Translations under genes and position numbers: made by a program | Shown: positions 1 through 64,000 of the stretch, piece after piece | Numbering within the stretch: the stretch's first letter is position 1 | How the letters are laid out: the number at the start of each line of letters is the position of its first letter | NCBI RefSeq assembly: GCF_029338295.1 | Contig: NZ_CP119793.1 | Coordinates: 62,001-126,000, forward strand | Length of the DNA stretch: 64,000 nucleotides | Direction of reading: 5' to 3' | Source of the DNA: Haladaptatus sp. QDMS2 | Lineage (GTDB): Archaea; Halobacteriota; Halobacteria; Halobacteriales; Halococcaceae | Notes under the pieces: model-generated | Told to the model about the DNA's origin: nothing | What the model saw: the letters and a program-made list of their open reading frames with translations, nothing else | Database searches by the model: none

Positions 1-906
1 CCAGGGAGCGAACCCGGCAGCCTCTGCTAAGAGCGCCTCGCATGCGGTGAATGCGTCGTGAACTTCTGCCACGTCCATGTCTTCGGCGGACATTCCGGCT
101 TCGTCGTAGGCACGCTCAGCTGCCACTTCAGCACCCTCGATGGAAGTAAGATTCCGGTCGGCCACCGAGAGGTTGTTCGAAGTGACGCTGCTCCCGAGGA
201 TGCTCACTTGTTCTTCGTCAGGGACTAGTTCCGAAGCAAGGTCTTCGGACACGACGATTACGGCTGCGGCCCCGTCGCTGACCGGCGCACAGTCGTAGAG
301 CTTGATCGGGGGTGCGATGTAGTCAGACTCCATGACATCGTCAATGTCTACTTCCTTCTGGAAGTGCGCGCGTGGATTCTGGGACGCATTGTGATGGTTC
401 TTCACCGAAATCTCCGCAAGTTCCTCCTCGGTAATCCCCGTTTCGTGGAGATACCGCTGTGCGATGAGTGCGTATTGACTTGGTGCGGTGATTCCCGACC
501 GTTGCTCGAGTGCTCGGTCAAACGCCCCCGAAAGGGATTCGATCGAGTGAGCGGTTCCGCCAGCAGTCATCTTCTCTACACCACAGGCGAGGACTGCGTC
601 GTGAGTGCCGGTTTTGACGTCCCGCATTGCATTCTTCAATGCGAGCCCACCTGCGGCGGCACACGCCTCAACTCGCTCGGCGGGGACGTTTCGGAGGCCG
701 GCCCACTCGGCCAGCAAGGTCCCCATCATAATCTGGTGTTCGTACATTTCGGATTGGCTTCCGGCGTAAACGGCGTCAACGAATGATGCCGGATCTGGGA
801 GGCCACTAAAGGCCTCTTCCATCGCGACTGCGAACAAATCGCGACCAGTGAGATCGGTTCTGCCAATGGGTGATGTACCCACGCCTATAATGCAAGGGTC
901 TGGCAT
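1..906 (-). CDS. Thiolase family protein (acetyl-CoA acetyltransferase-like), C-terminus off window
   Basis: The reverse-strand frame opens with ATG at 906 and stays open to the window edge, giving 302 residues of a thiolase. Cys82, in the context VEACAAAGG, matches the acyl-accepting active-site cysteine of the family. Further on, a VHDAF motif (near residue 290) matches the block around the conserved His. The C-terminal catalytic Cys/His block lies outside the window. Archaeal thiolases of this kind carry out the condensation or thiolysis of acyl-CoAs and usually pair with a small OB-fold partner, which would be off-window to the left. With the nearby fatty-acid transporter and IclR regulator it suggests short-chain acyl-CoA metabolism, but substrate is inference. 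Confidence 0.9.
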   Translation of the reverse strand, partial: MPDPCIIGVGTSPIGRTDLTGRDLFAVAMEEAFSGLPDPASFVDAVYAGSQSEMYEHQIMMGTLLAEWAGLRNVPAERVEACAAAGGLALKNAMRDVKTGTHDAVLACGVEKMTAGGTAHSIESLSGAFDRALEQRSGITAPSQYALIAQRYLHETGITEEELAEISVKNHHNASQNPRAHFQKEVDIDDVMESDYIAPPIKLYDCAPVSDGAAAVIVVSEDLASELVPDEEQVSILGSSVTSNNLSVADRNLTSIEGAEVAAERAYDEAGMSAEDMDVAEVHDAFTACEALLAEAAGFAPW

Positions 907-1190
907 TGCATAACAATGTCAATACCCCATCGTCATAAACCTACTGCAACCAATAACATATTTGCTACTACTTCTAGCACGGCTCTTGAGGGGTGACACC
1001 AGTATTGGCAAGCCCTCTTCCGAAATGGGCCCGCAAGAGTAGAATGAGTTAGGCACTCCCCTGTGATAGCGTCCTCAGAATTGCCGACAGCATCAAGCCC
1101 GCAGGCAGGGCACAACGTACAGGTCGAGCTGAACGTATTTTAAACCAAGCCACGCAAAAAGAGGCATCCGAATACATAGATCTGCCAGTG

Positions 1191-2651
1191 CTATGCCCAG
1201 AAGGGGAGGAAATAGAGCACGAGAGCCAGGAATGGAATCAGTCCGATGAGCATCGCGATGGCGTAGCCAAACATCTCACGTGCCTTGATTTGGGTGATTG
1301 CAATCAGTGGCACCGCCCAGAGCGGATTGAGAAGGTTCGTGTGAGCGTCACCGACCGAATAGGCAACCGTTGCCTGACCCACGCTAACACCCATATCCTG
1401 CGCAGCACCGACAATCGCGGGACCGATAACTAGCCATTCACCACCCCCGGATGGGATGAAGAGATTGACCACTGCACCGGTCATCCAGGCGAACACTGGA
1501 AACGTCTGCGGCGTTGACACCGAAATCAACAAATCCGCGAACGTCGCCGACAGACCGGACCCGTTCATCATCCCCTGGATACCCGCAAAGAAGGGGAACA
1601 GTAAGATGATTCCGCCGGCCGCATCTGCGGCTTCGTCGAATCTCTCACGATAGGCCATCGGATTCATGTATAATGAAATTCCACCGAATAAGAACGCGAA
1701 GTTTACTAAGTTGAGGTTCCAGGCCTGGATCCCTTGCGTGGCGAGCGTATAGATGGTCACGGCGACGCCGGTGAGTGCGATCCCACCGCCAATGAGTCGA
1801 CTATTATCGATTTTCTCCGCCGGGACGGTTGGTTCTGAATTCTTCAGTTCTGACGCCTGCGGTTCCGAGACTTTTTGTTCGATACCGCTGGTCTCTCCAC
1901 CGTCAGTGGCCGACTCGAACAGTTTCTCTTTAGCGACATACTCAGTGATTCCGTTCGACATCCCCTCTGGGGGGTCGAGTAGGTAGAGCAACAGCGCGGC
2001 GAATGCAATCGAGAGCGCCACTAGAATCAAAGCATAGGGACTAAAAATCGTATTTGCGGTCGAAACAACCCCATCGACGATGCCCTGTTCGATGAAGACG
2101 TTGCCGGGCGTTGCAAGCAGAAGCGATGCAGACGCAGACAGTCCCCAGTGCCACGTGAGTCCAAGGCCCATGTAGCCGGCCACACACAACAATGGGTAAT
2201 GAATGTCAATCCCTTTCTGGTGAGCTGTCTTCCCCATCTCACGTGCGATAATTGCTCCGAGAATCAGGCCAAGTCCCCAGTGAACCCAGGCCATTACCAT
2301 CGCAAATACTCCCACGAGCATAACTGCCTGTCCGCTTGTCCTCGGGATGTGAGTCAACCGCACCACTGCTCCGTTGACCTTTGGATGATAGGCAACCATG
2401 TACCCCGTTAGAAGTATGAGCGCCATCTGCATCGCAAACGTGAGGAACAGCCAGAATCCGTCAAACCAGTGCATTACCATCTCCGACGGCCCAGTCCCTT
2501 CGATGACCATCCCGAGAACGAACGTTACGTAGCTCAGGATCAGGACAAACAGGAACGGACTAGGCATCCATCGTTCAACAACCCCGGCCAATCTGTAGCC
2601 AGCGCGTTGTATGAGCGTCTCGCTGCTATCTGCGGAATTAGCTTGTGCCAT
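1191..2651 (-). CDS. Short-chain fatty acid transporter, AtoE family
   Basis: The 486-residue protein has about a dozen hydrophobic segments and the N-terminal layout of the AtoE/YcgA family (amphipathic start, then WMPSPF and repeated Gly-rich helices). The family imports short-chain fatty acids such as acetoacetate or butyrate across the cytoplasmic membrane. A charged, Ser/Glu-rich loop near residues 235-285 is longer than usual and probably cytoplasmic. The gene lies between a thiolase on the same strand and a divergent IclR regulator 256 bp away, which fits regulated uptake and activation of short acids. ATG at 2651 is the only sensible start. Confidence 0.88.
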   Translation of the reverse strand: MAQANSADSSETLIQRAGYRLAGVVERWMPSPFLFVLILSYVTFVLGMVIEGTGPSEMVMHWFDGFWLFLTFAMQMALILLTGYMVAYHPKVNGAVVRLTHIPRTSGQAVMLVGVFAMVMAWVHWGLGLILGAIIAREMGKTAHQKGIDIHYPLLCVAGYMGLGLTWHWGLSASASLLLATPGNVFIEQGIVDGVVSTANTIFSPYALILVALSIAFAALLLYLLDPPEGMSNGITEYVAKEKLFESATDGGETSGIEQKVSEPQASELKNSEPTVPAEKIDNSRLIGGGIALTGVAVTIYTLATQGIQAWNLNLVNFAFLFGGISLYMNPMAYRERFDEAADAAGGIILLFPFFAGIQGMMNGSGLSATFADLLISVSTPQTFPVFAWMTGAVVNLFIPSGGGEWLVIGPAIVGAAQDMGVSVGQATVAYSVGDAHTNLLNPLWAVPLIAITQIKAREMFGYAIAMLIGLIPFLALVLYFLPFWA

Positions 2652-2907
2652 GCTACAAATTAACTAACACACAATCCCCATTATATAATTTGGGGTCAAT
2701 TTTGAGAAAGCGACTCCCTATTGCGAGACATAATTAAAAATTCATCCAATAAGAATCGCTATATACTCTATTCCCATGCGAATTTTACTGATATTTGTGG
2801 AATAATTCCAATTATCTATGGTGAGGGACAAGGGGCCACCCGCTAATTCGACCTTCTGACATTTTGAGAGGGACAAATTGAAGTCAGTGATTGACTATGA
2901 CTAGCAC

Positions 2908-3690
2908 ATGGCTCAAAATTCGTCAGACGGCGGCCCGCGGACAATCGCGGCAGTCGAAAAAGCATGTGCAATTGTGGACTCGCTCCATGAGATGAACGGC
3001 GCAACGCTCACGGAAATTGCGGATCATCTTGACTTGACCCCCGGGACAGTTTACCCCCACCTAGCGACTCTGATGCAGCAAGAACGAGTAATCAAGCAAG
3101 ACGACCACTACTACACCGGATACCGATTTTTGACGATCGGTGAAACTCGACGACGGAACGACGTCATGTTTGAACACGCTATGGATGAAATTGGTGCGTT
3201 CGCTCAAGAGGCGAACGTCCGAATGCAAATCTACGTCGAAGAGTTCGGGCAGGCGGTTTGTATCGGAATAGCGGGTGGACAACGGAGTATCTCCCCCGTG
3301 GATGAGGTCGGTTACCGAACCCCACTTCACTGTATTGCAGCTGGCAAAGCAATGTTAGCGGAGTTCGATCAGGACAGGGTAGACGAACATATTTCGCGCC
3401 GTGGACTATCAAAACACACCGAGAACACGATTACGAACCGCGCCCGCCTAGTTGCCGAACTCAAGGAGATATCCGACCAGGGATACGCCATCAATGACGA
3501 AGAATATATCCCCCGATTGCGCGCAGTAGGAGCAGCAGTAACCGAAGAAGATGGATCCCTCCTCGGAGCAATATCGGCGTCGGCACCCGTTGGCATTCTG
3601 AGTGGTAGAATGCTCTCCGAGGAATTGCCAAAGGACATAGTGGGCATGGCAAACACAATTGAAATGAATATCAGCGTTCAATCTGAGTGA
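2908..3690 (+). CDS. IclR family transcriptional regulator
   Basis: The 260-residue protein has an N-terminal winged helix (about residues 12-70, with TLTEIADHLDLTPGTVYPHL as the recognition region) and a C-terminal IclR effector-binding domain (about 80-255, including the block HCIAAGKAMLAE). IclR proteins bind small acids and control adjacent catabolic genes. It is divergent from the AtoE-type transporter across a 256 bp AT-rich gap, making that transporter and the thiolase the likeliest targets (inference). It is clearly paralogous to the IclR protein at 4913-5674. Confidence 0.92.
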   Translation: MAQNSSDGGPRTIAAVEKACAIVDSLHEMNGATLTEIADHLDLTPGTVYPHLATLMQQERVIKQDDHYYTGYRFLTIGETRRRNDVMFEHAMDEIGAFAQEANVRMQIYVEEFGQAVCIGIAGGQRSISPVDEVGYRTPLHCIAAGKAMLAEFDQDRVDEHISRRGLSKHTENTITNRARLVAELKEISDQGYAINDEEYIPRLRAVGAAVTEEDGSLLGAISASAPVGILSGRMLSEELPKDIVGMANTIEMNISVQSE

Positions 3691-4912
3691 CATTTGCTGG
3701 TCGCAAGTATCCATTCTCACCCTCTTCAGGTAGAAAATACGAAGAACCACGTATCTACTCACTCGATTAATAGTAATTCAACTATTTCAAAGAAGTTATT
3801 GGAAATACAGACAGATAGTCCTGGTAGAACGGTACTTGTGAGCTTCAAATCAGAGTACGTTCTCCAAAGAGGTCGAAACTTCACTCTCATTCGTATCTGT
3901 CATGGAAGTAGCGGTGAGTCAGCGATTTCTCAGAGACCGTACCTCAGTCCGTTCCACAGGTGAATACGGCGATTGGTAGAAAACCTGCGATAACAGTAGT
4001 ACCTTTGTTATCCCATTAGCCTATTGTGATAAGGGAACTCTCACTCTAGGTTTTCCGATTGCACTATAGAACCGTCTTCGGCGTTGTTCTAACGACTCCA
4101 CGTCGCTCATCCGCAGGCAAATCAGGGAAGGTTGCATCAACTTTTTCCCAAAACTACTGGCGGAGTAAAGATACACTCACGTCATTGAATGCTATCTCTT
4201 CAACACTTTCGCAGAAAACGGCTGGTGTGGACTGACCATTCTTCAGCCTACAATGGCCGGGAAAATGACGTTCAGAAAGCGAATACCGCCTACCAAGAAA
4301 TAGCCGACTTAGGAAGATTGTTGTCTCCACCTCTCCTAACGCAATTTGATTCTACTGATATTCTATACATAACAATAGTAACTTTGTTATGGCTGGATGG
4401 ATTTTTTCTGGGTTTGTGGACTTGGATATCGGATGGTACCTTCCCACAGAAATCCCACCTATTTGAACACCGTTTCAACCGTCCATGAATGTTGGAACGG
4501 ACAAAATGGTGGTAGTATTAGAACAACGGATATGTTGGTGGTGCGAGGTTGAATTTCTCCGATGGTGACTGTCTGAAGGCTTCTACTCCAGTAAATCGTT
4601 TTTACTTGTTCATTCATCGAGGAAGTGTACGAGAGAAACACTATCTGCAGTAATCTGTCTCGATAACAATTGGCGACATGTGGCAGACCTGTGTCGCTAC
4701 TGTGTTTCCATGAGCTTCCTCCTCTACAAGAAGACGACATTCTTTGAACGAGCGGGCAAACACTTCTTTGAACCCCGAGGATACACAGACCCCCGAAATC
4801 CACTTTGTGGAACCCATCGATGTTAGGTGTGTGGAGGTTGTGAAGCGCTGGTCCTTCAACGAGATGCTAGAAAATGTCGTACTCCGTCCAACACTGTTGG
4901 AAGCATCTCTGA
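3691..4912. other. Gene-poor interval between two iclR-type genes
   Basis: About 1.2 kb of relatively AT-rich DNA. Short open frames on both strands lack acidic composition, family resemblance and plausible start signals. I see no transposase motif or terminal repeat. It may be eroded sequence left after a deletion or insertion between the two regulators. Confidence 0.5.
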
Positions 4913-5674
4913 TCAAGAATATGAGACTGTAATCTCGACAATATTCGCCGCGTTCTTGACCAGTTTCGGAATCTCTTCTTCGAACCGTTTACCGTGAATC
5001 CGTCCTACAGGTCCTGATACACTCACTGCACCAACAACCTGGCCGTCACGAGTAATTGGTGCACCGATACAGCGGAGGCCCTTGCGTAGTTCCCCGTCAT
5101 TCACGGCGTAACCCTGTCTCGACACTTTCTCAAGTTCTGCCCAGAGTTCGTCTCGGTCTGTAATCGTTTTATCCGTTCTGCGAACCAATCCTCTTTCGTC
5201 TACGATTTGTTCGACTTCAGCTCTCGGGAGTGCTGAGAGGATGGCTTTACCCGATGCCCGGCAGTGAAGATCGACGTGTTTGCCGATGTGGGATTTCACT
5301 GGCATCGCTTGATCTCCCCGCTTTCGGTAGAGATAGACTCCGTATCCGTGTTCGGGTATCATCATGCTCGCTAATTCACCAGTCTCCTCTGCGAGGCGGT
5401 CTACCTCCTCGCAGCCGAGTTCGTACAGTCGGTTTTGCGATCTGGCGTTCTCGCCAATTTCGAGGAATCGCATCCCGATTCGGTACGTTCCATCATCGTT
5501 CACTGCGTACCCAACCTCTTCTAGTGAGGATAGGTACACGTGTGCGGTACTCTTTGGAATCGAGAGCTCGTTTGCGACATCTGTGACTCCTGACCCACCC
5601 GACCGTTTGAGGTAGTCAATAACTTCAAACGCTGATCGTAGCGATTTGAGTGGTTTTGTTTTTGTACCAGACAT
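4913..5674 (-). CDS. IclR family transcriptional regulator (second paralogue)
   Basis: The 253-residue protein starts at ATG 5674. It has an N-terminal winged helix (residues 10-65; GVTDVANELSIPKSTAHVYL) and the IclR effector domain with the characteristic HCRASGKAILSALP block near residue 140. It reads leftward, on the same strand as the creatininase-family gene 305 bp upstream, and faces the peptide ABC operon across it. Control of creatininase and importer genes is a reasonable inference. Its similarity to the regulator at 2908 suggests a duplication. Confidence 0.92.
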   Translation of the reverse strand: MSGTKTKPLKSLRSAFEVIDYLKRSGGSGVTDVANELSIPKSTAHVYLSSLEEVGYAVNDDGTYRIGMRFLEIGENARSQNRLYELGCEEVDRLAEETGELASMMIPEHGYGVYLYRKRGDQAMPVKSHIGKHVDLHCRASGKAILSALPRAEVEQIVDERGLVRRTDKTITDRDELWAELEKVSRQGYAVNDGELRKGLRCIGAPITRDGQVVGAVSVSGPVGRIHGKRFEEEIPKLVKNAANIVEITVSYS

Positions 5675-5979
5675 GAGTTAGCGTGTGAACTGTACCAACA
5701 TATATGTTCCTCCGATAGACGCAAACTCGTTGACAATGGTTGCGGTTCGGTGAGGTTTGAGGCTGCCGGATTGTCCAGAATCCGTCCAACAGTCTCGGAC
5801 ACCTCTGTTCGGTGTCAGTGTGCAATCTCTCAACTGAAGTGTCTCGTGGCATCGCGGTTTTGTTGTGCCGCCACTCCAATAATCAGAGTGAATAACGCTC
5901 GCACTGGCCGCTGAGAGCAAATTTCGACAAAAACCCTGCAATAGAAAATCCCACCACGATATCGGAGTAGTTCGGGAAC
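5675..5979. other. Intergenic region upstream of the second IclR gene
   Basis: About 305 bp with no supported gene. An AT-rich stretch at 5698-5706 lies about 25-30 nt upstream of the iclR ATG and could be its TATA box. Short reading frames here are on the iclR strand but lack any recognisable content. Confidence 0.4.
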
Positions 5980-6777
5980 TTAGTTCAGTGACTGTGAGGA
6001 TTGCTCGAGTGTATTGACACCGTCCGTGGTTTGTGCAAGGTCTCCTTCCAGTGCATCTAGGATACGGTCGGTGGTGTCGGCAACTACCTCCTCCATGAAT
6101 TCAGCGTCTGAATTTCGAGGGTCTCCACGCCCACCTTGGACGGCGATGTCGGTGTACCACGTGTATTGTCTTGCTTTGAACTTGGCCTTCCGCTCTTGTT
6201 TTTCCTTCTTCTCCGTCCGAACGAGGTCTGGGTGGAACAGTTCAGTGACGCTCGTTTCGTGTTCACCTGCATGGCTCCAATCTTCTCCGAAGCGAGTCTC
6301 CAGTTGGTCACGAGCGAACGAGGTCCAGTTTACGAGATACACTTCGATATCGTGCTCTCGCTGCAGTCGGTCTCCAGCGAGCTTCAGTGGTGGGTTATTG
6401 CCACCGTGACAGTTGACAATTAGCAATCGCTTTGCCCCGTGTTGTGAAATCGAAGCTCCCAACTCTTCGATGACTTTCTGGTACGTATCTGGCATCAGGG
6501 TCAGGGTACCAGCTCGGGTCATGTGATGTTCCGAGTATCCAAATGGAAGCGTGGGCAGGCGGATCATCGAGAGCTCACGGTCTGCTGCGGCTTCGACGAG
6601 TATCCGGGTTAGATTTTCCGCCCGGAGGGTGTCGACCGAAACTGGGAGGTGGAGCGAATGTTGCTCGATTGCACCTGTTGGGAGAACCATGAAATCAGCA
6701 TTTTCGATGGCATCTTCCGCGTCCTCCCATGTCATGCTTCCGAGATCGTAGCTGTCGTAGTTAAGTGAGACAGTCAT
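5980..6777 (-). CDS. Creatininase family amidohydrolase
   Basis: The 265-residue protein matches the creatininase fold: LPTGAIEQHSLHLPVSVD near residue 32-49 supplies the Glu, His and Asp metal ligands, NCHGGN near residue 122 supplies further active-site residues, and AGEHETSVTE near residue 169 supplies the other His/Glu ligands. Members hydrolyse cyclic or linear amides such as creatinine or formamidopyrimidine precursors in the cytoplasm. A five-gene peptide/opine-type ABC importer starts 390 bp away on the other strand, so the two probably process one imported nitrogen compound. The actual substrate cannot be read from sequence. The C-terminus (from about 240) is a low-complexity tail. 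Confidence 0.88.
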   Translation of the reverse strand: MTVSLNYDSYDLGSMTWEDAEDAIENADFMVLPTGAIEQHSLHLPVSVDTLRAENLTRILVEAAADRELSMIRLPTLPFGYSEHHMTRAGTLTLMPDTYQKVIEELGASISQHGAKRLLIVNCHGGNNPPLKLAGDRLQREHDIEVYLVNWTSFARDQLETRFGEDWSHAGEHETSVTELFHPDLVRTEKKEKQERKAKFKARQYTWYTDIAVQGGRGDPRNSDAEFMEEVVADTTDRILDALEGDLAQTTDGVNTLEQSSQSLN

Positions 6778-7166
6778 ACTGCGACCTCGATTCTGCGTCC
6801 CCCCAGATGCGGAGAGAGTGTCGGTACTGCTTCTACTCGAGTCGAAGACTCTGTGTTAATGGCTAACATCGAAAGTCTACCAATAGCCATGTGCATCTGC
6901 TATTTATAACTTTGTGCAACTGCGCTCTTTGCCAGACGAAAAAGCGAATTTTCGTGCGTCTCTGGGCGCACGTTAGGAACGTATGATATCTTTCGTATGA
7001 CATCTGTTTTCTTTCTGTCTCCAAAAATGCGGATGTATCTTCGACTGAGCCATGGTACTGCATATTCCTCATACTTCTATAACAAATATTGGCAATGATG
7101 AATAGATTTAAATGATGGTAACCCTTTGACTGCAATGTCAACGATTGGCAATAGGTACGCATACAC
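6778..7166. promoter_or_regulatory. Divergent control region, creatininase gene / ABC operon
   Basis: This 389 bp gap separates the divergent creatininase and ABC genes. A TATA-like ATTTAAATGA lies at about 7106-7115. The nonamer ATTGGCAAT occurs at 7088-7096 and again at 7144-7152, flanking the TATA-like box at 56 bp spacing. It is nearly self-complementary (one central mismatch pair). Such paired sites could be operator half-sites for one of the IclR proteins, which is inference. Confidence 0.4.
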
Positions 7167-8894
7167 ATGGCTAGAGACATCATCGAATACGATATTAATC
7201 GACGACAGTTCCTCGCAATGACCGGTGCCCTAACGGGTGCATCGCTTGCTGGGTGTACGGGTGATAGTGAGTCTGGAGGAAACGGTACTGAAGGAAGCAA
7301 CACTGGCAGTGGGTCTGGCTCCACAGGTGGAACCGTACGCCTTAATGTTGCAATCGCATCAGAGCCGTGGAATTTCGACCCGGCGTTGTGGGCTGACACG
7401 GGTTCGAGCGCGATCGGGAGTCTGATCTATGACGAAGTAATCGAGCTCACGCCAGATTCCGAGCTCGCACCAGGTCTCGTCGAAGAGGTGCCGAAGCCGA
7501 CGAACGACGGACTCGCGTTTGACTACACGCTCCGTGAGGGACTTCAGTTCCACAATGGAGACGACGTGACCGTCGAGGACTTCAAATATTCTGTCGACTG
7601 GATTCTGAACCCAGACAACAACTCTCCGATCCGACGCCGGATTCCGAACGTGGAAGGAACAGAAATCGTAGACGACCGGACGCTCCGACTGAATCTGACG
7701 ACAGAGTTTGCCACGCTCAACTGGTGGCTGACTCGGGGACTTGAGGGAATCGTACAGAAGGGCTCTCGTGGCTCTGCCAGTGAGCGAGAGGGGCCGACTG
7801 GCATCGCGACGAATCTCACGACAGACCCGAGTGGAGCCGGCACTGGCCCATTCAAATTCGTCGAGTGGAACACCAACGAGAACGTGCTTCTGAAAAAGAA
7901 CGAGAATTACTGGAAGGACGGCATTCCGAAGGTCGACGAGATTAACTTCCAGATCATGCCAGAGGATTCGACGAGGTTGGCAAACCTCCGATCTGGAACG
8001 ACGGATCTGACGACATCTATCCCGGACAAGGACTTCGAGTCGCTGCAAAACGACCCGAACATCAAAACGGGAACCGTTCCGGGGAACACGACCGAGGTGC
8101 TCTACATGAACCTCATGGAAGCGGACGGGAACCCGATGTCCAACGTCAACAACCGCCGGGCAGTCCAGTGGGGCATTGACGCAGAAGAGATCTTAGACGA
8201 GATTTTCTACGGGAGAGGAGTTGCCCAGCAAGGGCTCTGGTATCCGGACAGCGAGTGGACATCGCCAAAACTGAAGGAGATGGAGATGTACGACCCAGAC
8301 AAGGCCCGCCAAGAACTTGAGAAGGCGGGCAACCCCGACGGGTTCACCTTCGAGATGCTCATCACGAAGGGCTCTCATCTCAAAGACCAGGGTGTCGTCA
8401 TCCAGAACCAGCTCTCGAAGATTGGCATCGACGTCGAGATCACCACACTCGAGAAGTCCGCACTGTTCGACCAAGTGTACAACACGACGGATTGGCACGC
8501 TGCCTTGGAGAACTGGACGAACGCTGTCCCAGTCGTCACTTACTGGCTGAGTACTGGGTTCGTTCCGAACGACCGGAACCACAACAATTGGCATCACGCG
8601 TCTCCCGATCTGCCAGACCGATACGCACCAAGCGGACCGCCAGCCCCGGAAGACGCGGAGGGTGACTTCTCTAACGGCCACGACTGGTACGTCCAAACGG
8701 TGAAGAAAGCCCAGCGGACGGTTGACGAACAAGAACAAAAAGAGATTGTGTACAGGCTGCAGGAGTACCTCGTCGAGAATGCGATCCAGATCGATATCGC
8801 GTACTCGAGTCGGCTGGCTGCGTGGAGTGACGCGGCGTCCGGCTACGAGATGGGATCGTTCTCGTCTGATCTCAGGCCCGTGACAAAGGACTGA
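7167..8894 (+). CDS. ABC transporter substrate-binding lipoprotein, peptide/nickel family 5
   Basis: The 575-residue protein begins with a Tat signal (NRRQFLAMTGA) followed by a lipobox ending in Cys (SLAGC, about residue 29-30), then a Gly/Ser-rich linker and a family 5 solute-binding domain. The signature region around residue 110-150 (VPKPTNDGLAFDYTLREG) is typical of oligopeptide/dipeptide binding proteins. It would be Tat-exported and lipid-anchored, as is normal in haloarchaea. It is the first gene of a rightward ABC operon. Ligand could be a peptide, opine or other amide; the adjacent creatininase-like hydrolase is the best clue. Confidence 0.93.
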   Translation: MARDIIEYDINRRQFLAMTGALTGASLAGCTGDSESGGNGTEGSNTGSGSGSTGGTVRLNVAIASEPWNFDPALWADTGSSAIGSLIYDEVIELTPDSELAPGLVEEVPKPTNDGLAFDYTLREGLQFHNGDDVTVEDFKYSVDWILNPDNNSPIRRRIPNVEGTEIVDDRTLRLNLTTEFATLNWWLTRGLEGIVQKGSRGSASEREGPTGIATNLTTDPSGAGTGPFKFVEWNTNENVLLKKNENYWKDGIPKVDEINFQIMPEDSTRLANLRSGTTDLTTSIPDKDFESLQNDPNIKTGTVPGNTTEVLYMNLMEADGNPMSNVNNRRAVQWGIDAEEILDEIFYGRGVAQQGLWYPDSEWTSPKLKEMEMYDPDKARQELEKAGNPDGFTFEMLITKGSHLKDQGVVIQNQLSKIGIDVEITTLEKSALFDQVYNTTDWHAALENWTNAVPVVTYWLSTGFVPNDRNHNNWHHASPDLPDRYAPSGPPAPEDAEGDFSNGHDWYVQTVKKAQRTVDEQEQKEIVYRLQEYLVENAIQIDIAYSSRLAAWSDAASGYEMGSFSSDLRPVTKD

Positions 8895-8999
8895 TAATCC
8901 AGGGAAATCCACAAAAAGAGTCATTATCAATCATCTGCAAGCGATTGACGTCACAACCATGGAAATCACTACTAACATTTTGTTTCATACATTGAACCT

Positions 9000-9968
9000 A
9001 TGAGCATCGGACGATTTATCCTCAAACGATTGTTGCTGATCGTACCGGTACTGTTCGGTGTGAGTGTAAGTGTATTCGGCTTGCTCCACATCGCACCGGG
9101 AGGTCCGGCAGCGGTCATGTTGGGGCCACTCCAGAACGAACAGATCATTCAACAGGTACGCCAACAGCTCGGACTGAACCAGCCGTTTTACATCCAGTAC
9201 TGGATGTGGGCAAGCAGTGCGATTCAAGGTGACCTTGGTACCTCGTGGACAGTTCAGCAGGGGACGCCAGTGGTGACGTTGATCAAAAGCCGCCTTTTGC
9301 TCACGTTCGAACTCGCACTCCTCGCCCAATTTCTTGCCGTGCTCATCGGAATCCCGGCAGGAATCATCGGTGCGGTACGACAGAACAAACCCGCAGACCA
9401 CTTGTCTCGTATCGGGGCACTTTCGGGCATCTCGATTCCGAACTTCTGGTTAGGCATCGTCTTGATCATGGTGTTCGGCGTCACCTTCAACTTCGATTGG
9501 GGGACCGGTGGCTGGATATCCCCGTTCGAAGACCCAATTGCAAACCTTCAGCATCTCCTCCTCCCAGTCATCGCGCTCGGAACTGCTCGGGCAGCGATTA
9601 TCCAGCGTATGACTCGGTCTGAGATGCTCGAAACGCTCAATCAAGACTACGTTCGGACGGCCCGGGCTATGGGAATTGGCGAAGTCGAAGTTGTGCTGAA
9701 GGACGCGACAAAAAACGCACTCATCCCCGTTGTAACCGTTATCGGAATTGGAATCGGTGGATTGCTGAATGGTGCGGTTCTGACAGAGACAGTGTTCAAT
9801 CTCCCCGGACTTGGGAAACTGTTTATCACAGCGATTGCCCGCCGGGACTTCGAGGTCATTCGTGCACTAGTATTGTTCATCACGTGCGTGTTCGTCTTCG
9901 CTAACCTGAGTGTCGACGTTCTCTACGCATATCTCAATCCGAAAATTCGTGAAGATGGAGGGAACTGA
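9000..9968 (+). CDS. ABC transporter permease, DppB/OppB type
   Basis: The 322-residue membrane protein has six predicted helices, an N-terminal RFILKRLLLIVPVLFGV start typical of DppB, and the EAA loop with the DYVRTARAMGIGE motif near residue 215-228 that contacts the ATPases. It forms the heterodimeric channel with the next gene. It starts 105 bp after the binding-protein gene; its stop at 9966-9968 abuts the next start. Confidence 0.93.
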   Translation: MSIGRFILKRLLLIVPVLFGVSVSVFGLLHIAPGGPAAVMLGPLQNEQIIQQVRQQLGLNQPFYIQYWMWASSAIQGDLGTSWTVQQGTPVVTLIKSRLLLTFELALLAQFLAVLIGIPAGIIGAVRQNKPADHLSRIGALSGISIPNFWLGIVLIMVFGVTFNFDWGTGGWISPFEDPIANLQHLLLPVIALGTARAAIIQRMTRSEMLETLNQDYVRTARAMGIGEVEVVLKDATKNALIPVVTVIGIGIGGLLNGAVLTETVFNLPGLGKLFITAIARRDFEVIRALVLFITCVFVFANLSVDVLYAYLNPKIREDGGN

Positions 9969-9969
9969 A

Positions 9970-10968
9970 ATGGCTACAAAAGAGACACGCACGATGGAGC
10001 AAGAACCGAAGACCAGTGAACACCGGAGCCAGTTCGAACAGTTTTGGCGGGAGTTCCGGAAGAATCGATTGTCGATTGTCGGCGCGGTAATTATCGGACT
10101 GACGCTGTTTGCTGCGATATTCGCGCCGGTTCTCGCACCACACGACCCTGCGACGCAGTTCGATGCCCCCGATGGAGAGCACAATCCGCTCCCACCGGGC
10201 TCTACGTTGTTCGCAGAAGACGACTCCAACGCTGAGATTACCGCGTATCTGGGGACGGATAATCACGGCCGTGATCTCCTTTCGCGGATGATCTTCGGGC
10301 TTCGAACGCTCATGATGATATCAATTGGCGTCAATCTGGTCGCGATGACCGTTGGTATTACACTCGGCGCGATTGCTGGTTACTTGGGTAACTCCTGGGT
10401 AGACGAGACGATCATGCGAGCGATGGACATCATCCTCTCGTTCCCGAGTCTGATCTTAGCCATCGCGATTATTGGAATCCTCGGCGCTGGCAAGACCGAC
10501 TATGGGTGGATCGTTGTTCCCAACCTCGCGAAAATCATCTTCGTCATCGGGTTCGCTTACATTCCGAGATTCGCTCGGGTGATGCGGAGTGCGGTGCTCA
10601 AGGAGATGGAAGAAGACTACGTGGACGCAGCAAAGTCACTCGGGGCGAGCAATTCCCACATCCTCACTCGTGACATCCTCGTCAATACGATTCCTATCGT
10701 CGTCGTTCAAGCGACGCTCTACATGGCGACTGCTGTGTTGGCAAGTGCGGGGCTGTCGTTCCTCGGACTTGGGTTACAACCACCGACTGCAAGCCTCGGG
10801 CTGATGTTGTCGAACGCGCGGAGCTTCGTCTACAGTGGCCAGTGGTGGTACCCAGTCTTCCCAGGATTGGCGCTCATGATCATCATCCTCGGATTCAATC
10901 TCCTCGGTGACGGACTGCGCGATGCCCTCGACCCACGGTACTCTCAGGAGGCCTCCAATGACCAGTGA
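9970..10968 (+). CDS. ABC transporter permease, DppC/OppC type
   Basis: The 332-residue product has a charged cytoplasmic N-terminus, the FWREFRKNRLSIVGA entry typical of DppC, six helices, and the EAA-loop motif DYVDAAKSLGAS near residue 217-228. I place the start at ATG 9970 because GGAGG (9958-9962) sits 7 nt upstream; in-frame ATGs at 9955 and 9910 are less well placed and would overlap the previous gene. It pairs with the upstream DppB-like permease. Confidence 0.92.
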   Translation: MATKETRTMEQEPKTSEHRSQFEQFWREFRKNRLSIVGAVIIGLTLFAAIFAPVLAPHDPATQFDAPDGEHNPLPPGSTLFAEDDSNAEITAYLGTDNHGRDLLSRMIFGLRTLMMISIGVNLVAMTVGITLGAIAGYLGNSWVDETIMRAMDIILSFPSLILAIAIIGILGAGKTDYGWIVVPNLAKIIFVIGFAYIPRFARVMRSAVLKEMEEDYVDAAKSLGASNSHILTRDILVNTIPIVVVQATLYMATAVLASAGLSFLGLGLQPPTASLGLMLSNARSFVYSGQWWYPVFPGLALMIIILGFNLLGDGLRDALDPRYSQEASNDQ

Positions 10969-11998
10969 ACCAATTCTCGAAGTCGAGAATTTGGTTACCC
11001 AATTTCGCACAGAGGAGGGTGTCGTCAAAGCGGTTGACGGCAACTCCTTTACCCTCTACAAGGGGGAGGTGCTAGGGATCGTCGGCGAATCCGGCTCTGG
11101 GAAGAGTGTCACCGCGATGTCGATCATGCGCCTCATCGACGAACCGGGGTACATCAAAGAAGGAACTGTCCGGTACAAAGGAGAGGACCTGCTAACGAAG
11201 AGTAAAGCGGAGATGCGTGAGATTCGCGGTAACGACATCGCCATGATGTTCCAAGACCCGATGACGTCGCTGAACCCCGTCTACACGATTGGGAGTCAGA
11301 TCTCTCGGGTCATTCGCAAACACACAGACGCAACGAAAGCAACGGCACGTGAGCGGACAATCGAGCTGCTCAGTGACGTTGGGATTCCCGAACCTGCGAC
11401 TCGCGTCGACGACTACCCACACCAATTCTCTGGTGGAATGCGCCAGCGAGTGCTCCTCGCGATGGCCATCTCCTGTGACCCAGAGATTCTCATCGCTGAC
11501 GAACCGACGACGGCACTCGACGTCACCATCGAAGCACAGATATTCGACCTCATCGACCGCCTTCAGGAAAAGTACAGGATGAGTGTCATTCTCATCACGC
11601 ACGACTTGGGTGTCGTCGCCGGAAGTTGCGACAGGGTTGCCGTCGTTTACGCGGGGCGCATCGTCGAGCGGGCGGGGGTACACGACCTGTTTAACTCTCC
11701 ACGCCATCCGTACACACGAGGATTGATGCGTTCGATTCCGAACCTGCGGTCGAACGAGAGTCGGCTGACCCCCATCGAGGGTCGGATTCCAGACCTGACG
11801 GCACTGCCGACTGGGTGTTCGTTCCATCCCCGGTGTATCCACGCGACAGAGGAGTGCTCACAGACGGACCCCGACCTGCGTGAGGTTGAGGCTGGGCGTG
11901 AAGCCGCCTGTATCCACGCCCTCGGCTACAATCAAGCGACGATGACTCAAAACACAAACAATTCGGCATCCACTGAGGGAGGTGTCTCCAATGACTAA
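10958..11998 (+). CDS. ABC transporter ATP-binding protein, DppD/OppD type
   Basis: The 346-residue ATPase has Walker A GESGSGKS (about residue 40), signature FSGGMRQRV, Walker [12 protein letters not shown] and the C-terminal oligopeptide-ABC extension with a Cys-containing motif (TGCSFHPRC...C...C) that commonly binds an iron-sulfur cluster in this family. ATG 10958 overlaps the permease stop by 11 nt and is preceded by AGGAGG at 10946-10951, so translation is coupled. An upstream in-frame start at 10907 is rejected. Confidence 0.93.
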
Positions 11999-13124
11999 CC
12001 AAGACACGATAATGAGCGTCCACGGACTCACGAAGCATTTCACGCAGAACGACAGCTTCATCGACCGGTTGTTCGGTGCGACGCAGACGGTCAAAGCAGT
12101 CCAAGACGTCTCATTCGAGATCAGTCACGGAGAGACAATCGGGCTCGTCGGTGAGTCTGGCTCTGGCAAATCGACCACTGCGCGAAGCATTCTTCAACTC
12201 GATGAACCCACCGCTGGTACCGTCACGTACGATGGGACAGACATGACGTCGCTCTCGGCGAAGGAACTCAAACAGTTCCGAAAGCGCATCCAGATGGTGT
12301 TCCAGGATCCTGCCTCGAGTCTCAACCGACGAAAGACCGTTGGACAGATCATCCGACAACCGATGCAAATTCACGGCTTGTACAAGGGCGAACGCGACGA
12401 ACGCGTAGAAGAGCTGATGGAACAAGTCGGCCTCTCACCCGAATACTCGAACCGGTATCCTCACGAGTTTTCCGGTGGACAACGCCAACGCGTCGGCATC
12501 GCGCGCGCACTCGCGGTCGAACCGGAGTTTCTCGTGTGTGACGAACCTGTCTCGGCGCTCGACGTCTCGATTCAGGCGCAGATTCTCAATCTGCTCAAAG
12601 ACCTGCAGATAGAATACGACCTCACCATCCTGTTCATTGCCCACGACCTCTCAGTCATCAGGCATGTCTGTGATCGAGTCGCGGTGATGTACCTCGGTGA
12701 AATCGTCGAGATCGCAGAGACAGAACAGCTGTTTGCGAACCCACAGCACCCATACACTCGCGCATTGCTCAAAGCGATTCCAGAACCAGACCCGGAACTC
12801 GCACAGAAACGAGAACCACTTTCGGGTGAGGTACCGTCACCTATCGACCCACCGAAGGGATGCTCGTTCCATCCTCGCTGTCCGGAGGCGACAGAGGAGT
12901 GTCGATCAATGGATCCTGACCTGGAACAGGTCGACGGCGCGAAAGTCGGTCACGAAACCGCCTGCATCCACGTTGGTTCGTTCGACAGAGACGGCGGTAT
13001 CACGCTTGAGTCGGCGTCCAGAGACAGGTACGCTCCCGAGAACTTCCTTCACGAAAACAGGACCATCGAGACCAGGTCCCCTGAGAAGGAAGCAGGATTC
13101 AACACCGCGGGGACGAGCGAATGA
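11991..13124 (+). CDS. ABC transporter ATP-binding protein, DppF/OppF type
   Basis: The 377-residue ATPase has Walker [10 protein letters not shown], signature FSGGQRQRVG, Walker B VCDEPVSALD and the C-terminal [15 protein letters not shown] cysteine motif of the family. ATG 11991 overlaps the previous stop by 8 nt and follows GAGGGAGGTG; a GTG three codons upstream is possible but less likely. The extra C-terminal tail of about 50 residues after the cysteine motif is unusually long and charged. It pairs with the DppD-type ATPase to drive import. Confidence 0.93.
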   Translation: MTNQDTIMSVHGLTKHFTQNDSFIDRLFGATQTVKAVQDVSFEISHGETIGLVGESGSGKSTTARSILQLDEPTAGTVTYDGTDMTSLSAKELKQFRKRIQMVFQDPASSLNRRKTVGQIIRQPMQIHGLYKGERDERVEELMEQVGLSPEYSNRYPHEFSGGQRQRVGIARALAVEPEFLVCDEPVSALDVSIQAQILNLLKDLQIEYDLTILFIAHDLSVIRHVCDRVAVMYLGEIVEIAETEQLFANPQHPYTRALLKAIPEPDPELAQKREPLSGEVPSPIDPPKGCSFHPRCPEATEECRSMDPDLEQVDGAKVGHETACIHVGSFDRDGGITLESASRDRYAPENFLHENRTIETRSPEKEAGFNTAGTSE

Positions 13125-13333
13125 TCCGAATACAGGATACCTTCCAGACTCTGGTCCCGATACTGCTGACGTTCTTGCTCGTCCTGGCATACCAGTCGAT
13201 AATCTCGACGATGGTATCGGGAATCCTTGCGTTTGCTGTGACGATCGTGCTTTCGATTGCAACGTGGTACGTCATCTGCCGCGTCGCGTTCGATAATGAT
13301 GGTCGTCTCGCCGTTGGCAAACGACCCTTTTGA
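13121..13333 (+). CDS. Small two-helix membrane protein of the ABC operon
   Basis: A 70-residue frame whose ATG overlaps the stop of the upstream ATPase gene (ATGA), the classical sign of translational coupling. It has two hydrophobic segments (about residues 8-28 and 32-54) and a short basic tail. No family recognised. The coupling suggests it is translated with the importer; a role in it is inference. Confidence 0.6.
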   Translation: MIRIQDTFQTLVPILLTFLLVLAYQSIISTMVSGILAFAVTIVLSIATWYVICRVAFDNDGRLAVGKRPF

Positions 13334-13508
13334 AAAGACAGCGAACTCCTTGCATTAATTCCCCAAGTGTTTTAAGTTGTGATCTTGGTTGCCGTCCGAC
13401 CAGTAGCTGGTTGGTAGCGGTTTGTGAATCCCATCATTACGCTGTCTCGTTCCATGGGGCAGTCAACGGGTAACTTGCCCGAACCCTGACGACGTCAATG
13501 TAGGATGT

Positions 13509-14882
13509 TCAGTTCGCTGTCGAGGCCCGTTCTGCCATCATCTGTTCTGCTCGCTCAGCCCAATCACCCCACAGAAAACCGACACACGCGACGAGTGCCC
13601 ACCAGACGTACGTGAGGACGATTCCTACATAGACCGCAGAGAGGCCGTACCCGAGCCAAACACCGACGAGATAGCTAAAGCAAAGCATGAAGCAGACGGT
13701 TCCGGTGAACCGAGCGTAGAAGGGCGTCCGCGTATCGCTCGCGCCTTGAAGCGCCCCTGCCATCGGGAAGAAAACCCCGAAAAAGAGCATCGAAATTCCA
13801 GAGATACGCGTAAAAGAGATGGCGTACCCGAGGGTTACCAAATCCGACGTGAATATCTTCGAAAGCGGTTCTGCCATGACCCAGATGACGATACCAACGA
13901 TGCTGAGCGAAAGTGCGCTAAGCGCTGTGATGGCCAAGCCAGAAAAACGGGCATCGGCCGTATCTCCCGCACCGAGTTTCTGTCCGACAACGATGCTCGC
14001 TGCAACGCTGTACGAACGGTACAGCGGGCCTGCCAGCTGTTGGTAGATTCGCCGCCCGATATGGTACGCTGCACTAACTTCAGTTCCGAAAACAAGTAAC
14101 AAGGCATTGAACGGAAAATTGGCGACAGACGTACTCATTCCCTCCGCGAAATTCGGGAAACCAACGGCAACAAGTTGCTTTGTAACTGTGGCATCTCGTG
14201 GTCGCCTGAGCGACAGTTCGGTTCGGTCACTTACGATCATTCCAAGTATTGTTATACACTCAAACCCCCGGCTAAGTGCCGTCGCCAGCCCGACGCCGAC
14301 GATACCCAACCGCGGGAGACCCACGAGTCCCAGCCCCAATCCGACCGTCGCAATGATGTTGAAAAGGTTTGCTAGCCCATTCACCACGAGCGGCGTTCGC
14401 GTATCACCAGTCCCCTGCAAGGAGCGTGCCCCAACCAACGCAACGATTCGGAGCGGTGCAGCGACGAAAACGAACGCGAGATAACGCGCGCCCATTCTCA
14501 CGACTTCTGACTCGGCGCCGAGAATCGCAATAAGAACGTCCGACAACGTCAACCCAATGATGACGATCGGAAGGCCGACGAGAAATCCGATAAGGAGCGC
14601 TTGGGTCACGGCTTGATCACGGGTTTTCGCGTTGCCTCGACCGGTATCTTGACTCGAAAGTGCAATCCCTCCTGTCCCAAGTGCACGCCCTATTCGAAAT
14701 GGAATCTGCGCGTACAGATCGGCCAGCCCGATCGCAGCGACTGCGGCTGGCGAGAAGAGGCCGGTCACCACGATGTCGACTGACCGCATTAGCGTGTTGA
14801 GCACCTGTTGAACCACGATTGGCCAGGACAGTACAGTCACAGCCCGCCAGGTAGCGATAACTCTGTCCCGGTGCTCGGACAT
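13509..14882 (-). CDS. MATE family efflux transporter
   Basis: A 457-residue protein with twelve predicted helices in two homologous halves, each with the family pattern (LSWPIVVQQVLNTLMRSVD in the first, VAVGFPNFAEGMSTSVANFP in the second). MATE proteins export drugs or metabolites using Na+ or H+ gradients. ATG 14882 gives the conserved N-terminus; an in-frame start 7 codons upstream is possible. It converges with the ABC operon and shows no operon partner. Confidence 0.92.
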   Translation of the reverse strand: MSEHRDRVIATWRAVTVLSWPIVVQQVLNTLMRSVDIVVTGLFSPAAVAAIGLADLYAQIPFRIGRALGTGGIALSSQDTGRGNAKTRDQAVTQALLIGFLVGLPIVIIGLTLSDVLIAILGAESEVVRMGARYLAFVFVAAPLRIVALVGARSLQGTGDTRTPLVVNGLANLFNIIATVGLGLGLVGLPRLGIVGVGLATALSRGFECITILGMIVSDRTELSLRRPRDATVTKQLVAVGFPNFAEGMSTSVANFPFNALLLVFGTEVSAAYHIGRRIYQQLAGPLYRSYSVAASIVVGQKLGAGDTADARFSGLAITALSALSLSIVGIVIWVMAEPLSKIFTSDLVTLGYAISFTRISGISMLFFGVFFPMAGALQGASDTRTPFYARFTGTVCFMLCFSYLVGVWLGYGLSAVYVGIVLTYVWWALVACVGFLWGDWAERAEQMMAERASTAN

Positions 14883-15109
14883 TCGTACTTCAATAACAAT
14901 CAACGATTGGATGAATGTATCGGTCGCGGTGATTACGACTGAGGACTATCCACAGAGTTTCCCGTCGGAATCAATTCAGTAAACAAAGCGGGTATCTACA
15001 CCCCCTCCACTCTCGTTCCCTTGCTCTCTTTGACCAACTCCCAGCAATCGGTACGTGGTAAGTATCGAGAACACACCACTGGGTCTTCTCAATTCCTGAA
15101 CTGAAGGAA

Positions 15110-15397
15110 CTAAGATGTCGATTTAGTGGAAAAGCCTGGGTTTCTTGGAACGCGTGTTGGGTTCTTACCGAATCCAGACTCAATCCACCGATACACCGAC
15201 TCGTCTGTGTATACAAGTAGCCCCTCCCATTCTTTGAGATTAGTCATCGGTAGATTCGAGATCAGGTGAATATGCTCCCACTCCTGGTCTCGATTTGAAA
15301 GGGTTCCACTATTTTTTCTATAGAGTGCTTTCTCGAATTGTTCATTGCCAACGGCAGATTTGACTAATCTGATGATGGTTGTTTGTTCGTTTCGCAT
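15110..15397 (-). CDS. Hypothetical protein in AT-rich DNA
   Basis: A 95-residue frame (start ATG 15397; an alternative in-frame start lies 10 codons upstream). It is rich in Asn, Glu and Lys and contains WEHIHLISNLP and YTDESVYRWIE, which look protein-like, but I recognise no family. It lies at the edge of an AT-rich island, so it may be horizontally acquired or non-genic. Confidence 0.35.
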   Translation of the reverse strand: MRNEQTTIIRLVKSAVGNEQFEKALYRKNSGTLSNRDQEWEHIHLISNLPMTNLKEWEGLLVYTDESVYRWIESGFGKNPTRVPRNPGFSTKSTS

Positions 15398-15427
15398 GTT
15401 ATTCACTGGTATGATTAACCATAGCAT

Positions 15428-16627
15428 GATATAAAAATTCCGTGGTCAAATACTGGTCTTTTTTTAAACTACAATGAATAGCATCCTACTGGAGGATGTG
15501 CCTGATATGGTTCACCTTACTCCGAATTTGGTGGATATTCCAGACAAAGTGGAGAGTTTTTCACCATCTCCTGGGCATCTCTACTGGATTTGAGAAACTA
15601 ATCGGTGAATAAATTGTAAATAAATACTCAAACATATTGCATTGAGTAATCCGTGCGTAAATCCGCCATACATATAAATGAATTAGAAAATAACGAACTC
15701 TACTACTGGTCCGTGTATTACTCATATTCCAGTATTTACAAAAAGGCGTATTAAAGACTCTTTTCGAGATATATTACCTTACCTCGACAAAACTAATTTG
15801 CACTCTTAGGGTCATCGAAGCACTACCATATTTGAAAATTGACTATAAATTAGAAGTTTTTCTAGTGATATCAGTGTAGTACGGATCTCAACGATCGCCG
15901 AAGTTCATTTGTCTGATAAAATTATTATTTTCGCTGAAAAACACCAATATTATGTCTATTCTTTCAATTAGTATACCAATTGTAGTTAATAATCGACGTT
16001 CATCAACCGGACTCTCATCAATCGTCTGTACTGAATTTTCCGATTAAAAATCAACCAACTAATGTATTTATTATTATATATGGCTGATTCACTCTTATCA
16101 CCACGTCTAGTCGTCAAATTCGCACATTCCTCACATACCTACCGTAAAAATTCTAACTAGAGGTGATCTCCTTCTTCATTACTTGGCGTATTCATTTTCG
16201 GGAATAAAATTTTAACGAATGATTCCGCTGTGGGACAAACCCCTTCTTAGACGACGGTTCACTCAGATGGTTGACGTAGTGCAACGACTGTTTTCACCAG
16301 CTTTCAGTGGAGGGATCGATGACGAATGATGACTCTGAGGTTGGTGCGCCAGTCATTCTGACGGCGCTTCATGAGCGTGACCAATTGGGGTGTTGGCGTG
16401 TTGATGCCCGCGAATGGTGAGCCAAGGAAGATTCCGGTGCCGCCGGGAACAAGGATGATCGCATTACCGACGGATCCGGTCAGTAGATGTGTGGTCTTGG
16501 ATTGCAGAGTAATTAATACAGTCGCTGAGAAAATTCCACCGAATAAATCCAAACTTGAAAAATAAAATTAATTTAATTTAACTTGAAACAGAAAGCACTT
16601 TACACTCCACCTGAACATTCAGGATGG
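15428..16627. other. AT-rich, gene-poor island
   Basis: About 1.2 kb of strikingly AT-rich sequence (long runs of A/T words such as TAAATAAAT around 15610 and TATTTATTATTATAT around 16065). No frame of useful length is supported up to about 16300. From 16319 a short frame starting MTNDDSEVGAPVILTALHE runs to a stop at 33 codons and looks like a beheaded gene start. The rest holds no recognisable element. Confidence 0.55.
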
Positions 16628-17272
16628 ATGACATCCAGACGCAACTTCCTGAAAACCGGGGCAGCGAGCCTCACCGGACTGACCGCCCTCACCACATTCA
16701 CCCAACCCGCCCTCGCCAACCGTCGCCACATCACCGTTACCGGTCAAGACGAATGGCTCCAATGTACCAGCATGTGCAACGGCGTCGGCGACGACATCAC
16801 CACCCACTACGCCATCAAAGTCACCGGCGACATCTCCAAAGGCGGCGGAGCCGACTCCAACGACGACGTCCTTACCGACGACTACCTCGAAGGCGAGGTC
16901 CAAACGGGCTATCAAGACGACTTCTATTACACCGGCCACATCGAGTACATCCGCTGTGACGGCTGTGCTTCCTTCAGCCTTGATGACAACGGCCTCGGCA
17001 ACGACACCTACCGCACGCAGTGGGAAATCGAAGGTACCTCCAGCTACGATTCAAGATACTCCGTCAGCCTCCCAGATGGCGAAGAAATCGGGAAACGTGG
17101 CTCCCTCGAAGACAACGACAAATACAACCAGTACAACTGGCCAGACAAGAACCTCGCCCACGGGCGCATCAAAAGCGGCTACGACTACTGGACGCAGTCC
17201 TCTCGCCCGTACAACGTAACCCTCCAAAACGACGGCAAAAACCTCTGCTACTACCGAACCTACGCGCCCTAA
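16628..17272 (+). CDS. Tat-exported protein of unknown function
   Basis: A 214-residue protein with a textbook Tat signal (TSRRNFLKTGAASLTGL) and AxA cleavage site (PALA, about residue 31), and no lipobox cysteine, so it should be released or wall-associated. The mature part is rich in Asp, Gly, Tyr and Asn and has paired cysteines (CTSMC, CDGC) that may form disulfides or bind metal. Codon choice is extremely GC-rich at third positions, in sharp contrast to the AT-rich DNA just upstream, suggesting different origin. Start ATG 16628 is chosen because it places the twin-arginine near the N-terminus; a TTG at 16583 would add 15 residues. No family recognised. Confidence 0.7.
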   Translation: MTSRRNFLKTGAASLTGLTALTTFTQPALANRRHITVTGQDEWLQCTSMCNGVGDDITTHYAIKVTGDISKGGGADSNDDVLTDDYLEGEVQTGYQDDFYYTGHIEYIRCDGCASFSLDDNGLGNDTYRTQWEIEGTSSYDSRYSVSLPDGEEIGKRGSLEDNDKYNQYNWPDKNLAHGRIKSGYDYWTQSSRPYNVTLQNDGKNLCYYRTYAP

Positions 17273-17305
17273 CCACACACTGTCACCTTATTTTCCCAAA
17301 CGGAT

Positions 17306-17839
17306 TTATGCCTTCCCCGCTCGGAATCGCTTAATTGACTCCGTCACCGACAAATCCACTTCCGTACCCCGCGGGATCACCACCTGTACAATCGCCTCTG
17401 GTGGTACCCACCCCCCGACCAACACCTCGTACAGGTCTCGGTCATTCGCGGGAATCTGTTCAAAAAACGCTGCTCGCCCCACCAGGGGAACCTCCTGCAT
17501 CGACGCGTAGTAGGCTCGTGCCTCATCAATCGCCCAGTGTGACGCTCCCGTCGACAGTGCTTCTGCGTAATCCTCCATCCCACAGTACACCACGAGGTTC
17601 GTCGCCGGGCGCAGGTCAGCCACCGCCATCGGCCCCGTCGGCTTCGTTAGATCGACCACGATACCGGCGTCCATCGACGACTGAATCCGCTGTCTCGTCG
17701 CATCGAATACTGTGTCGATGAGCAGCCCCGGCTCTAGAAGGAAGAAAACAGCGTCATCTCGCGTGACTGGTGGGTCGATGCCGTCGTGTGCGGCCACCCC
17801 CCGGAAAATAGCTTTGCCGTCGTTTTGCTTCGCCTTCAC
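17306..17839 (-). CDS. Hypothetical haloarchaeal protein
   Basis: A 177-residue acidic product with GTG start at 17839; an in-frame TGA 22 codons upstream bounds the frame. The sequence alternates strands and helices (DAVFFLLEPGLLIDTVFD, GIVVDLTKP, PATNLVVYCGMEDY), consistent with a folded cytoplasmic alpha/beta protein, and ends with a VVIPRGTEVDLSVTESIKRF segment. I recognise no domain. It converges with the Tat protein gene 34 bp away and has normal haloarchaeal codon use, so I take it as real. Confidence 0.6.
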   Translation of the reverse strand: MKAKQNDGKAIFRGVAAHDGIDPPVTRDDAVFFLLEPGLLIDTVFDATRQRIQSSMDAGIVVDLTKPTGPMAVADLRPATNLVVYCGMEDYAEALSTGASHWAIDEARAYYASMQEVPLVGRAAFFEQIPANDRDLYEVLVGGWVPPEAIVQVVIPRGTEVDLSVTESIKRFRAGKA

Positions 17840-18135
17840 ACGATTCCCGTTCAGGGAAACGCCCGTGGTCGAAGTTTGCCGCCACGACGTTGTAGCGTGT
17901 CAAGTAATACCCATAGATTGGCTATTGCTCAATGTGGGCTGGATCGCCCGCAATTACCTCCATACCAGTTCTAGTCGATGGCCTCTAACGTCAACCATCC
18001 TATGCGTGTCCGCGACTTCGCGTTAGGTGATATACGTGTTGAGTTTGAGGGGAGGTCAACAGTAGAGTGCTGGTGCGAAAGTCCTACCACGCCATTACGC
18101 CACGCTCGACCATCTAAATTAAATGGTGGTTAGAC

Positions 18136-18420
18136 AATCGAAGACCGCTGTTGCAGTCACTCAAAGAGTTGCTGCACCGATTGTGACACATATGAACGCT
18201 CCACACCGACGCCGACTGCTCGGTCCGATTGTCGGCCATCAAGCCGTTCGTCACGATTGCCGACACGACCCCTAACATCGTTGTCCTTCTGCCGTCGCTC
18301 GCCAATACTATGGATTTCTCCTACATCCGTGCACGTTCGCCCGAAACGCTGAACTACATCGTACTGGAATGTCTCGAGGAGGTCAGCACGCCCTCACGTC
18401 TGAGATGCAGAACGGAAATG
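18136..18420 (+). pseudogene. Degraded coding sequence, product unknown
   Basis: One reading frame gives a coherent protein-like stretch broken by two TGA stops near 18183-18195: a helical SLKELLHRL part, then TDADCSVRLSAIKPFV and NIVVLLPSLANTMDFSYI. The two parts are in the same frame and the third-position GC bias continues across the stops. I do not recognise the family. The start and end of the old gene are not defined. The flanking sequence 17840-18135 holds only a 44-codon open frame (from ATG 18002) that I cannot assign. Confidence 0.4.
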
Positions 18421-18481
18421 GCGATACACTATCTCCTCCACATTGGAGACAGACCGCGAGCCCACGGACAAACTCACTGCT

Positions 18482-19138
18482 TCAGTCGTGAGTCGATGAC
18501 GACGAAAGTATCTCAGGAAGATTTGCTAGGGACGACAGTGTGTAGGTCGGTTCCGGATCGTTCACACCTCGGCGAATGTCGTCGAAGGGGACCCAGGCGG
18601 AATCAAGACCGAGCTTGTTCGCGCCTTTGACGTCCTTAGACAGGGAATCACCGACTTTCAGAACCCGCTTGGGCTCCACTCGCAGTCGGTCTAACGCCAG
18701 TTCGAACGGATCATTCGCCGGTTTCACCTGCGGTACATCGGTCCCAAAGATGACCATGTCGAAGTGCTTTGTCAGGCCCACCGCCTAGAGTTTAGTCGTG
18801 TGCGTGTTTTCCGAACCGTTCGTTACGATAGCTGTGGCGAGGACTACTGACGATTCGATGGCCGTGTCGACACCGGGGCGAAGGAACACTGCCTGATTCT
18901 CCAGGACGTCGTTGTACGCTTGAACGAGTTCACTGGCGGGGACGTCGGTACCGGTGGCCGCGGCCGTCGTTGCAAACACGCGGCGTTCGTAGCTTTCGAT
19001 ATCCAACTCTGCTGCCTCTTCTTGAACGACTTGGGCTGCGAGTTCAAGGGTTTCGGGTTGACAAAACGGTTCGATGCCGATTGCAGCACACGCAGCTTCG
19101 AACCGGGCTGCGTCGGTTTACGGCCGTACGTCACTCAT
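18482..19138 (-). pseudogene. HAD superfamily hydrolase, broken by two in-frame stops
   Basis: A single frame from ATG 19138 encodes most of a HAD phosphatase: cap-domain helices, motif II around TAIVTNGS, motif III Lys in VKPANDPF, and motif IV VGDSLSKDVKGA. The frame has TAA at codon 7 (19118-19120) and TAG at codon 118 (18785-18787, after HTTKL). The N-terminal motif I (DxDxT) is missing. Because both stops are single-base changes within otherwise good coding sequence, this is a recently decayed gene or an assembly with errors. The downstream remnant (18482-18784) contains the motif III and IV residues. Confidence 0.8.
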
Positions 19139-19719
19139 TTGGTCATTCTATAACTCCCAGTCCTGGTAGTACGCTTAACTATGAATGATCGAACCCCCGT
19201 AAATCAACCGCAGTTTGTCGATTCAGCAGTGCCGTTCTTTCAAAATCGCACGTTGTTCAAAGCTAAAAAGATATTATCGTCCTATCGGCGCTTACAATTA
19301 CACTGATATCCGATTACCCAATAGAAGGGCTGTTTCGTCACAAGACCAACGGACTATCATAATCTCATTATTTCTGTTATTCACTGAATCAGTGATTCAT
19401 TGATTTTACTAGCCCTCCCGGTGCGAAAGGAGAAGAAGGGTAAGCTGGCCCCTCCCGAACACACAACACAAGCTGGTATCCCAAACTTGAGTTAGCGAAC
19501 AAGCTGGCCAAAACGACTCAGTGTCCGCCCCGTTCACTTTGAAACTCGTTGCTGTGTCAGTGCACGCCCCAATAGTATTTTCGCGAATTTACCAAACTAT
19601 ACATTACTAAGCAACTCCGCAACGCAAGAATCAGGAAATTTTGAGCACGTATTTCCGTCAAGAATCAATGATTCGAATGTTTGTACACTGTCACGAGACT
19701 AGATAGGCTCGAATGAGTA
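19139..19719. other. Non-coding interval before the truncated histidine kinase
   Basis: About 580 bp with AT-rich ends. I see no supported gene or repeat. The last 15 bases before 19720 still resemble, in a different frame, the GAF-domain sequence that precedes the kinase homology, so part of this region is probably eroded kinase gene. Confidence 0.4.
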
Positions 19720-20478
19720 GTGATACTACAACTATTAGGTGTGAACACATGGAGTGCGCTTGAACGGGCAACCCGCGAGAAAGCTCTACAGCGACAGACC
19801 GATGAGATGAGGTTTTTCAATTCGATACTTCGTCACGACGTGTATAACGGAATGACAGTAATCCGAGCCCGCGCAGAACTGCTCGGCGACGAGCTTGAAG
19901 GCGACCAGCAAGGGTACGCCAAAACAATCGAATCATGGAGCAACGACATCATCGCCATTGTTCAACGGGTGCGAACGGTTCTTGATGCGTTGACCAGTGA
20001 CGATACTCCTATGTTACATGAGGTCAATCTCTCCGCGACGCTCCGGACTGAAATTGGGCGAGTGCAAACGACGTATCCAGCAGTGCGATTTGAGACGGAA
20101 ATCCCAGACGGCGTTATGGTTCTCGCAAACGAGTTACTGGGTGAAGTCTTTGGGAATATCATCACCAACGCGATAAATCATAATGAACGCGAGGGTCTGG
20201 TCATCAGCGTGACCGTTGAGCAGAAAGACGGGATGATAACAACAAAAATAAGCGATAATGGCCGTGGAATTCCTGATGCTGACAAGGAATCTATCTTCCG
20301 TCGAGACTACACTGGACACGTGAAATCCACTGGGTCGGGGTTCGGGTTGTTCTTTGTGGACACAATGGCGTCGACGTACGACGGTGCTGTTTGGGTTGAG
20401 GATGCATCACCTACAGGCGCCACTTTCACGATAGAACTAATGCATCCATCTACGCGTGCGAGAATTCACTCCTTGTGA
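19720..20478 (+). pseudogene. N-terminally truncated histidine kinase
   Basis: The 252-residue frame starts (GTG 19720) inside what corresponds to the end of a GAF domain (QLLGVNTWSALERATREKAL matches the segment preceding the kinase core in the protein at 25179) and then contains a complete HisKA-type dimerisation helix with phosphoacceptor H39 (SILRHDVYNG) and a HATPase_c domain with N box, DNGRGIP and GFGLF boxes. There is no sensor or membrane part. Stops in the upstream frames indicate a decayed longer gene. If expressed, it would be a soluble kinase core; I regard it as a remnant that may retain function. Confidence 0.7.
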
Positions 20479-20605
20479 TTAAATCTAGAAGAGGCAAAGT
20501 GACGGACGTACTCGGTCAAATACTGACCTATTATCGACTCCAAGAGTGTTGTTCGGCAGTTGTCGGATTCACACCAGTCGTAAACGACAGAACTCCTTCT
20601 GTGAT

Positions 20606-21793
20606 TCACGTAGTGAGGGTTTGACTAGCGTTGACCATTGGAGGGTCAGAACGTGCTATCGGCAGTTCAATCACGAAATTCGCTCCCTGTGGTTGATTAT
20701 CTTCAACTCGAATACTGCCACCGTACGCACCGACCATTGCATCGACGAAAAACAAGCCAAACCCATCACCCGTATCCTTTGCGTGCCCTTTTTCACCGCG
20801 TCGAAAAACGGTGTGTTTCTGATCATCAGGAATCCCCGTTCCGGTATCTGCAATTTGAAGTTCAACCACGTCCCTGGCCGGAATTTCTTCAACCTGCACT
20901 GTCACACGGAGTCCCTCTCGTGAATTGTGGTTAACCGCGTTTGTGAGCACGTTACCGATGATTTCGCCAAGAAGGTCATCGGCTTTTACATAGACTCCGT
21001 CTGGAATGTTCGTTTTAAATGTCACCTCAGGATATGTCGTGCGTAACCGTCTTACTTCATCATTGACCGCTTGCGTGAGGTTTGTAGCGGCCAATGGCAC
21101 TTCAGATTCATTCGATAAAATACGAATAATCGCCCGTACGCGCTGGACGACATTCACGATATCATCTGACCACTGGACGATCGTCTTGAGATGTCTCCGT
21201 GATTCCTCATCGTTTGACGAGGCAAGGAGATGTGACGCTCGGCCTTGCACAACTGTCATTCCGTTGAGCACGTCGTGGCGAAGTATCGAATTGAAAAATT
21301 CTAGTTGGTCTGTTCGATACTCGAGTTCCTCTGCTCGGACTACGGCGCGTTCGGCGGCGCGTTCGCGAGTGATTGCGCGGGCTTCGACGACACCGAGAAG
21401 CAACCCGCCGCCTGCGCCAACTGCCGCTGCGAAGCGACCCCAGCCGACGTACCCCTCAAGCCCACCAAAGGGTGGAATGGCCACCATTACGATGACGTTG
21501 AGTCCAAGAAAGGCAAGTAGTCCACCGAATGTCCATTTCGCGATTCGAGTATACCGAGTTGGCGAAAGCGGACTTCGGTCGAGCCAGTACCCACCGAAGA
21601 TGATTCCGAGAATGAACGGACTCGTCGTTGCGATATGCGCAATAAACTCTCGTGAGAGGGCCCATTCAAGGGATAACCCTCCGAACACGGTGATATCAAT
21701 GAGCATCGATAGATAAAGCAGAAGCCCAAGTGTCATGATTGCTCGTGGGACATAGGAGGAGGGGGAAAAGTTTTCTTCAGGAGACTGGCTCAT
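20606..21793 (-). CDS. Membrane histidine kinase
   Basis: A 395-residue kinase with four predicted N-terminal helices (about residues 18-38, 50-70, 85-107, 120-138), a short coiled linker, a HisKA-like helix with phosphoacceptor H173 (SILRHDVLNG) and a HATPase_c domain (N box TNAVNHNS, DTGTGIP, GDGFGLFF). No recognisable extracytoplasmic sensor domain, so the signal may be sensed in the membrane. Its ATG overlaps the stop of the HalX response regulator at 21790 (ATGA), making a coupled two-gene unit. Confidence 0.92.
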   Translation of the reverse strand: MSQSPEENFSPSSYVPRAIMTLGLLLYLSMLIDITVFGGLSLEWALSREFIAHIATTSPFILGIIFGGYWLDRSPLSPTRYTRIAKWTFGGLLAFLGLNVIVMVAIPPFGGLEGYVGWGRFAAAVGAGGGLLLGVVEARAITRERAAERAVVRAEELEYRTDQLEFFNSILRHDVLNGMTVVQGRASHLLASSNDEESRRHLKTIVQWSDDIVNVVQRVRAIIRILSNESEVPLAATNLTQAVNDEVRRLRTTYPEVTFKTNIPDGVYVKADDLLGEIIGNVLTNAVNHNSREGLRVTVQVEEIPARDVVELQIADTGTGIPDDQKHTVFRRGEKGHAKDTGDGFGLFFVDAMVGAYGGSIRVEDNQPQGANFVIELPIARSDPPMVNASQTLTT

Positions 21794-22422
21794 TGAGTGT
21801 GTTCCCCGGAGTTGTTCGTAGTATGTTCCGCCTCGTTCATGGATTCACTTTCACGCATTATTTCACGAATTGCGCCAATGAAGTTCGCATCTGAGTTTAA
21901 TTCGCCTAGTCGATCTTTGAGTTTCGATTCTTGTGCTTCGATTTGGGCTAGAAGCGTATTGTATTCTGGACTGTCGGCTAATTCACCGGGCGAGAATTCT
22001 GCCTGGAGGGCATCCTGTCGGGCTATCAGTGAGAAGTACTCTTGGTAGGTGGTGTTGAGTTCCCCTCGTTTCACTAGTTGCTCAACCGTCGCACGAAGGC
22101 GTTCTTTGCTTGGGGGTTTGACGACATACTCATCGAATCCCATTTCGATGATGTCAAAGCTTGGGTCGACGGCTGTAACCATTGCCACGCGACAGTCGAT
22201 ATCGCGCGTGCGAATTTCCGTTAATACTTCCTCACCGGACATGCCAGGCATCATTCGGTCAAGTAAAACAACATCGACATCTGTATCGATTTTTGAAAGA
22301 GCTTCGTCACCTGACCCAGCAATTTTAATTTGATACCTATCGGAGAGCCAGAGTTCGTAGGTTTCTGCGATGTCTGGCTCATCGTCGACGATGAGTACGA
22401 CTGGCTGGGCGGGAGACCCCAT
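21790..22422 (-). CDS. HalX-type response regulator
   Basis: A 210-residue protein with a receiver domain (acidic pair DD near residue 13-14, phosphoacceptor D55 in VVLLDRMMPG, conserved Thr and Lys in VTA and VKPP) and the haloarchaeal HalX C-terminal helical domain (about 125-185). It lacks a recognised DNA-binding domain; HalX is of unknown function. It is the first gene of the RR-HK pair, coupled to the kinase at 20606. The C-terminal tail is acidic, His/Asn-rich. Confidence 0.92.
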   Translation of the reverse strand: MGSPAQPVVLIVDDEPDIAETYELWLSDRYQIKIAGSGDEALSKIDTDVDVVLLDRMMPGMSGEEVLTEIRTRDIDCRVAMVTAVDPSFDIIEMGFDEYVVKPPSKERLRATVEQLVKRGELNTTYQEYFSLIARQDALQAEFSPGELADSPEYNTLLAQIEAQESKLKDRLGELNSDANFIGAIREIMRESESMNEAEHTTNNSGEHTQ

Positions 22423-22894
22423 AAAATATCAGTGGCACCTGCACGATAATAATAATATGTATATTAAAAACAACCCTGAATTTTTGGTAAAAGGGTTGAT
22501 AAAATATATAATTAGTTGGTTCGCACGAATTCAGGCTACTCGGAAGGTGATGGTGATGTGGGCGGTGTGCTCTAGCCTAATCGTCTCAAATTTATTGCGG
22601 ATTCGTGACGTGAGTTTGGCGTGAGAGGGTATTCCATTTGACCGGCGAAAGACCATGCACACTCTTCCGTCCAAAATAGCTCTTCCTCGAATATCAGTTA
22701 CGAAGTACCACGCCAATGCCGTACGAGAGAACGGCAATTTGTATTAGATGTTTAATAAGATAAATGGTTCGGTAATTCAGCACCGTCTAGATAAGGGCCG
22801 AACAGGTCGAAGAGATAGTGTCCAATGCTACTCACAAATCTGCTCAAAGAGGGATTAGACACTGCTACTTGAATGTTGACAGCAGGTGCGGACG
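22423..22894. other. Upstream region of the HalX regulator, one possible small ORF
   Basis: AT-rich near 22435-22520, with TATA-like stretches that may drive the regulator gene. On the reverse strand at 22531-22737 a 68-codon frame contains DIRGRAILDGRVCMVF and TSRIRNKFETIRLEHTAHITITF, which reads like a conserved small haloarchaeal protein or its tail. I cannot confirm it or name it. Confidence 0.35.
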
Positions 22895-23197
22895 GAGATG
22901 CCGAGGCGGGTCGAAGTCGACGAAACCGCTGTCAAAATCAATGACGAGTAGCCTTGATTGTAAGCTGCAATAGGCTTCGACACAAAAGTGATTCTGACCG
23001 TCGCGCTGTTCACACATCACGGGACTGATCCGGAAGGTGTGTTTCTCATGGAATGCCTGAGAAACACGGCTGTTCAGAGACGGTGTTTCTCGCCAATGCA
23101 TACAGCTATTGGACTGCATCTTTCGATTCGAGGTGGACAGTCGGGTCGACCACACAGACCGAAACCTGATCGAAATGTGGTTTCACACGTTCAAAAT
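22895..23197 (+). mobile_element. IS6-family transposase remnant
   Basis: Degenerate coding sequence of an IS6-type (haloarchaeal ISH14/ISH15-like) transposase. One frame gives MPRRVEVDETAVKI, with the first catalytic Asp, then three stops, then FDTKVILTVALFTHHGTDP. A frameshift near 23115 brings in the C-terminal DRNLIEMWFHTFKM with the third acidic residue. Both ends of the gene and the terminal inverted repeats are missing. It is dead. Confidence 0.75.
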
Positions 23198-23390
23198 GAA
23201 GGAGCTCACGACGTATTCATTGGTTAAGACAGAGCGGAAGAGTCAGGGCCTGTACTCGGGAAGCTACCTCGAGTCCACGTTTGGGAAGAATCCGAACACG
23301 ATTATCGAGACGCTTCGAGAAGATTCACGACTGAAGGACGTCCACGTGGATGAACTACTGGCAGTGGTGTGGGCTCAGATCAATCAGTAG
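23198..23390 (+). pseudogene. Fragment of unknown gene fused to the IS6 remnant
   Basis: The reading frame that carries the end of the transposase remnant continues for about 64 codons (SLVKTERKSQGLYSGSYLES...LLAVVWAQINQ) and then stops. This does not match the expected transposase C-terminus, so it is likely the tail of another gene. No family recognised. Confidence 0.35.
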
Positions 23391-23662
23391 CTCATTTTTG
23401 GAACAAATCGATAGGGGCGAGGATTCTGCTGCGTTATAGCTCCTTCGACGCCGATCTCCCCACAAATATGCGGCATCTCGCTCAACAGATCGGGTGCGTT
23501 GCGGTACGATTCATCAAGATAAACCCGCAGACAGTGCAGCGATACGAGAGTGTAGGCGGCGAAGCCGCTACCCCCTTCGAGGGCGGCGACTTCTCCTCGA
23601 TCACCAACAGCATCTGTAGCTAACGTGTCCGCTTTGCTCGTGAAGCGGGAGATTTTTGACAT
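23384..23662 (-). mobile_element. IS5-family transposase, N-terminal fragment
   Basis: The reverse frame starting MSKISRFTSKADTLA and continuing through EVAALEGGSGFA and VSLHCLRVYLDESYR matches the N-terminus of haloarchaeal IS5-group transposases. Homology stops after about 75 residues (near GEIGVEG) and the frame runs out in unrelated sequence. The DDE residues are absent, so it is inactive. It lies tail to tail with the IS6 scar, in the gap between two signalling clusters. Confidence 0.72.
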
Positions 23663-23764
23663 AGGCATCGACGGTTTCCCGCTTCATCTTCCAAGTTCTA
23701 ACGGTCGAAACCGACGCCATCTAGTGATTCATCAGAGCTTGATAAATATAACAATCTCGCGTCC

Positions 23765-24415
23765 CTACAGTGGTTCCCACGTTGGAGGTACGCCAGCTAG
23801 CCCTTGAATACGGATTTCACGACCCCGGTTGTCAGTGTCACGGAGTTCGATGACACCATCAAACTCGCTGGCAATCGTGTTGATTGTTTGTGGATTATAT
23901 GATGCGTTATCAACGGTGAAAATTCCAAGTCCACGGGTGTCAGTAATACGTCCTGTATAGATATGCAGGAATTTGAATACGGTGTCAAGTTCGAGAAACT
24001 GGAGCAGCGTCGACACCGAAACAAGACCGTGGCGCATTCGGGAGATGTTCTGAGCGGTGAATCTTTGCATGAGTTTGGCCGTACCGATGCTAATACCTGT
24101 GAGGTCGCCTGGTGAGGCCACGCGTTGTGTCATGACCCCTCGTATCGCCTGTTGCTGGCTGCTTCTCGAGCAATCGACAACACCCACTTGATCGCGTTCA
24201 AGCGTCGGCACTCGTTGTTCAAGTTCGTCAAGACACGCCTCTGCACTCTTGCTTGTTGAGACAATGAGGAGCCCATCTCTCTGGGTGAGCCCTGCAGCAA
24301 GCAGGTCGAGAGCGAGGTCCTGCTTCCCGGTCATGGCCGGCCCGGCGATCAACAGGCTCGTCCCAGGTGCCAGTTCAGAAACCGTTGTCGGGAGCACATC
24401 AGTTATGTCAAACAT
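23765..24415 (-). CDS. RecA-superfamily (RAD55/KaiC-like) ATPase of signalling cluster
   Basis: A 216-residue protein with a Walker A motif (GPAMTGKQD at about 26-34) and the layout of the single-domain KaiC-like ATPases common near haloarchaeal sensor kinases (DUF7504 type). A proper acidic Walker B is weak (LVSVSTLLQFLELD). Start ATG 24415 is chosen; a GTG at 24421 is possible and would nearly touch the regulator stop at 24422. It is downstream of a HalX regulator and kinase, which suggests it works in the same pathway. Confidence 0.75.
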   Translation of the reverse strand: MFDITDVLPTTVSELAPGTSLLIAGPAMTGKQDLALDLLAAGLTQRDGLLIVSTSKSAEACLDELEQRVPTLERDQVGVVDCSRSSQQQAIRGVMTQRVASPGDLTGISIGTAKLMQRFTAQNISRMRHGLVSVSTLLQFLELDTVFKFLHIYTGRITDTRGLGIFTVDNASYNPQTINTIASEFDGVIELRDTDNRGREIRIQGLAGVPPTWEPL

Positions 24416-24421
24416 GGTCAC

Positions 24422-25045
24422 TCAGTTCTGCGGGTCTTCAGATACATCTTCATCCAGAGGATGCTGGTCGTCTGGTCCGTCCATGATCGCGCGGACAGCA
24501 CCAATGAAGTCTGCATCCGAGGTCAGGTCACCAATTCCGTCATCGACTGCGGCTCGTTGTGTCTCGATTTGTTCGACCAAGCCTACATATTCTTCACTCG
24601 CGTCAAGTTCTCGCCTGGTGTACTCAGTTTCGAGTGCTGCACGTCGGGCTACGAGTGAGTAATATTTCTGTAAGTCACTATCGAGTGTCGCCCGATGAAG
24701 GAGACGCTCAACGGTTTCGCGGAGCTGATCACGATCCGGTGGCTTCGTGACGTACTCGTCGAACCCCATCTCAATGATGTCGAATCCCGGATCGACCGCC
24801 GTTACCATCGCCACCCGACAGTCGATCTTCCGTGAACGAATCTCCTCAAGTACCTCTCCTCCCGACATGCCGGGCAACATCCGATCTAGGAGAACAACAT
24901 CGACCGACTCGTCAAGCTGAGCGAGTGCCTGGTCGCCTGTTTCCACCCAGCGGACATCGTAGTCCGTGAGCCATCGTTCGTACGTTTCTGCGACATCCGG
25001 TTCGTCTTCGACGATGAGGACAACCGGAGCGACGGAGGTGCTCAT
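24422..25045 (-). CDS. HalX-type response regulator
   Basis: A 207-residue protein with receiver domain (acidic pair ED near residue 13-14, phosphoacceptor D54 in VVLLDRMLPG, VTA and TKPP motifs) and HalX domain (about 120-185). I start it at ATG 25045 because the preceding 42 in-frame codons show no domain. It is about as similar to the 21790 regulator as one expects from duplication. It sits downstream of the PAS/GAF kinase (25179) on the same strand, 134 bp away. Confidence 0.92.
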   Translation of the reverse strand: MSTSVAPVVLIVEDEPDVAETYERWLTDYDVRWVETGDQALAQLDESVDVVLLDRMLPGMSGGEVLEEIRSRKIDCRVAMVTAVDPGFDIIEMGFDEYVTKPPDRDQLRETVERLLHRATLDSDLQKYYSLVARRAALETEYTRRELDASEEYVGLVEQIETQRAAVDDGIGDLTSDADFIGAVRAIMDGPDDQHPLDEDVSEDPQN

Positions 25046-25178
25046 GAGGGGTTTCTCTGTCGTGATTCGGCTACAACTCTCTTGATACTTTTCCTCCCAA
25101 ACGATACCAAGAGCGTCCGATGAAACGTCCCGTGGTCGATATCGTGTAATCCAGTTTTGTTCCCTTATCACCGGCAGA

Positions 25179-27473
25179 TTACTGCGATGGAGTCAGCAAC
25201 TTGATCATGAACACCGCCCCGTGGGGGTCGTTGTCCTCGACCCAGATGTCGCCCCCGTACTCGGCTACCATTGAATCAACGAAGAAGAGTCCGAAGCCAG
25301 AGCCAGTTGATTTCGCATGCCCCGTCTCGTCACGCCGGAAGATCGCCTCCTTGCTTTCATCGGGGACACCGCAACCGTTATCGGCAATCCGAACAGTCAC
25401 GAATTCGTCGGTGTCGTCGCGTTCCTCGTCCACAGCTAGCGACACACGCAATCCATCAGTGTCGTTATGATCGACCGCGTTCGTGATGACATTGCCAAGG
25501 ACCTCACCCAACAGATCGTTCGCCTTGACGTTCACAGCCTCCGGGATGTCCGTCTCGAACGTAACGTCGGGGTAGGTCGCCTGAATACGGTCGACTTCCG
25601 AGTGCAGGACTGCCGACAGATCAACACTCTCGAGCTGTGGATCACCCGTTCCCGTCAGCGCCTCCAACACCTTCCGGACGCGCTGAACGATAGTGATGAC
25701 GTCGTCGGACCAACGAACGACCGTCTGGGCGTCCCGTAGCTGCTCGCCCTCGAGTTCCTCGGTGAGGAACTCAGCCCGCCCCCGTATCACCGTCATCCCG
25801 TTTAACACGTCGTGGCGCAGGATCGAATTGAAGAATTCCATTTGGTCGGTCTGGCGCTGGAGAGCCGCCTCGCGTTCGGCTCGGTCAAGCGCAGAGCGCG
25901 TGTTCGCCGCTAACAATTGCGCGAGCATGACATCTGCCTCGTTAAATCGGCCGGGATCGGTCGACCCGCTAGTCAATACACCGTACTCTGCGATCGGAAC
26001 GATCAGTTCGCCACGGAGCTTCGTCTCGGGATTGAAGCGGTTGGCCTCTCTGCTAATGTCGTTGAAGACGCGGGGTTCTCCCGACTCATACACCTGCCAG
26101 GCGATGCTGTTCCCCGGCTCGAATGTAGGCGCGCCACCAAACAATTCCCTCGCCCGGTCTGACAACGCAACGGGTTCTAACTGAGGTTCATCGTCTGCGT
26201 GTAACCAGATTGCCGACATCGACAGACCCAGCGCGTTCTGCGCTGAGTCAACGGAAATTTGACAGATCGTCTCCCGGTCGGTCGCCTGCATCATCTTCCG
26301 AGTTGCGTCGTGCAAGGCTCTGATACCCCGCTCGCGCTTGTCGCGCTCGGTGACGTCCATCGCGACACCAATCACGTTCGTGATCTGACCACCGTTCGCG
26401 ATCGGCTCGTACCAAACCTGATAGGTTCGTTCCCAGAGATCAATCGTTATGTCGACAGCCTCGCCATCGAAGCTTCGATCGATCGCATCGATGACCTCGG
26501 GCGAATTATCGAACACGTCATTGATCGATTCTCCGACCATCTGGTTCTGCTCAACCCCCACATCATCCAAGCCCTTGCCGACTTGGAGCGTGATTTCATG
26601 GTTACGATCGACGGCAAACAGGATTACTGGAACGTTCTCGACGATAGTTCGGAGCCGTTGCTCGCGGGTTGCAAGCTGTTGCTCGCGCTCTTTGCGCTCG
26701 GTGGCGTCTCGAACAACGCAGATAAGGCCGCCGTCTGGACGCAAAGAGAGCGTGAGTTCTTGCGGAAACGTACTCCCATCACGACGAAGCCCAGTGAGTT
26801 CTCCTCGCCAACGCCCCTCCGCACTCAACTGCGGCATGACCTCTTCCTCAACCCGTTCAACTTCTGGCTCTGTATAACATATGTGCCAGGTCTTACCAAT
26901 GAACACACCGGGGTCGTCATATCCATAGACCTCAGCATGTGCTTGATTGACTGACTCATACTCACCCTTCTCGTTGAGGATTGCTATCCCATCCATTGAC
27001 GCGCCGATGGCCTGTTGAGCTCTTTCAGCCTCCCGGTGCTGATCTCTCCGCTTGCCGTCATACACACCGATGAGGAAACCAGCCATCCCCCCGACAGTCA
27101 TACTACTTGCGGTCACGAAATGCCAGTGGTGAAAGCCCACACCACGAATAATCTGATGGCTGATTATCCAGCCTGTCACTACGGCCATCCCAATCAACCC
27201 CAGGATGAACCAGCCGGCAATTCTGAGCATCTCCGACTCACTGAACTCGCTTTGGGAGAGCCAATAGCTGGCAGAGACAATGACAAACGCCATCACCAGT
27301 GGCAAGCCCGCTTCAATGATTCGACCCAACAGTGTTTGCATCTGGATCGCATGCCAGATTTCAAACCCGGCTAGGACGATCCCGGTTCCTCCAATAATCC
27401 AGACACTGAGCGCCTGTTTCAATTCCTCCGATGCCCGCAACGACAACCCTCTATTCATTGGCCTGCTCCCCAA
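25179..27473 (-). CDS. Membrane histidine kinase with two PAS domains and a GAF domain
   Basis: A 764-residue kinase: four N-terminal helices (within residues 22-140), PAS domain (about 150-265, IGASMDGIAILNEKGEYESVNQ), second PAS (about 275-390), GAF domain (about 395-560), HisKA helix with phosphoacceptor His in SILRHDVLNG (around residue 568) and HATPase_c (DNGCGVPD, GSGFGLFF). The PAS/GAF part could bind haem, flavin or small ligands, not predictable here. Probable partners are the HalX regulator and RecA-like ATPase encoded downstream. The truncated kinase at 19720 is a close relative of its C-terminal half. Confidence 0.93.
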   Translation of the reverse strand: MGSRPMNRGLSLRASEELKQALSVWIIGGTGIVLAGFEIWHAIQMQTLLGRIIEAGLPLVMAFVIVSASYWLSQSEFSESEMLRIAGWFILGLIGMAVVTGWIISHQIIRGVGFHHWHFVTASSMTVGGMAGFLIGVYDGKRRDQHREAERAQQAIGASMDGIAILNEKGEYESVNQAHAEVYGYDDPGVFIGKTWHICYTEPEVERVEEEVMPQLSAEGRWRGELTGLRRDGSTFPQELTLSLRPDGGLICVVRDATERKEREQQLATREQRLRTIVENVPVILFAVDRNHEITLQVGKGLDDVGVEQNQMVGESINDVFDNSPEVIDAIDRSFDGEAVDITIDLWERTYQVWYEPIANGGQITNVIGVAMDVTERDKRERGIRALHDATRKMMQATDRETICQISVDSAQNALGLSMSAIWLHADDEPQLEPVALSDRARELFGGAPTFEPGNSIAWQVYESGEPRVFNDISREANRFNPETKLRGELIVPIAEYGVLTSGSTDPGRFNEADVMLAQLLAANTRSALDRAEREAALQRQTDQMEFFNSILRHDVLNGMTVIRGRAEFLTEELEGEQLRDAQTVVRWSDDVITIVQRVRKVLEALTGTGDPQLESVDLSAVLHSEVDRIQATYPDVTFETDIPEAVNVKANDLLGEVLGNVITNAVDHNDTDGLRVSLAVDEERDDTDEFVTVRIADNGCGVPDESKEAIFRRDETGHAKSTGSGFGLFFVDSMVAEYGGDIWVEDNDPHGAVFMIKLLTPSQ

Positions 27474-27860
27474 AAGTTCTCGATTCTTACGTTACGACGA
27501 GCGGGATTTCTGACTCGTAGGTACGCCGCGGTTTGAGTCGGCAGCCGGTTCTGACAATTGCCAACGTCACTTTCCCACGCGTATTCGCCGCTAGTTTCCA
27601 ATGAAAAATCAGCCCCCACACGATCAACTAATCCGGATCCGTTGACTTGACAGTGACGCTGACGAGGATTCGCGACACGAATATCCCACTTCGGAGTGCT
27701 CTGGACCGCCCACATCTGACGTCGATGGAGTCGATCGATGGGGTTGAGGTTCATTATTTTGATGATACGAGTGTTAGTTTTAAAATAGTTCTCACAAATC
27801 TGCATATACAATCCATGATTCACTCGGATTTGTTGAAATTGACCGGTAGGATGCTGTGAG
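27474..27860. other. Intergenic region between kinase gene and TnpB fragment
   Basis: About 390 bp. Weak frames on the reverse strand (27455-27823) have Arg/Asn-rich composition unlike neighbours and no recognisable domain. No hairpin of the IS200/IS605 type seen. Confidence 0.35.
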
Positions 27861-28343
27861 ACTCGAAGGGTTCAGGCAGAGTATGAGCGGGTGAACAACA
27901 AGATTCGCCACAAGCGAGAGCAGTTGGTTCACGATGTAGCAAATCAAGTCCTCGCGCTTGCACTTGTGTACGACGTTGACGCGATTGTTCACGAAGACTT
28001 GCGGAGCCTGTCACCGCCCTGTGGTGAGGGACAACTCTCGTGGGAACTTTCGTCGTGGGCACGCCGCGAGATTGCCTCAAAAATCGAGTATCGGGCGGAC
28101 ATCGCCGGATTGCACGTGAAGCGTGTGCGTCCGGGTAACACGTCCCGGTCGTGTCCTCGATGTGGCTCCACGGGTCACACTACGAAGTCGCCTGACCACG
28201 CATTCGAGGTGTGGTGGGGCGGTCACTTCCGGTGTGACAACGCCCGGTGTGGCTTTCAGGCCGACCGGGACTACGTTGGCGCGGTCAACGTGGCTCGCGT
28301 GTTCTTCAGCAGAAAAGCGAAACAAGCCCTCTTTATCGTCTAA
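27861..28343 (+). mobile_element. IS200/IS605 TnpB, C-terminal half remnant
   Basis: The frame from about 27861 gives the RuvC-II and zinc-finger part of a TnpB nuclease: catalytic Glu in DAIVHEDLRS, zinc cysteines CPRCG and C-D-N-A-R-C, and the final catalytic Asp in ADRDYVGAVN. The N-terminal half, including RuvC-I, is missing, and no TnpA lies nearby. The stop TAA at 28341-28343 is natural. The remnant is non-functional as a guide-directed nuclease. Confidence 0.85.
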
Positions 28344-28528
28344 CTTCGGATAGTTAATAAACTGATAGGAACTCACATTTCCACCTGTCGTAGTTCCACT
28401 CGTTTGTTGACCGCTATCCGACGATATGGTATCCCCTTGGGTGAACGCGGCCAGATCGATTAGTGTCTCACCCGCTGCGTTTGGTGACAAGCTAAACACT
28501 AACATATTAATTTTACCAGGAAGGTGAT

Positions 28529-28562
28529 TTTATAAGCATTCTCAATAAATTCAACGCTATTA
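28529..28562 (+). promoter_or_regulatory. Leaderless promoter of the multi-TM histidine kinase
   Basis: TTTATAAG at 28529-28536 ends 26 nt before ATG 28563, the spacing of a haloarchaeal TATA box on a leaderless transcript. Confidence 0.5.
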
Positions 28563-30308
28563 ATGAGCAATAATGAATCAAGTACCACGGGAACGCCGTT
28601 ATTTGATCCTTCTGATCTTCTACAGACTCTCAGAGCCCCCCTCTCTCGGTGGCCTCGATGGTATCTCTGGACGTGGGTCGGTGCAGCATGTATATTACTC
28701 TGTTCGATCGTTTGGATTCGCTGGCAGATTGGCGGCGAGTATGCAACGCTCGTTTTCTCGAACCTCGTCGTTAGTGGCACCGCGCTCATCGTTCCACTGA
28801 CACTCTTTAGTGTGGTACGCCAGAGTTCTACCTCGACACTCTGGGGATGGCGACTGCTCGCAATCGGTACCGGATTCGAAGCAATTGGCGAACTCACCTG
28901 GATGGCGTATGAGTTAGGAACCGGCGACGTGCCATTCCCTGGTCTTCCTGACCTGTTTTATCTCACCGGCTATCCTGTTCTTGCGCTCGGATTGGTCTTG
29001 CTGACGACCGATCGACGACGCTTGGGATCGATGTACCGACTCACACTTGATGGGCTGATCGTTGGCGGGGCGTTACTCACCGTAAGCTGGTATTTCCTCC
29101 TCGAACCAATCCTCACCAGTAGTTCACTTAACTCTCCAGACACGTTGGTGGCGATGGCGTATCCCATCTTGGATATCGTCGTCGGTTCGATTGCCTTCGT
29201 CGTTGCGCTGAACACACGAGGGCAACGACGGACCCCAATTCTCTTGATTTCACTTGGTCTGTTCATCTGGGTGATTGCAGACAGTACCTTCGCGTATCTC
29301 GAATTCACCAGCGGCTACGTCTTCAGCGAAATCGATTCCGCGTGGGTCGCCGGTAATGCCCTCATCGCACTCGGCGCACTTCATCCGGCAGCAACGCTCA
29401 CTCCGCGCGTCACCGAGCGACGCCGCTATGAGTTCATTGAACTGCTTGCTCCATACGGCCCATTTGCGGTCGCCATGGTGCTCATCGGCTATCTCGGGCT
29501 CACCGGCCAATTCCGGAGTGACGACGTCTTCTTCGGGGCATTCGTATTAGTTGCACTGTTACTACGCCAATCGTACGTATTCCACGACGCAGCCAAACTA
29601 AGTCGTGAATTAGACGAACAAGAGGCCACGCTCAACAAACGAAACAAAGAGTTGGTACTGCTCAACCAGATTGTCCGACACGACATCTGTAACGATATGA
29701 TGGTCGCGCTCGCCTGGGGACGGGAATTGCGAAACCATGTCTCACAGGAGGCAAACACGATGCTTGACCGAGTGATTCGAACGACGCAACACACGGTTGA
29801 ACTCACGGAAACCTTGCGCGATTTTCTCAATTCGATCGAAACCGAAGACGAATCTGAGTTAACACCAACGGATCTTCAACGTACACTCCACGATACAATC
29901 GATCGGCGTCGTGAAGCGTATCCGGACGCCGAGTTTTCGGGTTGGGATTCCATCCCTGCTGTCGAGGTGTGGGCGACGCCGTTGTTGTCGTGCGTCTTTC
30001 GAAACCTCCTCAATAACGCGATTCAACACAATAGCAAAGGCAAATCACGCATTGAGATCTCCGCTGAGTTATCTGACGAAACCGTGATTATCCGGATTGC
30101 GGATAACGGTCCCGGAATTCCAGTTGATCAGCGCGATGTGGTGTTCGGCCGTGGGGAGAAGGGACTTAAAAGTGCAGGATCGGGGGTGGGGCTCTATTTA
30201 GTGGACACCTTGATGACGCAATTTGGAGGTGACGTCTGGATTGAAGCGAATGAGCCAACGGGCGCTGTCTTTGTGATAACACTCTCGCGCGTGACCCACC
30301 ATGAGTAG
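28563..30308 (+). CDS. Multi-helix membrane histidine kinase
   Basis: A 581-residue kinase with about ten predicted helices (residues 33-345), a short coiled coil (345-365), then a HisKA helix with phosphoacceptor His in NQIVRHDICNDM (around residue 370) and a HATPase_c domain (N box RNLLNNAIQHN, DNGPGIP, GSGVGLYL). The membrane part alternates Gly-rich helices and lacks an obvious loop sensor, like 7TM-type sensor kinases. No response regulator next to it. The stop at 30306-30308 is followed by a TnpB tail remnant. Confidence 0.92.
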   Translation: MSNNESSTTGTPLFDPSDLLQTLRAPLSRWPRWYLWTWVGAACILLCSIVWIRWQIGGEYATLVFSNLVVSGTALIVPLTLFSVVRQSSTSTLWGWRLLAIGTGFEAIGELTWMAYELGTGDVPFPGLPDLFYLTGYPVLALGLVLLTTDRRRLGSMYRLTLDGLIVGGALLTVSWYFLLEPILTSSSLNSPDTLVAMAYPILDIVVGSIAFVVALNTRGQRRTPILLISLGLFIWVIADSTFAYLEFTSGYVFSEIDSAWVAGNALIALGALHPAATLTPRVTERRRYEFIELLAPYGPFAVAMVLIGYLGLTGQFRSDDVFFGAFVLVALLLRQSYVFHDAAKLSRELDEQEATLNKRNKELVLLNQIVRHDICNDMMVALAWGRELRNHVSQEANTMLDRVIRTTQHTVELTETLRDFLNSIETEDESELTPTDLQRTLHDTIDRRREAYPDAEFSGWDSIPAVEVWATPLLSCVFRNLLNNAIQHNSKGKSRIEISAELSDETVIIRIADNGPGIPVDQRDVVFGRGEKGLKSAGSGVGLYLVDTLMTQFGGDVWIEANEPTGAVFVITLSRVTHHE

Positions 30309-30338
30309 CTGTCGAATTGATATCCTTTCGCGCCTGAA

Positions 30339-30501
30339 GACGTCCCAGTAACGCTTCGCGTTCTGGGGTGCGAACGAATCGCGACGCGATTTGTTAACGC
30401 CTGTGGAGACTGCGCTCCCTGTGGACACATCTGTGTCTGCAAAGCGTGTCGTGGAAGCAGGAAGCCCCACCTTCACGCACGAGCCGTCGGACGAGCTGTA
30501 G
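30339..30501 (+). mobile_element. Remnant of a TnpB C-terminal tail
   Basis: Two neighbouring frames encode the typical haloarchaeal TnpB tail: DVPVTLR in one, shifting to LLTPVETALPVDTSVSAKRV and VEAGSPTF in the next, ending TAG 30499-30501. It is about 50 codons with a frameshift and nothing of the nuclease domain. It is an IS200/IS605 scar on the side of the right end, where a guide RNA scaffold (omega RNA) would be encoded in an intact element. Inactive. Confidence 0.65.
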
Positions 30502-30556
30502 GGCGGAGTAGTTCACTTTGCATAGATATTTGGTGGCATATACCAAACTATTGGGG

Positions 30557-31030
30557 ATGTATACTGACATTCTTATTCCCACAGATGGCCGTGCCGGAAT
30601 GGAGCGGGTGAGCGCACACGCCCTGACACTTGCAGAGCTGTGTGAGGCCAGAATCCACGTCGTGAACGTCGTTGATGAAACCACCTACATGACACTTCCT
30701 GATGACGTTCGCGACCAATTGCAGCAAACCTTCGAAGAAGACGGCCACAGTGCCACAAAAATAATCGCCGAGCGAGCAATCGATCGGGGACTTGACGTGC
30801 GCCGAGAAATCCGTTGGGGAGATCCTGCCGTCGCCATTATCGCGTACGCCATCGAAAACGAGATCGATATTATCGTAATGGGTACCCGAGGGAAAACAGG
30901 CTTCGAGCGGTATCTGCTTGGCAGTGTTGCCGAGAAAGTTGTCCGTGTCTCCCCAGTTCCCGTCATGACCGTGCATACCGGTGACCGCGAGGAGTTACTC
31001 TCAACCCTCGACGAATTAGTTGGTGTTTGA
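30557..31030 (+). CDS. Universal stress protein UspA family
   Basis: A 157-residue protein starting MYTDILIPTDGRAG, with the alpha/beta fold signature and the ATP-binding C-terminal motif GTRGKTGFERYLLGSVAEKVVR (G-2x-G-9x-G-S). A TATA-like ATAGATATTT lies at about 30522-30531. I start at ATG 30557, not the TTG at 30518, which would add 13 residues that precede the conserved domain. Confidence 0.93.
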   Translation: MYTDILIPTDGRAGMERVSAHALTLAELCEARIHVVNVVDETTYMTLPDDVRDQLQQTFEEDGHSATKIIAERAIDRGLDVRREIRWGDPAVAIIAYAIENEIDIIVMGTRGKTGFERYLLGSVAEKVVRVSPVPVMTVHTGDREELLSTLDELVGV

Positions 31031-31420
31031 TACTAGTTTCAGTCAACAGCTCTTCGGTAGTGATGGGTCTCTAACTTCCCTCAGTATGTGCAATAGGCAT
31101 ACCTCTGGAAGTGCCGACGCTCGGCAGCGTATTTAGAAACGGATGCAGACTACCGAGAGTCCTTTATGGAGACAATCATGTTTGGGGAACGTTGGGGTCG
31201 GGAAAAACGGGATGCCCATTGGGCTCCCGTTGAGGGGGATTCGTGGGGGAATCACCCAGGTGAACGCAGACCGCTGGGGGAATACAAACGGGTGTTTGTG
31301 GGTCCTGCGTCGAACTACTAATGGGCACAATAACACATAAATCTATCTATATAATGAATTATACTTAAATATAAAGTTATTAGAAACTAACACTATCCAT
31401 GGTCTAAAAGTGTGGAAACC

Positions 31421-31434
31421 CCGCCTTCAGGCGG
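31421..31434. repeat. Hairpin, IS200/IS605-type end remnant
   Basis: CCGCC-TTCA-GGCGG, a perfect 5-bp stem with a 4-base loop, within GGAAACCCCGCCTTCAGGCGG. The flanks are those of the degraded right-end hairpins found elsewhere in the window. Confidence 0.5.
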
Positions 31435-31723
31435 TACGGATTCAGAGAAGTTGACTACATATCATACTGTTCAATTAATAGAATAGTTTATCTTCACAGA
31501 ACACCATTCTTCGTGAGTCGTGTGAGAACACGACAAGCCAAACGGGTGTGATGGTCCTTCGAACGCTTTCGAGAGTGGACAACAGCACTACTCACAAACC
31601 ACGGGAAAGTCAATCTCGTCTCTTTCTCTTGGACGCGTGTGTAGAACGAAACTCACTCACAGAGATTCATGAGGTGACCCCTCTGCCAGCGTTCACGAGA
31701 TCGTTTGTCTCATACAACCGGCC

Positions 31724-31739
31724 CACGACTTTAGTCGTG
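31724..31739. repeat. Hairpin, IS200/IS605-type end
   Basis: CACGACT-TT-AGTCGTG, a perfect 7-bp stem, preceded by GCC as in the other copies. Same family as the hairpins at 34080, 35008, 49688 and 60517. Confidence 0.55.
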
Positions 31740-31997
31740 AATATTGGATCGCGATACAGAAGCTGACTGTGGTTCGTTGTTTCTGTTACACTGTTGTGGA
31801 AGAACGGGTGCCTCTGTCAATGGGTCAAACGAAGGGGTTGGGTGGGGGGTGACGTAGGAATAACCAGCGAACTCTGAAACTGAGTTCTTCGTAACTACGC
31901 CATCACAATCTCTATCTTGAATGCAGATAATGTTTTTCGGACACTATTATTAATGAAGTAGTTGATATAGTGAAACAACATGATTGCAAGAAGGAAG

Positions 31998-32017
31998 CTC
32001 ACGATTTCAGTCGTGGG
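31998..32017. repeat. Hairpin, IS200/IS605-type end
   Basis: The stem pairs CTCACGA with TCGTGGG (one G-T pair), preceded by GGAAG and followed by GTAACTGA, the same right flank as the copy at 60517. It is a member of the dispersed hairpin family. Confidence 0.55.
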
Positions 32018-32061
32018 TAACTGAAATATATCGATATTTTGGAGTTTATGTGGCGTCAATC

Positions 32062-32337
32062 CTAGGTGTTCTGATACTGTCGCTCCCATTGCTCACGAGC
32101 TTCGATCTCACGCCGCCCACGTCAAGTTACCGCGTAGTAATTCGTCCGCCCATTGTGTTCGCCTTTCTCGACGAAGCCCTTCTCGACGAGCGTGTCGAGG
32201 TTCGGGTAGAGACGTCCGTAGTGAATTTCTTGTTCGTAGTATGCTTCTAGCTCGTCTTTGACGGCGAGGCCATAGGGTTTCTCGTTCCCGGCGATGACGT
32301 ACAGTAGGTCGCGTTGGAACCCGGTCAAATCATGCAT
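32062..32337 (-). pseudogene. PadR-like winged-helix regulator, broken by a nonsense codon
   Basis: Starting at ATG 32337, the frame encodes MHDLTGFQRDLLYVIAG and the PadR-type winged helix (GRLYPNLDTLVEKG). TGA at codon 72 (32122-32124) sits where its paralogue at 62099 has CGA/CGC (Arg): TNYYAVT then stop, then RGRREIEAREQWERQYQNT in the same frame to TAG at 32062-32064. The wing and C-terminal helix are cut off. A single C-to-T change explains the stop. Sequence error cannot be excluded. Confidence 0.82.
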
Positions 32338-32600
32338 TGATAGGGGGTGGTACGCAAAGATGCAAACCTCTATTGGCCCACATAATGCCGGTGGCAACCA
32401 CACTCCCGTCGATTCGTGTTGGCTGTCGTTACTCAACACGAGGTCTGGTTGTGGCACCAATCATCATACAGTGTTTTGCTCAGCAGCTGTCGGACCCTTT
32501 CAATTCAAAAGAGAGATTCTCCCGGTGCAGGAAAACGGGAGAATCACTCGACACCCCGGTAATAATTAAGGCTTGTTCAACCCTCCCACTATAGGTAGCG

Positions 32601-33515
32601 ATGAACAGCGAGGAGTTTCTCGACCACCTCAAAGAGACGTGCGCCGACGCAATCGACACGTATCGGCGAGAGTATCCAGAGGCTCCCCCGCTGTCCGAAT
32701 TCCATACGTACGACCCGCACAGCGCCCCAGCCAGCAAGCGCGATATTTACACGTGCTTTGCAGCCCTCACCGAGTTCTATGATGCGCTCTTCGATGTGGA
32801 TTCAACGTCGTATCACGATCTCTGGCGAGACCACCTCGTGTATGACTATTCGTGGCGGGAGCGAGTCGCACTCGCAACGGGCAACCTCCCACAGTCGTTA
32901 ACGCTTTTGAGTATCGAGGGGCGGTACTCACGGAGTACCGGCTATATCGGCGTCAGTGGAGGACACCTCCCCGTGCCGGTGGCGTATTCGTATCTCACCT
33001 CGGAGCTGTGTCACGCCTACCAGCACCGCTTTGGGTCGCCAACGTGGGACCACCCGTATCTTCTTGAAGGCCTGGGGGTAGCTGCGTCGATTCGCGCGAT
33101 GGAGCACCTTGCTCACGACTGGGACGATTCATCGTTGGCGCACGTTGCCGCTCGACAGCGAGTAATCGTTCTCTTACAAGGAGTACTCGCGCACGGCACC
33201 CGTCAGGGTGGCATCACGCAGACAGCTGTGCGCCAACTCGGTGTCACAAAGCGCGAGCTGGTGGGCCTTCAAGCCATGCTTCCATGGCGGGTGCTTGGAC
33301 GATTCCGATCTCGGTATCGCTGGAGTAGTACCGCGTTCTTCCCCGAGTATCACCTGTTCGGGTCACTCCTGCTCGTGAGTGAGACGATGGGCGTGGCTGA
33401 GACGTACGCGCGAGCGTTCGATGGTGAACACCCCTGGGGGGAGTGTATCGATGAGCTTCGGTCGACCACGCCTAGCTGGGTTTGGCGGCGGTATCACCCG
33501 GCGAGCGACGCCTGA
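32601..33515 (+). CDS. Haloarchaeal protein of unknown function, peptidase-like motif
   Basis: A 304-residue acidic protein with no membrane segment. Around residue 135-165, SELCHAYQHRF is followed by LLEGLGVAA, an arrangement like the HExxH-plus-downstream-Glu of gluzincin peptidases, but the first His is replaced by Ser (S-E-L-C-H), so zinc binding is doubtful. Helices dominate the rest. It stands alone with an ATG at 32601. No named family recognised. Confidence 0.7.
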   Translation: MNSEEFLDHLKETCADAIDTYRREYPEAPPLSEFHTYDPHSAPASKRDIYTCFAALTEFYDALFDVDSTSYHDLWRDHLVYDYSWRERVALATGNLPQSLTLLSIEGRYSRSTGYIGVSGGHLPVPVAYSYLTSELCHAYQHRFGSPTWDHPYLLEGLGVAASIRAMEHLAHDWDDSSLAHVAARQRVIVLLQGVLAHGTRQGGITQTAVRQLGVTKRELVGLQAMLPWRVLGRFRSRYRWSSTAFFPEYHLFGSLLLVSETMGVAETYARAFDGEHPWGECIDELRSTTPSWVWRRYHPASDA

Positions 33516-33624
33516 CTCCACGTGCTTCTTCGGGTCGCTCGACTCGGAGTGAACCATGTTCCGCTGGCCTCAATTTTGTTGGCTAGCCATCATTACTATG
33601 CGTGTGCCAAACTAGCAACTAACT

Positions 33625-34008
33625 ATGGCAACGAGGGTGGCGACCCGCCTTGAGGAGTTCTTCACTGAACGGGCGGAGGGGAACCTGCGAAGCATCATCA
33701 AATACGACCTCGATGACACTGAGGTAGTCTACGTGCGCGATGACGTGGCTGACCACTATACCGATGAGAAGGTCGAGCAGGCTGTGGAAGACTGGGTGAT
33801 GGAATCGCTGATGGCTCCCGTGTATGAAAACATCTATGCAGAGGATCACGGGGAGTTGACGTGCCTGGTCAAGTGTTTCAAGAACGTCATCGAGATGAAT
33901 TTCGTGGTCGACGATGCGGTGGGCGCGGCGGTCGCACTCGATGCGAGTGCGATGGCCGATGCTCGGGGGCTCGTCGCCGACGCGCGAGTCATCGTACTCG
34001 ACGAATAG
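33625..34008 (+). CDS. Small haloarchaeal acidic protein (DUF7522-like)
   Basis: A 127-residue, Asp/Glu-rich product with several strands and helices (IIKYDLDDTEVVYVRDDVADHY, HGELTCLVKCFKNVIEMNF). I associate it with the DUF7522 haloarchaeal family, of unknown role, with moderate certainty. The ATG at 33625 follows an AT-rich TATA-like tract. No operon partners. Confidence 0.7.
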   Translation: MATRVATRLEEFFTERAEGNLRSIIKYDLDDTEVVYVRDDVADHYTDEKVEQAVEDWVMESLMAPVYENIYAEDHGELTCLVKCFKNVIEMNFVVDDAVGAAVALDASAMADARGLVADARVIVLDE

Positions 34009-34079
34009 CAGTAACACATTCCACGACCAGAGTAGTGACAACGACCGTCGAGTATCCTTACAGAGATTCGAGGAGAACG

Positions 34080-34099
34080 CCCACGACTGAAGTCGTGGG
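34080..34099. repeat. Hairpin, IS200/IS605-type end
   Basis: CCCACGACT-GA-AGTCGTGGG, a perfect 9-bp stem with a 2-base loop. It is preceded by AGGAGAACG and followed by AGGG, the same flanking words as the copies at 49207 and 49688, and lies 72 bp beyond the end of the DUF7522-like gene. Confidence 0.65.
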
Positions 34100-34307
34100 A
34101 GGGAGTCAGTCGGTAATTCGGATTTTCGATTGATTGAGTAGGTCTATCGAGAGCTGTACTAATACCAGTTAATCAGCTGAATACAGGGCGCGTATCTGCC
34201 AAGCGCATTCTGATGACACTCCTGTTCGTGACGCTTCGTACAGAATAGATACAACCCTTTTCGACGTATCCCTCCGAATAGTTGAATATATAATGATTAC
34301 ATCTTGA

Positions 34308-34841
34308 TTAAAGATACCGGCGGACGTTTTGGCGAAAGACACGATACTCGTCACCGAACTCCCGTTCCAGGGCCCGTTCTTCCTGAATGGTCCCGACGTG
34401 GGTAATGGCGACAACTGCTGGAAGCAAGAGCGCAACCCACCGGTTATTGCTGAGCAACGCGCGGCCTGCATAGAGCATCGTCCACCCAACGTACATGGGG
34501 TTTCGACTGAATGCATACGGGCCAGTCGTAACGAGCTGTCGTTCTTCTGGACCGATGTTCCCTGCGACCGATCTGAATGCCCATCCGATGAGCAAAACCC
34601 CACACCCAATCAGTCCCAGTCCACTGGCACGTGCCATGGTCCGTTTTTGAGTAATCCGCCGCGGCCAGCGCGCGTAAAGCACTCTCCCGATGACTAGCCC
34701 AGCAACGTGCGGCTCCGGAACCGGAGTGTAGGCCCAGAGCCTCCGGAGAATCGGATACAGCTCCCCATCGATTAGTTGCATGGCAGTCTTCTGGTTTCTT
34801 TCCGGAACTTGGTGGTCTGCCACCCTCACTACACCAACCAT
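34308..34841 (-). CDS. Isoprenylcysteine carboxyl methyltransferase-like membrane protein
   Basis: A 177-residue protein ending in the signature of the ICMT/PEMT-like integral membrane methyltransferases: GPYAFSRNPMYVG (residue about 106-118) followed by EERALEREFGDEYRVF. It has three or four helices. The family methylates membrane-bound substrates using S-adenosylmethionine. The substrate is unknown. ATG 34841 is preceded by a plausible AT-rich region. Confidence 0.85.
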   Translation of the reverse strand: MVGVVRVADHQVPERNQKTAMQLIDGELYPILRRLWAYTPVPEPHVAGLVIGRVLYARWPRRITQKRTMARASGLGLIGCGVLLIGWAFRSVAGNIGPEERQLVTTGPYAFSRNPMYVGWTMLYAGRALLSNNRWVALLLPAVVAITHVGTIQEERALEREFGDEYRVFRQNVRRYL

Positions 34842-35007
34842 AATGAACGCCTTGGGTAGACGTAAAGATACTACCCAATCAGTACGAAAATAGCAGTTTC
34901 TCTCAATCGCCTACTGAATATACCCACTGAGTCGGTCACGACGTTCATGACACAACCCGAGTAGTTCGTTCAGACGGTGCTGAATTCACTTCGATTAGGC
35001 GAGGAAG

Positions 35008-35027
35008 CCCACGACTTTCGTCGTGGG
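35008..35027. repeat. Hairpin, IS200/IS605-type end
   Basis: CCCACGAC-TTTC-GTCGTGGG, perfect 8-bp stem, preceded by GAGGAAG and followed by ATGAAT. Member of the dispersed hairpin family. Confidence 0.65.
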
Positions 35028-35233
35028 ATGAATCGCCGCATAATACTGTTACCTGTTCGACGTTGTAGTGCTATCCGACGCGGCACGCCCGCGCCCACAT
35101 CGGGACAATCGGACAGTATCGGATTCCTCAACCGATTGTCGAAGGTATCCCCTACGGGATAGGTTAGATACCGACGTTACACACCAAGTACCTCTGAATC
35201 CGCTCCTAACGGAGTAGATGGGATTGACATCCT

Positions 35234-35268
35234 CCCCGCGCTGAAGGGCGAGGAATCCCCGAAGGGGA
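35234..35268. repeat. Double hairpin, IS200/IS605-type end, reverse orientation
   Basis: CCCCGCGCTGAAGGGCGAGG (imperfect, two mismatches) is followed by TCCCC-GAA-GGGGA. Preceded by GACATCCT, it is the reverse complement of the AGGATGTC-flanked right-end hairpin seen in haloarchaeal IS1341-type elements. Confidence 0.5.
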
Positions 35269-35630
35269 GTTCAAGGTTGCGCGTTTCCTCGGGAGCGAAG
35301 TACGCTTTCGCGTCCTCCCTCAACGGTTGCCTCCCAATTATGACCGAGGGAGTGCGTTCCAGCGCGTATAGCCCTGTCAATGGGACCTTCCACCTCGGAC
35401 GCGCCGAGTGGGTCACAGGGAATACCGTTTCCCTCTCCAACGGGGTATTCAGCCCGCGTGGTACCGCCATCAGCGTCCGTGGGCCGGGACGTGGCGGAGT
35501 GGGTATCGGATTTGTCACCCCGCGACGAATCGATGCAACGCATCGGTACAGTCAACGACTGTGTTCGCCACCGAGGGAACTCCGGTAGGCCATCGTATGA
35601 GAGACAGTGGCATGAACATGTCGGACTCAG

Positions 35631-35650
35631 CCCCGCGCTAAAGCACGGGG
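35631..35650. repeat. Hairpin, IS200/IS605-type end, reverse orientation
   Basis: CCCCGCGCT-AA-AGCACGGGG (one internal mismatch) followed by CTTTCTTCC, the reverse complement of the GGAAGAAAG-flanked form. Together with 35234 it brackets a short segment. Confidence 0.5.
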
Positions 35651-35799
35651 CTTTCTTCCTTGACTCTCCGTAACGGTATCGTGGCGGTGCCAGCACCTGT
35701 CGGTGTGTAAACCATAACTCTCCCCACTCAAGCGGGCCGTTGCTCGTGGGTGGCTGTCACCCGACGCTGTACCCTCCCCTACAAGTTACCCAGTGAACA

Positions 35800-37146
35800 A
35801 TGACGGGTATGGTCGATTTGATTGCAGTCGGTGGGCTGCTCCTCGCTGTCTTCCTTGTGGTCATGAACGGCGTGTTCGTGGCCGCCGAGTTCGCATTTGT
35901 GAAACTCCGGCCGACCCGAGTGAACACGCTGGTCGACCGCGGAAAGCCCGGTGCGGGCCTCGTACAGGACGCACTCGAGAATCTAGATGGATACCTCGCC
36001 GTCAGTCAGCTCGGGATTACGCTTTCCTCACTCGGCCTCGGGTGGATTGGTGAACCAGCTGTGGCAGCACTCATCGAGCCAGTTCTCGGTGAACTGCTGC
36101 CTACAGGAGTAATTCATCTGGTTGCGTTCGCGCTTGGATTCGGTTTCATCACGTTCCTCCATGTCGTGTTTGGCGAACTCGCACCGAAGACGTTCGCCAT
36201 CCAAGAGGCCGAACGAGTGGCGTTTCTCGTCGCCCCGCTCATGAAGTTCTTTTATTACGTGTTCATCCCGGGTATCATCGTCTTCAACGGCACTGCCAAC
36301 TACTTCACCGGCTTGTTTGGCGTCTCGCCAGCGGCAGAAGGCGAGGAGACGCATTCCGAGGAAGAAATCCTGATGATTCTCAGCCGCTCCGAAGAGACTG
36401 GAGAAATCGATCTTGAGGAGGTTGAGATGATCGAGAGTGTCTTCAAACTCGGCGACACGATCGCTCGCGAAATCATGGTGCCACGCCCCGACGTGGAGAC
36501 AGTCTCCGCGTCGATGACCCTCCCAGAACTCAGATCTGTTGCCGCCAGCGGAACCTACACGCGATATATTGTGCTCGATGAGGACGGAGAACAGCCGATT
36601 GGCTTCGTCCACGCGAAGGACATTCTGAAGGCGAGTGAAACCGACCACGACGGTCCGGTCACTGCACGCGCTCTCGCACGCGACGTTCTCGTTGTTCCGG
36701 AAACGCGACGAATTGACGCGATTCTCGCCGAATTTCAGACGCACGGTGGGGGACAGATTGCCGTAGTTATTGACGAATGGGGCGTTTTCGAGGGGATCGT
36801 CACGATTGAGGACATTCTCGAAGAGATCGTTGGCGATATTCGAGACGAATTCGACACAACACCGCAGGGTCCCACCATCGAGGAGCGAGATGATGGGACG
36901 TACCTCATCGACGGCGGCGTGCCGGTTCGTGAGGTGAACGACCAACTCGGCACTGAGTTCGAGACTGATGAAGTCGAAACCATCGGCGGCTTCGTCTTTA
37001 GTAAACTCGGACGAGAACCGAAGGTGGGTGACCGGATCGAACACCAAGGATACGTGCTTCGCGTTAACGCGATCGACAACGCGCGAATTAAACGGCTCGT
37101 GATTCAACCACCAGAATACTCTCAGAAGAAACCCACCGAAGAATGA
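35800..37146 (+). CDS. CNNM/CorC-type transporter with CBS domains
   Basis: A 448-residue protein: DUF21 membrane domain (residues about 1-185, four helices; GELAPKTFAIQ motif), two CBS domains (about 210-330), and CorC_HlyC C-terminal domain (about 350-440). Members of the CNNM/hemolysin C family move Mg2+ or other divalent cations across the membrane, with CBS domains binding adenine nucleotides. ATG 35800. The HTTM gene follows 140 bp downstream. Confidence 0.93.
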   Translation: MTGMVDLIAVGGLLLAVFLVVMNGVFVAAEFAFVKLRPTRVNTLVDRGKPGAGLVQDALENLDGYLAVSQLGITLSSLGLGWIGEPAVAALIEPVLGELLPTGVIHLVAFALGFGFITFLHVVFGELAPKTFAIQEAERVAFLVAPLMKFFYYVFIPGIIVFNGTANYFTGLFGVSPAAEGEETHSEEEILMILSRSEETGEIDLEEVEMIESVFKLGDTIAREIMVPRPDVETVSASMTLPELRSVAASGTYTRYIVLDEDGEQPIGFVHAKDILKASETDHDGPVTARALARDVLVVPETRRIDAILAEFQTHGGGQIAVVIDEWGVFEGIVTIEDILEEIVGDIRDEFDTTPQGPTIEERDDGTYLIDGGVPVREVNDQLGTEFETDEVETIGGFVFSKLGREPKVGDRIEHQGYVLRVNAIDNARIKRLVIQPPEYSQKKPTEE

Positions 37147-37286
37147 CTACGCTCCCAGCGGGTGGTGTCTGTATCGGAACAGAATTCTATGTCACACTCC
37201 TTTGACCCGCAACCCAAACATGAATCGTTGAGTCTTCCGTTCGCTTATGGTTCTGGCCACTGAATTCTCATAACTGGACTAGACTG

Positions 37287-38795
37287 ATGGCACTTCACAA
37301 CCGTCTTTCAACCGTCAGAGATCGGATTTCTCTCGCTGTTCGTCACCGGTTTGAGATTGATACTCGATCGCTTGCTGTGTTCCGAATTGCTATCGGACTC
37401 CTCATACTCGCTGATCTCGTCCGCCGGTCACGTGCCCTCACCGCATTCTATACCGATTTCGGTGTGCTGCCACGGACGGCTCTTATCTCTCGTTCAGACC
37501 CGTTACACCTGTCACTTCACACGCTCTCCGGCGATGCATGGGTCCAGGCGGTTTTCTTCTTGATTGCAGGTGTCTTTGCCGTGGCACTGACCATTGGTTA
37601 TCGAACGTCGGCCGCAACAATCGGTTCCTGGATCTTTCTCGTATCGCTTCATAATCGGATGCCAGAGGTCCTCAATGGTGGAGACTTCCTCCTCCGATTA
37701 CTGCTCTTCTGGGCGATGTTTCTGCCGCTCGGCGCGTCCTGGGCGGTCGATAATCAACAGGCCAGCAACACTCAGACGCGAACCGCTGTAAGGAGTGTCG
37801 CGGCGGCCGCACTATTACTACAGGTCGTCATCATGTATAGTACGAACGCCGCGTTCAAGCTATCCGGTGATGTCTGGCTCCAGGGCAAGGGGCTCGAGTA
37901 CGTCTTCAGTCTCGGTCAATTCACCATTCTGTTCGGTGACGTCCTCGGGTCCTACCCTGCTGTCCTCCATGGTCTTGATTATCTCTGGTTGGGGATGATC
38001 ACGCTCTCATTTCTCCTGATCGCACTTCCCGGTCTCTGGCGGACGGGGTTCGTGTTTCTCTTCATCAGTTTGCATCTCGGGATGCTGTTCACCATGCGCA
38101 TTGATCTCTTTGCACTCATCTCGATCGCCGGGTTACTCCCCTTCCTACCCGCAGCGTTCTGGGACATCGTGCTACCGCAGCTATCCCACTATCGACTGAG
38201 TAGAGCGATTGGTCAGTGGCCACAGAAACTCGCCGGTACACTGCCGGTCATCACTGTTTCGGGTGTTCCCTCGCTGCTAAGTCGATGGAAGACCCGCTTG
38301 GGGACTGGTGTTCCACTATTCTTCCTTGTCCTCATCGTGCTCTGGAACATTCAGGTTCTTGGCTATTCCCAGGTCTACGGGCATGACGTGGTTCCAGAGG
38401 AGGCCGAGTCGGTTATCGATCTCACTCGTACCGATCAGTACTGGAATATGTTCGCGCCAGATCCCCTCTCCACTGATGGATGGATTGTCGCTCCGGGACT
38501 ACTCGAAAATGGCTCACGGATCGACGCCTTTCACGGTGGGCCTATCCGCTGGGATCGGCCGGCGGATATTTCAGATACGTACCCGACAGCACGATGGCGG
38601 AAATATCTCGTCGGGCTCTGGCGGGACGACACCACAGACCGCCGTTATTTCGCCGACTATCTCTGTCGACGCTGGAATAGCCAGCATGAAGCCGAACTGG
38701 TCAATGTTTCAGTGTACTTCATGGAACAGCCGACGCAGATCCATACCGAGACCGAACCGATCAATAAAGTCAAGTTGGAGGACTATCACTGCTAG
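37287..38795 (+). CDS. HTTM domain membrane protein
   Basis: A 502-residue protein with about ten helices. The N-terminal section (residues 22-320; RSLAVFRIAIGLLILADLVRR, SWIFLVSLHNRMPEVLNGGD) matches the HTTM family related to the N-terminal part of vitamin K-dependent gamma-carboxylase. A C-terminal outer region of about 150 residues follows the last helix. Function in archaea is unknown; it may modify lipid or protein in the membrane. Confidence 0.88.
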   Translation: MALHNRLSTVRDRISLAVRHRFEIDTRSLAVFRIAIGLLILADLVRRSRALTAFYTDFGVLPRTALISRSDPLHLSLHTLSGDAWVQAVFFLIAGVFAVALTIGYRTSAATIGSWIFLVSLHNRMPEVLNGGDFLLRLLLFWAMFLPLGASWAVDNQQASNTQTRTAVRSVAAAALLLQVVIMYSTNAAFKLSGDVWLQGKGLEYVFSLGQFTILFGDVLGSYPAVLHGLDYLWLGMITLSFLLIALPGLWRTGFVFLFISLHLGMLFTMRIDLFALISIAGLLPFLPAAFWDIVLPQLSHYRLSRAIGQWPQKLAGTLPVITVSGVPSLLSRWKTRLGTGVPLFFLVLIVLWNIQVLGYSQVYGHDVVPEEAESVIDLTRTDQYWNMFAPDPLSTDGWIVAPGLLENGSRIDAFHGGPIRWDRPADISDTYPTARWRKYLVGLWRDDTTDRRYFADYLCRRWNSQHEAELVNVSVYFMEQPTQIHTETEPINKVKLEDYHC

Positions 38796-39063
38796 CTGTC
38801 GGTCGTGAATTCATCACGGCGTCACCGATGACTTCGGCTTGTTTGGGTGTTAGAAATCCGCCAGGGACCTTCGTCCGCAGCATGAAATAGCCCTCTTTGC
38901 GGTCGTGGGTGTACATTTCCGCCCACTTGAAATGCTCCCACTCGCCTTCGCCTCCGCGCTCTTCGATTTCGTCGAAGGAAAGGCCTTCGGCGGCGTATTC
39001 GTAGATTTCCTCGATGATATCCAGGGAGTGTTTCTCTTGTTTCCAGTGTTCGACGGTATTCAT
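38770..39063 (-). pseudogene. Nitrite/sulfite reductase, N-terminal fragment
   Basis: The frame from ATG 39063 (MNTVEHWKQEKHSLDIIEEI...GEWEHFKWAEMYTHDRKEGYF) matches the first 80 or so residues of ferredoxin-dependent assimilatory nitrite/sulfite reductases, including the MLRTKVPGGFLTPKQAEVIG block. After that the homology ends abruptly and the frame stops. The siroheme and iron-sulfur domains are missing, so it is dead. It overlaps the end of the HTTM gene by 26 bp. Confidence 0.72.
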
Positions 39064-40017
39064 GTGAATTCCTCCACCATGACTGACCCGCACGGTGTAT
39101 CGATTCACATTATTCGAATGCCAACCGGGTATTGTATGACAACATCTTGCATCCGATGTATCTCCCCGTATCGGGGATATGGGACGTATCTCCCGCTTCG
39201 AAGGACAATGTTGCCAGTATCTGTGATTTTAGATCGGGTGGGTTACTACGAGCATCGACGATACAGGTGAGCTCCGCTGAAGCTTCCCAGCGGCACAACC
39301 TACCGGCGATTGTTGCTATTATCGGTTCTTTACACGTGCTGTTCGTCTGCAACGCGCCCGCAGAGAAACGAGCGCACCTGGCGCCGCCGCTATCGAGACC
39401 AACGGCGTTATCGATTTCGAGAGATGCTCACCAGCACTCCCAACCTCTACGTCGAGGTCGTCGCAACCGATCGAGTGATTCCTGCGGTGAAATTATAGTC
39501 CATTCTGTGACATACACAATGCTTTTTATGATTGGTCTCATTCCCTTACCCGCCACGAGGTATGTGAACGAGTGACACATGTCCCAGAATCTGACCATGG
39601 CATCGCACGTCTCTGGAGGGCTTGTGCCACACGATTGGATCGCGGGCCACGTGACTGTCATCGGCAGGAAGTTGTGTGCTGCTCGATGCAGTTAACCCAC
39701 AATGCCTCGAGGCATTGGAGGGGGGAGCCATATGATTCCGGACCGAACTCTACCACGTCCATCCACCCTAGTTCGAGGCCGTGGGGTCCTCGAATGGGAC
39801 CACCGATGAGATTCGCAAGGAGTCGGGTTTCAAAGAGACCAAACCGACTCTCGAACTTTTTATTGCAAACGAATGTCTCCCCGATGTCTGACCACGACGA
39901 CCGAGGGCCCAGACCAGGGCTCCGCGGTCGAGTAATGGGTAGAAAGAATGGCGCGCGAGGTCGCGAGCCGTCGTCTGGTAGAAGCGGTTTAATGAGCGCG
40001 ATCAACCAAACTAAGTC
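39064..40017. other. Gene-poor interval with a perfect palindrome
   Basis: About 950 bp. Frames on both strands are short or Arg-rich and lack families. CAATGCCTCGAGGCATTG is a perfect 18-bp palindrome at 39700-39717 preceded by ACCCA and followed by GAGGGGGG, a layout like the IS200/IS605 hairpins but with a different core. I see nothing else. Confidence 0.4.
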
Positions 40018-40555
40018 GTCTCCGGCGACAACACGGTGGGAATCGACCTTGGCATCAGCAACTCCCTCGCCATCGCCTACGACGACGGAGACGCCGAATT
40101 GTATCCGGGGAACGTGCTGAAACAGGACAAGCACTATTTCACCCGCGACGAGTACGACACCGAAGGAGAGAACGGCCCGTCATGTCGGGCGCAAAGCGCA
40201 CGACAGATGTTGTCTCGACGGAGAGACCACTTCCTGTACGCCCTCGTCAAGCACGTCGTAGAGCAGTGCATCAACCACGAGGTCGATCGCATCGCCACCA
40301 AGGACTTGAGTAAAATTCGTGGAACTGAGAATGGCGACTCACGGAACTGGGGCAAACGTGGAAACAAGAAACTCCACTGGTGGGAGATTGACCGCTTCTC
40401 GACGCTCTTTGACTACAAGGCCGAAGGGAACGGCATCCACGTTACCGTGTTTCCGAGCGAGATACGTCGAAGACGTGTTCGTGTTGTAGCCGAAAGCGTG
40501 ACGCAAAGATACTGAGTGATTTGTATGTCGGTTGGGGAGTCGCTCTCTCTCGGTC
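40018..40555 (+). mobile_element. TnpB (IS200/IS605) fragment with frameshift
   Basis: The frame VSGDNTVGIDLGISNSLAIAY carries the RuvC-I catalytic Asp, and RIATKDLSKIRGTENG the middle region. A one-base deletion near 40450 shifts the frame: SERDTSKTCSCCSRKRDAK, with the start of the zinc finger, reads in the next frame. The element is truncated at both ends; the leading helical domain and the final Asp are missing. It is inactive and ends about 75 bp from the bioB start. Confidence 0.82.
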
Positions 40556-40593
40556 TTTCATCGGGGCCATTGCCGAGTTCATGTGAGGGGCCG

Positions 40594-40627
40594 AACTTTT
40601 TTACTCTCGTCAACCAACGTCCCACTC
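40594..40627 (+). promoter_or_regulatory. Leaderless promoter of the biotin operon
   Basis: BRE-like CCGAA and TATA-like CTTTTTTAC at about 40591-40603 lie 25-30 nt upstream of the GTG start of bioB, the spacing typical of leaderless haloarchaeal genes. The promoter sits just beyond the TnpB remnant. Confidence 0.5.
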
Positions 40628-41746
40628 GTGGTTTACGAGACCGAAAACACGACGATAGCCCACGCCGTCGAACAGGTACTGGCTGATGAACGATTAGATC
40701 GCCGTGACGGGCTGGCACTCATCGCACAGCCGGTCGAGGAACTCGCGGCCGCCGCCGACTTCGTCCGCGCGCACTTCGGTGACGACACGGTTGATGCCTG
40801 CTCGATCGTGAACGCGAAAGCGGGCAACTGTGCCGAAGACTGTGGCTTCTGCGCCCAATCCGTCCACTTCGACGCCGGCATCGAGACGTACGGGTTTCTC
40901 GACCCCGAAGAGATACTTGAAGCAGCCAAACGAGCAGAGCGCGACGGTGCCCAGCGCTTCGGCATCGTCGTTGCCGAGAAAGGCGTCTCCAAGGAACAAC
41001 GACCCGACGAGTGGCAGGAGGTGCTCCGGGCTATTCGCCTCGTTCGCGACGAGACCGACGTCGAGGTCGACGCCTCGCTCGGCATCCTCACGGAGACAGA
41101 AGCCCAAATCCTCGCCGACGAGGGGATTAACCACTACAATCACAACATCGAGACCTCTCCCCGGTTCTTCCCGGAAATTGTTGGGACCCACTCCTTCGAA
41201 GACCGGGTGGAGACCCTGGAGATCGCCAAAGCAGCCGGGATGGACCTGTGTGCCGGGGTCATCCTCGGTATGGGGGAGACGCCGACCGACCGCGTGGACG
41301 CCGCTATCGCCCTGCAAGAGATCGGGATCTCCTCGCTCCCAGTGAACGTCCTTAACCCAATCGAGGGGACGCCGCTGGGCGACCGACTCGGTGACGACGC
41401 GGCGATTTCTACCAACGAACTCATCAGCACCATCGCGGTCTATCGGTTGCTCCACCCCCACGCGCGGGTGCGACTCACGGGTGGCCGCGAGGTCAATCTC
41501 GAGACGGACGAACAACACCTGCCGTTCGAGGCGGGAGCCGACGGCATTCTGACCGGCGACTACCTCACCACCTCGGGGCAGTCTCCCGGCGACGACATTG
41601 AGGCGATCGAGCGGGCCGGAATGGAGCCGAACATGACCGTCCACGAGTTCGATACCGAGGCCGTCAAGGCACGGACGAAACGGGAACGCAGGACGGTTGA
41701 AACGGCAGCAGGATCGGCGAACAGCAACGCGGAACTGGAGAATTAA
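40628..41746 (+). CDS. bioB: Biotin synthase
   Basis: A 372-residue radical SAM enzyme that inserts sulfur into dethiobiotin. The radical SAM cysteines are C68, C72 and C75 (AKAGNCAEDCGFCAQS), with the conserved YNHNIETS and VILGMGET blocks following. Start GTG 40628 gives the usual N-terminus and matches the promoter spacing; upstream in-frame codons would run into the TnpB remnant. The C-terminus has a charged extension after residue 330. It is the first gene of bioB-bioU-bioF-bioD. Confidence 0.93.
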   Translation: MVYETENTTIAHAVEQVLADERLDRRDGLALIAQPVEELAAAADFVRAHFGDDTVDACSIVNAKAGNCAEDCGFCAQSVHFDAGIETYGFLDPEEILEAAKRAERDGAQRFGIVVAEKGVSKEQRPDEWQEVLRAIRLVRDETDVEVDASLGILTETEAQILADEGINHYNHNIETSPRFFPEIVGTHSFEDRVETLEIAKAAGMDLCAGVILGMGETPTDRVDAAIALQEIGISSLPVNVLNPIEGTPLGDRLGDDAAISTNELISTIAVYRLLHPHARVRLTGGREVNLETDEQHLPFEAGADGILTGDYLTTSGQSPGDDIEAIERAGMEPNMTVHEFDTEAVKARTKRERRTVETAAGSANSNAELEN

Positions 41747-41747
41747 C

Positions 41748-42818
41748 ATGCACGAAAGCACCTTCGCAGTACTCGGTACAGGTGGCATCGGTCGACGAAT
41801 GCTTGAGGTCTCGATGGAGAAGGAGGGGCTCACGCCCGTCGCAGCGTGTGACCGCCATGGAGTCGCCATCGACCACGACGGCCTCGACGTGGACGAGCTG
41901 CTCGCGGCGACGGAGGGGAACATCGCGAGCGATCCCGAGGGGCGCGACCTGTCTACAGACGGCGGGTCGGCGTCCGCCCGAGGGGGTGGCATCAAGCAGA
42001 CCGGGGCGGGCGCCGGTGTTGTCGCGTCTGCACAGGCGACCGCGACGGAGACGCCGATCGATGACATCATCGCAGAGAGCGACCGGATCGACGCGGTGCT
42101 CATCGCGCTCCCCAACTTCGAGCACGACTTCATTCCACGGGTGGCCGACCGCTTCGCGGACGCGGACTATTCCGGCGTACTCGTAGACGTGCTCAAACGC
42201 TCCCGCGTCATCGGAATGCTCGACGAGCGTGCGGATACCTTCCAAGAGTGTGGCATCACGTTCGTTTGTGGTGCCGGTGCGACGCCCGGCTTGCTCACGG
42301 GTGCAGCGGCCATCGCGGCCCAGTCGTTCGTCGAGGTTGAGGCGGTCGATATCTGGTGGGGTGTGGGACTCAAATCCGGCTACGAGGACAACCGCGGCAC
42401 CGTCCGCGAGGACATCGCTCATCTACCAGGGTACGATATCGAGGACGCCCGCAATATGAGCGACGCGGAGATTGCGGCGGTCATCGACGAGCACGACGGC
42501 ATCATCGAGTTCCGAGACATGGAGCACGCCGACGACGTCCTTCTGGAGCGCGCTGGCATCTGCGACGCCGCGGACGTAACGGTCGGCGGAATCCTCGATG
42601 TGACCGCCGACGAGAAGCCGACGACAACGACCGTGCGTGTCACGGGGCGGACCTTCGACGGAGAAACGGCGACCAACACTTTCCAGCTCGGCGACGACAC
42701 GAGCATGGAGGCCAACGTCAACGGACCGGCCCTGGGGTACATGAAAGCGGCGCTCCGCCGTCATCGCGCTGGCGAGTACGGGGTCTTCGGGCCCGCCGAG
42801 TTGATGCCGGGGTTCTAG
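41748..42818 (+). CDS. bioU: BioU-like NAD(P)H-dependent enzyme, (S)-8-amino-7-oxononanoate to diaminopelargonate step
   Basis: A 356-residue oxidoreductase with an N-terminal Rossmann fold (VLGTGGIGRRM). It sits between bioB and bioF in a cluster that has no bioA. BioU is known from cyanobacteria as an enzyme that replaces BioA and, in that form, donates the amino group of its own active-site lysine (a suicide reaction); haloarchaeal relatives are reported. K150, in VLVDVLKRSRV, is the best candidate for a catalytic lysine here; this is inference from position. Start ATG 41748 directly after the bioB stop. A more distant oxidoreductase role is possible but the context argues for BioU. Confidence 0.72.
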   Translation: MHESTFAVLGTGGIGRRMLEVSMEKEGLTPVAACDRHGVAIDHDGLDVDELLAATEGNIASDPEGRDLSTDGGSASARGGGIKQTGAGAGVVASAQATATETPIDDIIAESDRIDAVLIALPNFEHDFIPRVADRFADADYSGVLVDVLKRSRVIGMLDERADTFQECGITFVCGAGATPGLLTGAAAIAAQSFVEVEAVDIWWGVGLKSGYEDNRGTVREDIAHLPGYDIEDARNMSDAEIAAVIDEHDGIIEFRDMEHADDVLLERAGICDAADVTVGGILDVTADEKPTTTTVRVTGRTFDGETATNTFQLGDDTSMEANVNGPALGYMKAALRRHRAGEYGVFGPAELMPGF

Positions 42819-44069
42819 ATGCGTGACGAACTGAAGGTTGGTTCGGATGCCGACGCGGGCCGGAACCGGGAATACGGGTTCGACTTCGCCGCCCAGCTTG
42901 CCGCGCGGGAACAACAGGGGCTCAGGCGGACCCTCACTCCGACAGAACGGGTGGCCGCACGCAGCCGGATGGCTCCCGACCCGAAGGGAGGAGTCCCCGA
43001 GTTCGACAGCCGGGAGCAACTCGTGTTCGCCGCGAACGACTATCTCGGCCTCGCAGCCGACGAGCGCGTCCAGACGGCGGCAGCCGATGCGTCCCGCCAG
43101 ACCGGGACTGGTGCCGGTGCAAGTCGGCTCGTGACCGGTGACACACCACCCCATCGCGCCCTCGAACGCGATATCGCCGAGACGAAGGGGATGGCGCGGG
43201 CGCTTGTGTTCTCGTCGGGGTACGCGACGAACCTCGGGGTGCTCTCAGCACTGGCTCCGGACATTGTCTTTTCAGATGAGCTGAATCACGCAAGCATCAT
43301 CGACGGCTGTCGGCTCGCCGACGCGGAGACGCGAGTGTACGACCACTGCGACCCCGACGATCTCCGTGCGATGCTCGAGCGACGCGCTCAGGAGGCGACC
43401 GGGGACGAATCGTGGCTGGTCGTCACCGACTCCGTTTTTAGTATGGACGGTGACGTGGCTCCCCTTGAGGAGCTCTGTGCCGCCGCCGAAGAGTACGGCG
43501 CGTGGCTGATGGTCGACGAGGCGCACGCGACCGGCCTGTACGAGGCGGGTGGCGGTATCGTCCAGCGCGAGGGGCTTGCCGACCGCGTCCATGTGCAGAT
43601 GGGGACGCTTTCGAAGGCGCTTGCGAGCCAGGGCGGGTACGTCTCAGGCAGTGAGCTGTTAATCGAGTACCTGCTCAACGCCGCCCGCTCGTTCGTTTTC
43701 TCCACAGGCCTCACGCCCCCAGCTGCGGCGGCTGCCCGGAAATCGCTCCAGATCGCTCGCGAGAGCGACCGGCCGGCACGCCTCTGGACGAACGTCGAGC
43801 GACTGCGCAATGGACTCGAGGAACTCGGGTATGAAGTGTGGGGTGAAACCCAGATCCTGCCCGTTGTCGTCGGCGACCGGGAGACCACAATGACGCTCGC
43901 CGAGCGGCTCCGCGAGCGGAATGTCATCGCGCCAGGGATTCGTCCGCCGACGGTTCCCGAGGGGACCAGTCGAATCCGGGTGGCACCGATGGCGTCACAT
44001 ACGGACGAGGAAATTGATCATTGTTTGACGGCCTTCCGCGAGGCCGGCCGCGCTCTTGATCTGCTATGA
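42819..44069 (+). CDS. bioF: 8-Amino-7-oxononanoate synthase
   Basis: A 416-residue PLP enzyme that condenses pimeloyl-thioester with alanine. The PLP lysine is K266 (GTLSKALASQGG), the aspartate contact in VDEAHATGL is present, and FAANDYLGL near residue 70 is the family signature. ATG 42819 follows directly after the bioU stop (TAG 42816-42818). Length is normal for the family with an extra charged N-terminus. Confidence 0.93.
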   Translation: MRDELKVGSDADAGRNREYGFDFAAQLAAREQQGLRRTLTPTERVAARSRMAPDPKGGVPEFDSREQLVFAANDYLGLAADERVQTAAADASRQTGTGAGASRLVTGDTPPHRALERDIAETKGMARALVFSSGYATNLGVLSALAPDIVFSDELNHASIIDGCRLADAETRVYDHCDPDDLRAMLERRAQEATGDESWLVVTDSVFSMDGDVAPLEELCAAAEEYGAWLMVDEAHATGLYEAGGGIVQREGLADRVHVQMGTLSKALASQGGYVSGSELLIEYLLNAARSFVFSTGLTPPAAAAARKSLQIARESDRPARLWTNVERLRNGLEELGYEVWGETQILPVVVGDRETTMTLAERLRERNVIAPGIRPPTVPEGTSRIRVAPMASHTDEEIDHCLTAFREAGRALDLL

Positions 44070-44737
44070 CTGAGGACTTCGCAGTCGTTGGGACGGACAC
44101 GGGCGTTGGCAAAACCGTCGTCACCGCAGGATTGATTGGGAATCTACGGGAAGTCGGTGTCGCCGCTCGCGCCGTCAAACCCTGCCAGACCGGCTTCCCC
44201 CCGGACGACGACGCGGGGTTCGTCGCCGACGTCTGCGGGACGGCCGCTGCCGCAACCTGTCTCCGCCGGCTTGAGGAGCCGCTGGCTCCCGCAGTTGCGG
44301 CTGAAAAAGCAGGCAATACCCTCTCCTACGAGACGCTATTGGCGGACTGTGAACAGGCGTTGGCCGACGCGGCGTGTGGCGTCCTTGAGGGCATTGGTGG
44401 ACTCCGTGTGCCACTGGCCGAGGGACGAGAGGTACTCGATCTCGTCGCCGACCTTGACCTTCCCGCCGTGGTTGTCGCCCGGTCGGGATTGGGGACCTTG
44501 AATCACACGGCACTGACCGTCGACGCGCTTTGCGAGCGCGGGCTCCCCGTTCGCGGTGTCGTTCTCAACGAGTATGAGGGTGCCACCGTGGCCGAACGGA
44601 CGAATCCGGCCATGCTCGAACGGATGATCGATGTGCCGGTCGAGACGCTCCCCCCGCTCGACCTGACGGACCCGACGGCCATCATCAGTGGCACGGCGGA
44701 ACATCTCTCGGATTCGCTACTAACCTTGAATCAATGA
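44066..44737 (+). CDS. bioD: Dethiobiotin synthetase
   Basis: A 223-residue ATP-dependent carboxylase closing the ureido ring of biotin. P-loop GTDTGVGKT at residues 9-17, substrate-side KPCQTG near residue 38, and LEGIGGLRVPL near residue 109. Its start overlaps the bioF stop (ATGA), and it is the last of the operon. No bioC, bioH, bioW or bioY gene is seen nearby. Confidence 0.93.
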   Translation: MTEDFAVVGTDTGVGKTVVTAGLIGNLREVGVAARAVKPCQTGFPPDDDAGFVADVCGTAAAATCLRRLEEPLAPAVAAEKAGNTLSYETLLADCEQALADAACGVLEGIGGLRVPLAEGREVLDLVADLDLPAVVVARSGLGTLNHTALTVDALCERGLPVRGVVLNEYEGATVAERTNPAMLERMIDVPVETLPPLDLTDPTAIISGTAEHLSDSLLTLNQ

Positions 44738-44937
44738 ATTGACGGCCGGCGACCGGAATCAGTCGTCCGCGTGTACTCTGGCGTGAGAACGAGCCGCCAA
44801 CGAAGTTTGTCAGCCGAAAATTGAGATGAGGAACCGTCATTCAGTGGATACAGACTCCGTAAGAATAGGGTGGGTACGACTAAAAACGTGCCATATCTGC
44901 TGAATTCCAGACGAGAGAGCCTCGCTTAGATCGGAGC

Positions 44938-45996
44938 CTACAGCGGCCACAGAACCACGAACGCGACAGTGTAACTGGCCGATACCAACGCCAAAAAGAC
45001 GAGCCACTCGACTACGGCGCGACGAATCGACCGCCGGGGGGCAAACCCCGTGGCCACGCGGTTCACCACCAGCAAGACGGGGGTGCTGGCGACGACGAAA
45101 AACACCGGATAAAACGTGAATCGAGACTCCCACCGACAGACGGACAGCGCCCCCATCGGTTGCTGGGTTATCACCACAAGCACCTCGCTGCAGAACGTCA
45201 CCACCAGTGACGCATACCCCAGCGCTCCCAGGAGGAATCCAATCACGCCGACACTGAGAACCGCGGCGTGCCGCCGCCGAAATGCAGCCCTCACTTGCGC
45301 CGACTCCTCGGGATCGACCCGGTAACACCATCCGAGGAACGTTCTGACCACGGGGAGTCTGCGAAGCGCCACGACGGTGACGCCCGCAGCCAGCAACCCA
45401 CCGCCGACCACCACCAGAGCGAACACGCCGAGAATCACGATGACCGTTACTGCGATCCAGCCTCCGACGACCGCACCCAGCCCAACGACCAGCAGGCTCC
45501 GACCGGTAACGACGTCCTTGCTCAGTCGCTCGCGTGCGACGAGGACGAGAAGGCTTGCGAACACACCCATGATCACGGTGAACCCGCCGACTAGGCCCAG
45601 CCCCCAGTAGAGAAACAATAGAAAGACCAGGAAGTTGCCTTCCGCGTCCCAGACCCCCGTTCGGATCGTGTAAAGCCCGAGGATGAACACCCAGGCGATG
45701 GGGTGGACCAGCACGCCGGTTATCAGCCCGACGAGGCCGCCGCGCTCGCGGGTCAAGTGCCCGGGTCGTTCGACGAGCAGCCACCAGCTGGTTCCGCCGA
45801 CGAGTCCCGCGGCGAGCCCAGCCAGCAGGGGAAACTCACGGGTTGGGAGGCCGAAGCCGCCGTAGAAGACGAGAAAAATCAGCGTTCTCGTCAGGGCAGC
45901 GGCGGCGAGTCCACCAATCGCTGTAAATATCGCTGTGGCGAGCAACGCCCAGCGGAGCGTCTTCGTGTTCGTGCGGGAGTCCTTGGGCTGAGCCAC
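44938..45996 (-). CDS. Multi-pass membrane protein of unknown function
   Basis: A 352-residue protein with about nine hydrophobic helices, many Gly/Ala/Val-rich, and a basic loop with DPEESAQVRAAFRRRHA near residue 228-245. The reading frame that overlaps it on the same strand is a frame shadow (Arg-rich). No transporter family recognised. It converges with the biotin operon. Not BioY by sequence. Confidence 0.7.
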   Translation of the reverse strand: MAQPKDSRTNTKTLRWALLATAIFTAIGGLAAAALTRTLIFLVFYGGFGLPTREFPLLAGLAAGLVGGTSWWLLVERPGHLTRERGGLVGLITGVLVHPIAWVFILGLYTIRTGVWDAEGNFLVFLLFLYWGLGLVGGFTVIMGVFASLLVLVARERLSKDVVTGRSLLVVGLGAVVGGWIAVTVIVILGVFALVVVGGGLLAAGVTVVALRRLPVVRTFLGWCYRVDPEESAQVRAAFRRRHAAVLSVGVIGFLLGALGYASLVVTFCSEVLVVITQQPMGALSVCRWESRFTFYPVFFVVASTPVLLVVNRVATGFAPRRSIRRAVVEWLVFLALVSASYTVAFVVLWPL

Positions 45997-46282
45997 TCGT
46001 CATGTAAGCCGGCCAAGACTATTAGTAACGGACAGCTTATCGCTCGCGACGGTGGGTGAGAGGAGGTGGAAAACATTCTGCACGCGAGTACGCACTAGAA
46101 TTCGTAGTGGAATCAGCGACCCAATTTAATTTTCCGTGAGAACCACTATCGACGCCAAATCAAGTATCGCCAGTCCAGTGTTTCTCTGCGTATAATTGTC
46201 ACAGACTGCTTGCTGATTCGGTGCGACGGATAGAACCCTTGATTACCGAAACGTACTTTTCGTGGTTGGGTCCACTACTAGT

Positions 46283-46531
46283 ATGTCATTTGACGTGTTT
46301 CTGCGTAACAGCTGGCTAGTACTGTTTCTGCTCTTGATTGCTGGCGGACTTTTCGTTGGTGTGTGGAACCAGCAGGAAATCCAATGGTGCCACGACACAT
46401 ACGACGACGACCCTTCTCAAGTTGTAGAATGTGAGGATTCTTTCACGGACGTAGTGCACTATGGGTCGATGGTCAGTGTTTTCACGGGCGTAATTGGCGT
46501 GCTCGGAATTCTGTTAAGCCGAGAGAGCTGA
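46283..46531 (+). CDS. Small two-helix membrane protein
   Basis: An 82-residue protein starting MSFDVFLRNSWLV with two hydrophobic helices (about 10-28 and 60-78) and an outer loop with two cysteines (WCHDTY, VECEDS), which may form a disulfide. An earlier in-frame GTG at 46262 is less likely. A TATA-like TACTTTTC lies near 46252. Family unknown. It begins the region of copper-related genes. Confidence 0.6.
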   Translation: MSFDVFLRNSWLVLFLLLIAGGLFVGVWNQQEIQWCHDTYDDDPSQVVECEDSFTDVVHYGSMVSVFTGVIGVLGILLSRES

Positions 46532-46808
46532 CCTAGCCATCGTGTGGTTGTGCGTAGCTATTACGCGCCCAAAGAAAATCTGCTGGTGACGACGCTCACA
46601 TTGTTCTCACAAGGAAAGGGCGAGGTCGTCTTTCCCCACAAAATCTTCACTCTAATATAGAGTGCAAGGAATGCGTCGATGCCGAACAGCCCTCGGATTG
46701 CTCCAATGAGTAGCCAGAAGATCTCGACCAATAGGAGGACCACCAGCGGCGTGAGGAGACGATGGTACGATAATTGGGTGACTATCGTTCTTGGCAAGCA
46801 ACGAACGC
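46532..46808. other. Interval downstream of the CuA-like gene
   Basis: About 280 bp. On the reverse strand a short hydrophobic frame (LLTPLVVLLLVEIFWLLIGA) follows the CuA-like gene but has no clear start, so it may be a small membrane protein or chance. Not called. Confidence 0.3.
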
Positions 46809-47396
46809 TCACGTAACGACGATGCCGCCGTCGATCTCCATGTAGGGGTGGCCGTAACCGCAGTAGGTCAGGCAACTCAGCGTGTAATCACCACGCTGTG
46901 TCGCCTCAAGTTGACGAACGACAGGTCTGGTGGCATTCTGTGGGAGGTCGACAGGATGCATCATCATGCCCCCACCCATGTGGACCTGTCCAGACGGCAT
47001 GATTCCGAGACTGTGGTCGGGATACTGCTCGTTCGCCACCTCCAGTAGTTCGTGAAAATCGCCATCAGAAGGAGGCGGAATGCGCTCCTCGTTTCGCTCT
47101 TCGAGCGCCTCGTGGTCAGGAACGGCTTCACGAATCGATGATGGAAGAGCTTGTATGGCTTGACTCGAGAGCGTGTTGAACGCAACGACACGAAGAACAT
47201 CGTTTCGTTGCAGGTTGACACGCTCTAGTTCCTCACCGGAGTCGTTGAACATGACGAAGCCCCAGTGGTAGGCGCCGACGTAAATCGTCCTGTCGACGCC
47301 GCCACTCCCTGGGAGATTCCCGATGCATCCCGAGAGTCCGACAATGCCCGCTCCGAGTGCCGTCAGGAACTCCCGTCGCTGTACTGTCGGAGACAT
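46809..47396 (-). CDS. CuA-like (cytochrome oxidase subunit II-type) Tat lipoprotein
   Basis: A 195-residue protein with a Tat signal (QRREFLTALGAG) and lipobox cysteine (LSGC, about 24). The C-terminus carries the CuA pattern C-x3-C-x3-H-x2-M: C175, C179, H183, M186. In true subunit II, a His upstream completes the site; here a DHSLGI block near residue 130 may supply it, with an insertion before it. There is no oxidase subunit I nearby, so it is likely a copper-binding electron or copper carrier outside the membrane, not an oxidase subunit. A His/Met-rich stretch (VHMGGGMMMHP) adds further copper ligands. Confidence 0.8.
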   Translation of the reverse strand: MSPTVQRREFLTALGAGIVGLSGCIGNLPGSGGVDRTIYVGAYHWGFVMFNDSGEELERVNLQRNDVLRVVAFNTLSSQAIQALPSSIREAVPDHEALEERNEERIPPPSDGDFHELLEVANEQYPDHSLGIMPSGQVHMGGGMMMHPVDLPQNATRPVVRQLEATQRGDYTLSCLTYCGYGHPYMEIDGGIVVT

Positions 47397-47405
47397 GATG
47401 GGAGA

Positions 47406-47765
47406 TTACTGCGACTCCTCGCGGCTGAGTCTCGCACGTCGCTCTTCGAACTCCTCGTTGGAGAGATCACCGCGAGCGTACGCCATCCGTAATTCCTCCA
47501 TTGCCGGATTCTGAGATGTCTGAGATTCTATCACGCGACGGAATACGACGTATCCCCCACCGAGCAGGACAAGAAGGAAGATCAGTGGGACGAGCATCCC
47601 GATGAGTGGCCACCACCCGCTGGTCGTTCCGTATCCGCCCATCATTCCACCGTAACCCATCATTCCGCCGAATCCCATCCCCATCGTGAGCAAGGGGAGC
47701 ACGACGATCGCTCCGAGGATGAGGAGAATGATTGTTGTGATAGTGCGTTGATTAGATGACGACAT
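47406..47765 (-). CDS. SHOCT domain membrane protein, Met/Gly-rich loop
   Basis: A 119-residue protein with two helices (about 8-28 and 51-72) separated by the Met/Gly-rich segment MGMGFGGMMGYGGMMGGYG, and a C-terminal SHOCT domain (AMEELRMAYARGDLSNEEFEERRARL). SHOCT is a short domain for oligomerisation or complex formation. The Met-rich loop resembles copper(I)-binding segments. It lies on the same strand as the CuA-like gene, 9 bp before it, probably in one operon. Confidence 0.85.
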   Translation of the reverse strand: MSSSNQRTITTIILLILGAIVVLPLLTMGMGFGGMMGYGGMMGGYGTTSGWWPLIGMLVPLIFLLVLLGGGYVVFRRVIESQTSQNPAMEELRMAYARGDLSNEEFEERRARLSREESQ

Positions 47766-47771
47766 CGTCAG

Positions 47772-48188
47772 TCATGCCTCCGAGGTGGATTCGAGCTGGT
47801 CAACAACGCTTTCGAGGACGCGCTCGAATCGGTCGTGGACCTCAGTCGCGATCGAGTCGAGCGCCTCATTCTTGGCGACCCCAACGAGCTGTTGTGGGTC
47901 GACTGCACTCACTTTAACCTCGCCGTCGTCGGTTTCGTAGACGATGACGTTACAGGGCAGGAGCGCGCCGAGCTCGATCTCTTCGTTCAGTCCCTCGTGG
48001 GCCAGTGCCGGGTTGCACGCCCCGAGGATGCGGTACTGTCGGAACTCTTCGCCGAGTTTCTCCTCGAGCGTCGCCTGCACGTCGATGTCACAGAGGACGC
48101 CGAAGCCTTCGTCTTTGAGCGCGTCGATGGTCGTCTCGACGACGTCGTCGAACTCGCCGGACACTGCCTTTTGTATTGTGTACGTCAT
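47772..48188 (-). CDS. DUF302 domain protein
   Basis: A 138-residue protein starting MTYTIQKAVSGEFDDVV, matching DUF302 (about residues 5-130) with the LGACNPALAHEGL block. The domain occurs widely in bacteria and archaea, often with metal or redox genes; its role is unknown. It lies on the same strand as the flanking SHOCT genes, the downstream one 6 bp away, consistent with one operon. A start 9 codons upstream is less likely. Confidence 0.88.
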   Translation of the reverse strand: MTYTIQKAVSGEFDDVVETTIDALKDEGFGVLCDIDVQATLEEKLGEEFRQYRILGACNPALAHEGLNEEIELGALLPCNVIVYETDDGEVKVSAVDPQQLVGVAKNEALDSIATEVHDRFERVLESVVDQLESTSEA

Positions 48189-48281
48189 GCAATACTCTAC
48201 TCGATTGAAGGACATAAGCGTGGGGTTTCACTGCGTTTGTGGCGGCTGGAGTCATCCACGATTGAACTGTTACCGGATTGC

Positions 48282-48632
48282 TCATCCAGCACGTTTTAAC
48301 TGTTCGCGCCGTCGTTCGAACTCGTCGTCCGAGAGCTCGCCGCGCGCGTAGCGCTCTCGAAGGACCGACAGCGGCCGTTCGTCTGGTCGGTCTCCGTCAC
48401 GCCCTGCGAGCGCGAAGACCAGGTAGAGCGGGACCGCGATGAGCAATCCCATCCAGAGGAGTCCCCAGAGACTCATCGCGCCGCCGAAGAGTCCCCAGCC
48501 GCCGCCCATCATACTACCGCCGGTGCTGCCGCCCATAGCGGCCGCCGTGCCGGTCGCCGCGACGAGTAGCGGGACGGCGAGCATCGCGAGTCGCCGAGCA
48601 GTGCGTCCGAGAGTAGTGGTGAATTGGGTCAT
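48282..48632 (-). CDS. SHOCT domain membrane protein, second copy
   Basis: A 116-residue protein with two helices (about 14-33 and 52-70), a Met/Gly-rich outer segment (AAMGGSTGGSMMGGGW), and a SHOCT C-terminus (SVLRERYARGELSDDEFERRREQL). Probably paralogous to the 47406 gene. Same strand and order as the copper cluster. Confidence 0.85.
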   Translation of the reverse strand: MTQFTTTLGRTARRLAMLAVPLLVAATGTAAAMGGSTGGSMMGGGWGLFGGAMSLWGLLWMGLLIAVPLYLVFALAGRDGDRPDERPLSVLRERYARGELSDDEFERRREQLKRAG

Positions 48633-48694
48633 GATCGTGCGTTGGTTGGTGCGTTTCAGTGTGGGTTCAATGCGTTCGGTACGGTCAGGGGCCG

Positions 48695-48991
48695 TCAGCA
48701 GTGGCCCTGTCCGTACATCCCGCCGTCGTAGTCGTCGTCAGCCATGTCCTGAGCCATCTCGTCGACGGTCACACCCATGTGCGACTCCATCCACTCGACG
48801 CTTCCGGGGCCCATGTGGTCGGTCATGTGGGCTTCCATCCAGGCCGCCCAGTCGGCGGCGGTCCCGTCGTACGGGGGCGCGTCGTCAGCGGTCGTGTCGG
48901 TGCCGTGTGCACTGACTACGGGCGCGACGAACGCGAGTCCGATGATCGCGAGCGCCACGAGTAGCCAGCCGCCGAGTTTGAAGGTGGTCAT
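48695..48991 (-). CDS. Exported Asp/Met/His-rich small protein
   Basis: A 98-residue protein with an N-terminal signal or anchor helix (about 6-26, LLVALAIIGLAFVAPVVSA) and a mature part rich in Met, His and Asp (MEAHMTDHMGPGSVEWMESHMG, ending GMYGQGHC). This composition suggests metal (copper) binding outside the cell. Same strand as the copper cluster genes. Family unknown. Confidence 0.75.
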   Translation of the reverse strand: MTTFKLGGWLLVALAIIGLAFVAPVVSAHGTDTTADDAPPYDGTAADWAAWMEAHMTDHMGPGSVEWMESHMGVTVDEMAQDMADDDYDGGMYGQGHC

Positions 48992-49206
48992 TGTCTTTCT
49001 CCTCGGTTACTCGTAGGACCGCTCGGGAGTTATCACGAAGGGTGTGAACCCGCACAGGAGAACGTTCGAGAACGTGTATAGGGCGCTCTAATCGTTTTTC
49101 AGGAATAGAATCGTTCATCTCCATCGAATTCACCGAGGACTAGGTTCGCCCGCCTCATTCATCACAGCTTGATGTTAGAGATAGTCACATGATTCTGAGG
49201 AGGAAG

Positions 49207-49226
49207 CCCACCCCTTTAGGGGTGGG
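49207..49226. repeat. Hairpin, IS200/IS605-type end, left copy of an inverted pair
   Basis: CCCACCCCT-TT-AGGGGTGGG, perfect 9-bp stem, inside AGGAGGAAG...AGGAAT. Paired in opposite orientation with the hairpin at 49688, with one gene between them. Confidence 0.6.
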
Positions 49227-49252
49227 AGGAATCCGACAAGGCCTACCCCATC

Positions 49253-49564
49253 ATGCACTACTTCTACACCGACGATCGCGAGGCTGCCGCCGTACTGAGC
49301 GTCGCTCGTCTCGACGACGCCCTGACCCTCTGGCAGCGAGCGACGCCCGAGGCGAACATGCCGGGCCACTCCATCCTTGAAAACGCGCGCTCGAGTGTCC
49401 AGAACTACCTCGACACGGTCAGCACGTTCGCGACGCCGTCCGACGACGCGCTCAACGAACTGGAGGCTCGACGCCGAACCATGTACGGAGTAATCCGAGC
49501 GGACGCGCGCCAGTGGCCGAGTACCTCGGAGGAGGAGGAGGACCGAACGGCCTCGGACGAGTGA
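49253..49564 (+). CDS. Hypothetical small acidic protein between inverted hairpins
   Basis: A 103-residue protein starting MHYFYTDDREAAAVLSVAR. It is helical, acidic at the C-terminus, with no recognised domain. It lies between two inverted IS200/IS605-type hairpins (49207 and 49688) and on the opposite strand to its neighbours, hinting that it arrived as cargo. Confidence 0.55.
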   Translation: MHYFYTDDREAAAVLSVARLDDALTLWQRATPEANMPGHSILENARSSVQNYLDTVSTFATPSDDALNELEARRRTMYGVIRADARQWPSTSEEEEDRTASDE

Positions 49565-49687
49565 TTGTCCTTGGGTCATCCAACTCCTCAGTGAAGATTG
49601 AACATCCACTTTCGTCAGGGCTGATATACTGTCTTCGTTGTCAATCCAAGAGCGTATGTCGGAACTCTATTCGCTGCCTGACTTCCT

Positions 49688-49707
49688 CCCACGACTGCAG
49701 TCGTGGG
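49688..49707. repeat. Hairpin, IS200/IS605-type end, right copy of an inverted pair
   Basis: CCCACGACT-GC-AGTCGTGGG, perfect 9-bp stem, followed by CTTTCTCCT, the reverse complement of AGGAGAAAG. Inverted relative to the hairpin at 49207. Confidence 0.65.
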
Positions 49708-49856
49708 CTTTCTCCTAGGACTTCTGTAATAGACTTGTTCAATTCGAGCCTCGCTGCTGAGCTACCGATTGGACTGTCGTATCAGCAATTGGTCGGGTGA
49801 TTGGCCAAGAGTGACGAAGAAAGTCGACGTCGGAAAAAACCGACGCAGTTTGTGGC

Positions 49857-50195
49857 TTACGCCATCGAGCGGCAGGACTCCGCGCACTCGCGGAGCGGCT
49901 CGACACAGGCCTGACAGTGGTCGTGGTCGTGCTGTTCACACTCGTCAGCACACGCTTCACAGACGTCTGCGCACGTCTCGGCGATGTCGCTGTTGAACTG
50001 CGAGCCCGACGCACAGAGCTGAGCGCACGTCGAGGCGACGGTGACCACGTCGCGGCAAAGTCGGAGGCACTCCGCCATCTCCTCGCCCTTGCCGATGCAC
50101 TCGTCGGCGCAGTGGGCGCACGCCTTCACGGCTTCGTGACAGTTGTCGATACACTCGCGGGTCGAATCGTCGAGCAACTCGTTGATTTGAGCCAT
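49857..50195 (-). CDS. Cys-rich four-helix copper-storage-like protein (DUF326/Csp type)
   Basis: A 112-residue protein with 17 cysteines, mostly spaced C-x3-C or C-x2-C along four predicted helices (e.g. ECIDNCHEAVKACAHCADEC; ETCADVCEACADEC). This is the pattern of copper storage proteins (Csp) that hold many Cu(I) ions within a helical bundle. No signal peptide is visible, so it acts in the cytoplasm (Csp3-like). Located 250 bp from the Lrp-TRASH regulator. Start ATG 50195; earlier in-frame codons are less likely. Confidence 0.85.
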   Translation of the reverse strand: MAQINELLDDSTRECIDNCHEAVKACAHCADECIGKGEEMAECLRLCRDVVTVASTCAQLCASGSQFNSDIAETCADVCEACADECEQHDHDHCQACVEPLRECAESCRSMA

Positions 50196-50445
50196 CGCGT
50201 TCAATACTACGGTCGACTCCTTTTCGTGAGTTGTGGCTCCCAATCCAAGCGATTCTCATACGATTCTTTCCTGTCCGCTTAGGGGCCCGAAACGGCAGAT
50301 ATCGGTCATCTGGTGCGTAGCTGAATCAGTGTCTGCCTTCACGTTGGAACGAATTGGCGCTCCAGTTGTTACACAACCCGAAATAGCAGGCTGCTCAATC
50401 CGGGGTTTGTAATAGCGGACAAAGATCCGCTTCAGACAGACACAG

Positions 50446-51045
50446 CTATTCGTCAGCTGCTTGCTTCAGGGATTCGTACTGCTCGACGATTTTCTCCGTG
50501 CACGACGAGCAACAGACGTGATACATGTCTCCAGAGTCCACCTCTACTTTTTGACCATCTCCCGAGATCGGGTTTCCACAGATCGTACACTCAATCGTTA
50601 GGTCGTCTGTGCCAAGCTGTGGTTGCCACGACGATCCCAGAATTGACTTCACGCGATAATCCTTGACCTGATCGTCGGTCAGGGTGTCAGTGAGCAGCGA
50701 GCGGAGTTCGGCCGGGGGAAGAACCGCTTTGGCGACGACCGTCGAATCGACTGTATAGAAGACGTGTTCGATGCCGTTGACATCTTGCAACTGGGAGAAT
50801 ACGTCTTCAGCATGGACGAGTCGCGTGTCGATGATGACGAGACACTCATCCTCGTCGGCGAACTTCGTTCGATCAACTTCAACGGTGAACCGCCGGATGA
50901 CGCCAAGGTCACGCAGTCGGTCGACACGATTTGAAACGGTCGGTGGAGAGAGTTCTACCTCCTCCGAAATTTCTCGAAACGACCGACGGGCGTCCTCCAG
51001 TAACAACTCCAAGATAACTGCATCTGTTGAATCTAGTTCAGCCAT
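50446..51045 (-). CDS. Lrp/AsnC regulator with C-terminal TRASH metal-sensing domain
   Basis: A 199-residue protein: AsnC-type winged helix (residues 5-60, STDAVILELLLEDARRSFREI), a RAM-like ligand/oligomerisation domain (about 65-145), and a TRASH domain (about 152-185, CTICGNPI...YHVCCSSC). A haloarchaeal protein of this design (Halobacterium VNG1179C) has been linked to copper response, so copper control of adjacent genes is the natural prediction. Divergent from the permease gene across 250 bp. Confidence 0.9.
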   Translation of the reverse strand: MAELDSTDAVILELLLEDARRSFREISEEVELSPPTVSNRVDRLRDLGVIRRFTVEVDRTKFADEDECLVIIDTRLVHAEDVFSQLQDVNGIEHVFYTVDSTVVAKAVLPPAELRSLLTDTLTDDQVKDYRVKSILGSSWQPQLGTDDLTIECTICGNPISGDGQKVEVDSGDMYHVCCSSCTEKIVEQYESLKQAADE

Positions 51046-51295
51046 AGGTACATGGATGGGCTGGGACGTTTTCTGACTACTGCTATCGAAGACGATGACG
51101 ATGGAACCCGGATCTCGCCCTCGTGAGTCGTGCGAAACGCGGACTGAGAGAGTGGCTGTCCGTGTTCAATTCACCAACTGACTTCAGAATGTGGTGTCTC
51201 AGTCGCCAGCACATTACGGACAGAAAATACGACACCGTCTCACCCATGGAATGTTAGCCGTAACTCCGTAAAAGATCGAAGCCCAAGTATCCAAT

Positions 51296-52624
51296 ATGGA
51301 GAAAAAGGAATACGCGATCCTCGCGGTCATCGCGCTCGCAACGGTCGCACTCGGTGTCGTCACGACGTCGAAGCCCCTATGGACGTTCTTCGCCGAGAGC
51401 ATACAGCAGTTCGCCCAGACCACCGCGGCGATGGCGTGGATCACTTGGTGGGCGCTCGTGATCGGCTTCGCAATCGCCGGCGGCGTCGAGGCCTGGACCT
51501 CCAACGAGCAGGTCGCGGACTTGCTTGACGGTCACGGACTGCGTGAGATTGGCTACGGGTCGCTGTTCGGGTTCGTGTCGTCGTCGTGCTCGTACAGTGC
51601 CATCGCGACCGCGAAGAACCTCTTCAAGAAGGGGGGCTCCGCCGCCGCGACCATCGGGGCATTCATGTTCGCCTCGACAAATCTCGTCATCGAAATCGGC
51701 ATCGTGATCTACATCCTGCTGGGCTGGCAGTTCCTCGTCGCCGACCTCGTCGGCGGATTCATGCTCATCGGGCTGATGGCCTTCGGCTTCGTCTACCTCA
51801 CGCCCGAGGAGGTCATCGAGCAGGCCCGAGAGAACATTCAAGACGAGGGCGACTCGACCGTCCAGGACCCGGTCTGTGGGATGGAGGTCGACCCCGAGGA
51901 GACTGACTACTCGACCGACCACGACGGTCAGACCTACTACTTTTGCTCGGAGTCGTGTAAGGAGAGTTTCGACCCAGAAGAGGCGAACACGACCATCCGC
52001 GAGCAGGCGACCTCCCTCTCGGGCTGGAAGGCGCTCGCGGACAAGCAGTGGTCGGAATGGGGGATGCTCTGGGACGAAATCGCCATCGGCTTCATCTTCG
52101 CCGGCCTCATTGCGGGTTTCATCCCCGAGAGCGTCTGGACGTCCGTGTTCTCAGGGCCGACGTTCGGGCTGCCTGTCTATGTCTTCTGGACGGCAGTCCT
52201 CGGTGCAGTCATCGGCGTCGCGACGTTCGTCTGTTCGGTCGGGAACGTCCCGTTCGGCGCCGTTCTCTACGCCAACGGCCTGCCGTTCGGGTCGGTCCTC
52301 TCGTACATCTACGCGGACCTCATCGTGCCGCCGATTATGGACGCGTACCGTGAGTACTACGGCACGAAGTTTGCAGCCATCCTCTCGGGCATGATCTTCG
52401 TCTCGGCCGTGCTCACGGGTGTCGTCATTCACTTCCTCTTCCTCGGGGCGGGCGTCATCCCGGACCCATCGAGCGTCCAGATTGCAGAGGTGAAAATCGA
52501 GATGAACTACAAGATGGTCCTGAACGTCCTCGCGACCGTCTTCTTCCTGTTCCTCTACTGGCTCCACCGCTCGGACTCGATTGGTGATAAGGTACACGGC
52601 GAGCACGCACACACCGCTGACTGA
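51296..52624 (+). CDS. Permease (UPF0718/DUF318 family) with an inserted YHS domain
   Basis: A 442-residue protein with about nine helices in two halves. Each half carries the family signature: CSYSAIATAKNLF in the first and CSVGNVPFGAVLYANG in the second. Between them, residues about 195-230, is a YHS/TRASH metal-binding domain (DPVCGMEVDPEET...YYFCSESCKESF). The family is related to putative metalloid or metal exporters. The YHS domain between halves probably binds copper and gates or feeds the permease. A TATA-like CGTAAAAG lies near 51267. Divergent from Lrp-TRASH. Confidence 0.87.
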   Translation: MEKKEYAILAVIALATVALGVVTTSKPLWTFFAESIQQFAQTTAAMAWITWWALVIGFAIAGGVEAWTSNEQVADLLDGHGLREIGYGSLFGFVSSSCSYSAIATAKNLFKKGGSAAATIGAFMFASTNLVIEIGIVIYILLGWQFLVADLVGGFMLIGLMAFGFVYLTPEEVIEQARENIQDEGDSTVQDPVCGMEVDPEETDYSTDHDGQTYYFCSESCKESFDPEEANTTIREQATSLSGWKALADKQWSEWGMLWDEIAIGFIFAGLIAGFIPESVWTSVFSGPTFGLPVYVFWTAVLGAVIGVATFVCSVGNVPFGAVLYANGLPFGSVLSYIYADLIVPPIMDAYREYYGTKFAAILSGMIFVSAVLTGVVIHFLFLGAGVIPDPSSVQIAEVKIEMNYKMVLNVLATVFFLFLYWLHRSDSIGDKVHGEHAHTAD

Positions 52625-52693
52625 TACCCCCCAGCACGTTTCTTGTCCAGTGGTGTACCGACTTCGAAATCGGATGCTCGAATGCTTCGATAC

Positions 52694-53088
52694 ACGTCAG
52701 TCAGCCGTGCCGACGAGAGGCGTCCACGAGGGCGATACACCGAGTGGGAACGCGAGTACTCCAAAGGTCGCTAATGCGTGTTTCGCGTACGACGATTCTC
52801 GATAGGCGAGGGACGTCACACCCACGCCCATGACCGCCACCCCGTACGTGACCCGTACCGATGGTAGGCATGCAACAGCACGAGTGGGAACGTGAAGACG
52901 ATTAGCCATAGGCCGACAGTGTAGGTGACTGGCCAGTGTTCGATTCGTGGCTGGGTGTAGGCGACTCTGAGCGACTCGGGAAGCGTTGCCCACGGAAAGG
53001 ATGGATCTGGAACCGGATTCGTGAGGAAGGATAGTCCCATCAGAAGTGGTTGGCTTCGAACGGGTAGATTCCCTAATCCAGCATTCAA
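52694..53088 (-). pseudogene. Small membrane protein gene with a probable frameshift
   Basis: A reading frame from ATG 53088 encodes a hydrophobic segment (WPVTYTVGLWLIVFTFPLVLL) and ends abruptly near 52816 after a charged stretch. In the next frame the helical coding continues (VAVMGVGVTSLAYRESSYAKH...FGVLAFPLGV) to 52697. A +1 frameshift around 52850 (near CGGGTCACGTAC) would join them into a protein of about 120 residues with two or three helices. Family not recognised. Confidence 0.4.
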
Positions 53089-53118
53089 GACCGTGAGTGA
53101 GGTTGAACTGATCGGCGA

Positions 53119-53304
53119 TTATCGAGCGAGGCGGCTTCTGAGAGCTGCCAGCACTCCAGGCTGCTCTCTCGCCGCCTGTTCCCTATCGCGGGACTCTAAC
53201 CCCCCTTCCTCCTCGTCTGCTTCGAGCCTCGCCGCTTCGTAGTCCGCAATCATGTGAGTGACGTGGCGATTGCACATGAGAGTGGATACGACGTCCAGCC
53301 ACAA
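53119..53304 (-). CDS. Small acidic hypothetical protein
   Basis: A 61-residue frame, with possible internal start at MCNRHVTHMIADYEAARLEA, rich in Glu and Ala, predicted helical. It is plausible as a small haloarchaeal protein, on the same strand as the membrane winged-helix gene upstream. No family recognised. Confidence 0.4.
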   Translation of the reverse strand: MWLDVVSTLMCNRHVTHMIADYEAARLEADEEEGGLESRDREQAAREQPGVLAALRSRLAR

Positions 53305-53330
53305 AGCTGTTCGACAGGTGCTAGCAGATA

Positions 53331-53939
53331 CTAGCTTTGCGTCTGTTCCAGGTCGTCGCTTGGATAAATCCGGTACGTCCGTCCCTGGCGCTCACGGTAT
53401 AGCAGGCCGCGCTTCTCGAGAGCACTGACCGTCTGGCTCACCTTGCTCTTCGAGAAGTCCGACCGGTCCCTGAGTTCGATCTGCGTGATGCCTGGCGAGG
53501 AGAGGACCGGTTCGAGGATACGCCGTTCGTCGTCAGGTAAGAGGTCCAGCACACGTGCCCGAGGCTGGGTTTCTGGATTGATGGTATCGTTCGATTGGGT
53601 GGTGGTGGTGATCGACTGTTCGGATTCAGATCTTCCCTGACCGATTTGATCCGATGCATCACTCCGTTGCTGATCAACCGTCCCAGTGCTGGTGACGTCG
53701 TCGCGAATCATCAAATACCCCCCACCGATGACAACCGAGACGAGGATGGTCCCGAGGACGTACCAGAGCGGATTCGTTCCGTGAACTGCTCCCATCGACG
53801 TCCCCATCATCGATCCCATCTGCTCGAATGCCTGCTGTTGTTGGTACGCCTGCCAGCTGAGCGCGCCACCGATGACAACGACAGCAGCGACGAGGAGACC
53901 GACGATGGCATCGGCTCGCCGTCGATTCATCCATCCCAC
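53331..53939 (-). CDS. Membrane-tethered winged-helix regulator with Met-rich outer loop
   Basis: A 202-residue protein: helix 1 (about 10-28), a short outer loop with EQMGSMMGTSMGAVHG (about 38-54), helix 2 (about 58-76), a long Ser/Thr/Gln-rich linker (80-128), and a C-terminal winged helix (about 132-195; ITQIELRDRSDFSKSKVSQTV). The wing resembles the MarR-type DUF7343 domain of haloarchaea. The loop's methionines match Cu(I)-binding patterns, and the gene stands in the copper island, so it could read outer copper and bind DNA directly (inference). No kinase partner is needed. Confidence 0.8.
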   Translation of the reverse strand: MGWMNRRRADAIVGLLVAAVVVIGGALSWQAYQQQQAFEQMGSMMGTSMGAVHGTNPLWYVLGTILVSVVIGGGYLMIRDDVTSTGTVDQQRSDASDQIGQGRSESEQSITTTTQSNDTINPETQPRARVLDLLPDDERRILEPVLSSPGITQIELRDRSDFSKSKVSQTVSALEKRGLLYRERQGRTYRIYPSDDLEQTQS

Positions 53940-54064
53940 CTCGATTTGCTGTGATACTCGTTCATGTCTGTGAATTGGCCAGACATCGCTGTACCAGTTG
54001 TGATTGACCCCCGCAAGACCCAGGGACGTCTCCGCGCACGCAATTCTGTATCCAGGCGTGGTAC

Positions 54065-54232
54065 TCAGTGCTGCTCATGGCTCTGGGAGGGTCCCGTCCC
54101 TGAAATCTGTGGGTGTTTCTGTGCGAACTCGGCTGGGTTTTCCTCGAATGACCGCTTGCATCGATTCGAACAGAAGTGGTAGGTTTCACTGTTATACGAC
54201 TCGAGGATTCCGTCGGCGAGGGCGGCTTGCAT
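54065..54232 (-). CDS. Small YHS-type metal-binding protein
   Basis: A 55-residue product starting MQAALADGILESYN, with the YHS/TRASH block ETYHFCSNRCKRSFEENP. The usual first cysteine motif (DPVCG) is lacking in this start; an upstream in-frame portion contains more cysteines (YCPTLL, GCDSLD) but no normal YHS start, so the gene may be truncated. Related to the domain inserted in the permease at 51296. Likely binds copper or a similar soft metal. Confidence 0.6.
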   Translation of the reverse strand: MQAALADGILESYNSETYHFCSNRCKRSFEENPAEFAQKHPQISGTGPSQSHEQH

Positions 54233-54552
54233 ATCTAGACTATCGCAACCATCCGTTTTGTTGGTTGTCCTTAATAAAGTGGGGCAGTAGCCACTCTTCA
54301 CTGTGGATTCGAAGGTATAGTCCGTTCTCGGCTGTGACCTACCGTTCGAAGATCGCGTCCCCCGCATATCGATTACCGACGGTCACTGGTTCTAGTTGTC
54401 GATCGTTGCTAACTCCTCCGATAGAGAGGGCGCAAAAACAAGGATGCTGTGGCGTTCTTTTTCCACTCAATGCCCCCTGTCTCAGGCGAAATGGACCCTG
54501 CTTTCGAATAGTAAGAGAAAGTCGATTGAATGAGCCAAGCGTATCTCTAGTC

Positions 54553-54852
54553 ATGAGCACTACTACCACCACCCAAGCCGCGTACGGTACGGACGTCACC
54601 GCAGAAGCGATGCGGCTCGACGCGCTGGCACTCGCGGCCGCTGCCGCAGTTGTCTCCGCTGTCGTCATGCTCCTGCTCGGCGTATTCGGCGCGATCGGCG
54701 TCTACGAGGGCGCAGTCGCGATGATGGAACAGTGGCACCTGTTCTTTGAACCAACCGTCGTCGGAACCGTGGCCGGCATGGTCGAGGCCGCAGTGATCAG
54801 CTTCGTTCTCGTGTACCCCTTTGCGTGGCTGTACAACGTCTTCGCTCGATAG
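54553..54852 (+). CDS. Two-helix membrane protein (DUF5676-like)
   Basis: A 99-residue protein starting MSTTTTTQAAYGTDVTAEAM, with helices at about 22-48 and 66-92 and ending FAWLYNVFAR, as in the DUF5676 small membrane family. It lies 22 bp upstream of the SRPBCC gene and on the same strand, so probably in one transcript. Role unknown; family members occur near copper or heavy-metal genes. Confidence 0.7.
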   Translation: MSTTTTTQAAYGTDVTAEAMRLDALALAAAAAVVSAVVMLLLGVFGAIGVYEGAVAMMEQWHLFFEPTVVGTVAGMVEAAVISFVLVYPFAWLYNVFAR

Positions 54853-54874
54853 GAGACGAACTGGAGGCTATCAA

Positions 54875-55390
54875 ATGTACGTAACCGACAAAGCCGAAAT
54901 CGTCATCGATGCCACCCCTGCAGAGATTTGGGAGTATGTGACCGACCCGATTCACTGGACGGCGTCGAATCCGGAGGAACATTACGGGCTCGAATACGAC
55001 ACGCCTGACAACCGCCCGCGGGAGGGAGCAACCTTCCACCAGCGCGAAGCGGTCGCCGGCATGTACGCCGATTTGTATGGTCGATTCCCCTACATTGAGT
55101 ATCCCAACGTGGCGGTCTGGACGGGGACAGCGTACTATCCGCTCCTTCGCGGTCTCGTCACCGTTCGAATCCCCGAGGGCGGCACCATCCGACTCGAAGA
55201 GACCGAGGATGGAACCCGGATGTCACACGCCGTCTGGATGGATTTCCCGAACAACCGTCGTGGTCGTTTCCTGAAGTGGGTGTTTACGAGCGTCCTCGAC
55301 GGGAAGGCGAAGCTCTACGACCATACCAACAAGGAACTCGTCTTCTTCAAAGACCGACTCGAAACCGACGCTGCCACGCCGACGTCGTGA
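54875..55390 (+). CDS. SRPBCC (START/Bet v1-like) protein
   Basis: A 171-residue protein starting MYVTDKAEIVIDATPAEIWEYV, with the helix-grip fold typical of the polyketide cyclase/SRPBCC superfamily, which binds hydrophobic ligands. GGAGG at 54863-54867 sits 7 nt before ATG 54875. Substrate unknown. Confidence 0.85.
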   Translation: MYVTDKAEIVIDATPAEIWEYVTDPIHWTASNPEEHYGLEYDTPDNRPREGATFHQREAVAGMYADLYGRFPYIEYPNVAVWTGTAYYPLLRGLVTVRIPEGGTIRLEETEDGTRMSHAVWMDFPNNRRGRFLKWVFTSVLDGKAKLYDHTNKELVFFKDRLETDAATPTS

Positions 55391-55513
55391 GCGCCACTGA
55401 CGGGTCGACCTTCCGATTGTGAACCGGAGGCCGATCCACGAATCAACAGAGAAGTCGATTCGCACTCCCAGATCGGAGCAACCGGTAATTCCGAAACGGA
55501 CCATATCTACTCT

Positions 55514-55798
55514 ATGGAGAATCATTCCGAACACGGGAGTCACAGTCCGCCCAAGTGAGACAGGCCTGGTGGACACGCTACACTGGGCGGACTCTCGATC
55601 GACGCAGAGGGACTCCGCTTCGTCCCGACAGACACACACTTCACACCCAGTGACCCGCCCGACTGGAGCTTTCAAGTCCTCACGTCGAGTGGCAATGTAG
55701 TGACCGAGTTCGACGAGGCTCACGGACAGCGTGGTCGTCTGATCGTCGTCCGTCGAGACCTAACTCGATTCCAGCATCTTCATCAAGGTCGTGCATAG
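55514..55798 (+). pseudogene. Small His-rich protein with an in-frame stop
   Basis: The frame from ATG 55514 encodes MENHSEHGSHSPPK then TGA (codon 15), then continues in the same frame for 79 codons (LRFVPTDTHFTPSDPPDWSF...) to TAG at 55796-55798, ending in the LIVVRRDLTRFQHLH block seen in small metal-handling or FixH/YtkA-like proteins. The segments are too well matched in composition to be chance. The stop suggests a decayed gene, a sequence error or, less likely, recoding. Confidence 0.6.
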
Positions 55799-55895
55799 AG
55801 AAATGACACTGATAAAAAACTAAAGCAGCATACCGAGAGTTACTTCGATTTCAAAATTATTGTGCCCTACAGCCGCGTATTCGAAGGGAAAATCT

Positions 55896-55926
55896 GGATA
55901 AAAGGGGGGCGCGTACGTATTCCTGT
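55896..55926 (+). promoter_or_regulatory. Leaderless promoter of the HMA chaperone gene
   Basis: TATA-like GGATAAAA at 55896-55903 ends 23 nt before ATG 55927, close to the spacing of a leaderless transcript. CGTACG, a palindromic hexamer, lies at about 55912-55917. Confidence 0.45.
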
Positions 55927-56124
55927 ATGACGACGACCATCACCGTAGACGGGATGTCCTGCGGTCACTGTGAACAGACGGTAACAGAAGCACTGCAAAG
56001 CGTCTCCGGCGTGACCGATGCCACTGCCGACCGTGAGACGGGGCAGGCGACCGTCGATGGCAATGCCGACGTCTCCGCGCTCATACAGGCCGTCGAGGAG
56101 GCCGGCTACACCGCCCACGCCTGA
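55927..56124 (+). CDS. Heavy-metal-associated copper chaperone (CopZ-like)
   Basis: A 65-residue ferredoxin-like HMA domain with [12 protein letters not shown], the MxCxxC site that binds Cu(I), and the ISHAV-like turn at the C-terminus. It would hand Cu(I) to the ATPase encoded next. ATG 55927 follows a TATA-like element directly. Confidence 0.92.
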
Positions 56125-56243
56125 GACCGCGCAGAACGTTCGAGAACAACCACCCCTGCCGTTCTCTTTCGAGTCCGTTGCTCCCTCAACCGCACAGTGT
56201 CAGGGATCGAATAAATAATGCGAAACGGTACCAATACACACCT

Positions 56244-58460
56244 ATGAGAAAACATCCAGATGACGAGCCCTCCGGACACGCGTCACACGAGCACACGACT
56301 CACGACCGGCCAGACAAGACCACCACCAAACCCGAACGAACGGACCACCATACACATCACTCGCACGAAGGTCAGTCGGGGCACAGCCACACCGAGATTG
56401 AGCGCGGTCACACCGGCGAAACCGTGCACGACGTACATCACGGTGTGCACGTTGACGAGGGTGGACACAGTGACCACACGGCCCACACAGACCACACCGG
56501 TCACGAACAGATGTTTCGCCGCCGATTCTGGGTGTCGCTCGTCCTCTCGATTCCAGTTATCTTCTTCAGCGAATTCATCCAGGGCATCTTCGGATACACG
56601 GCACCGACATTCCCCGGCAGCGTCTGGATTACGCCCGTCCTCTCGGTCGTAATCTTCGCGTACGGTGGCGTGCCGTTCCTCTCGATGGCTCGGACAGAGG
56701 TCGAAAATCGCGAGCCCGGGATGATGCTGCTCATCTCGCTCGCCATCACTGTAGCGTTCGTCTACTCTATCGTGAGCTTGTTCCTCCCCGGGACGACACC
56801 CTTTTTCTGGGAACTCGTCACCCTCATCGACATCATGCTGCTGGGCCACTGGATGGAGATGCGTTCGGTCCGGCAGGCCTCCGGCGCGCTCAATGAACTG
56901 GCGAAACTCATGCCCGACACCGCTGAGCGCCTCACCGAGGGTGGTGACACTGAGGAAGTCCCTGTTTCCGAACTGTCCGAAGGTGACGTCGTCCTTGTTC
57001 GTCCAGGTGCTTCGGTTCCCGCAGACGGCGAAGTCGCTGAAGGCGAGTCTTCCGTGGATGAATCGATGATTACGGGTGAATCCCGACCAGTAGACAAAGT
57101 CCCCGGGTCGGAGGTCGTCGCGGGGACGGTCAACCAGGACGGGAGCCTACGGGTCCGCGTGACTAAGACCGGCGACGAGACGACGCTCGCGGGCATCATG
57201 CGCCTCGTCGACGAAGCACAGAAGTCGAAATCACGTACGCAACTGCTCGCTGACCGCGCAGCAGGATGGCTGTTCTATATCGCGCTTGCCGTTGCCGGAA
57301 TCACGGCTGTCGCATGGGTCGTCGCGACGGGATTCAACCTCACCGTCCTTGAACGCGTTGTCACGGTCCTCGTCATCGCCTGTCCACACGCGCTCGGCCT
57401 TGCCGTCCCGCTGGTCGTGGCTATCAACACTTCCACAGCTGCCCAGAACGGGATGCTCATTCGGGACCGGATTGCGATGGAGGAGGCTCGAAATCTCGAT
57501 ACGGTGATTTTCGACAAGACTGGGACGCTCACCAAGGGCGAGCAGGGCGTCGTTGGCATCCAGACGGCAGATGGCTGGGACGAAGAGCAAGCGCTCGAGA
57601 TTGCCGCCGGTGTCGAGGGCGACTCCGAGCACATGATTGCCCGAGCGATCCGAACAGCCGCTGAAGGACGTGGTGTCCAGCGAGCCAGTGTGTCGAACTT
57701 CGAGAACCTCCGTGGGCTCGGGGTCAGAGCGACCGTAGAAGGAGAGACAGTGCATCTCGGTGGACCGAATTTGATTGAAAAACTCGACATCGAGCGATCC
57801 GACGAACTCGAGTCGTTCGCCGATCAAGCCGGCTCGAACGCCCAAACGGTCATCTACCTCATTCGTGACGAATCCGAGGTCGTGGCGGCGTTCGCTCTCG
57901 CGGACGTAATTCGTGAGGAGAGCCGCCAGGCCATCGAAGCGCTCCACGGGATGGGCATTGAGGTTGCGATGCTAACCGGTGACAGTGAGGATGTGGCACG
58001 CGCGGTTTCCGAGGAACTCGGTATCGACCAGTACTTCGCAGAGGTGTTGCCCGAAGAGAAAGATACCAAGGTCGAACGGCTCCAGTCAGAGGGGAAACTG
58101 GTTGCGATGGTCGGCGACGGGGTTAATGACGCCCCCGCCCTGACCAGAGCGGACGTGGGAATCGCCATCGGCTCCGGAACGGACGTCGCCATCGAGTCGG
58201 GTGATATCATTCTCGTCGACAACAACCCGCTTGATGTCGTCCGCCTCATTCGTTTGTCGAAAGCGAGCTATCGGAAGATGCAGGAGAATCTCGTGTGGGC
58301 GACTGGTTACAACGTGTTCGCGCTCCCGTTGGCTGCGGGGATTCTCGCCCCCATCGGAATTTTACTGTCGCCCGCAATCGGTGCGGTGTTCATGTCGCTG
58401 TCGACGATCATCGTCGCGATTAACGCCCGGCGACTCAAGGGAGTCGACCTCACGACATGA
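56244..58460 (+). CDS. copB: Copper-transporting P-type ATPase, CopB type
   Basis: A 738-residue P1B-type ATPase. Its first 90 residues are very His-rich ([22 protein letters not shown]), a probable metal-binding tail. Helix 6 carries the CPH motif ([11 protein letters not shown]), which defines the CopB (P1B-3) subclass, exporting Cu+ or Cu2+. Phosphorylation motif DKTGTLT, TGES, HP-like and [12 protein letters not shown] blocks are present. A TATA-like CGAATAAATA lies at about 56208, giving a leaderless start at ATG 56244. Its stop overlaps the start of the next gene (ATGA). Confidence 0.93.
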
Positions 58461-59545
58461 CGCCCAAGCCCATCTCGATCGGTGGACGCACGATCCACGC
58501 AGGAGAGAAGCTATCATTCCGGTTTGCGTGTGGCGAGACATATCATGGAGATGCACTCGAAATACCGGTTACGGTCATCAACGGCGAGGCAGACGGCCCT
58601 CGTGTCTTCCTGACCGCGGCCGTCCACGGTGACGAACTCAATGGCGTCAAAATCGTCCAGGAGGTCGCCGCTCGCTACGAGCCAAAAAACCTCCATGGAG
58701 CGCTCGTATGCCTCCACGTGTTGAACGTGCCGGGGTTTCTCGCCCAGCAGCGCTATGTTCCCATCTACGACGAAGACCTCAATCGATCGTTTCCTGGAAA
58801 CGCCCAGAGTACGCTAGCAAAGCGGCTCGCGAACACGATTTATGAAGAATTCATCTCGAAGTGCGATTTCGGCCTTGACTTCCATACGTCGACACGCAAT
58901 CGAACGACGATGTACCACGTTCGCGCCGACATGCACGATCCGGCTGTCGCACGGCTCGCCCGGGCGTTTGGCACGAGTATCATCCTTGACGGCGAGGGGT
59001 CACCCGGGACGCTCCGGAGCGTGGCATGCCAGGACGGTATTCCGACAGTCACGATCGAGATGGGGCGTGCCCACCGATTCCAGACGGCGCACCTCGACCG
59101 GGCACTTCACTGCGTCGCGAGCGTCCTCGCCGAACACGAGGTGCTCCCGGACCGACCGGTATCTTGGCCCGGCTGGACGCGTGTGGTCTCCCGAGGCGGT
59201 GAGAAGAGATGGATTCGTGCCGAGACCGGTGGGCTTGTTTCGATGGAGTGGGGTCCACACCCGCTGGTTGAGGCTGGCGAACCCCTGTTCACGATTTCCG
59301 ACCACTTTAAGAACCACGTGGAGACGATTCACGCACCGTCGACTGGCCTCGTCATTGGCGTTCTCGAAAGTGCAGTGGCGTATCCGGGCCACCCGCTGTG
59401 TCACTTCGTAAGTGTTGACGACACGACCGCTGACATTATTCGAGACGACATCAAGCGAGGTGTCTTCGATATCTATCGTGAGGGTGGTTTCCAATGGCCC
59501 GAACCGCGCTGGTACGCAGAACACAGTCAGCAAGAGCAGCTCTGA
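58457..59545 (+). CDS. Succinylglutamate desuccinylase/aspartoacylase family zinc hydrolase
   Basis: A 362-residue M14-like zinc hydrolase: [10 protein letters not shown] (about 53-62, His and Glu ligands) and LDFHTSTRN (about 140, third ligand His). The family removes acyl groups from amino acids or peptides. It is coupled to copB by the ATGA overlap. No known link to copper, so the pairing is unusual and may reflect shared regulation only. Confidence 0.87.
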
Positions 59546-59547
59546 GA

Positions 59548-60470
59548 CTAAGAGCAGTTATCGAGCCATGGACCCGACGAAGATATGAACAGGGCGATAA
59601 ATATGAGGGTGATTCCCACACCCACCACCGCATAGGCGATGTCAACAGTGGCAATCAGCGCCGTTCCGATGAGTGATGCCGCAGCGAGTACCGCATAGCC
59701 GAGCGGGCGGGTGTTCTGTTGTTGCGTGTGAGCGAGGGCTCTCGTCCGCTCTTCTGCTCGTGCGTCCAACTCGCGTTCGAGTTTTGTCGGCAGGCGAAGC
59801 ACTGCCCAGAGCGACCCCTCCAGTTCCCCCCCGTACTTCCTCGAGTTTCATCCGCGCGGCTCGTTCCATGAACCCATGCTCACGGAGGAATGCCTGTGCT
59901 GCAGCGAGGAAGTCGAACTCCGGATCGAGCTGTCTAAGAACACCCTCACTGACCGAACCAACCCGAAGCACGAGCATGATGTCTGGCGGAATACGAAACG
60001 GAAACTCGTGGAGCATGCCCGTCACTTCGTCGATAATCTGCTGCCAGTGCACGGTCTCACTCCCCTCTAGGTCCTCGATGACTAACTCGAGGACGTGTCC
60101 GACCGCTGTTCGGTTAGCGTCCGGGTCGAGTGCCCCAAGAGCGACAAGCTCATCGATAATCCCATCAACATCTCGGTTGACAGCAGCGAGATATAGGTTT
60201 ACGACGCTGTTCTGCATGGCCTCCGTGAATCGGCCACTCATCCCGAAGTCGTAGAAGACGATTCGTCCGTCTTCGTCAACGGCGAGGTTGCCGGGATGGG
60301 GGTCACCGTGGTACACGCCGTGTTCGAGCCCCATCGTGAAGTACGCGTTCGCCACATCTCGGGCAACCTTGCTCGGGTCGTGTCCCTCGGCTTCAAGCCC
60401 GACGACATTGGTAATTTTCGTCCCTTCGACATACCCCATTGTGAGAAACGCTGAACCCGAATGGCGATTT
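59548..60470 (-). pseudogene. AarF/ABC1/UbiB kinase family protein, truncated and frameshifted
   Basis: The reverse-strand frame from about 60470 contains an AarF-type kinase C-terminal lobe: MGYVEGTKI near the start, HGDPHPGNLAV (nucleotide-binding region), DFGMSGRF. Near 59826-59832 a run of seven Cs shifts the frame; the tail LEGSLWAVLRLPTKLERELDA with two hydrophobic helices continues in the next frame to 59548. The N-terminal part is missing: the homology ends just short of an IS200/IS605-type hairpin at 60517. The gene is thus broken twice. The frameshift could be a sequencing error; the truncation is real. Confidence 0.8.
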
Positions 60471-60516
60471 CCACGCCTACTCCATTACGGAGTCAGAGGG
60501 GGAGTCCACTGACAAG

Positions 60517-60536
60517 CCCACGACTTCAGTCGTGGG
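60517..60536. repeat. Hairpin, IS200/IS605-type end
   Basis: CCCACGACT-TC-AGTCGTGGG, perfect 9-bp stem, preceded by GACAAG and followed by GTAACTGA, matching the flank of the copy at 31998. It lies at the broken 5' side of the AarF gene. Confidence 0.65.
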
Positions 60537-60542
60537 TAACTG

Positions 60543-60735
60543 ACAGACTGAGTTCGTACTCGAAAGCAGTGATGCCACCAGTAACGGCGTCCTTGCGCTC
60601 GTGTATCGACCGAAGAGCGAGCAGAAATCGGCAGACTCCGATCAATGACGCGGTGCCAAAGACATGGCCCAGGCGGTGACCGCCTGGCTCGGTCGTCGAG
60701 CACTCCACCAACCTGGCGAGATTTTCCAAGCTCAT
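60543..60735 (-). CDS. Possible hypothetical protein, truncated at the hairpin
   Basis: A frame starting MSLENLARLVECSTTEPG and continuing GHVFGTASLIGVCRFLLALRS, which looks coding, and ending at the hairpin (SLSVTHD). The start has GAGGT just upstream. I recognise no family; it may be a beheaded gene that the insertion cut, with the AarF remnant on the other side. Confidence 0.35.
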
Positions 60736-60825
60736 ACCTCAGCCCGTAGTGGCGTCCTCTTCAGAGAATGGCTTGGGGATGCCCTGGCTTAAAACGGTGA
60801 CCACCAAGAGTGTGGGGGCGACCAG

Positions 60826-61272
60826 CTAGGCTCCGTCGAGTTCCTCAGCTAACCCGACGATGATGCCTTCGGGGCCGCGCACGAAGCAGAGGCGGTACAC
60901 GTCCTCGTACTGGGCGACTTCGCCCACGAGTTCGGCTCCGTGGGAGCGGAGGCGGTCGAGGACGTCGTCGACGTCGTCGACGGTGAACATGATGCGGCGG
61001 ATACCCAGCGTGTTCACCGCCGATTCCCCAAATCCGTCATGGGTGGCCTTGGGCGTGATGAATTTCGAGAGTTCGACGCGGCTGTGGCCATCGGGGGTCC
61101 GCATCATGGCGATGTCGCTCTGGACGTTCTTGAGGCCCACGACGCGGTCTGCCCACTCTCCTTCGACGCGCGTCTCGCCCTCCAGCTGCATGCCGAGCTC
61201 CGTGAAGAACGCCTTCGCAGCTTCAAGGTCCTCGACCACGATGAGGACGTTGTCCATTCGCTTGATCGCCAT
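60826..61272 (-). CDS. VOC superfamily (glyoxalase/dioxygenase-like) protein
   Basis: A 148-residue protein starting MAIKRMDNVLIVVEDLEAAKAFF and ending EGIIVGLAEEL, two beta-alpha-beta-beta-beta repeats of the vicinal oxygen chelate fold. Metal ligands (His/Glu) would be in the strands near residues 70 and 120. Substrate unknown. Confidence 0.9.
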   Translation of the reverse strand: MAIKRMDNVLIVVEDLEAAKAFFTELGMQLEGETRVEGEWADRVVGLKNVQSDIAMMRTPDGHSRVELSKFITPKATHDGFGESAVNTLGIRRIMFTVDDVDDVLDRLRSHGAELVGEVAQYEDVYRLCFVRGPEGIIVGLAEELDGA

Positions 61273-61661
61273 AGTCCGAACAAACTAGGTGAGTGGTGCT
61301 CAAGAAGACTTCGTTGGCGGAGGAAGCGTGGCGGGGGAGTTTCGTCGCGACTGTAGACCGGCCCTGTCTGCTAAGGAGGGCGGGGCCGGTCCCAGGCTCT
61401 CCTTAGGCCCACTCTGGTCGGGGCGTCGATGTGGCCTTGAACTGAATCGCTGGATTCAGTTCATCAGTTGATGGAATCTGTCTGACCGACTCGCGCCCTC
61501 TATTCAGCACGGTCGTAGAAACCTCACCAGCCCCTGTCAGAAGCGGCGTGAGAGTGGACGACCGGTCGCGGGGCATGCAACGGGGCTTGGCGAGGGAGGG
61601 GGCTGTCACGGTGGTGGGACCGCAACTTCGGGCGGTTTTGAACCCCAAAGAGGGTCATGTG
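61273..61661. other. GC-rich intergenic interval
   Basis: About 390 bp with only short, low-complexity frames. No supported gene or repeat seen. Confidence 0.4.
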
Positions 61662-61895
61662 TCAGGGCTGGGTTGGGAGTCGGAGTTCATCTTCGACTTC
61701 GTAGAGGTAGCCTTTCAGGAGGAGTTGCTCGATGTGGTCGCGGGCGTCGGCAGGGGCGATGCCGTGGTCGGTCAGGTGGTCGATGGCGTCTGGGCGGGTA
61801 AGCTGGGTCGCTGCGTCGGTCGTCTCGGTTTGGCCTCGGAGGTGGGCGAGAACCTCCTGTTGGGCGGCACTGATCGGCGTCCTCGAATTCCGCAT
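61662..61895 (-). CDS. Small winged-helix-like protein
   Basis: A 77-residue protein starting MRNSRTPISAAQQEVLAHL, helical at the N-terminus and with a two-strand wing (IEQLLLKGYLYEVEDELRL), like small haloarchaeal regulators. It is free-standing, start ATG 61895. Target unknown. Confidence 0.6.
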   Translation of the reverse strand: MRNSRTPISAAQQEVLAHLRGQTETTDAATQLTRPDAIDHLTDHGIAPADARDHIEQLLLKGYLYEVEDELRLPTQP

Positions 61896-62098
61896 ACTGT
61901 ACGTTTTCACGAGCCATGGATTTGGAACTTTGGGTACAGCTAACAGCTACATCAGCTGGGTGGTTTCACCCTGTACGCTGAATGGAATCAGCATCCCTGG
62001 TCCGTCTCGATATATTAATTGGGTCGGTTCACCCAAGACGGTGCCTCACGGGTCGACTCTGTTGTGGTGGAATCCGGCAGAGGGTACGTCCGCGCCGC

Positions 62099-62389
62099 TT
62101 ATGGGTCAGTCTCGGACGTGCCCAGATACTGCCGTTCCCATTGCTTTCGTGCAGTGAGTTCGCGCGAGCCACGCCGCGTAACCGTATAGTAATTCGTTCG
62201 TTTGTCGAGTTCACCCTTCTCGACGAGACCTTTCTCGACGAGGGTATCGAGGTTCGGGTAGAGCCGTCCGTGGTGGATTTCTTGTTCGTAGTACGCTTCA
62301 AGTTCGTCTTTGATGGCGAGGCCATGGGGTTTCTCTGTCCCCGCAATGACATACAGCAGGTCGCGTTGGAACCCGGTCAGATCATACAT
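62099..62389 (-). CDS. PadR-like winged-helix regulator
   Basis: A 96-residue protein, MYDLTGFQRDLLYVIAG, with the PadR N-terminal winged helix (residues 5-75; GRLYPNLDTLVEKGLVEKG) and a C-terminal helix (ELTARKQWERQYLG). ATG 62389 gives the normal length; the long upstream extension is not coding. It is a close paralogue of the broken copy at 32062. Confidence 0.88.
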   Translation of the reverse strand: MYDLTGFQRDLLYVIAGTEKPHGLAIKDELEAYYEQEIHHGRLYPNLDTLVEKGLVEKGELDKRTNYYTVTRRGSRELTARKQWERQYLGTSETDP

Positions 62390-62833
62390 TGGTCGGAGGT
62401 AGGCCACGAGACACAAGGATTTATTGGCCAACGATTTGGGAAGTTTCCCACAGCTCTCGAGACTTTTTTGCCCCAGATACGTTCCGCGTGAAGCCCGATC
62501 ATCAGTTCTGAGCCCCCACGAGTTAACCAACACAGAACCGCAGTCTTCCGCAGTGTTGGTTAACGGCGTGACAGCGAGTAGTTTGTCCGCGCCTGAGCGG
62601 CCGAGGCGCGTCAATACGCGCCGACGCGAGGCGAGTTCCGACCGGTGTAGGCGGTGTCTCCACGATTCGCGGTCCGTGGGGTGTCGAGGAAGGAGCATGG
62701 GGCTGTCCCTGTCGATAGCACCAGCCAGTCGACGTGTGACTGTTGCGGCTCGCCGTTCGCTCGGATACAGTGGCCTGTAGGGCCACGTATCCACACCCTT
62801 GAATTATAGCGGGTGCGTGTGAAGGCATACCAT
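62390..62833. other. Divergent intergenic region, PadR regulator / acyl-CoA dehydrogenase
   Basis: About 440 bp with no supported gene. A TATA-like GAATTATAG at 62801-62809 ends about 25 nt before the acyl-CoA dehydrogenase ATG. Confidence 0.4.
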
Positions 62834-64000
62834 ATGGAGTATACTGAAACTGGAGTCGGGCGAGAGCTGGGAGAGCGTGCACGGCAGTTCATGGACGAAG
62901 TTGTGCTCCCGGTTGAACGGGAGCATTCGGGTGACGGAGCTGTCTCCGAGGCGGTAATCGAGGAGCTCCGCGAGGAGGCGCGTGCGCGGGGCGTTTACTG
63001 TCCCCAAATCGACGAAGAGCACGGTGGTATGGGATATGACTTCCGTGACGTTCTTCCCCTCTTTGAGCAGGCGGGGCGGAGCCTTCTTGGCGGCCCGGCC
63101 ATGCGCGTGGCCGCTCCCGACGAGGGGAATATGCACACCATTGAATTGATCGGGACGGACACGCAGAAAGAAAGGTGGTTGGAGCCGCTCGTCGAAGGAG
63201 AGATTACCTCGGCGTTCTCAATGACTGAACCGAAACCTGGTGCCGGTTCGGATCCAAAGATGATGCAGACAACGGCACAGAAAGATGGCGACGAGTGGGT
63301 CATCGACGGCCACAAGTGGTGGACAACAATGGGTTCTGAGGCGGACGTCTTCATCGTAATGGCGCAAACTGACATGGACGCCCATCCCTACAGTGGAACG
63401 AGTCTCTTCCTTGTCCCCGCGAACGCCAACGGTGTCGAAATCGTCCGCGACATTCCGCATCTCGGGCCGTCAATCGTCCATTCAAGCCACGCAGAGATTA
63501 CGTACGATCGGGTACGGATTCCGGAGGACAACCTCCTCGGGACCGAGAACGAAGGGTTCACACACGCCCAGGAGCGCCTCGGCCCGGCGCGACTCACTCA
63601 CTGTATGCGCTATTCTGGAATGGCACAGCGCTCACTAGATGTCGCGAAGGCGTATCTCTCAGAACGGGAAGCCTTCGGTGGCCCGATCGCGGAGAAACAG
63701 GCACCTCGCTTTGCCATCGCGGAGGCAGAGACGGACCTGTACGCCGCCGGAACGATGATTCGAGACGCCGCAACGAAAATCGCCCGTGGTGAGAGCGCTC
63801 GCAACGAGGTGTCTGCCTGCAAGGTGTTCACAGCGAACGTTACGCAGGACGCAATCGATACTGCACTACAGCTCTGTGGCGGGAGTGGGATGTCGAAGGA
63901 CCTCCCCATCGCTGATTTCTACGCGTCCGTGAGGTGCTTTCGCATCGTCGACGGTGCCGACGAGGTTCACAAGCGCACGCTTGCGCGTGCCGCCTTCGAG
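62834..64000 (+). CDS. Acyl-CoA dehydrogenase, C-terminus off window
   Basis: The frame from ATG 62834 stays open to the window edge (389 residues). It has the N-terminal helical domain, FSMTEPKPGAGSDP (substrate-binding FAD loop), and the C-terminal LCGGSGM and DGADEVHKRTLAR blocks. Acyl-CoA dehydrogenases use FAD to make trans-2-enoyl-CoA. It may work with the thiolase seen at the other end of the window, though they are 62 kb apart. A TATA-like box lies at 62801. Confidence 0.93.
   Translation, partial: MEYTETGVGRELGERARQFMDEVVLPVEREHSGDGAVSEAVIEELREEARARGVYCPQIDEEHGGMGYDFRDVLPLFEQAGRSLLGGPAMRVAAPDEGNMHTIELIGTDTQKERWLEPLVEGEITSAFSMTEPKPGAGSDPKMMQTTAQKDGDEWVIDGHKWWTTMGSEADVFIVMAQTDMDAHPYSGTSLFLVPANANGVEIVRDIPHLGPSIVHSSHAEITYDRVRIPEDNLLGTENEGFTHAQERLGPARLTHCMRYSGMAQRSLDVAKAYLSEREAFGGPIAEKQAPRFAIAEAETDLYAAGTMIRDAATKIARGESARNEVSACKVFTANVTQDAIDTALQLCGGSGMSKDLPIADFYASVRCFRIVDGADEVHKRTLARAAFE

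Follow-up and report, generated by a model that had tools for sequence, protein, structure and literature searches.

The biotin locus and its missing step

How does an archaeon make biotin when its biotin operon has no bioA? This question is raised by the window, a stretch of 64,000 nucleotides of contig NZ_CP119793.1 of Haladaptatus sp. QDMS2, where a bioB-bioU-bioF-bioD cluster occupies the + strand from nt 40628 to 44737 and no bioA was found within the cluster by profile search (Table 1). The initial annotation had described a tightly spaced row in which an oxidoreductase gene comes after bioB and ahead of bioF and bioD, and this arrangement is borne out by the ORF coordinates and the profiles: a gap of 1 bp separates bioB from bioU, the bioF start codon abuts the bioU stop (0 bp), and bioF and bioD overlap by 4 bp. 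The GTG start of bioB was set by analogy with the annotated gene (1119 bp) of Haladaptatus sp. YSMS36, whose 269-kb plasmid shows 99.4% identity with the window across 14 kb. Immediately 5' of the operon, a fragment of an IS605-type OrfB/TnpB transposase (PF01385, 44 bits) is present at nt 40036–40515.

Table 1. Features of the biotin locus, in window coordinates
Feature	Position	Strand	Remarks
BirA-type operator-like inverted repeat, GTCAACC-N14-GGTTTAC	40609..40636	+	spans the bioB start codon
bioB, biotin synthase	40628..41746	+	TIGR00433, 341.9 bits (cut-off 225); annotated bioB in L155
bioU	41748..42818	+	ATG to TAG, 356 aa; between bioB and bioF
bioF, 8-amino-7-oxononanoate synthase	42819..44069	+	TIGR00858, 418.4 bits, just below the cut-off of 426.45; annotated so in L155
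bioD, dethiobiotin synthase	44066..44737	+	TIGR00347, 127.8 bits (cut-off 83.3)

A survey of 31 Halobacteria published in 2018 counted bioF in 18, bioD in 14 and bioB in 19 of them, with bioW and bioA both at 0, and left the step open (PMC6138646). Natronomonas pharaonis is described as prototrophic for biotin and as carrying three or more biotin genes (PMC3403918). In Haloferax mediterranei, HFX_5076 (bioD), HFX_5077 (bioF) and HFX_5079 (bioB) respond together, HFX_5078 being left without a name (PMC10779274). We infer that HFX_5078 is BioU. No paper naming BioU in haloarchaea was found by a literature search that had subscription papers outside its reach.

The protein between bioB and bioF has the sequence and predicted fold of BioU

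The top profile for the protein encoded between bioB and bioF was that of BioU (NF047886, E 3.1e-99, 332 bits) and, in the PDB, it matched Slr0355, the BioU of Synechocystis sp. PCC 6803 (6ir4), with an E of 9.1e-85; only BioU gave matches of comparable strength in either search. The profile score is below the naming cut-off of 600 bits set by NCBI for NF047886, a point that was counted against the BioU reading, and the same cut-off is reached by 0 of 292 haloarchaeal genomes. An AlphaFold2 model of the protein (mean pLDDT 83, pTM 0.84) could be superposed on the BioU entries 6ir4, 6itd, 6k36, 6k37 and 6k38 with Z of 44.6–45.2 and 1.4–1.5 Å across 323–324 residues, the identity with Slr0355 in the structure superposition being 45% over 324 residues. 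The next structural family, carboxyspermidine dehydrogenase, followed at Z 21. The early suggestion that the gene is BioU-like thus holds at the level of profile, PDB match and fold. No PLP domain was detected in the protein by Pfam; the PLP-dependent DAPA aminotransferase BioA would serve the same pathway step as BioU, with unrelated fold and chemistry.

Residues 10–15 form the Rossmann motif GTGGIG, a putative NAD(P)-binding motif whose glycines are kept in 106/106 haloarchaeal sequences, a set that leaves out three frame-broken BioU genes (L137–L139) and the L044 remnant. Taken together with the active-site residues considered below, the window BioU resembles Slr0355 in its full-length fold, its catalytic Lys124 and His233, the GxGGxG motif, its pathway position and the lack of bioA. 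The two differ in genomic setting, since haloarchaeal BioU, unlike Slr0355, lies within a bioB-bioU-bioF-bioD cluster, and in the linker, which is both longer and variable in haloarchaeal BioU (28–104 aa; 57 aa and disordered in the model in the window protein) and measures 11–43 aa in the cyanobacterial sequences (best 80 of 461 relatives). The insert at residues 60–89 of the window BioU was modelled with low confidence. A linker motif, K[QR][TSA]G, that appeared conserved by eye was present in just 28 of the 106 sequences and was dropped.

The lysine sacrificed by Synechocystis BioU is conserved

K150 had been put forward as the possible catalytic lysine, to be aligned with Synechocystis BioU. 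Both alignment and superposition place it on Lys124 of Slr0355, the lysine that BioU sacrifices, and the K124A entries 6itd and 6k37 carry Ala in exactly this column (VLVDVLKRS in the window protein, VLVDALKRT in wild-type Slr0355, VLVDALART in the K124A chain). The second mutagenised active-site residue, His233, corresponds to H260, a column occupied by Ala in the H233A chain 6k38, and in the native BioU of Synechocystis salina the K150 and H260 columns are positions 124 and 233. The two residues are invariant in 106/106 intact haloarchaeal and 80/80 cyanobacterial sequences (the latter being the best 80 of 461 relatives), and the same holds in both sets for R220, E221, D222, H225, E259, D262 and K290. 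Ile precedes the catalytic Lys in 18 of these best 80 cyanobacterial sequences. An alignment offering no counterpart of the catalytic lysine, which the initial annotation had named as evidence that would speak against a BioU, thus did not materialise.

Following the scheme described for Synechocystis BioU, the epsilon-amino group of K150 would condense with the 8-amino-7-oxononanoate coming from BioF, and reduction of the imine by NAD(P)H would give a covalent enzyme-diaminononanoate conjugate; this conjugate would be carbamated by CO2, and an NAD(P)+-dependent oxidation would free diaminononanoate carbamate, the lysine nitrogen ending in the product (PMC12915131). BioD and then BioB would complete biotin, at the cost of one BioU molecule per biotin. 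We hold with high confidence that the gene at nt 41748–42818 encodes a BioU replacing BioA in this haloarchaeon, presumably with a mechanism of the Synechocystis type. What speaks for this reading is the homology, the fold, the two mutagenised active-site residues, the operon, the lack of a recognisable bioA, the co-occurrence with bioB and the biotin-type operator.

The same step might instead be performed catalytically, by a dehydrogenase of the BioU type that takes the amino group from ammonia or from free lysine, with K150 merely binding or activating the substrate. The fold is indeed common to the NAD(P)-dependent lysine dehydrogenase 3abi, the amine dehydrogenases 6g1m and diaminopimelate dehydrogenase. 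Carboxyspermidine, lysine and homospermidine/amine dehydrogenases, which share with it the general NAD(P) Rossmann fold (Z about 18–21) and imine chemistry, turn over catalytically with free amines; their identity with the window BioU is 10–19%, at about 3.3–4.6 Å. In addition, 37 alignment columns are fixed differently between haloarchaea and cyanobacteria (best 80 of 461 relatives), some of them near active-site motifs (A176/C, W204/F, N325/C), and this was also counted against the BioU reading. However, the lysine is invariant in 186/186 sequences (80 of them the best of 461 relatives) in a protein that is lysine-poor and acidic (6 lysines and 64 D+E in the 356 aa of the window BioU), and the other shared residues, His233 among them, are invariant too. 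A free-donor enzyme would hardly need this lysine in every lineage, so its invariance favours the suicide route, and the external-donor variant of BioU appears unlikely. Quite unlikely as well is that haloarchaeal BioU, in which the linker is long and disordered and fixed changes surround the active-site motifs, acts in multiple turnovers by means of an external amine donor or a repair of the spent lysine, in which case the archaeal class would use a new kind of catalytic BioU.

BioU accompanies bioB and bioD across haloarchaea

With BioU scored as present when a BioU-like match had an E of 1e-16 or lower, BioU was found in 108 of the 292 genomes of the class and bioB in 131. All of the 108 carry bioB (Fisher p 1e-57, with genomes treated as independent of kinship), and bioD was over the cut-off in 9/9 BioU genomes put through the profile vs 0/23 genomes having bioB without BioU. 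The bioD profile was run on nine of the 108, bioD being seen elsewhere by similarity in the neighbourhood. With bioB in 108/108 and bioD in 9/9 tested, the idea that BioU genomes are free riders was rejected. BioY occurs in 277 of the 292 genomes, and transport does not separate the BioU from the non-BioU groups.

The 23 genomes with bioB and without BioU look like cases of pathway decay, since BioU remnants are left in two of them (L044 and L055) and bioD reaches the cut-off in none. The remnant of L055 is an N-terminal BioU trace fused ahead of bioF and that of L044 a short BioU stretch after bioB, both in genomes without bioD over the cut-off.

The order bioB-bioU-bioF-bioD was observed in 88 of the 108 BioU loci. 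Among the other 20, only bioD was missing from view in 11 (nine with short flanks, two at contig ends), bioB-bioU stood alone in six (two at contig ends), bioB was not nearby in two, and in one the apparent order was an artefact caused by a long open frame. Three loci of one genus (L121, L130, L132) have bioB-bioU without adjoining bioF and bioD, with bioD elsewhere in the genome; in L137, L138 and L139 BioU is interrupted by frame breaks, through decay or sequencing error, with bioB, bioF and bioD still present; and a single genome (G230) has two bioB-bioU pairs (L107, L128).

Beyond the class, the genome_contigs scan returned 461 relatives, the best 80 of which are all cyanobacterial by title, and a search of the phylum gave BioU relatives in 14 of 294, all within the own order, the 294 not being split by class. 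In a 63-row tree a single branch (100/100) divides the haloarchaea from the cyanobacteria, with no direction of transfer indicated. The deepest haloarchaeal BioU branch is formed by L010 and L017, from small genomes of 1.9 and 2.3 Mb, which have short linkers like those of cyanobacteria.

No aminotransferase of the genome fits BioA

The initial annotation had proposed an operon lacking bioA and had named a bioA elsewhere in the genome as the observation that would speak against a BioU. No gene of the whole genome exceeds the bioA cut-off of 405 bits, the best of eight bioA-profile matches reaching 287, and the cut-off is exceeded in 0 of 292 haloarchaeal genomes. The eight class-III aminotransferases of the genome were considered as BioA and rejected, as none passes the bioA cut-off and all fit other families better (PRK06062-like, ArgD/LysJ-like, diaminobutyrate/GABA-type and HemL). 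If one of these enzymes nevertheless acted as BioA, leaving the BioU relative with another role, a candidate would be the unassigned class-III aminotransferase L001, to which the score of 287 bits belongs and whose moonlighting as BioA, possible in principle, was counted against the BioU reading. However, L001 scores higher with PRK06062 (462.5 bits) and with a number of further aminotransferase models than with bioA, and it is BioU whose gene is part of the bio operon and whose occurrence follows that of bioB and bioD from genome to genome, so that we consider this explanation highly improbable. The window BioU very probably performs the pathway step for which the genome has no recognisable gene.

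Upstream of this step, BioW was not found in the genome and no BioC was over the cut-off; this gap in the early pathway, which leaves the origin of the pimeloyl thioester unexplained, was likewise counted against the BioU reading.

A biotin-type operator-like repeat at bioB

The inverted repeat at the bioB start codon is one that we take to resemble the bacterial BirA operator. The pattern GTNAACC-N13..17-GGTTNAC occurs at two places only in the 3.88-Mb genome, at bioB and at bioY, vs one for the backward control pattern, and the second perfect repeat (G000:C1:2843945-2843972, L237) precedes bioY by about 48 bp. The left, non-coding half of the repeat was conserved with at most one mismatch in 92/92 scored BioU loci vs 0.6% of control offsets (101/17,050), and likewise in 22/22 scored loci without BioU, indicating that it goes with bioB and not with BioU; the scoring left out 16 loci lacking a V-Y-E start (BioU present in 11 and absent from five) and four near contig ends. 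The biotin ligase of the genome has an HTH_11 domain above the gathering score, and the repeats at bioB and bioY suggest a two-site biotin regulon under this HTH-bearing BirA.

In six plasmid records the product of bioU is named 'transcriptional regulator' in five, including that of YSMS36, and 'hypothetical protein' in one; that the gene is truly a regulator of the bio operon has a negligible probability, given a protein with no DNA-binding domain by Pfam and a fold equal to that of BioU, in a genome that already has a BirA with an HTH domain.

Implications for biotin synthesis in haloarchaea

Because bioU is misnamed in public records, pathway reconstructions would rate these organisms as incomplete. 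In one sense the window BioU is an ordinary orthologue, yet it supplies the published missing step of an archaeal class: BioU fills the bioA gap of the 2018 survey of Halobacteria (PMC6138646). This implies an unusual chemistry in which these archaea would use up one protein molecule for each molecule of biotin made, and haloarchaea such as Haloferax mediterranei offer an archaeal setting for the in vivo study of suicide chemistry.

Follow-up and report, generated by a model that had tools for sequence, protein, structure and literature searches.

Introduction

How might a haloarchaeon perceive copper outside its cytoplasm, and by what route could such a signal reach its genes? The question is raised by a small regulatory protein encoded among copper genes of Haladaptatus sp. 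QDMS2, in a stretch of 64,000 nucleotides of contig NZ_CP119793.1 which was analysed as a whole and to which we will refer as “the window”. Archaeal sensing of metals outside the cell is a largely uncharted area; the haloarchaeal copper regulator characterised so far, VNG1179C, is cytoplasmic (PMC3551603), and a 2022 study of Haloferax mediterranei describes the metal-responsive regulators annotated there as unrelated to copper (PMC9240420). A preliminary description of the locus had proposed that the protein is a kinase-free, one-component membrane copper sensor, and this proposal, as far as sequence can judge, has survived all tests run (a universal loop, the positive-inside rule, and copper genes at most of its loci). 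New here are a conserved exported partner and a phased DNA element that tracks the regulator.

A Membrane-Anchored Winged-Helix Regulator

The open reading frame at 53331-53939 lies on the minus strand; a plus-strand reading of the same stretch was rejected, as it contains two stops. Three codons inside the GTG start (53939) there is an ATG at 53930, which is probably the true start because Met occupies this fourth codon in all 40 aligned family members. The gene of this membrane-anchored winged helix-turn-helix (wHTH) regulator spans 53331-53930 (minus strand; up to 53939 if GTG is the start) and encodes 199 residues from the conserved ATG. In the numbering from the 53939 GTG, used below unless otherwise stated, a basic N-terminus (RRR at 6-8) leads into a first helix (about residues 6-42), followed by a loop, a second helix from P57, an acidic linker (about 82-124) that differs in sequence and length among aligned members, and the winged helix (126-198). 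The latter (DUF7343/MarR_2; 53346-53564, minus strand) was recognised by Pfam, alignment, AlphaFold2 and Foldseek, with 37.4 bits for DUF7343 (cut-off 27.6), 33.7 for MarR_2 (cut-off 27), and MarR proteins as best structural matches (E about 1e-4). It is nearly invariant across aligned members, including SKSKVSQTV in the recognition-helix region. The AlphaFold2 model (a monomer from a 37-row alignment, with a moderate mean pLDDT of 62.5, which rises to 79-86 within the winged helix and is lower in the other parts) places, in the 199-residue numbering, a helix at 3-39, a loop, a helix at 54-93, disorder, and the wHTH at 123-195; two hydrophobic helices are found in each parsed family member as well as in the model. 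The order of helix, Met-rich outer loop, second helix, polar linker and C-terminal MarR-type wing given in the preliminary description is thus upheld by alignment, Pfam and AlphaFold2, both Pfam families scoring above their cut-offs. Annotation knows the family only as a MarR family regulator; a 99.5% identical member is encoded on a Haladaptatus plasmid.

The long, variable and disordered linker invites the idea that a membrane protease cuts the winged helix off at this point, so that it acts as a soluble regulator. We hold this to be very improbable, as no conserved cleavage motif was seen in the linker of the aligned members, and the archaeal precedent ArnR has been described as a membrane-bound transcription factor (PMC6396743).

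Upstream of the gene, the alignment of upstream regions revealed a conserved motif, AATCACAACTGGTACA (53990-54005, minus strand; 60-75 nt before the regulator ATG), whose sole exact match in the window is the one at this position, and which may serve this gene as promoter or upstream element. The motif AATCANAACTGGTACA (53990-54005, minus strand) is also present at the same position in close relatives, and is unrelated to the phased element described below.

A Universal Met/His Loop

Between the two transmembrane helices stands the loop MGSMMGTSMGAVHGTNPL (53766-53819, minus strand; residues 41-58), whose ligands in the window regulator are M41, M44, M45, M49 and H53, with no Cys. The loop was parsed automatically in 108 distinct members (three further ones, for which parsing failed, were left out), and each of the 108 carries four to seven Met plus His and zero Cys; homologues with fewer than four such residues, or with a Cys, did not appear in this comparison. 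Met accounts for 14.7% of loop residues vs. 0.37% elsewhere in these members, and His for 4.9% vs. 0.39%; the Met loop is not a matter of chance. Its letters drift while the Met/His chemistry is kept, as in MGSMMGTSMGAVHG or, in distant family members, MMGHTAVHGPHP, GHMGTSVTAMHGTHP and MMGQMMGTMPGMDP.

A conserved Arg follows helix 2, and basic residues are few in the loop. Together with the basic N-terminus, these traits point, by the positive-inside rule, to a loop outside the cell and a winged helix inside, and the topology predicted here agrees with that assumed in the preliminary description. Ligand sets made of Met and His, with Cys lacking, are well suited to Cu+ or Ag+ where the exterior is oxidising.

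Family Distribution and Copper-Gene Neighbourhood

A scan of genome contigs gave 40 family loci in 17 named haloarchaeal genera and further strains. A profile of the N-terminal 82 residues (strong match, E at most 1e-4) detected the family in 136 of the 391 genomes surveyed within the class, about a third of these haloarchaea; among 393 genomes drawn from the phylum there were 26 carriers, all in one and the same order. At two loci (L097 and L115) the regulator is truncated, with the membrane part kept and the winged helix missing, and the phased element is absent from both genomes.

A copper-type gene was found within about 5-6 kb of the regulator at 69 of 96 distinct loci, the remaining 28% or so having no obvious one within reach. 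P-type ATPases, mostly with a CPH or CPC motif, are near the regulator in 39/96 loci; given about five such genes in this 3.9-Mb genome, only 1-2% of random positions would be expected to lie equally close. Neighbouring genes in related loci were called by a simple script which can miss genes, so these counts are lower bounds. Multicopper oxidases, plastocyanin-like, SHOCT and DUF302 proteins also recur, and a Csp-like protein was met; Haloarcula marismortui pNG600 (regulator WP_011222408.1, downstream operon from WP_004594618.1 on) and the Haladaptatus plasmid mentioned above are two named examples of such loci.

In the window, copper genes flank the regulator on both sides, as the preliminary description had claimed. 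Upstream lie an HMA protein and a copper P-type ATPase of CopB type (56178-58460, plus strand; CPH motif, His-rich N-terminus; TIGR01511 616 bits, cut-off 397). Downstream lie an ArsP_1 permease with an internal YHS domain (Pfam; 51296-52624, plus strand), an Lrp/AsnC-TRASH copper regulator of VNG1179C type (Pfam; 50446-51045, minus strand; 2.3 kb from the membrane regulator), and a DUF326 four-helix copper-binding protein. The Lrp-TRASH protein is near-universal, being present in 384/391 haloarchaeal genomes, and represents a separate system. The DUF326 protein (49857-50195) is Cys-rich and Csp-like, and appears as “four-helix bundle copper-binding protein” in the annotation of a near-identical plasmid.

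At 29 other loci, the regulator gene is preceded on its own strand by one for an ArsP-type permease that carries its YHS domain at the C-terminus, with about 130 bp between the two. The window keeps only the YHS-domain tail of such a permease (54065-54367, minus strand), the rest being missing; on the evidence of its alignment with the C-terminal YHS of the usual permease, this is a remnant of the regulator's usual upstream partner. The permease at 51296-52624 was considered as the cognate partner and rejected, as the usual one differs (31-39% identity over the main stretch) and its tail is that at 54065-54367. The YHS domain of the 51296-52624 permease is situated mid-protein (residues about 189-230), not at an end.

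These neighbours also bear on the nature of the signal. The loop could respond to something other than copper, be it silver, mercury, zinc, or Met oxidation by reactive oxygen or hypochlorite: Met-rich sites bind Ag+ besides Cu+, Met can act as an oxidation sensor, SO_0444-type permeases are by family name tied to Cu and Zn alike, and some regulator loci have no copper pump. However, the conserved His beside the loop Met, the lack of Cys, and the repeated company of Cu-type ATPases, plastocyanin-like proteins, multicopper oxidases and a Csp-like protein all favour copper, and we regard a different signal as unlikely.

A Conserved Exported Partner and Its Probable Operon

The regulator's most constant downstream neighbour is a small exported protein whose N-terminus is signal-like and whose body is rich in Met and His. 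Its gene shares the regulator's strand and follows at a median distance of about 200 bp; in the window it lies 4.3 kb beyond it (48695-48991, minus strand), and the protein ends in GQGHC. The partners fall into two clusters, one of 46 loci mostly ending in GHC, HGC or GCH, the other of 17 loci with a very His-rich variant. Proteins of this family are annotated as hypothetical, and neither a Pfam family nor a solved relative in the PDB was found for the window protein; its structure model, of moderate confidence, consists of three short helices besides a signal helix. Homologues of the 48695-48991 protein were noted at more than 60 loci. It resembles the regulator loop in composition, and is probably copper-binding.

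Four further minus-strand genes follow in a row with short gaps (48991-46809), which looks, from gene order and spacing, like a single operon. The likely second gene encodes a SHOCT-domain membrane protein with a Met/Gly-rich segment (48282-48632), and the likely third a DUF302 protein (47772-48215), a family annotated in the near-identical plasmid and confirmed by Pfam on the pNG600 homologue. Next come a second SHOCT-domain protein with an MMGYGGMMGG segment (47406-47765) and, as the likely last gene, an exported or lipoprotein-like protein (46809-47396) with a CuA-like motif, CLTYCGYGHPYM, recognised by eye. Up to the second SHOCT gene, the order is identical in Haloarcula marismortui pNG600.

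The constancy of the exported protein and its loop-like composition admit another reading, in which it forms part of the sensor, binding outside copper and reporting to a loop that reads the protein instead of free metal. Exported metal-binding partners of bacterial membrane sensors are known, for example CnrX and ZraP. Nevertheless, the loop alone keeps ligands enough for a metal, and the position of the exported protein is equally well accounted for if it is a regulated product, so a sensor role seems to us rather improbable.

A Phased Repeat Element Upstream of the Probable Operon

Position matrix, genome search and alignment define a conserved 95-bp element (49031-49125, minus strand) with four phased RAACGNTCT boxes, found upstream of the exported partner in nearly all loci. 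The boxes occupy 49116-49108, 49097-49089, 49077-49069 and 49067-49059 on the minus strand, about 68-125 bp upstream of the partner's start codon, and are followed by GTTCACACCC and GATAAC; their ACG triplets succeed one another at 19, 20 and 10 bp, and hence lie on one helix face. Conservation extends over 26 diverse sequences. A matrix derived from 29 of the sequences gave a score of 118 at 49031-49125 and did not exceed 12 at any other place in the window; in a shuffled window the highest score was about -37. A sequence-only covariance model gave one full-length match in this genome (E 4e-21), before the exported partner; other matches (22 bits and below, partial) were rejected as chance because none of the three inspected precedes a copper gene. 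We regard the element as a candidate operator plus promoter. The preliminary description had looked to copB or the permease as targets, but both were rejected: no element match precedes either, and the sole full-length element stands before the exported-protein operon (48991-46809).

Some variants were noted in passing. In three loci of one genus (L082, L083 and L085), the distance from box 4 to GTTCAC, read by eye, is 11 bp or one helical turn longer, the first box is apparently missing, and the element lies about 100 bp upstream of an exported His-rich gene. A few genomes carry a further copy ahead of a different gene, which is SHOCT-like in two of them; the second copies at L092 and L093, and at L096 and L101, are reversed on the regulator's far side, or precede a SHOCT-like gene at a position some 510 bp upstream.

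Association of Regulator and Element

Regulator and element occur together. Among the 391 genomes, 134 have both, two the regulator only, four the element only and 251 neither, i.e., the element is present in 134/136 carriers and 4/255 non-carriers. The Fisher p of 2e-97 counts genomes as independent, and is far too strong because their relatedness is ignored. Both regulator-only genomes have regulators without a winged helix. Among the element-only genomes, four in all, one encodes a divergent regulator close to the element that the N-terminal profile missed, and the other three have no intact partner after the element (in one the partner gene is fused by deletion to a SHOCT-like gene, in two there is no partner open reading frame).

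In most cases the element lies next to the regulator, so part of this co-occurrence is due to the two being inherited together. In the window, 4.2 kb and intervening genes separate them; distances reach at least 400 bp in 24 of 77 same-strand cases, and the element is on the opposite strand in seven loci, which argues against pure linkage, and against the element being merely the regulator's 3' flank.

The element might instead be bound by another copper regulator (Lrp-TRASH or ArsR-like), the membrane regulator merely travelling with it and controlling its own gene or the usual upstream permease. Physical linkage, which accounts for part of the co-occurrence, and the different motif in the regulator's own promoter, AATCANAACTGGTACA, would suit this, and in Halobacterium copper is known to be regulated by Lrp-TRASH proteins (PMC3551603). 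On the other hand, Lrp-TRASH proteins are found in nearly all genomes, whether the element is present or not, so they cannot explain its distribution and were rejected as its binder; the element is missing from 251 of the 255 genomes without the regulator, and from the two whose regulators lack the winged helix. We consider a different binder unlikely on these grounds.

Proposed Mechanism and Significance

The reading we prefer, and judge probable from these sequence comparisons, is that a one-component, membrane-anchored copper sensor controls an envelope copper-handling operon through the phased element. The outer loop, with its four Met, one His and no Cys, would bind copper, in all likelihood as Cu+, on the external side of the membrane; this would alter the pairing or clustering of the regulator's two helices, and this change would be relayed via the flexible linker to the cytoplasmic winged helices, which would bind the four phased boxes. 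The operon so controlled would supply the exported Met/His-rich protein, the two Met-rich SHOCT proteins, the DUF302 protein and the CuA-like protein. Copper would more probably switch it on than repress it, as the boxes precede what is likely the core promoter, a position that in archaea favours activation. Speculatively, phased direct repeats could accommodate several anchored subunits lined up along one face of the helix. MarR-like proteins commonly bind palindromes, and direct repeats would be unusual for them, which counts against the proposed operator.

A wider and distinctly more tentative suggestion, which we think doubtful as it stands, is a three-part archaeal copper signalling unit not described before. 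In it, a one-component membrane sensor would use its Met/His loop to detect copper, several anchored subunits would bind along one DNA face to an operator of four helically phased boxes, and the exported protein rich in Met and His would serve both as product and as feedback reporter of outside copper. Since the family comes with a predicted operator and product, it is directly testable in culturable organisms. If the preferred mechanism is true, the regulator, with a short loop and two helices, would be a very small model for metal-signal transfer from a membrane protein to DNA.

Comparison With Known Systems

Open-access literature, whose silence is weak evidence, yielded no description of this regulator family or of any membrane one-component copper sensor, nor a paper on DUF7343. 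Archaeal copper-responsive regulation is known from Lrp-TRASH VNG1179C of Halobacterium (PMC3551603) and CopR of Pyrococcus (PMC7830388), but these are cytoplasmic, sense intracellular copper and use a Cys-rich TRASH metal site, whereas the regulator has no Lrp or TRASH match and no loop Cys, and is not of this type. In CusS/CusR copper is sensed outside the cytoplasmic membrane (PMC10100754), as proposed here, by a separate histidine kinase that works with a response regulator; in the present case sensor and DNA-binding part are joined in one small protein with neither a histidine kinase nor a receiver domain, so it is not a CusS-type two-component sensor. Neither is it a CopY-type repressor, its CopY_TcrY score being 14.6 bits vs. 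a cut-off of 122. With classical MarR proteins it shares the MarR-type winged helix (MarR_2, Foldseek). In classical MarR proteins, which stand alone, N- and C-terminal helices form a dimerisation domain. In the monomer model of the regulator a single short helix precedes the wHTH core and hardly any helix follows it, transmembrane helices and a linker being present instead, and the element associated with it, a candidate operator only, consists of phased direct repeats vs. the classical palindrome.

Predicted one-component proteins that combine a DNA-binding domain with at least one transmembrane region have been termed transmembrane transcription regulators (TTRs; PMC10269533), a definition that covers the regulator by virtue of DUF7343/MarR_2 above cut-off and two hydrophobic helices. 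Like it, CadC, ToxR and TcpP have a DNA-binding domain, one or more transmembrane segments and no kinase, and are proposed to act from the membrane; the regulator differs in its two N-terminal helices, in a short Met/His loop that makes up the entire outer part, and in having its MarR-like wHTH C-terminally. In the main text of the TTR survey (PMC10269533) neither copper nor metal nor MarR is mentioned. The nearest archaeal precedent is ArnR/ArnR1 of Sulfolobus acidocaldarius, likewise membrane-bound, one-component and with a helix-turn-helix (PMC6396743). ArnR/ArnR1 have an HTH in the N-terminal region, as opposed to the C-terminal wHTH here, control archaellum and pili genes under nutrient limitation, and are not known to have a Met/His loop.

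The haloarchaeal DUF7343 wHTH proteins, with nine matches in this genome, have the C-terminal domain in common with the regulator. Its eight paralogues, most of them longer, reach 59-110 bits, and at least one is a long protein with an N-terminal signal-like segment. ArnR and ArnR1 of Sulfolobus acidocaldarius were reportedly also the subject of a study by Lassak in 2013. Within the DUF7343 set, the regulator is the weakest of the nine matches (39.6 bits), and in it the Met/His loop replaces a large outer domain.
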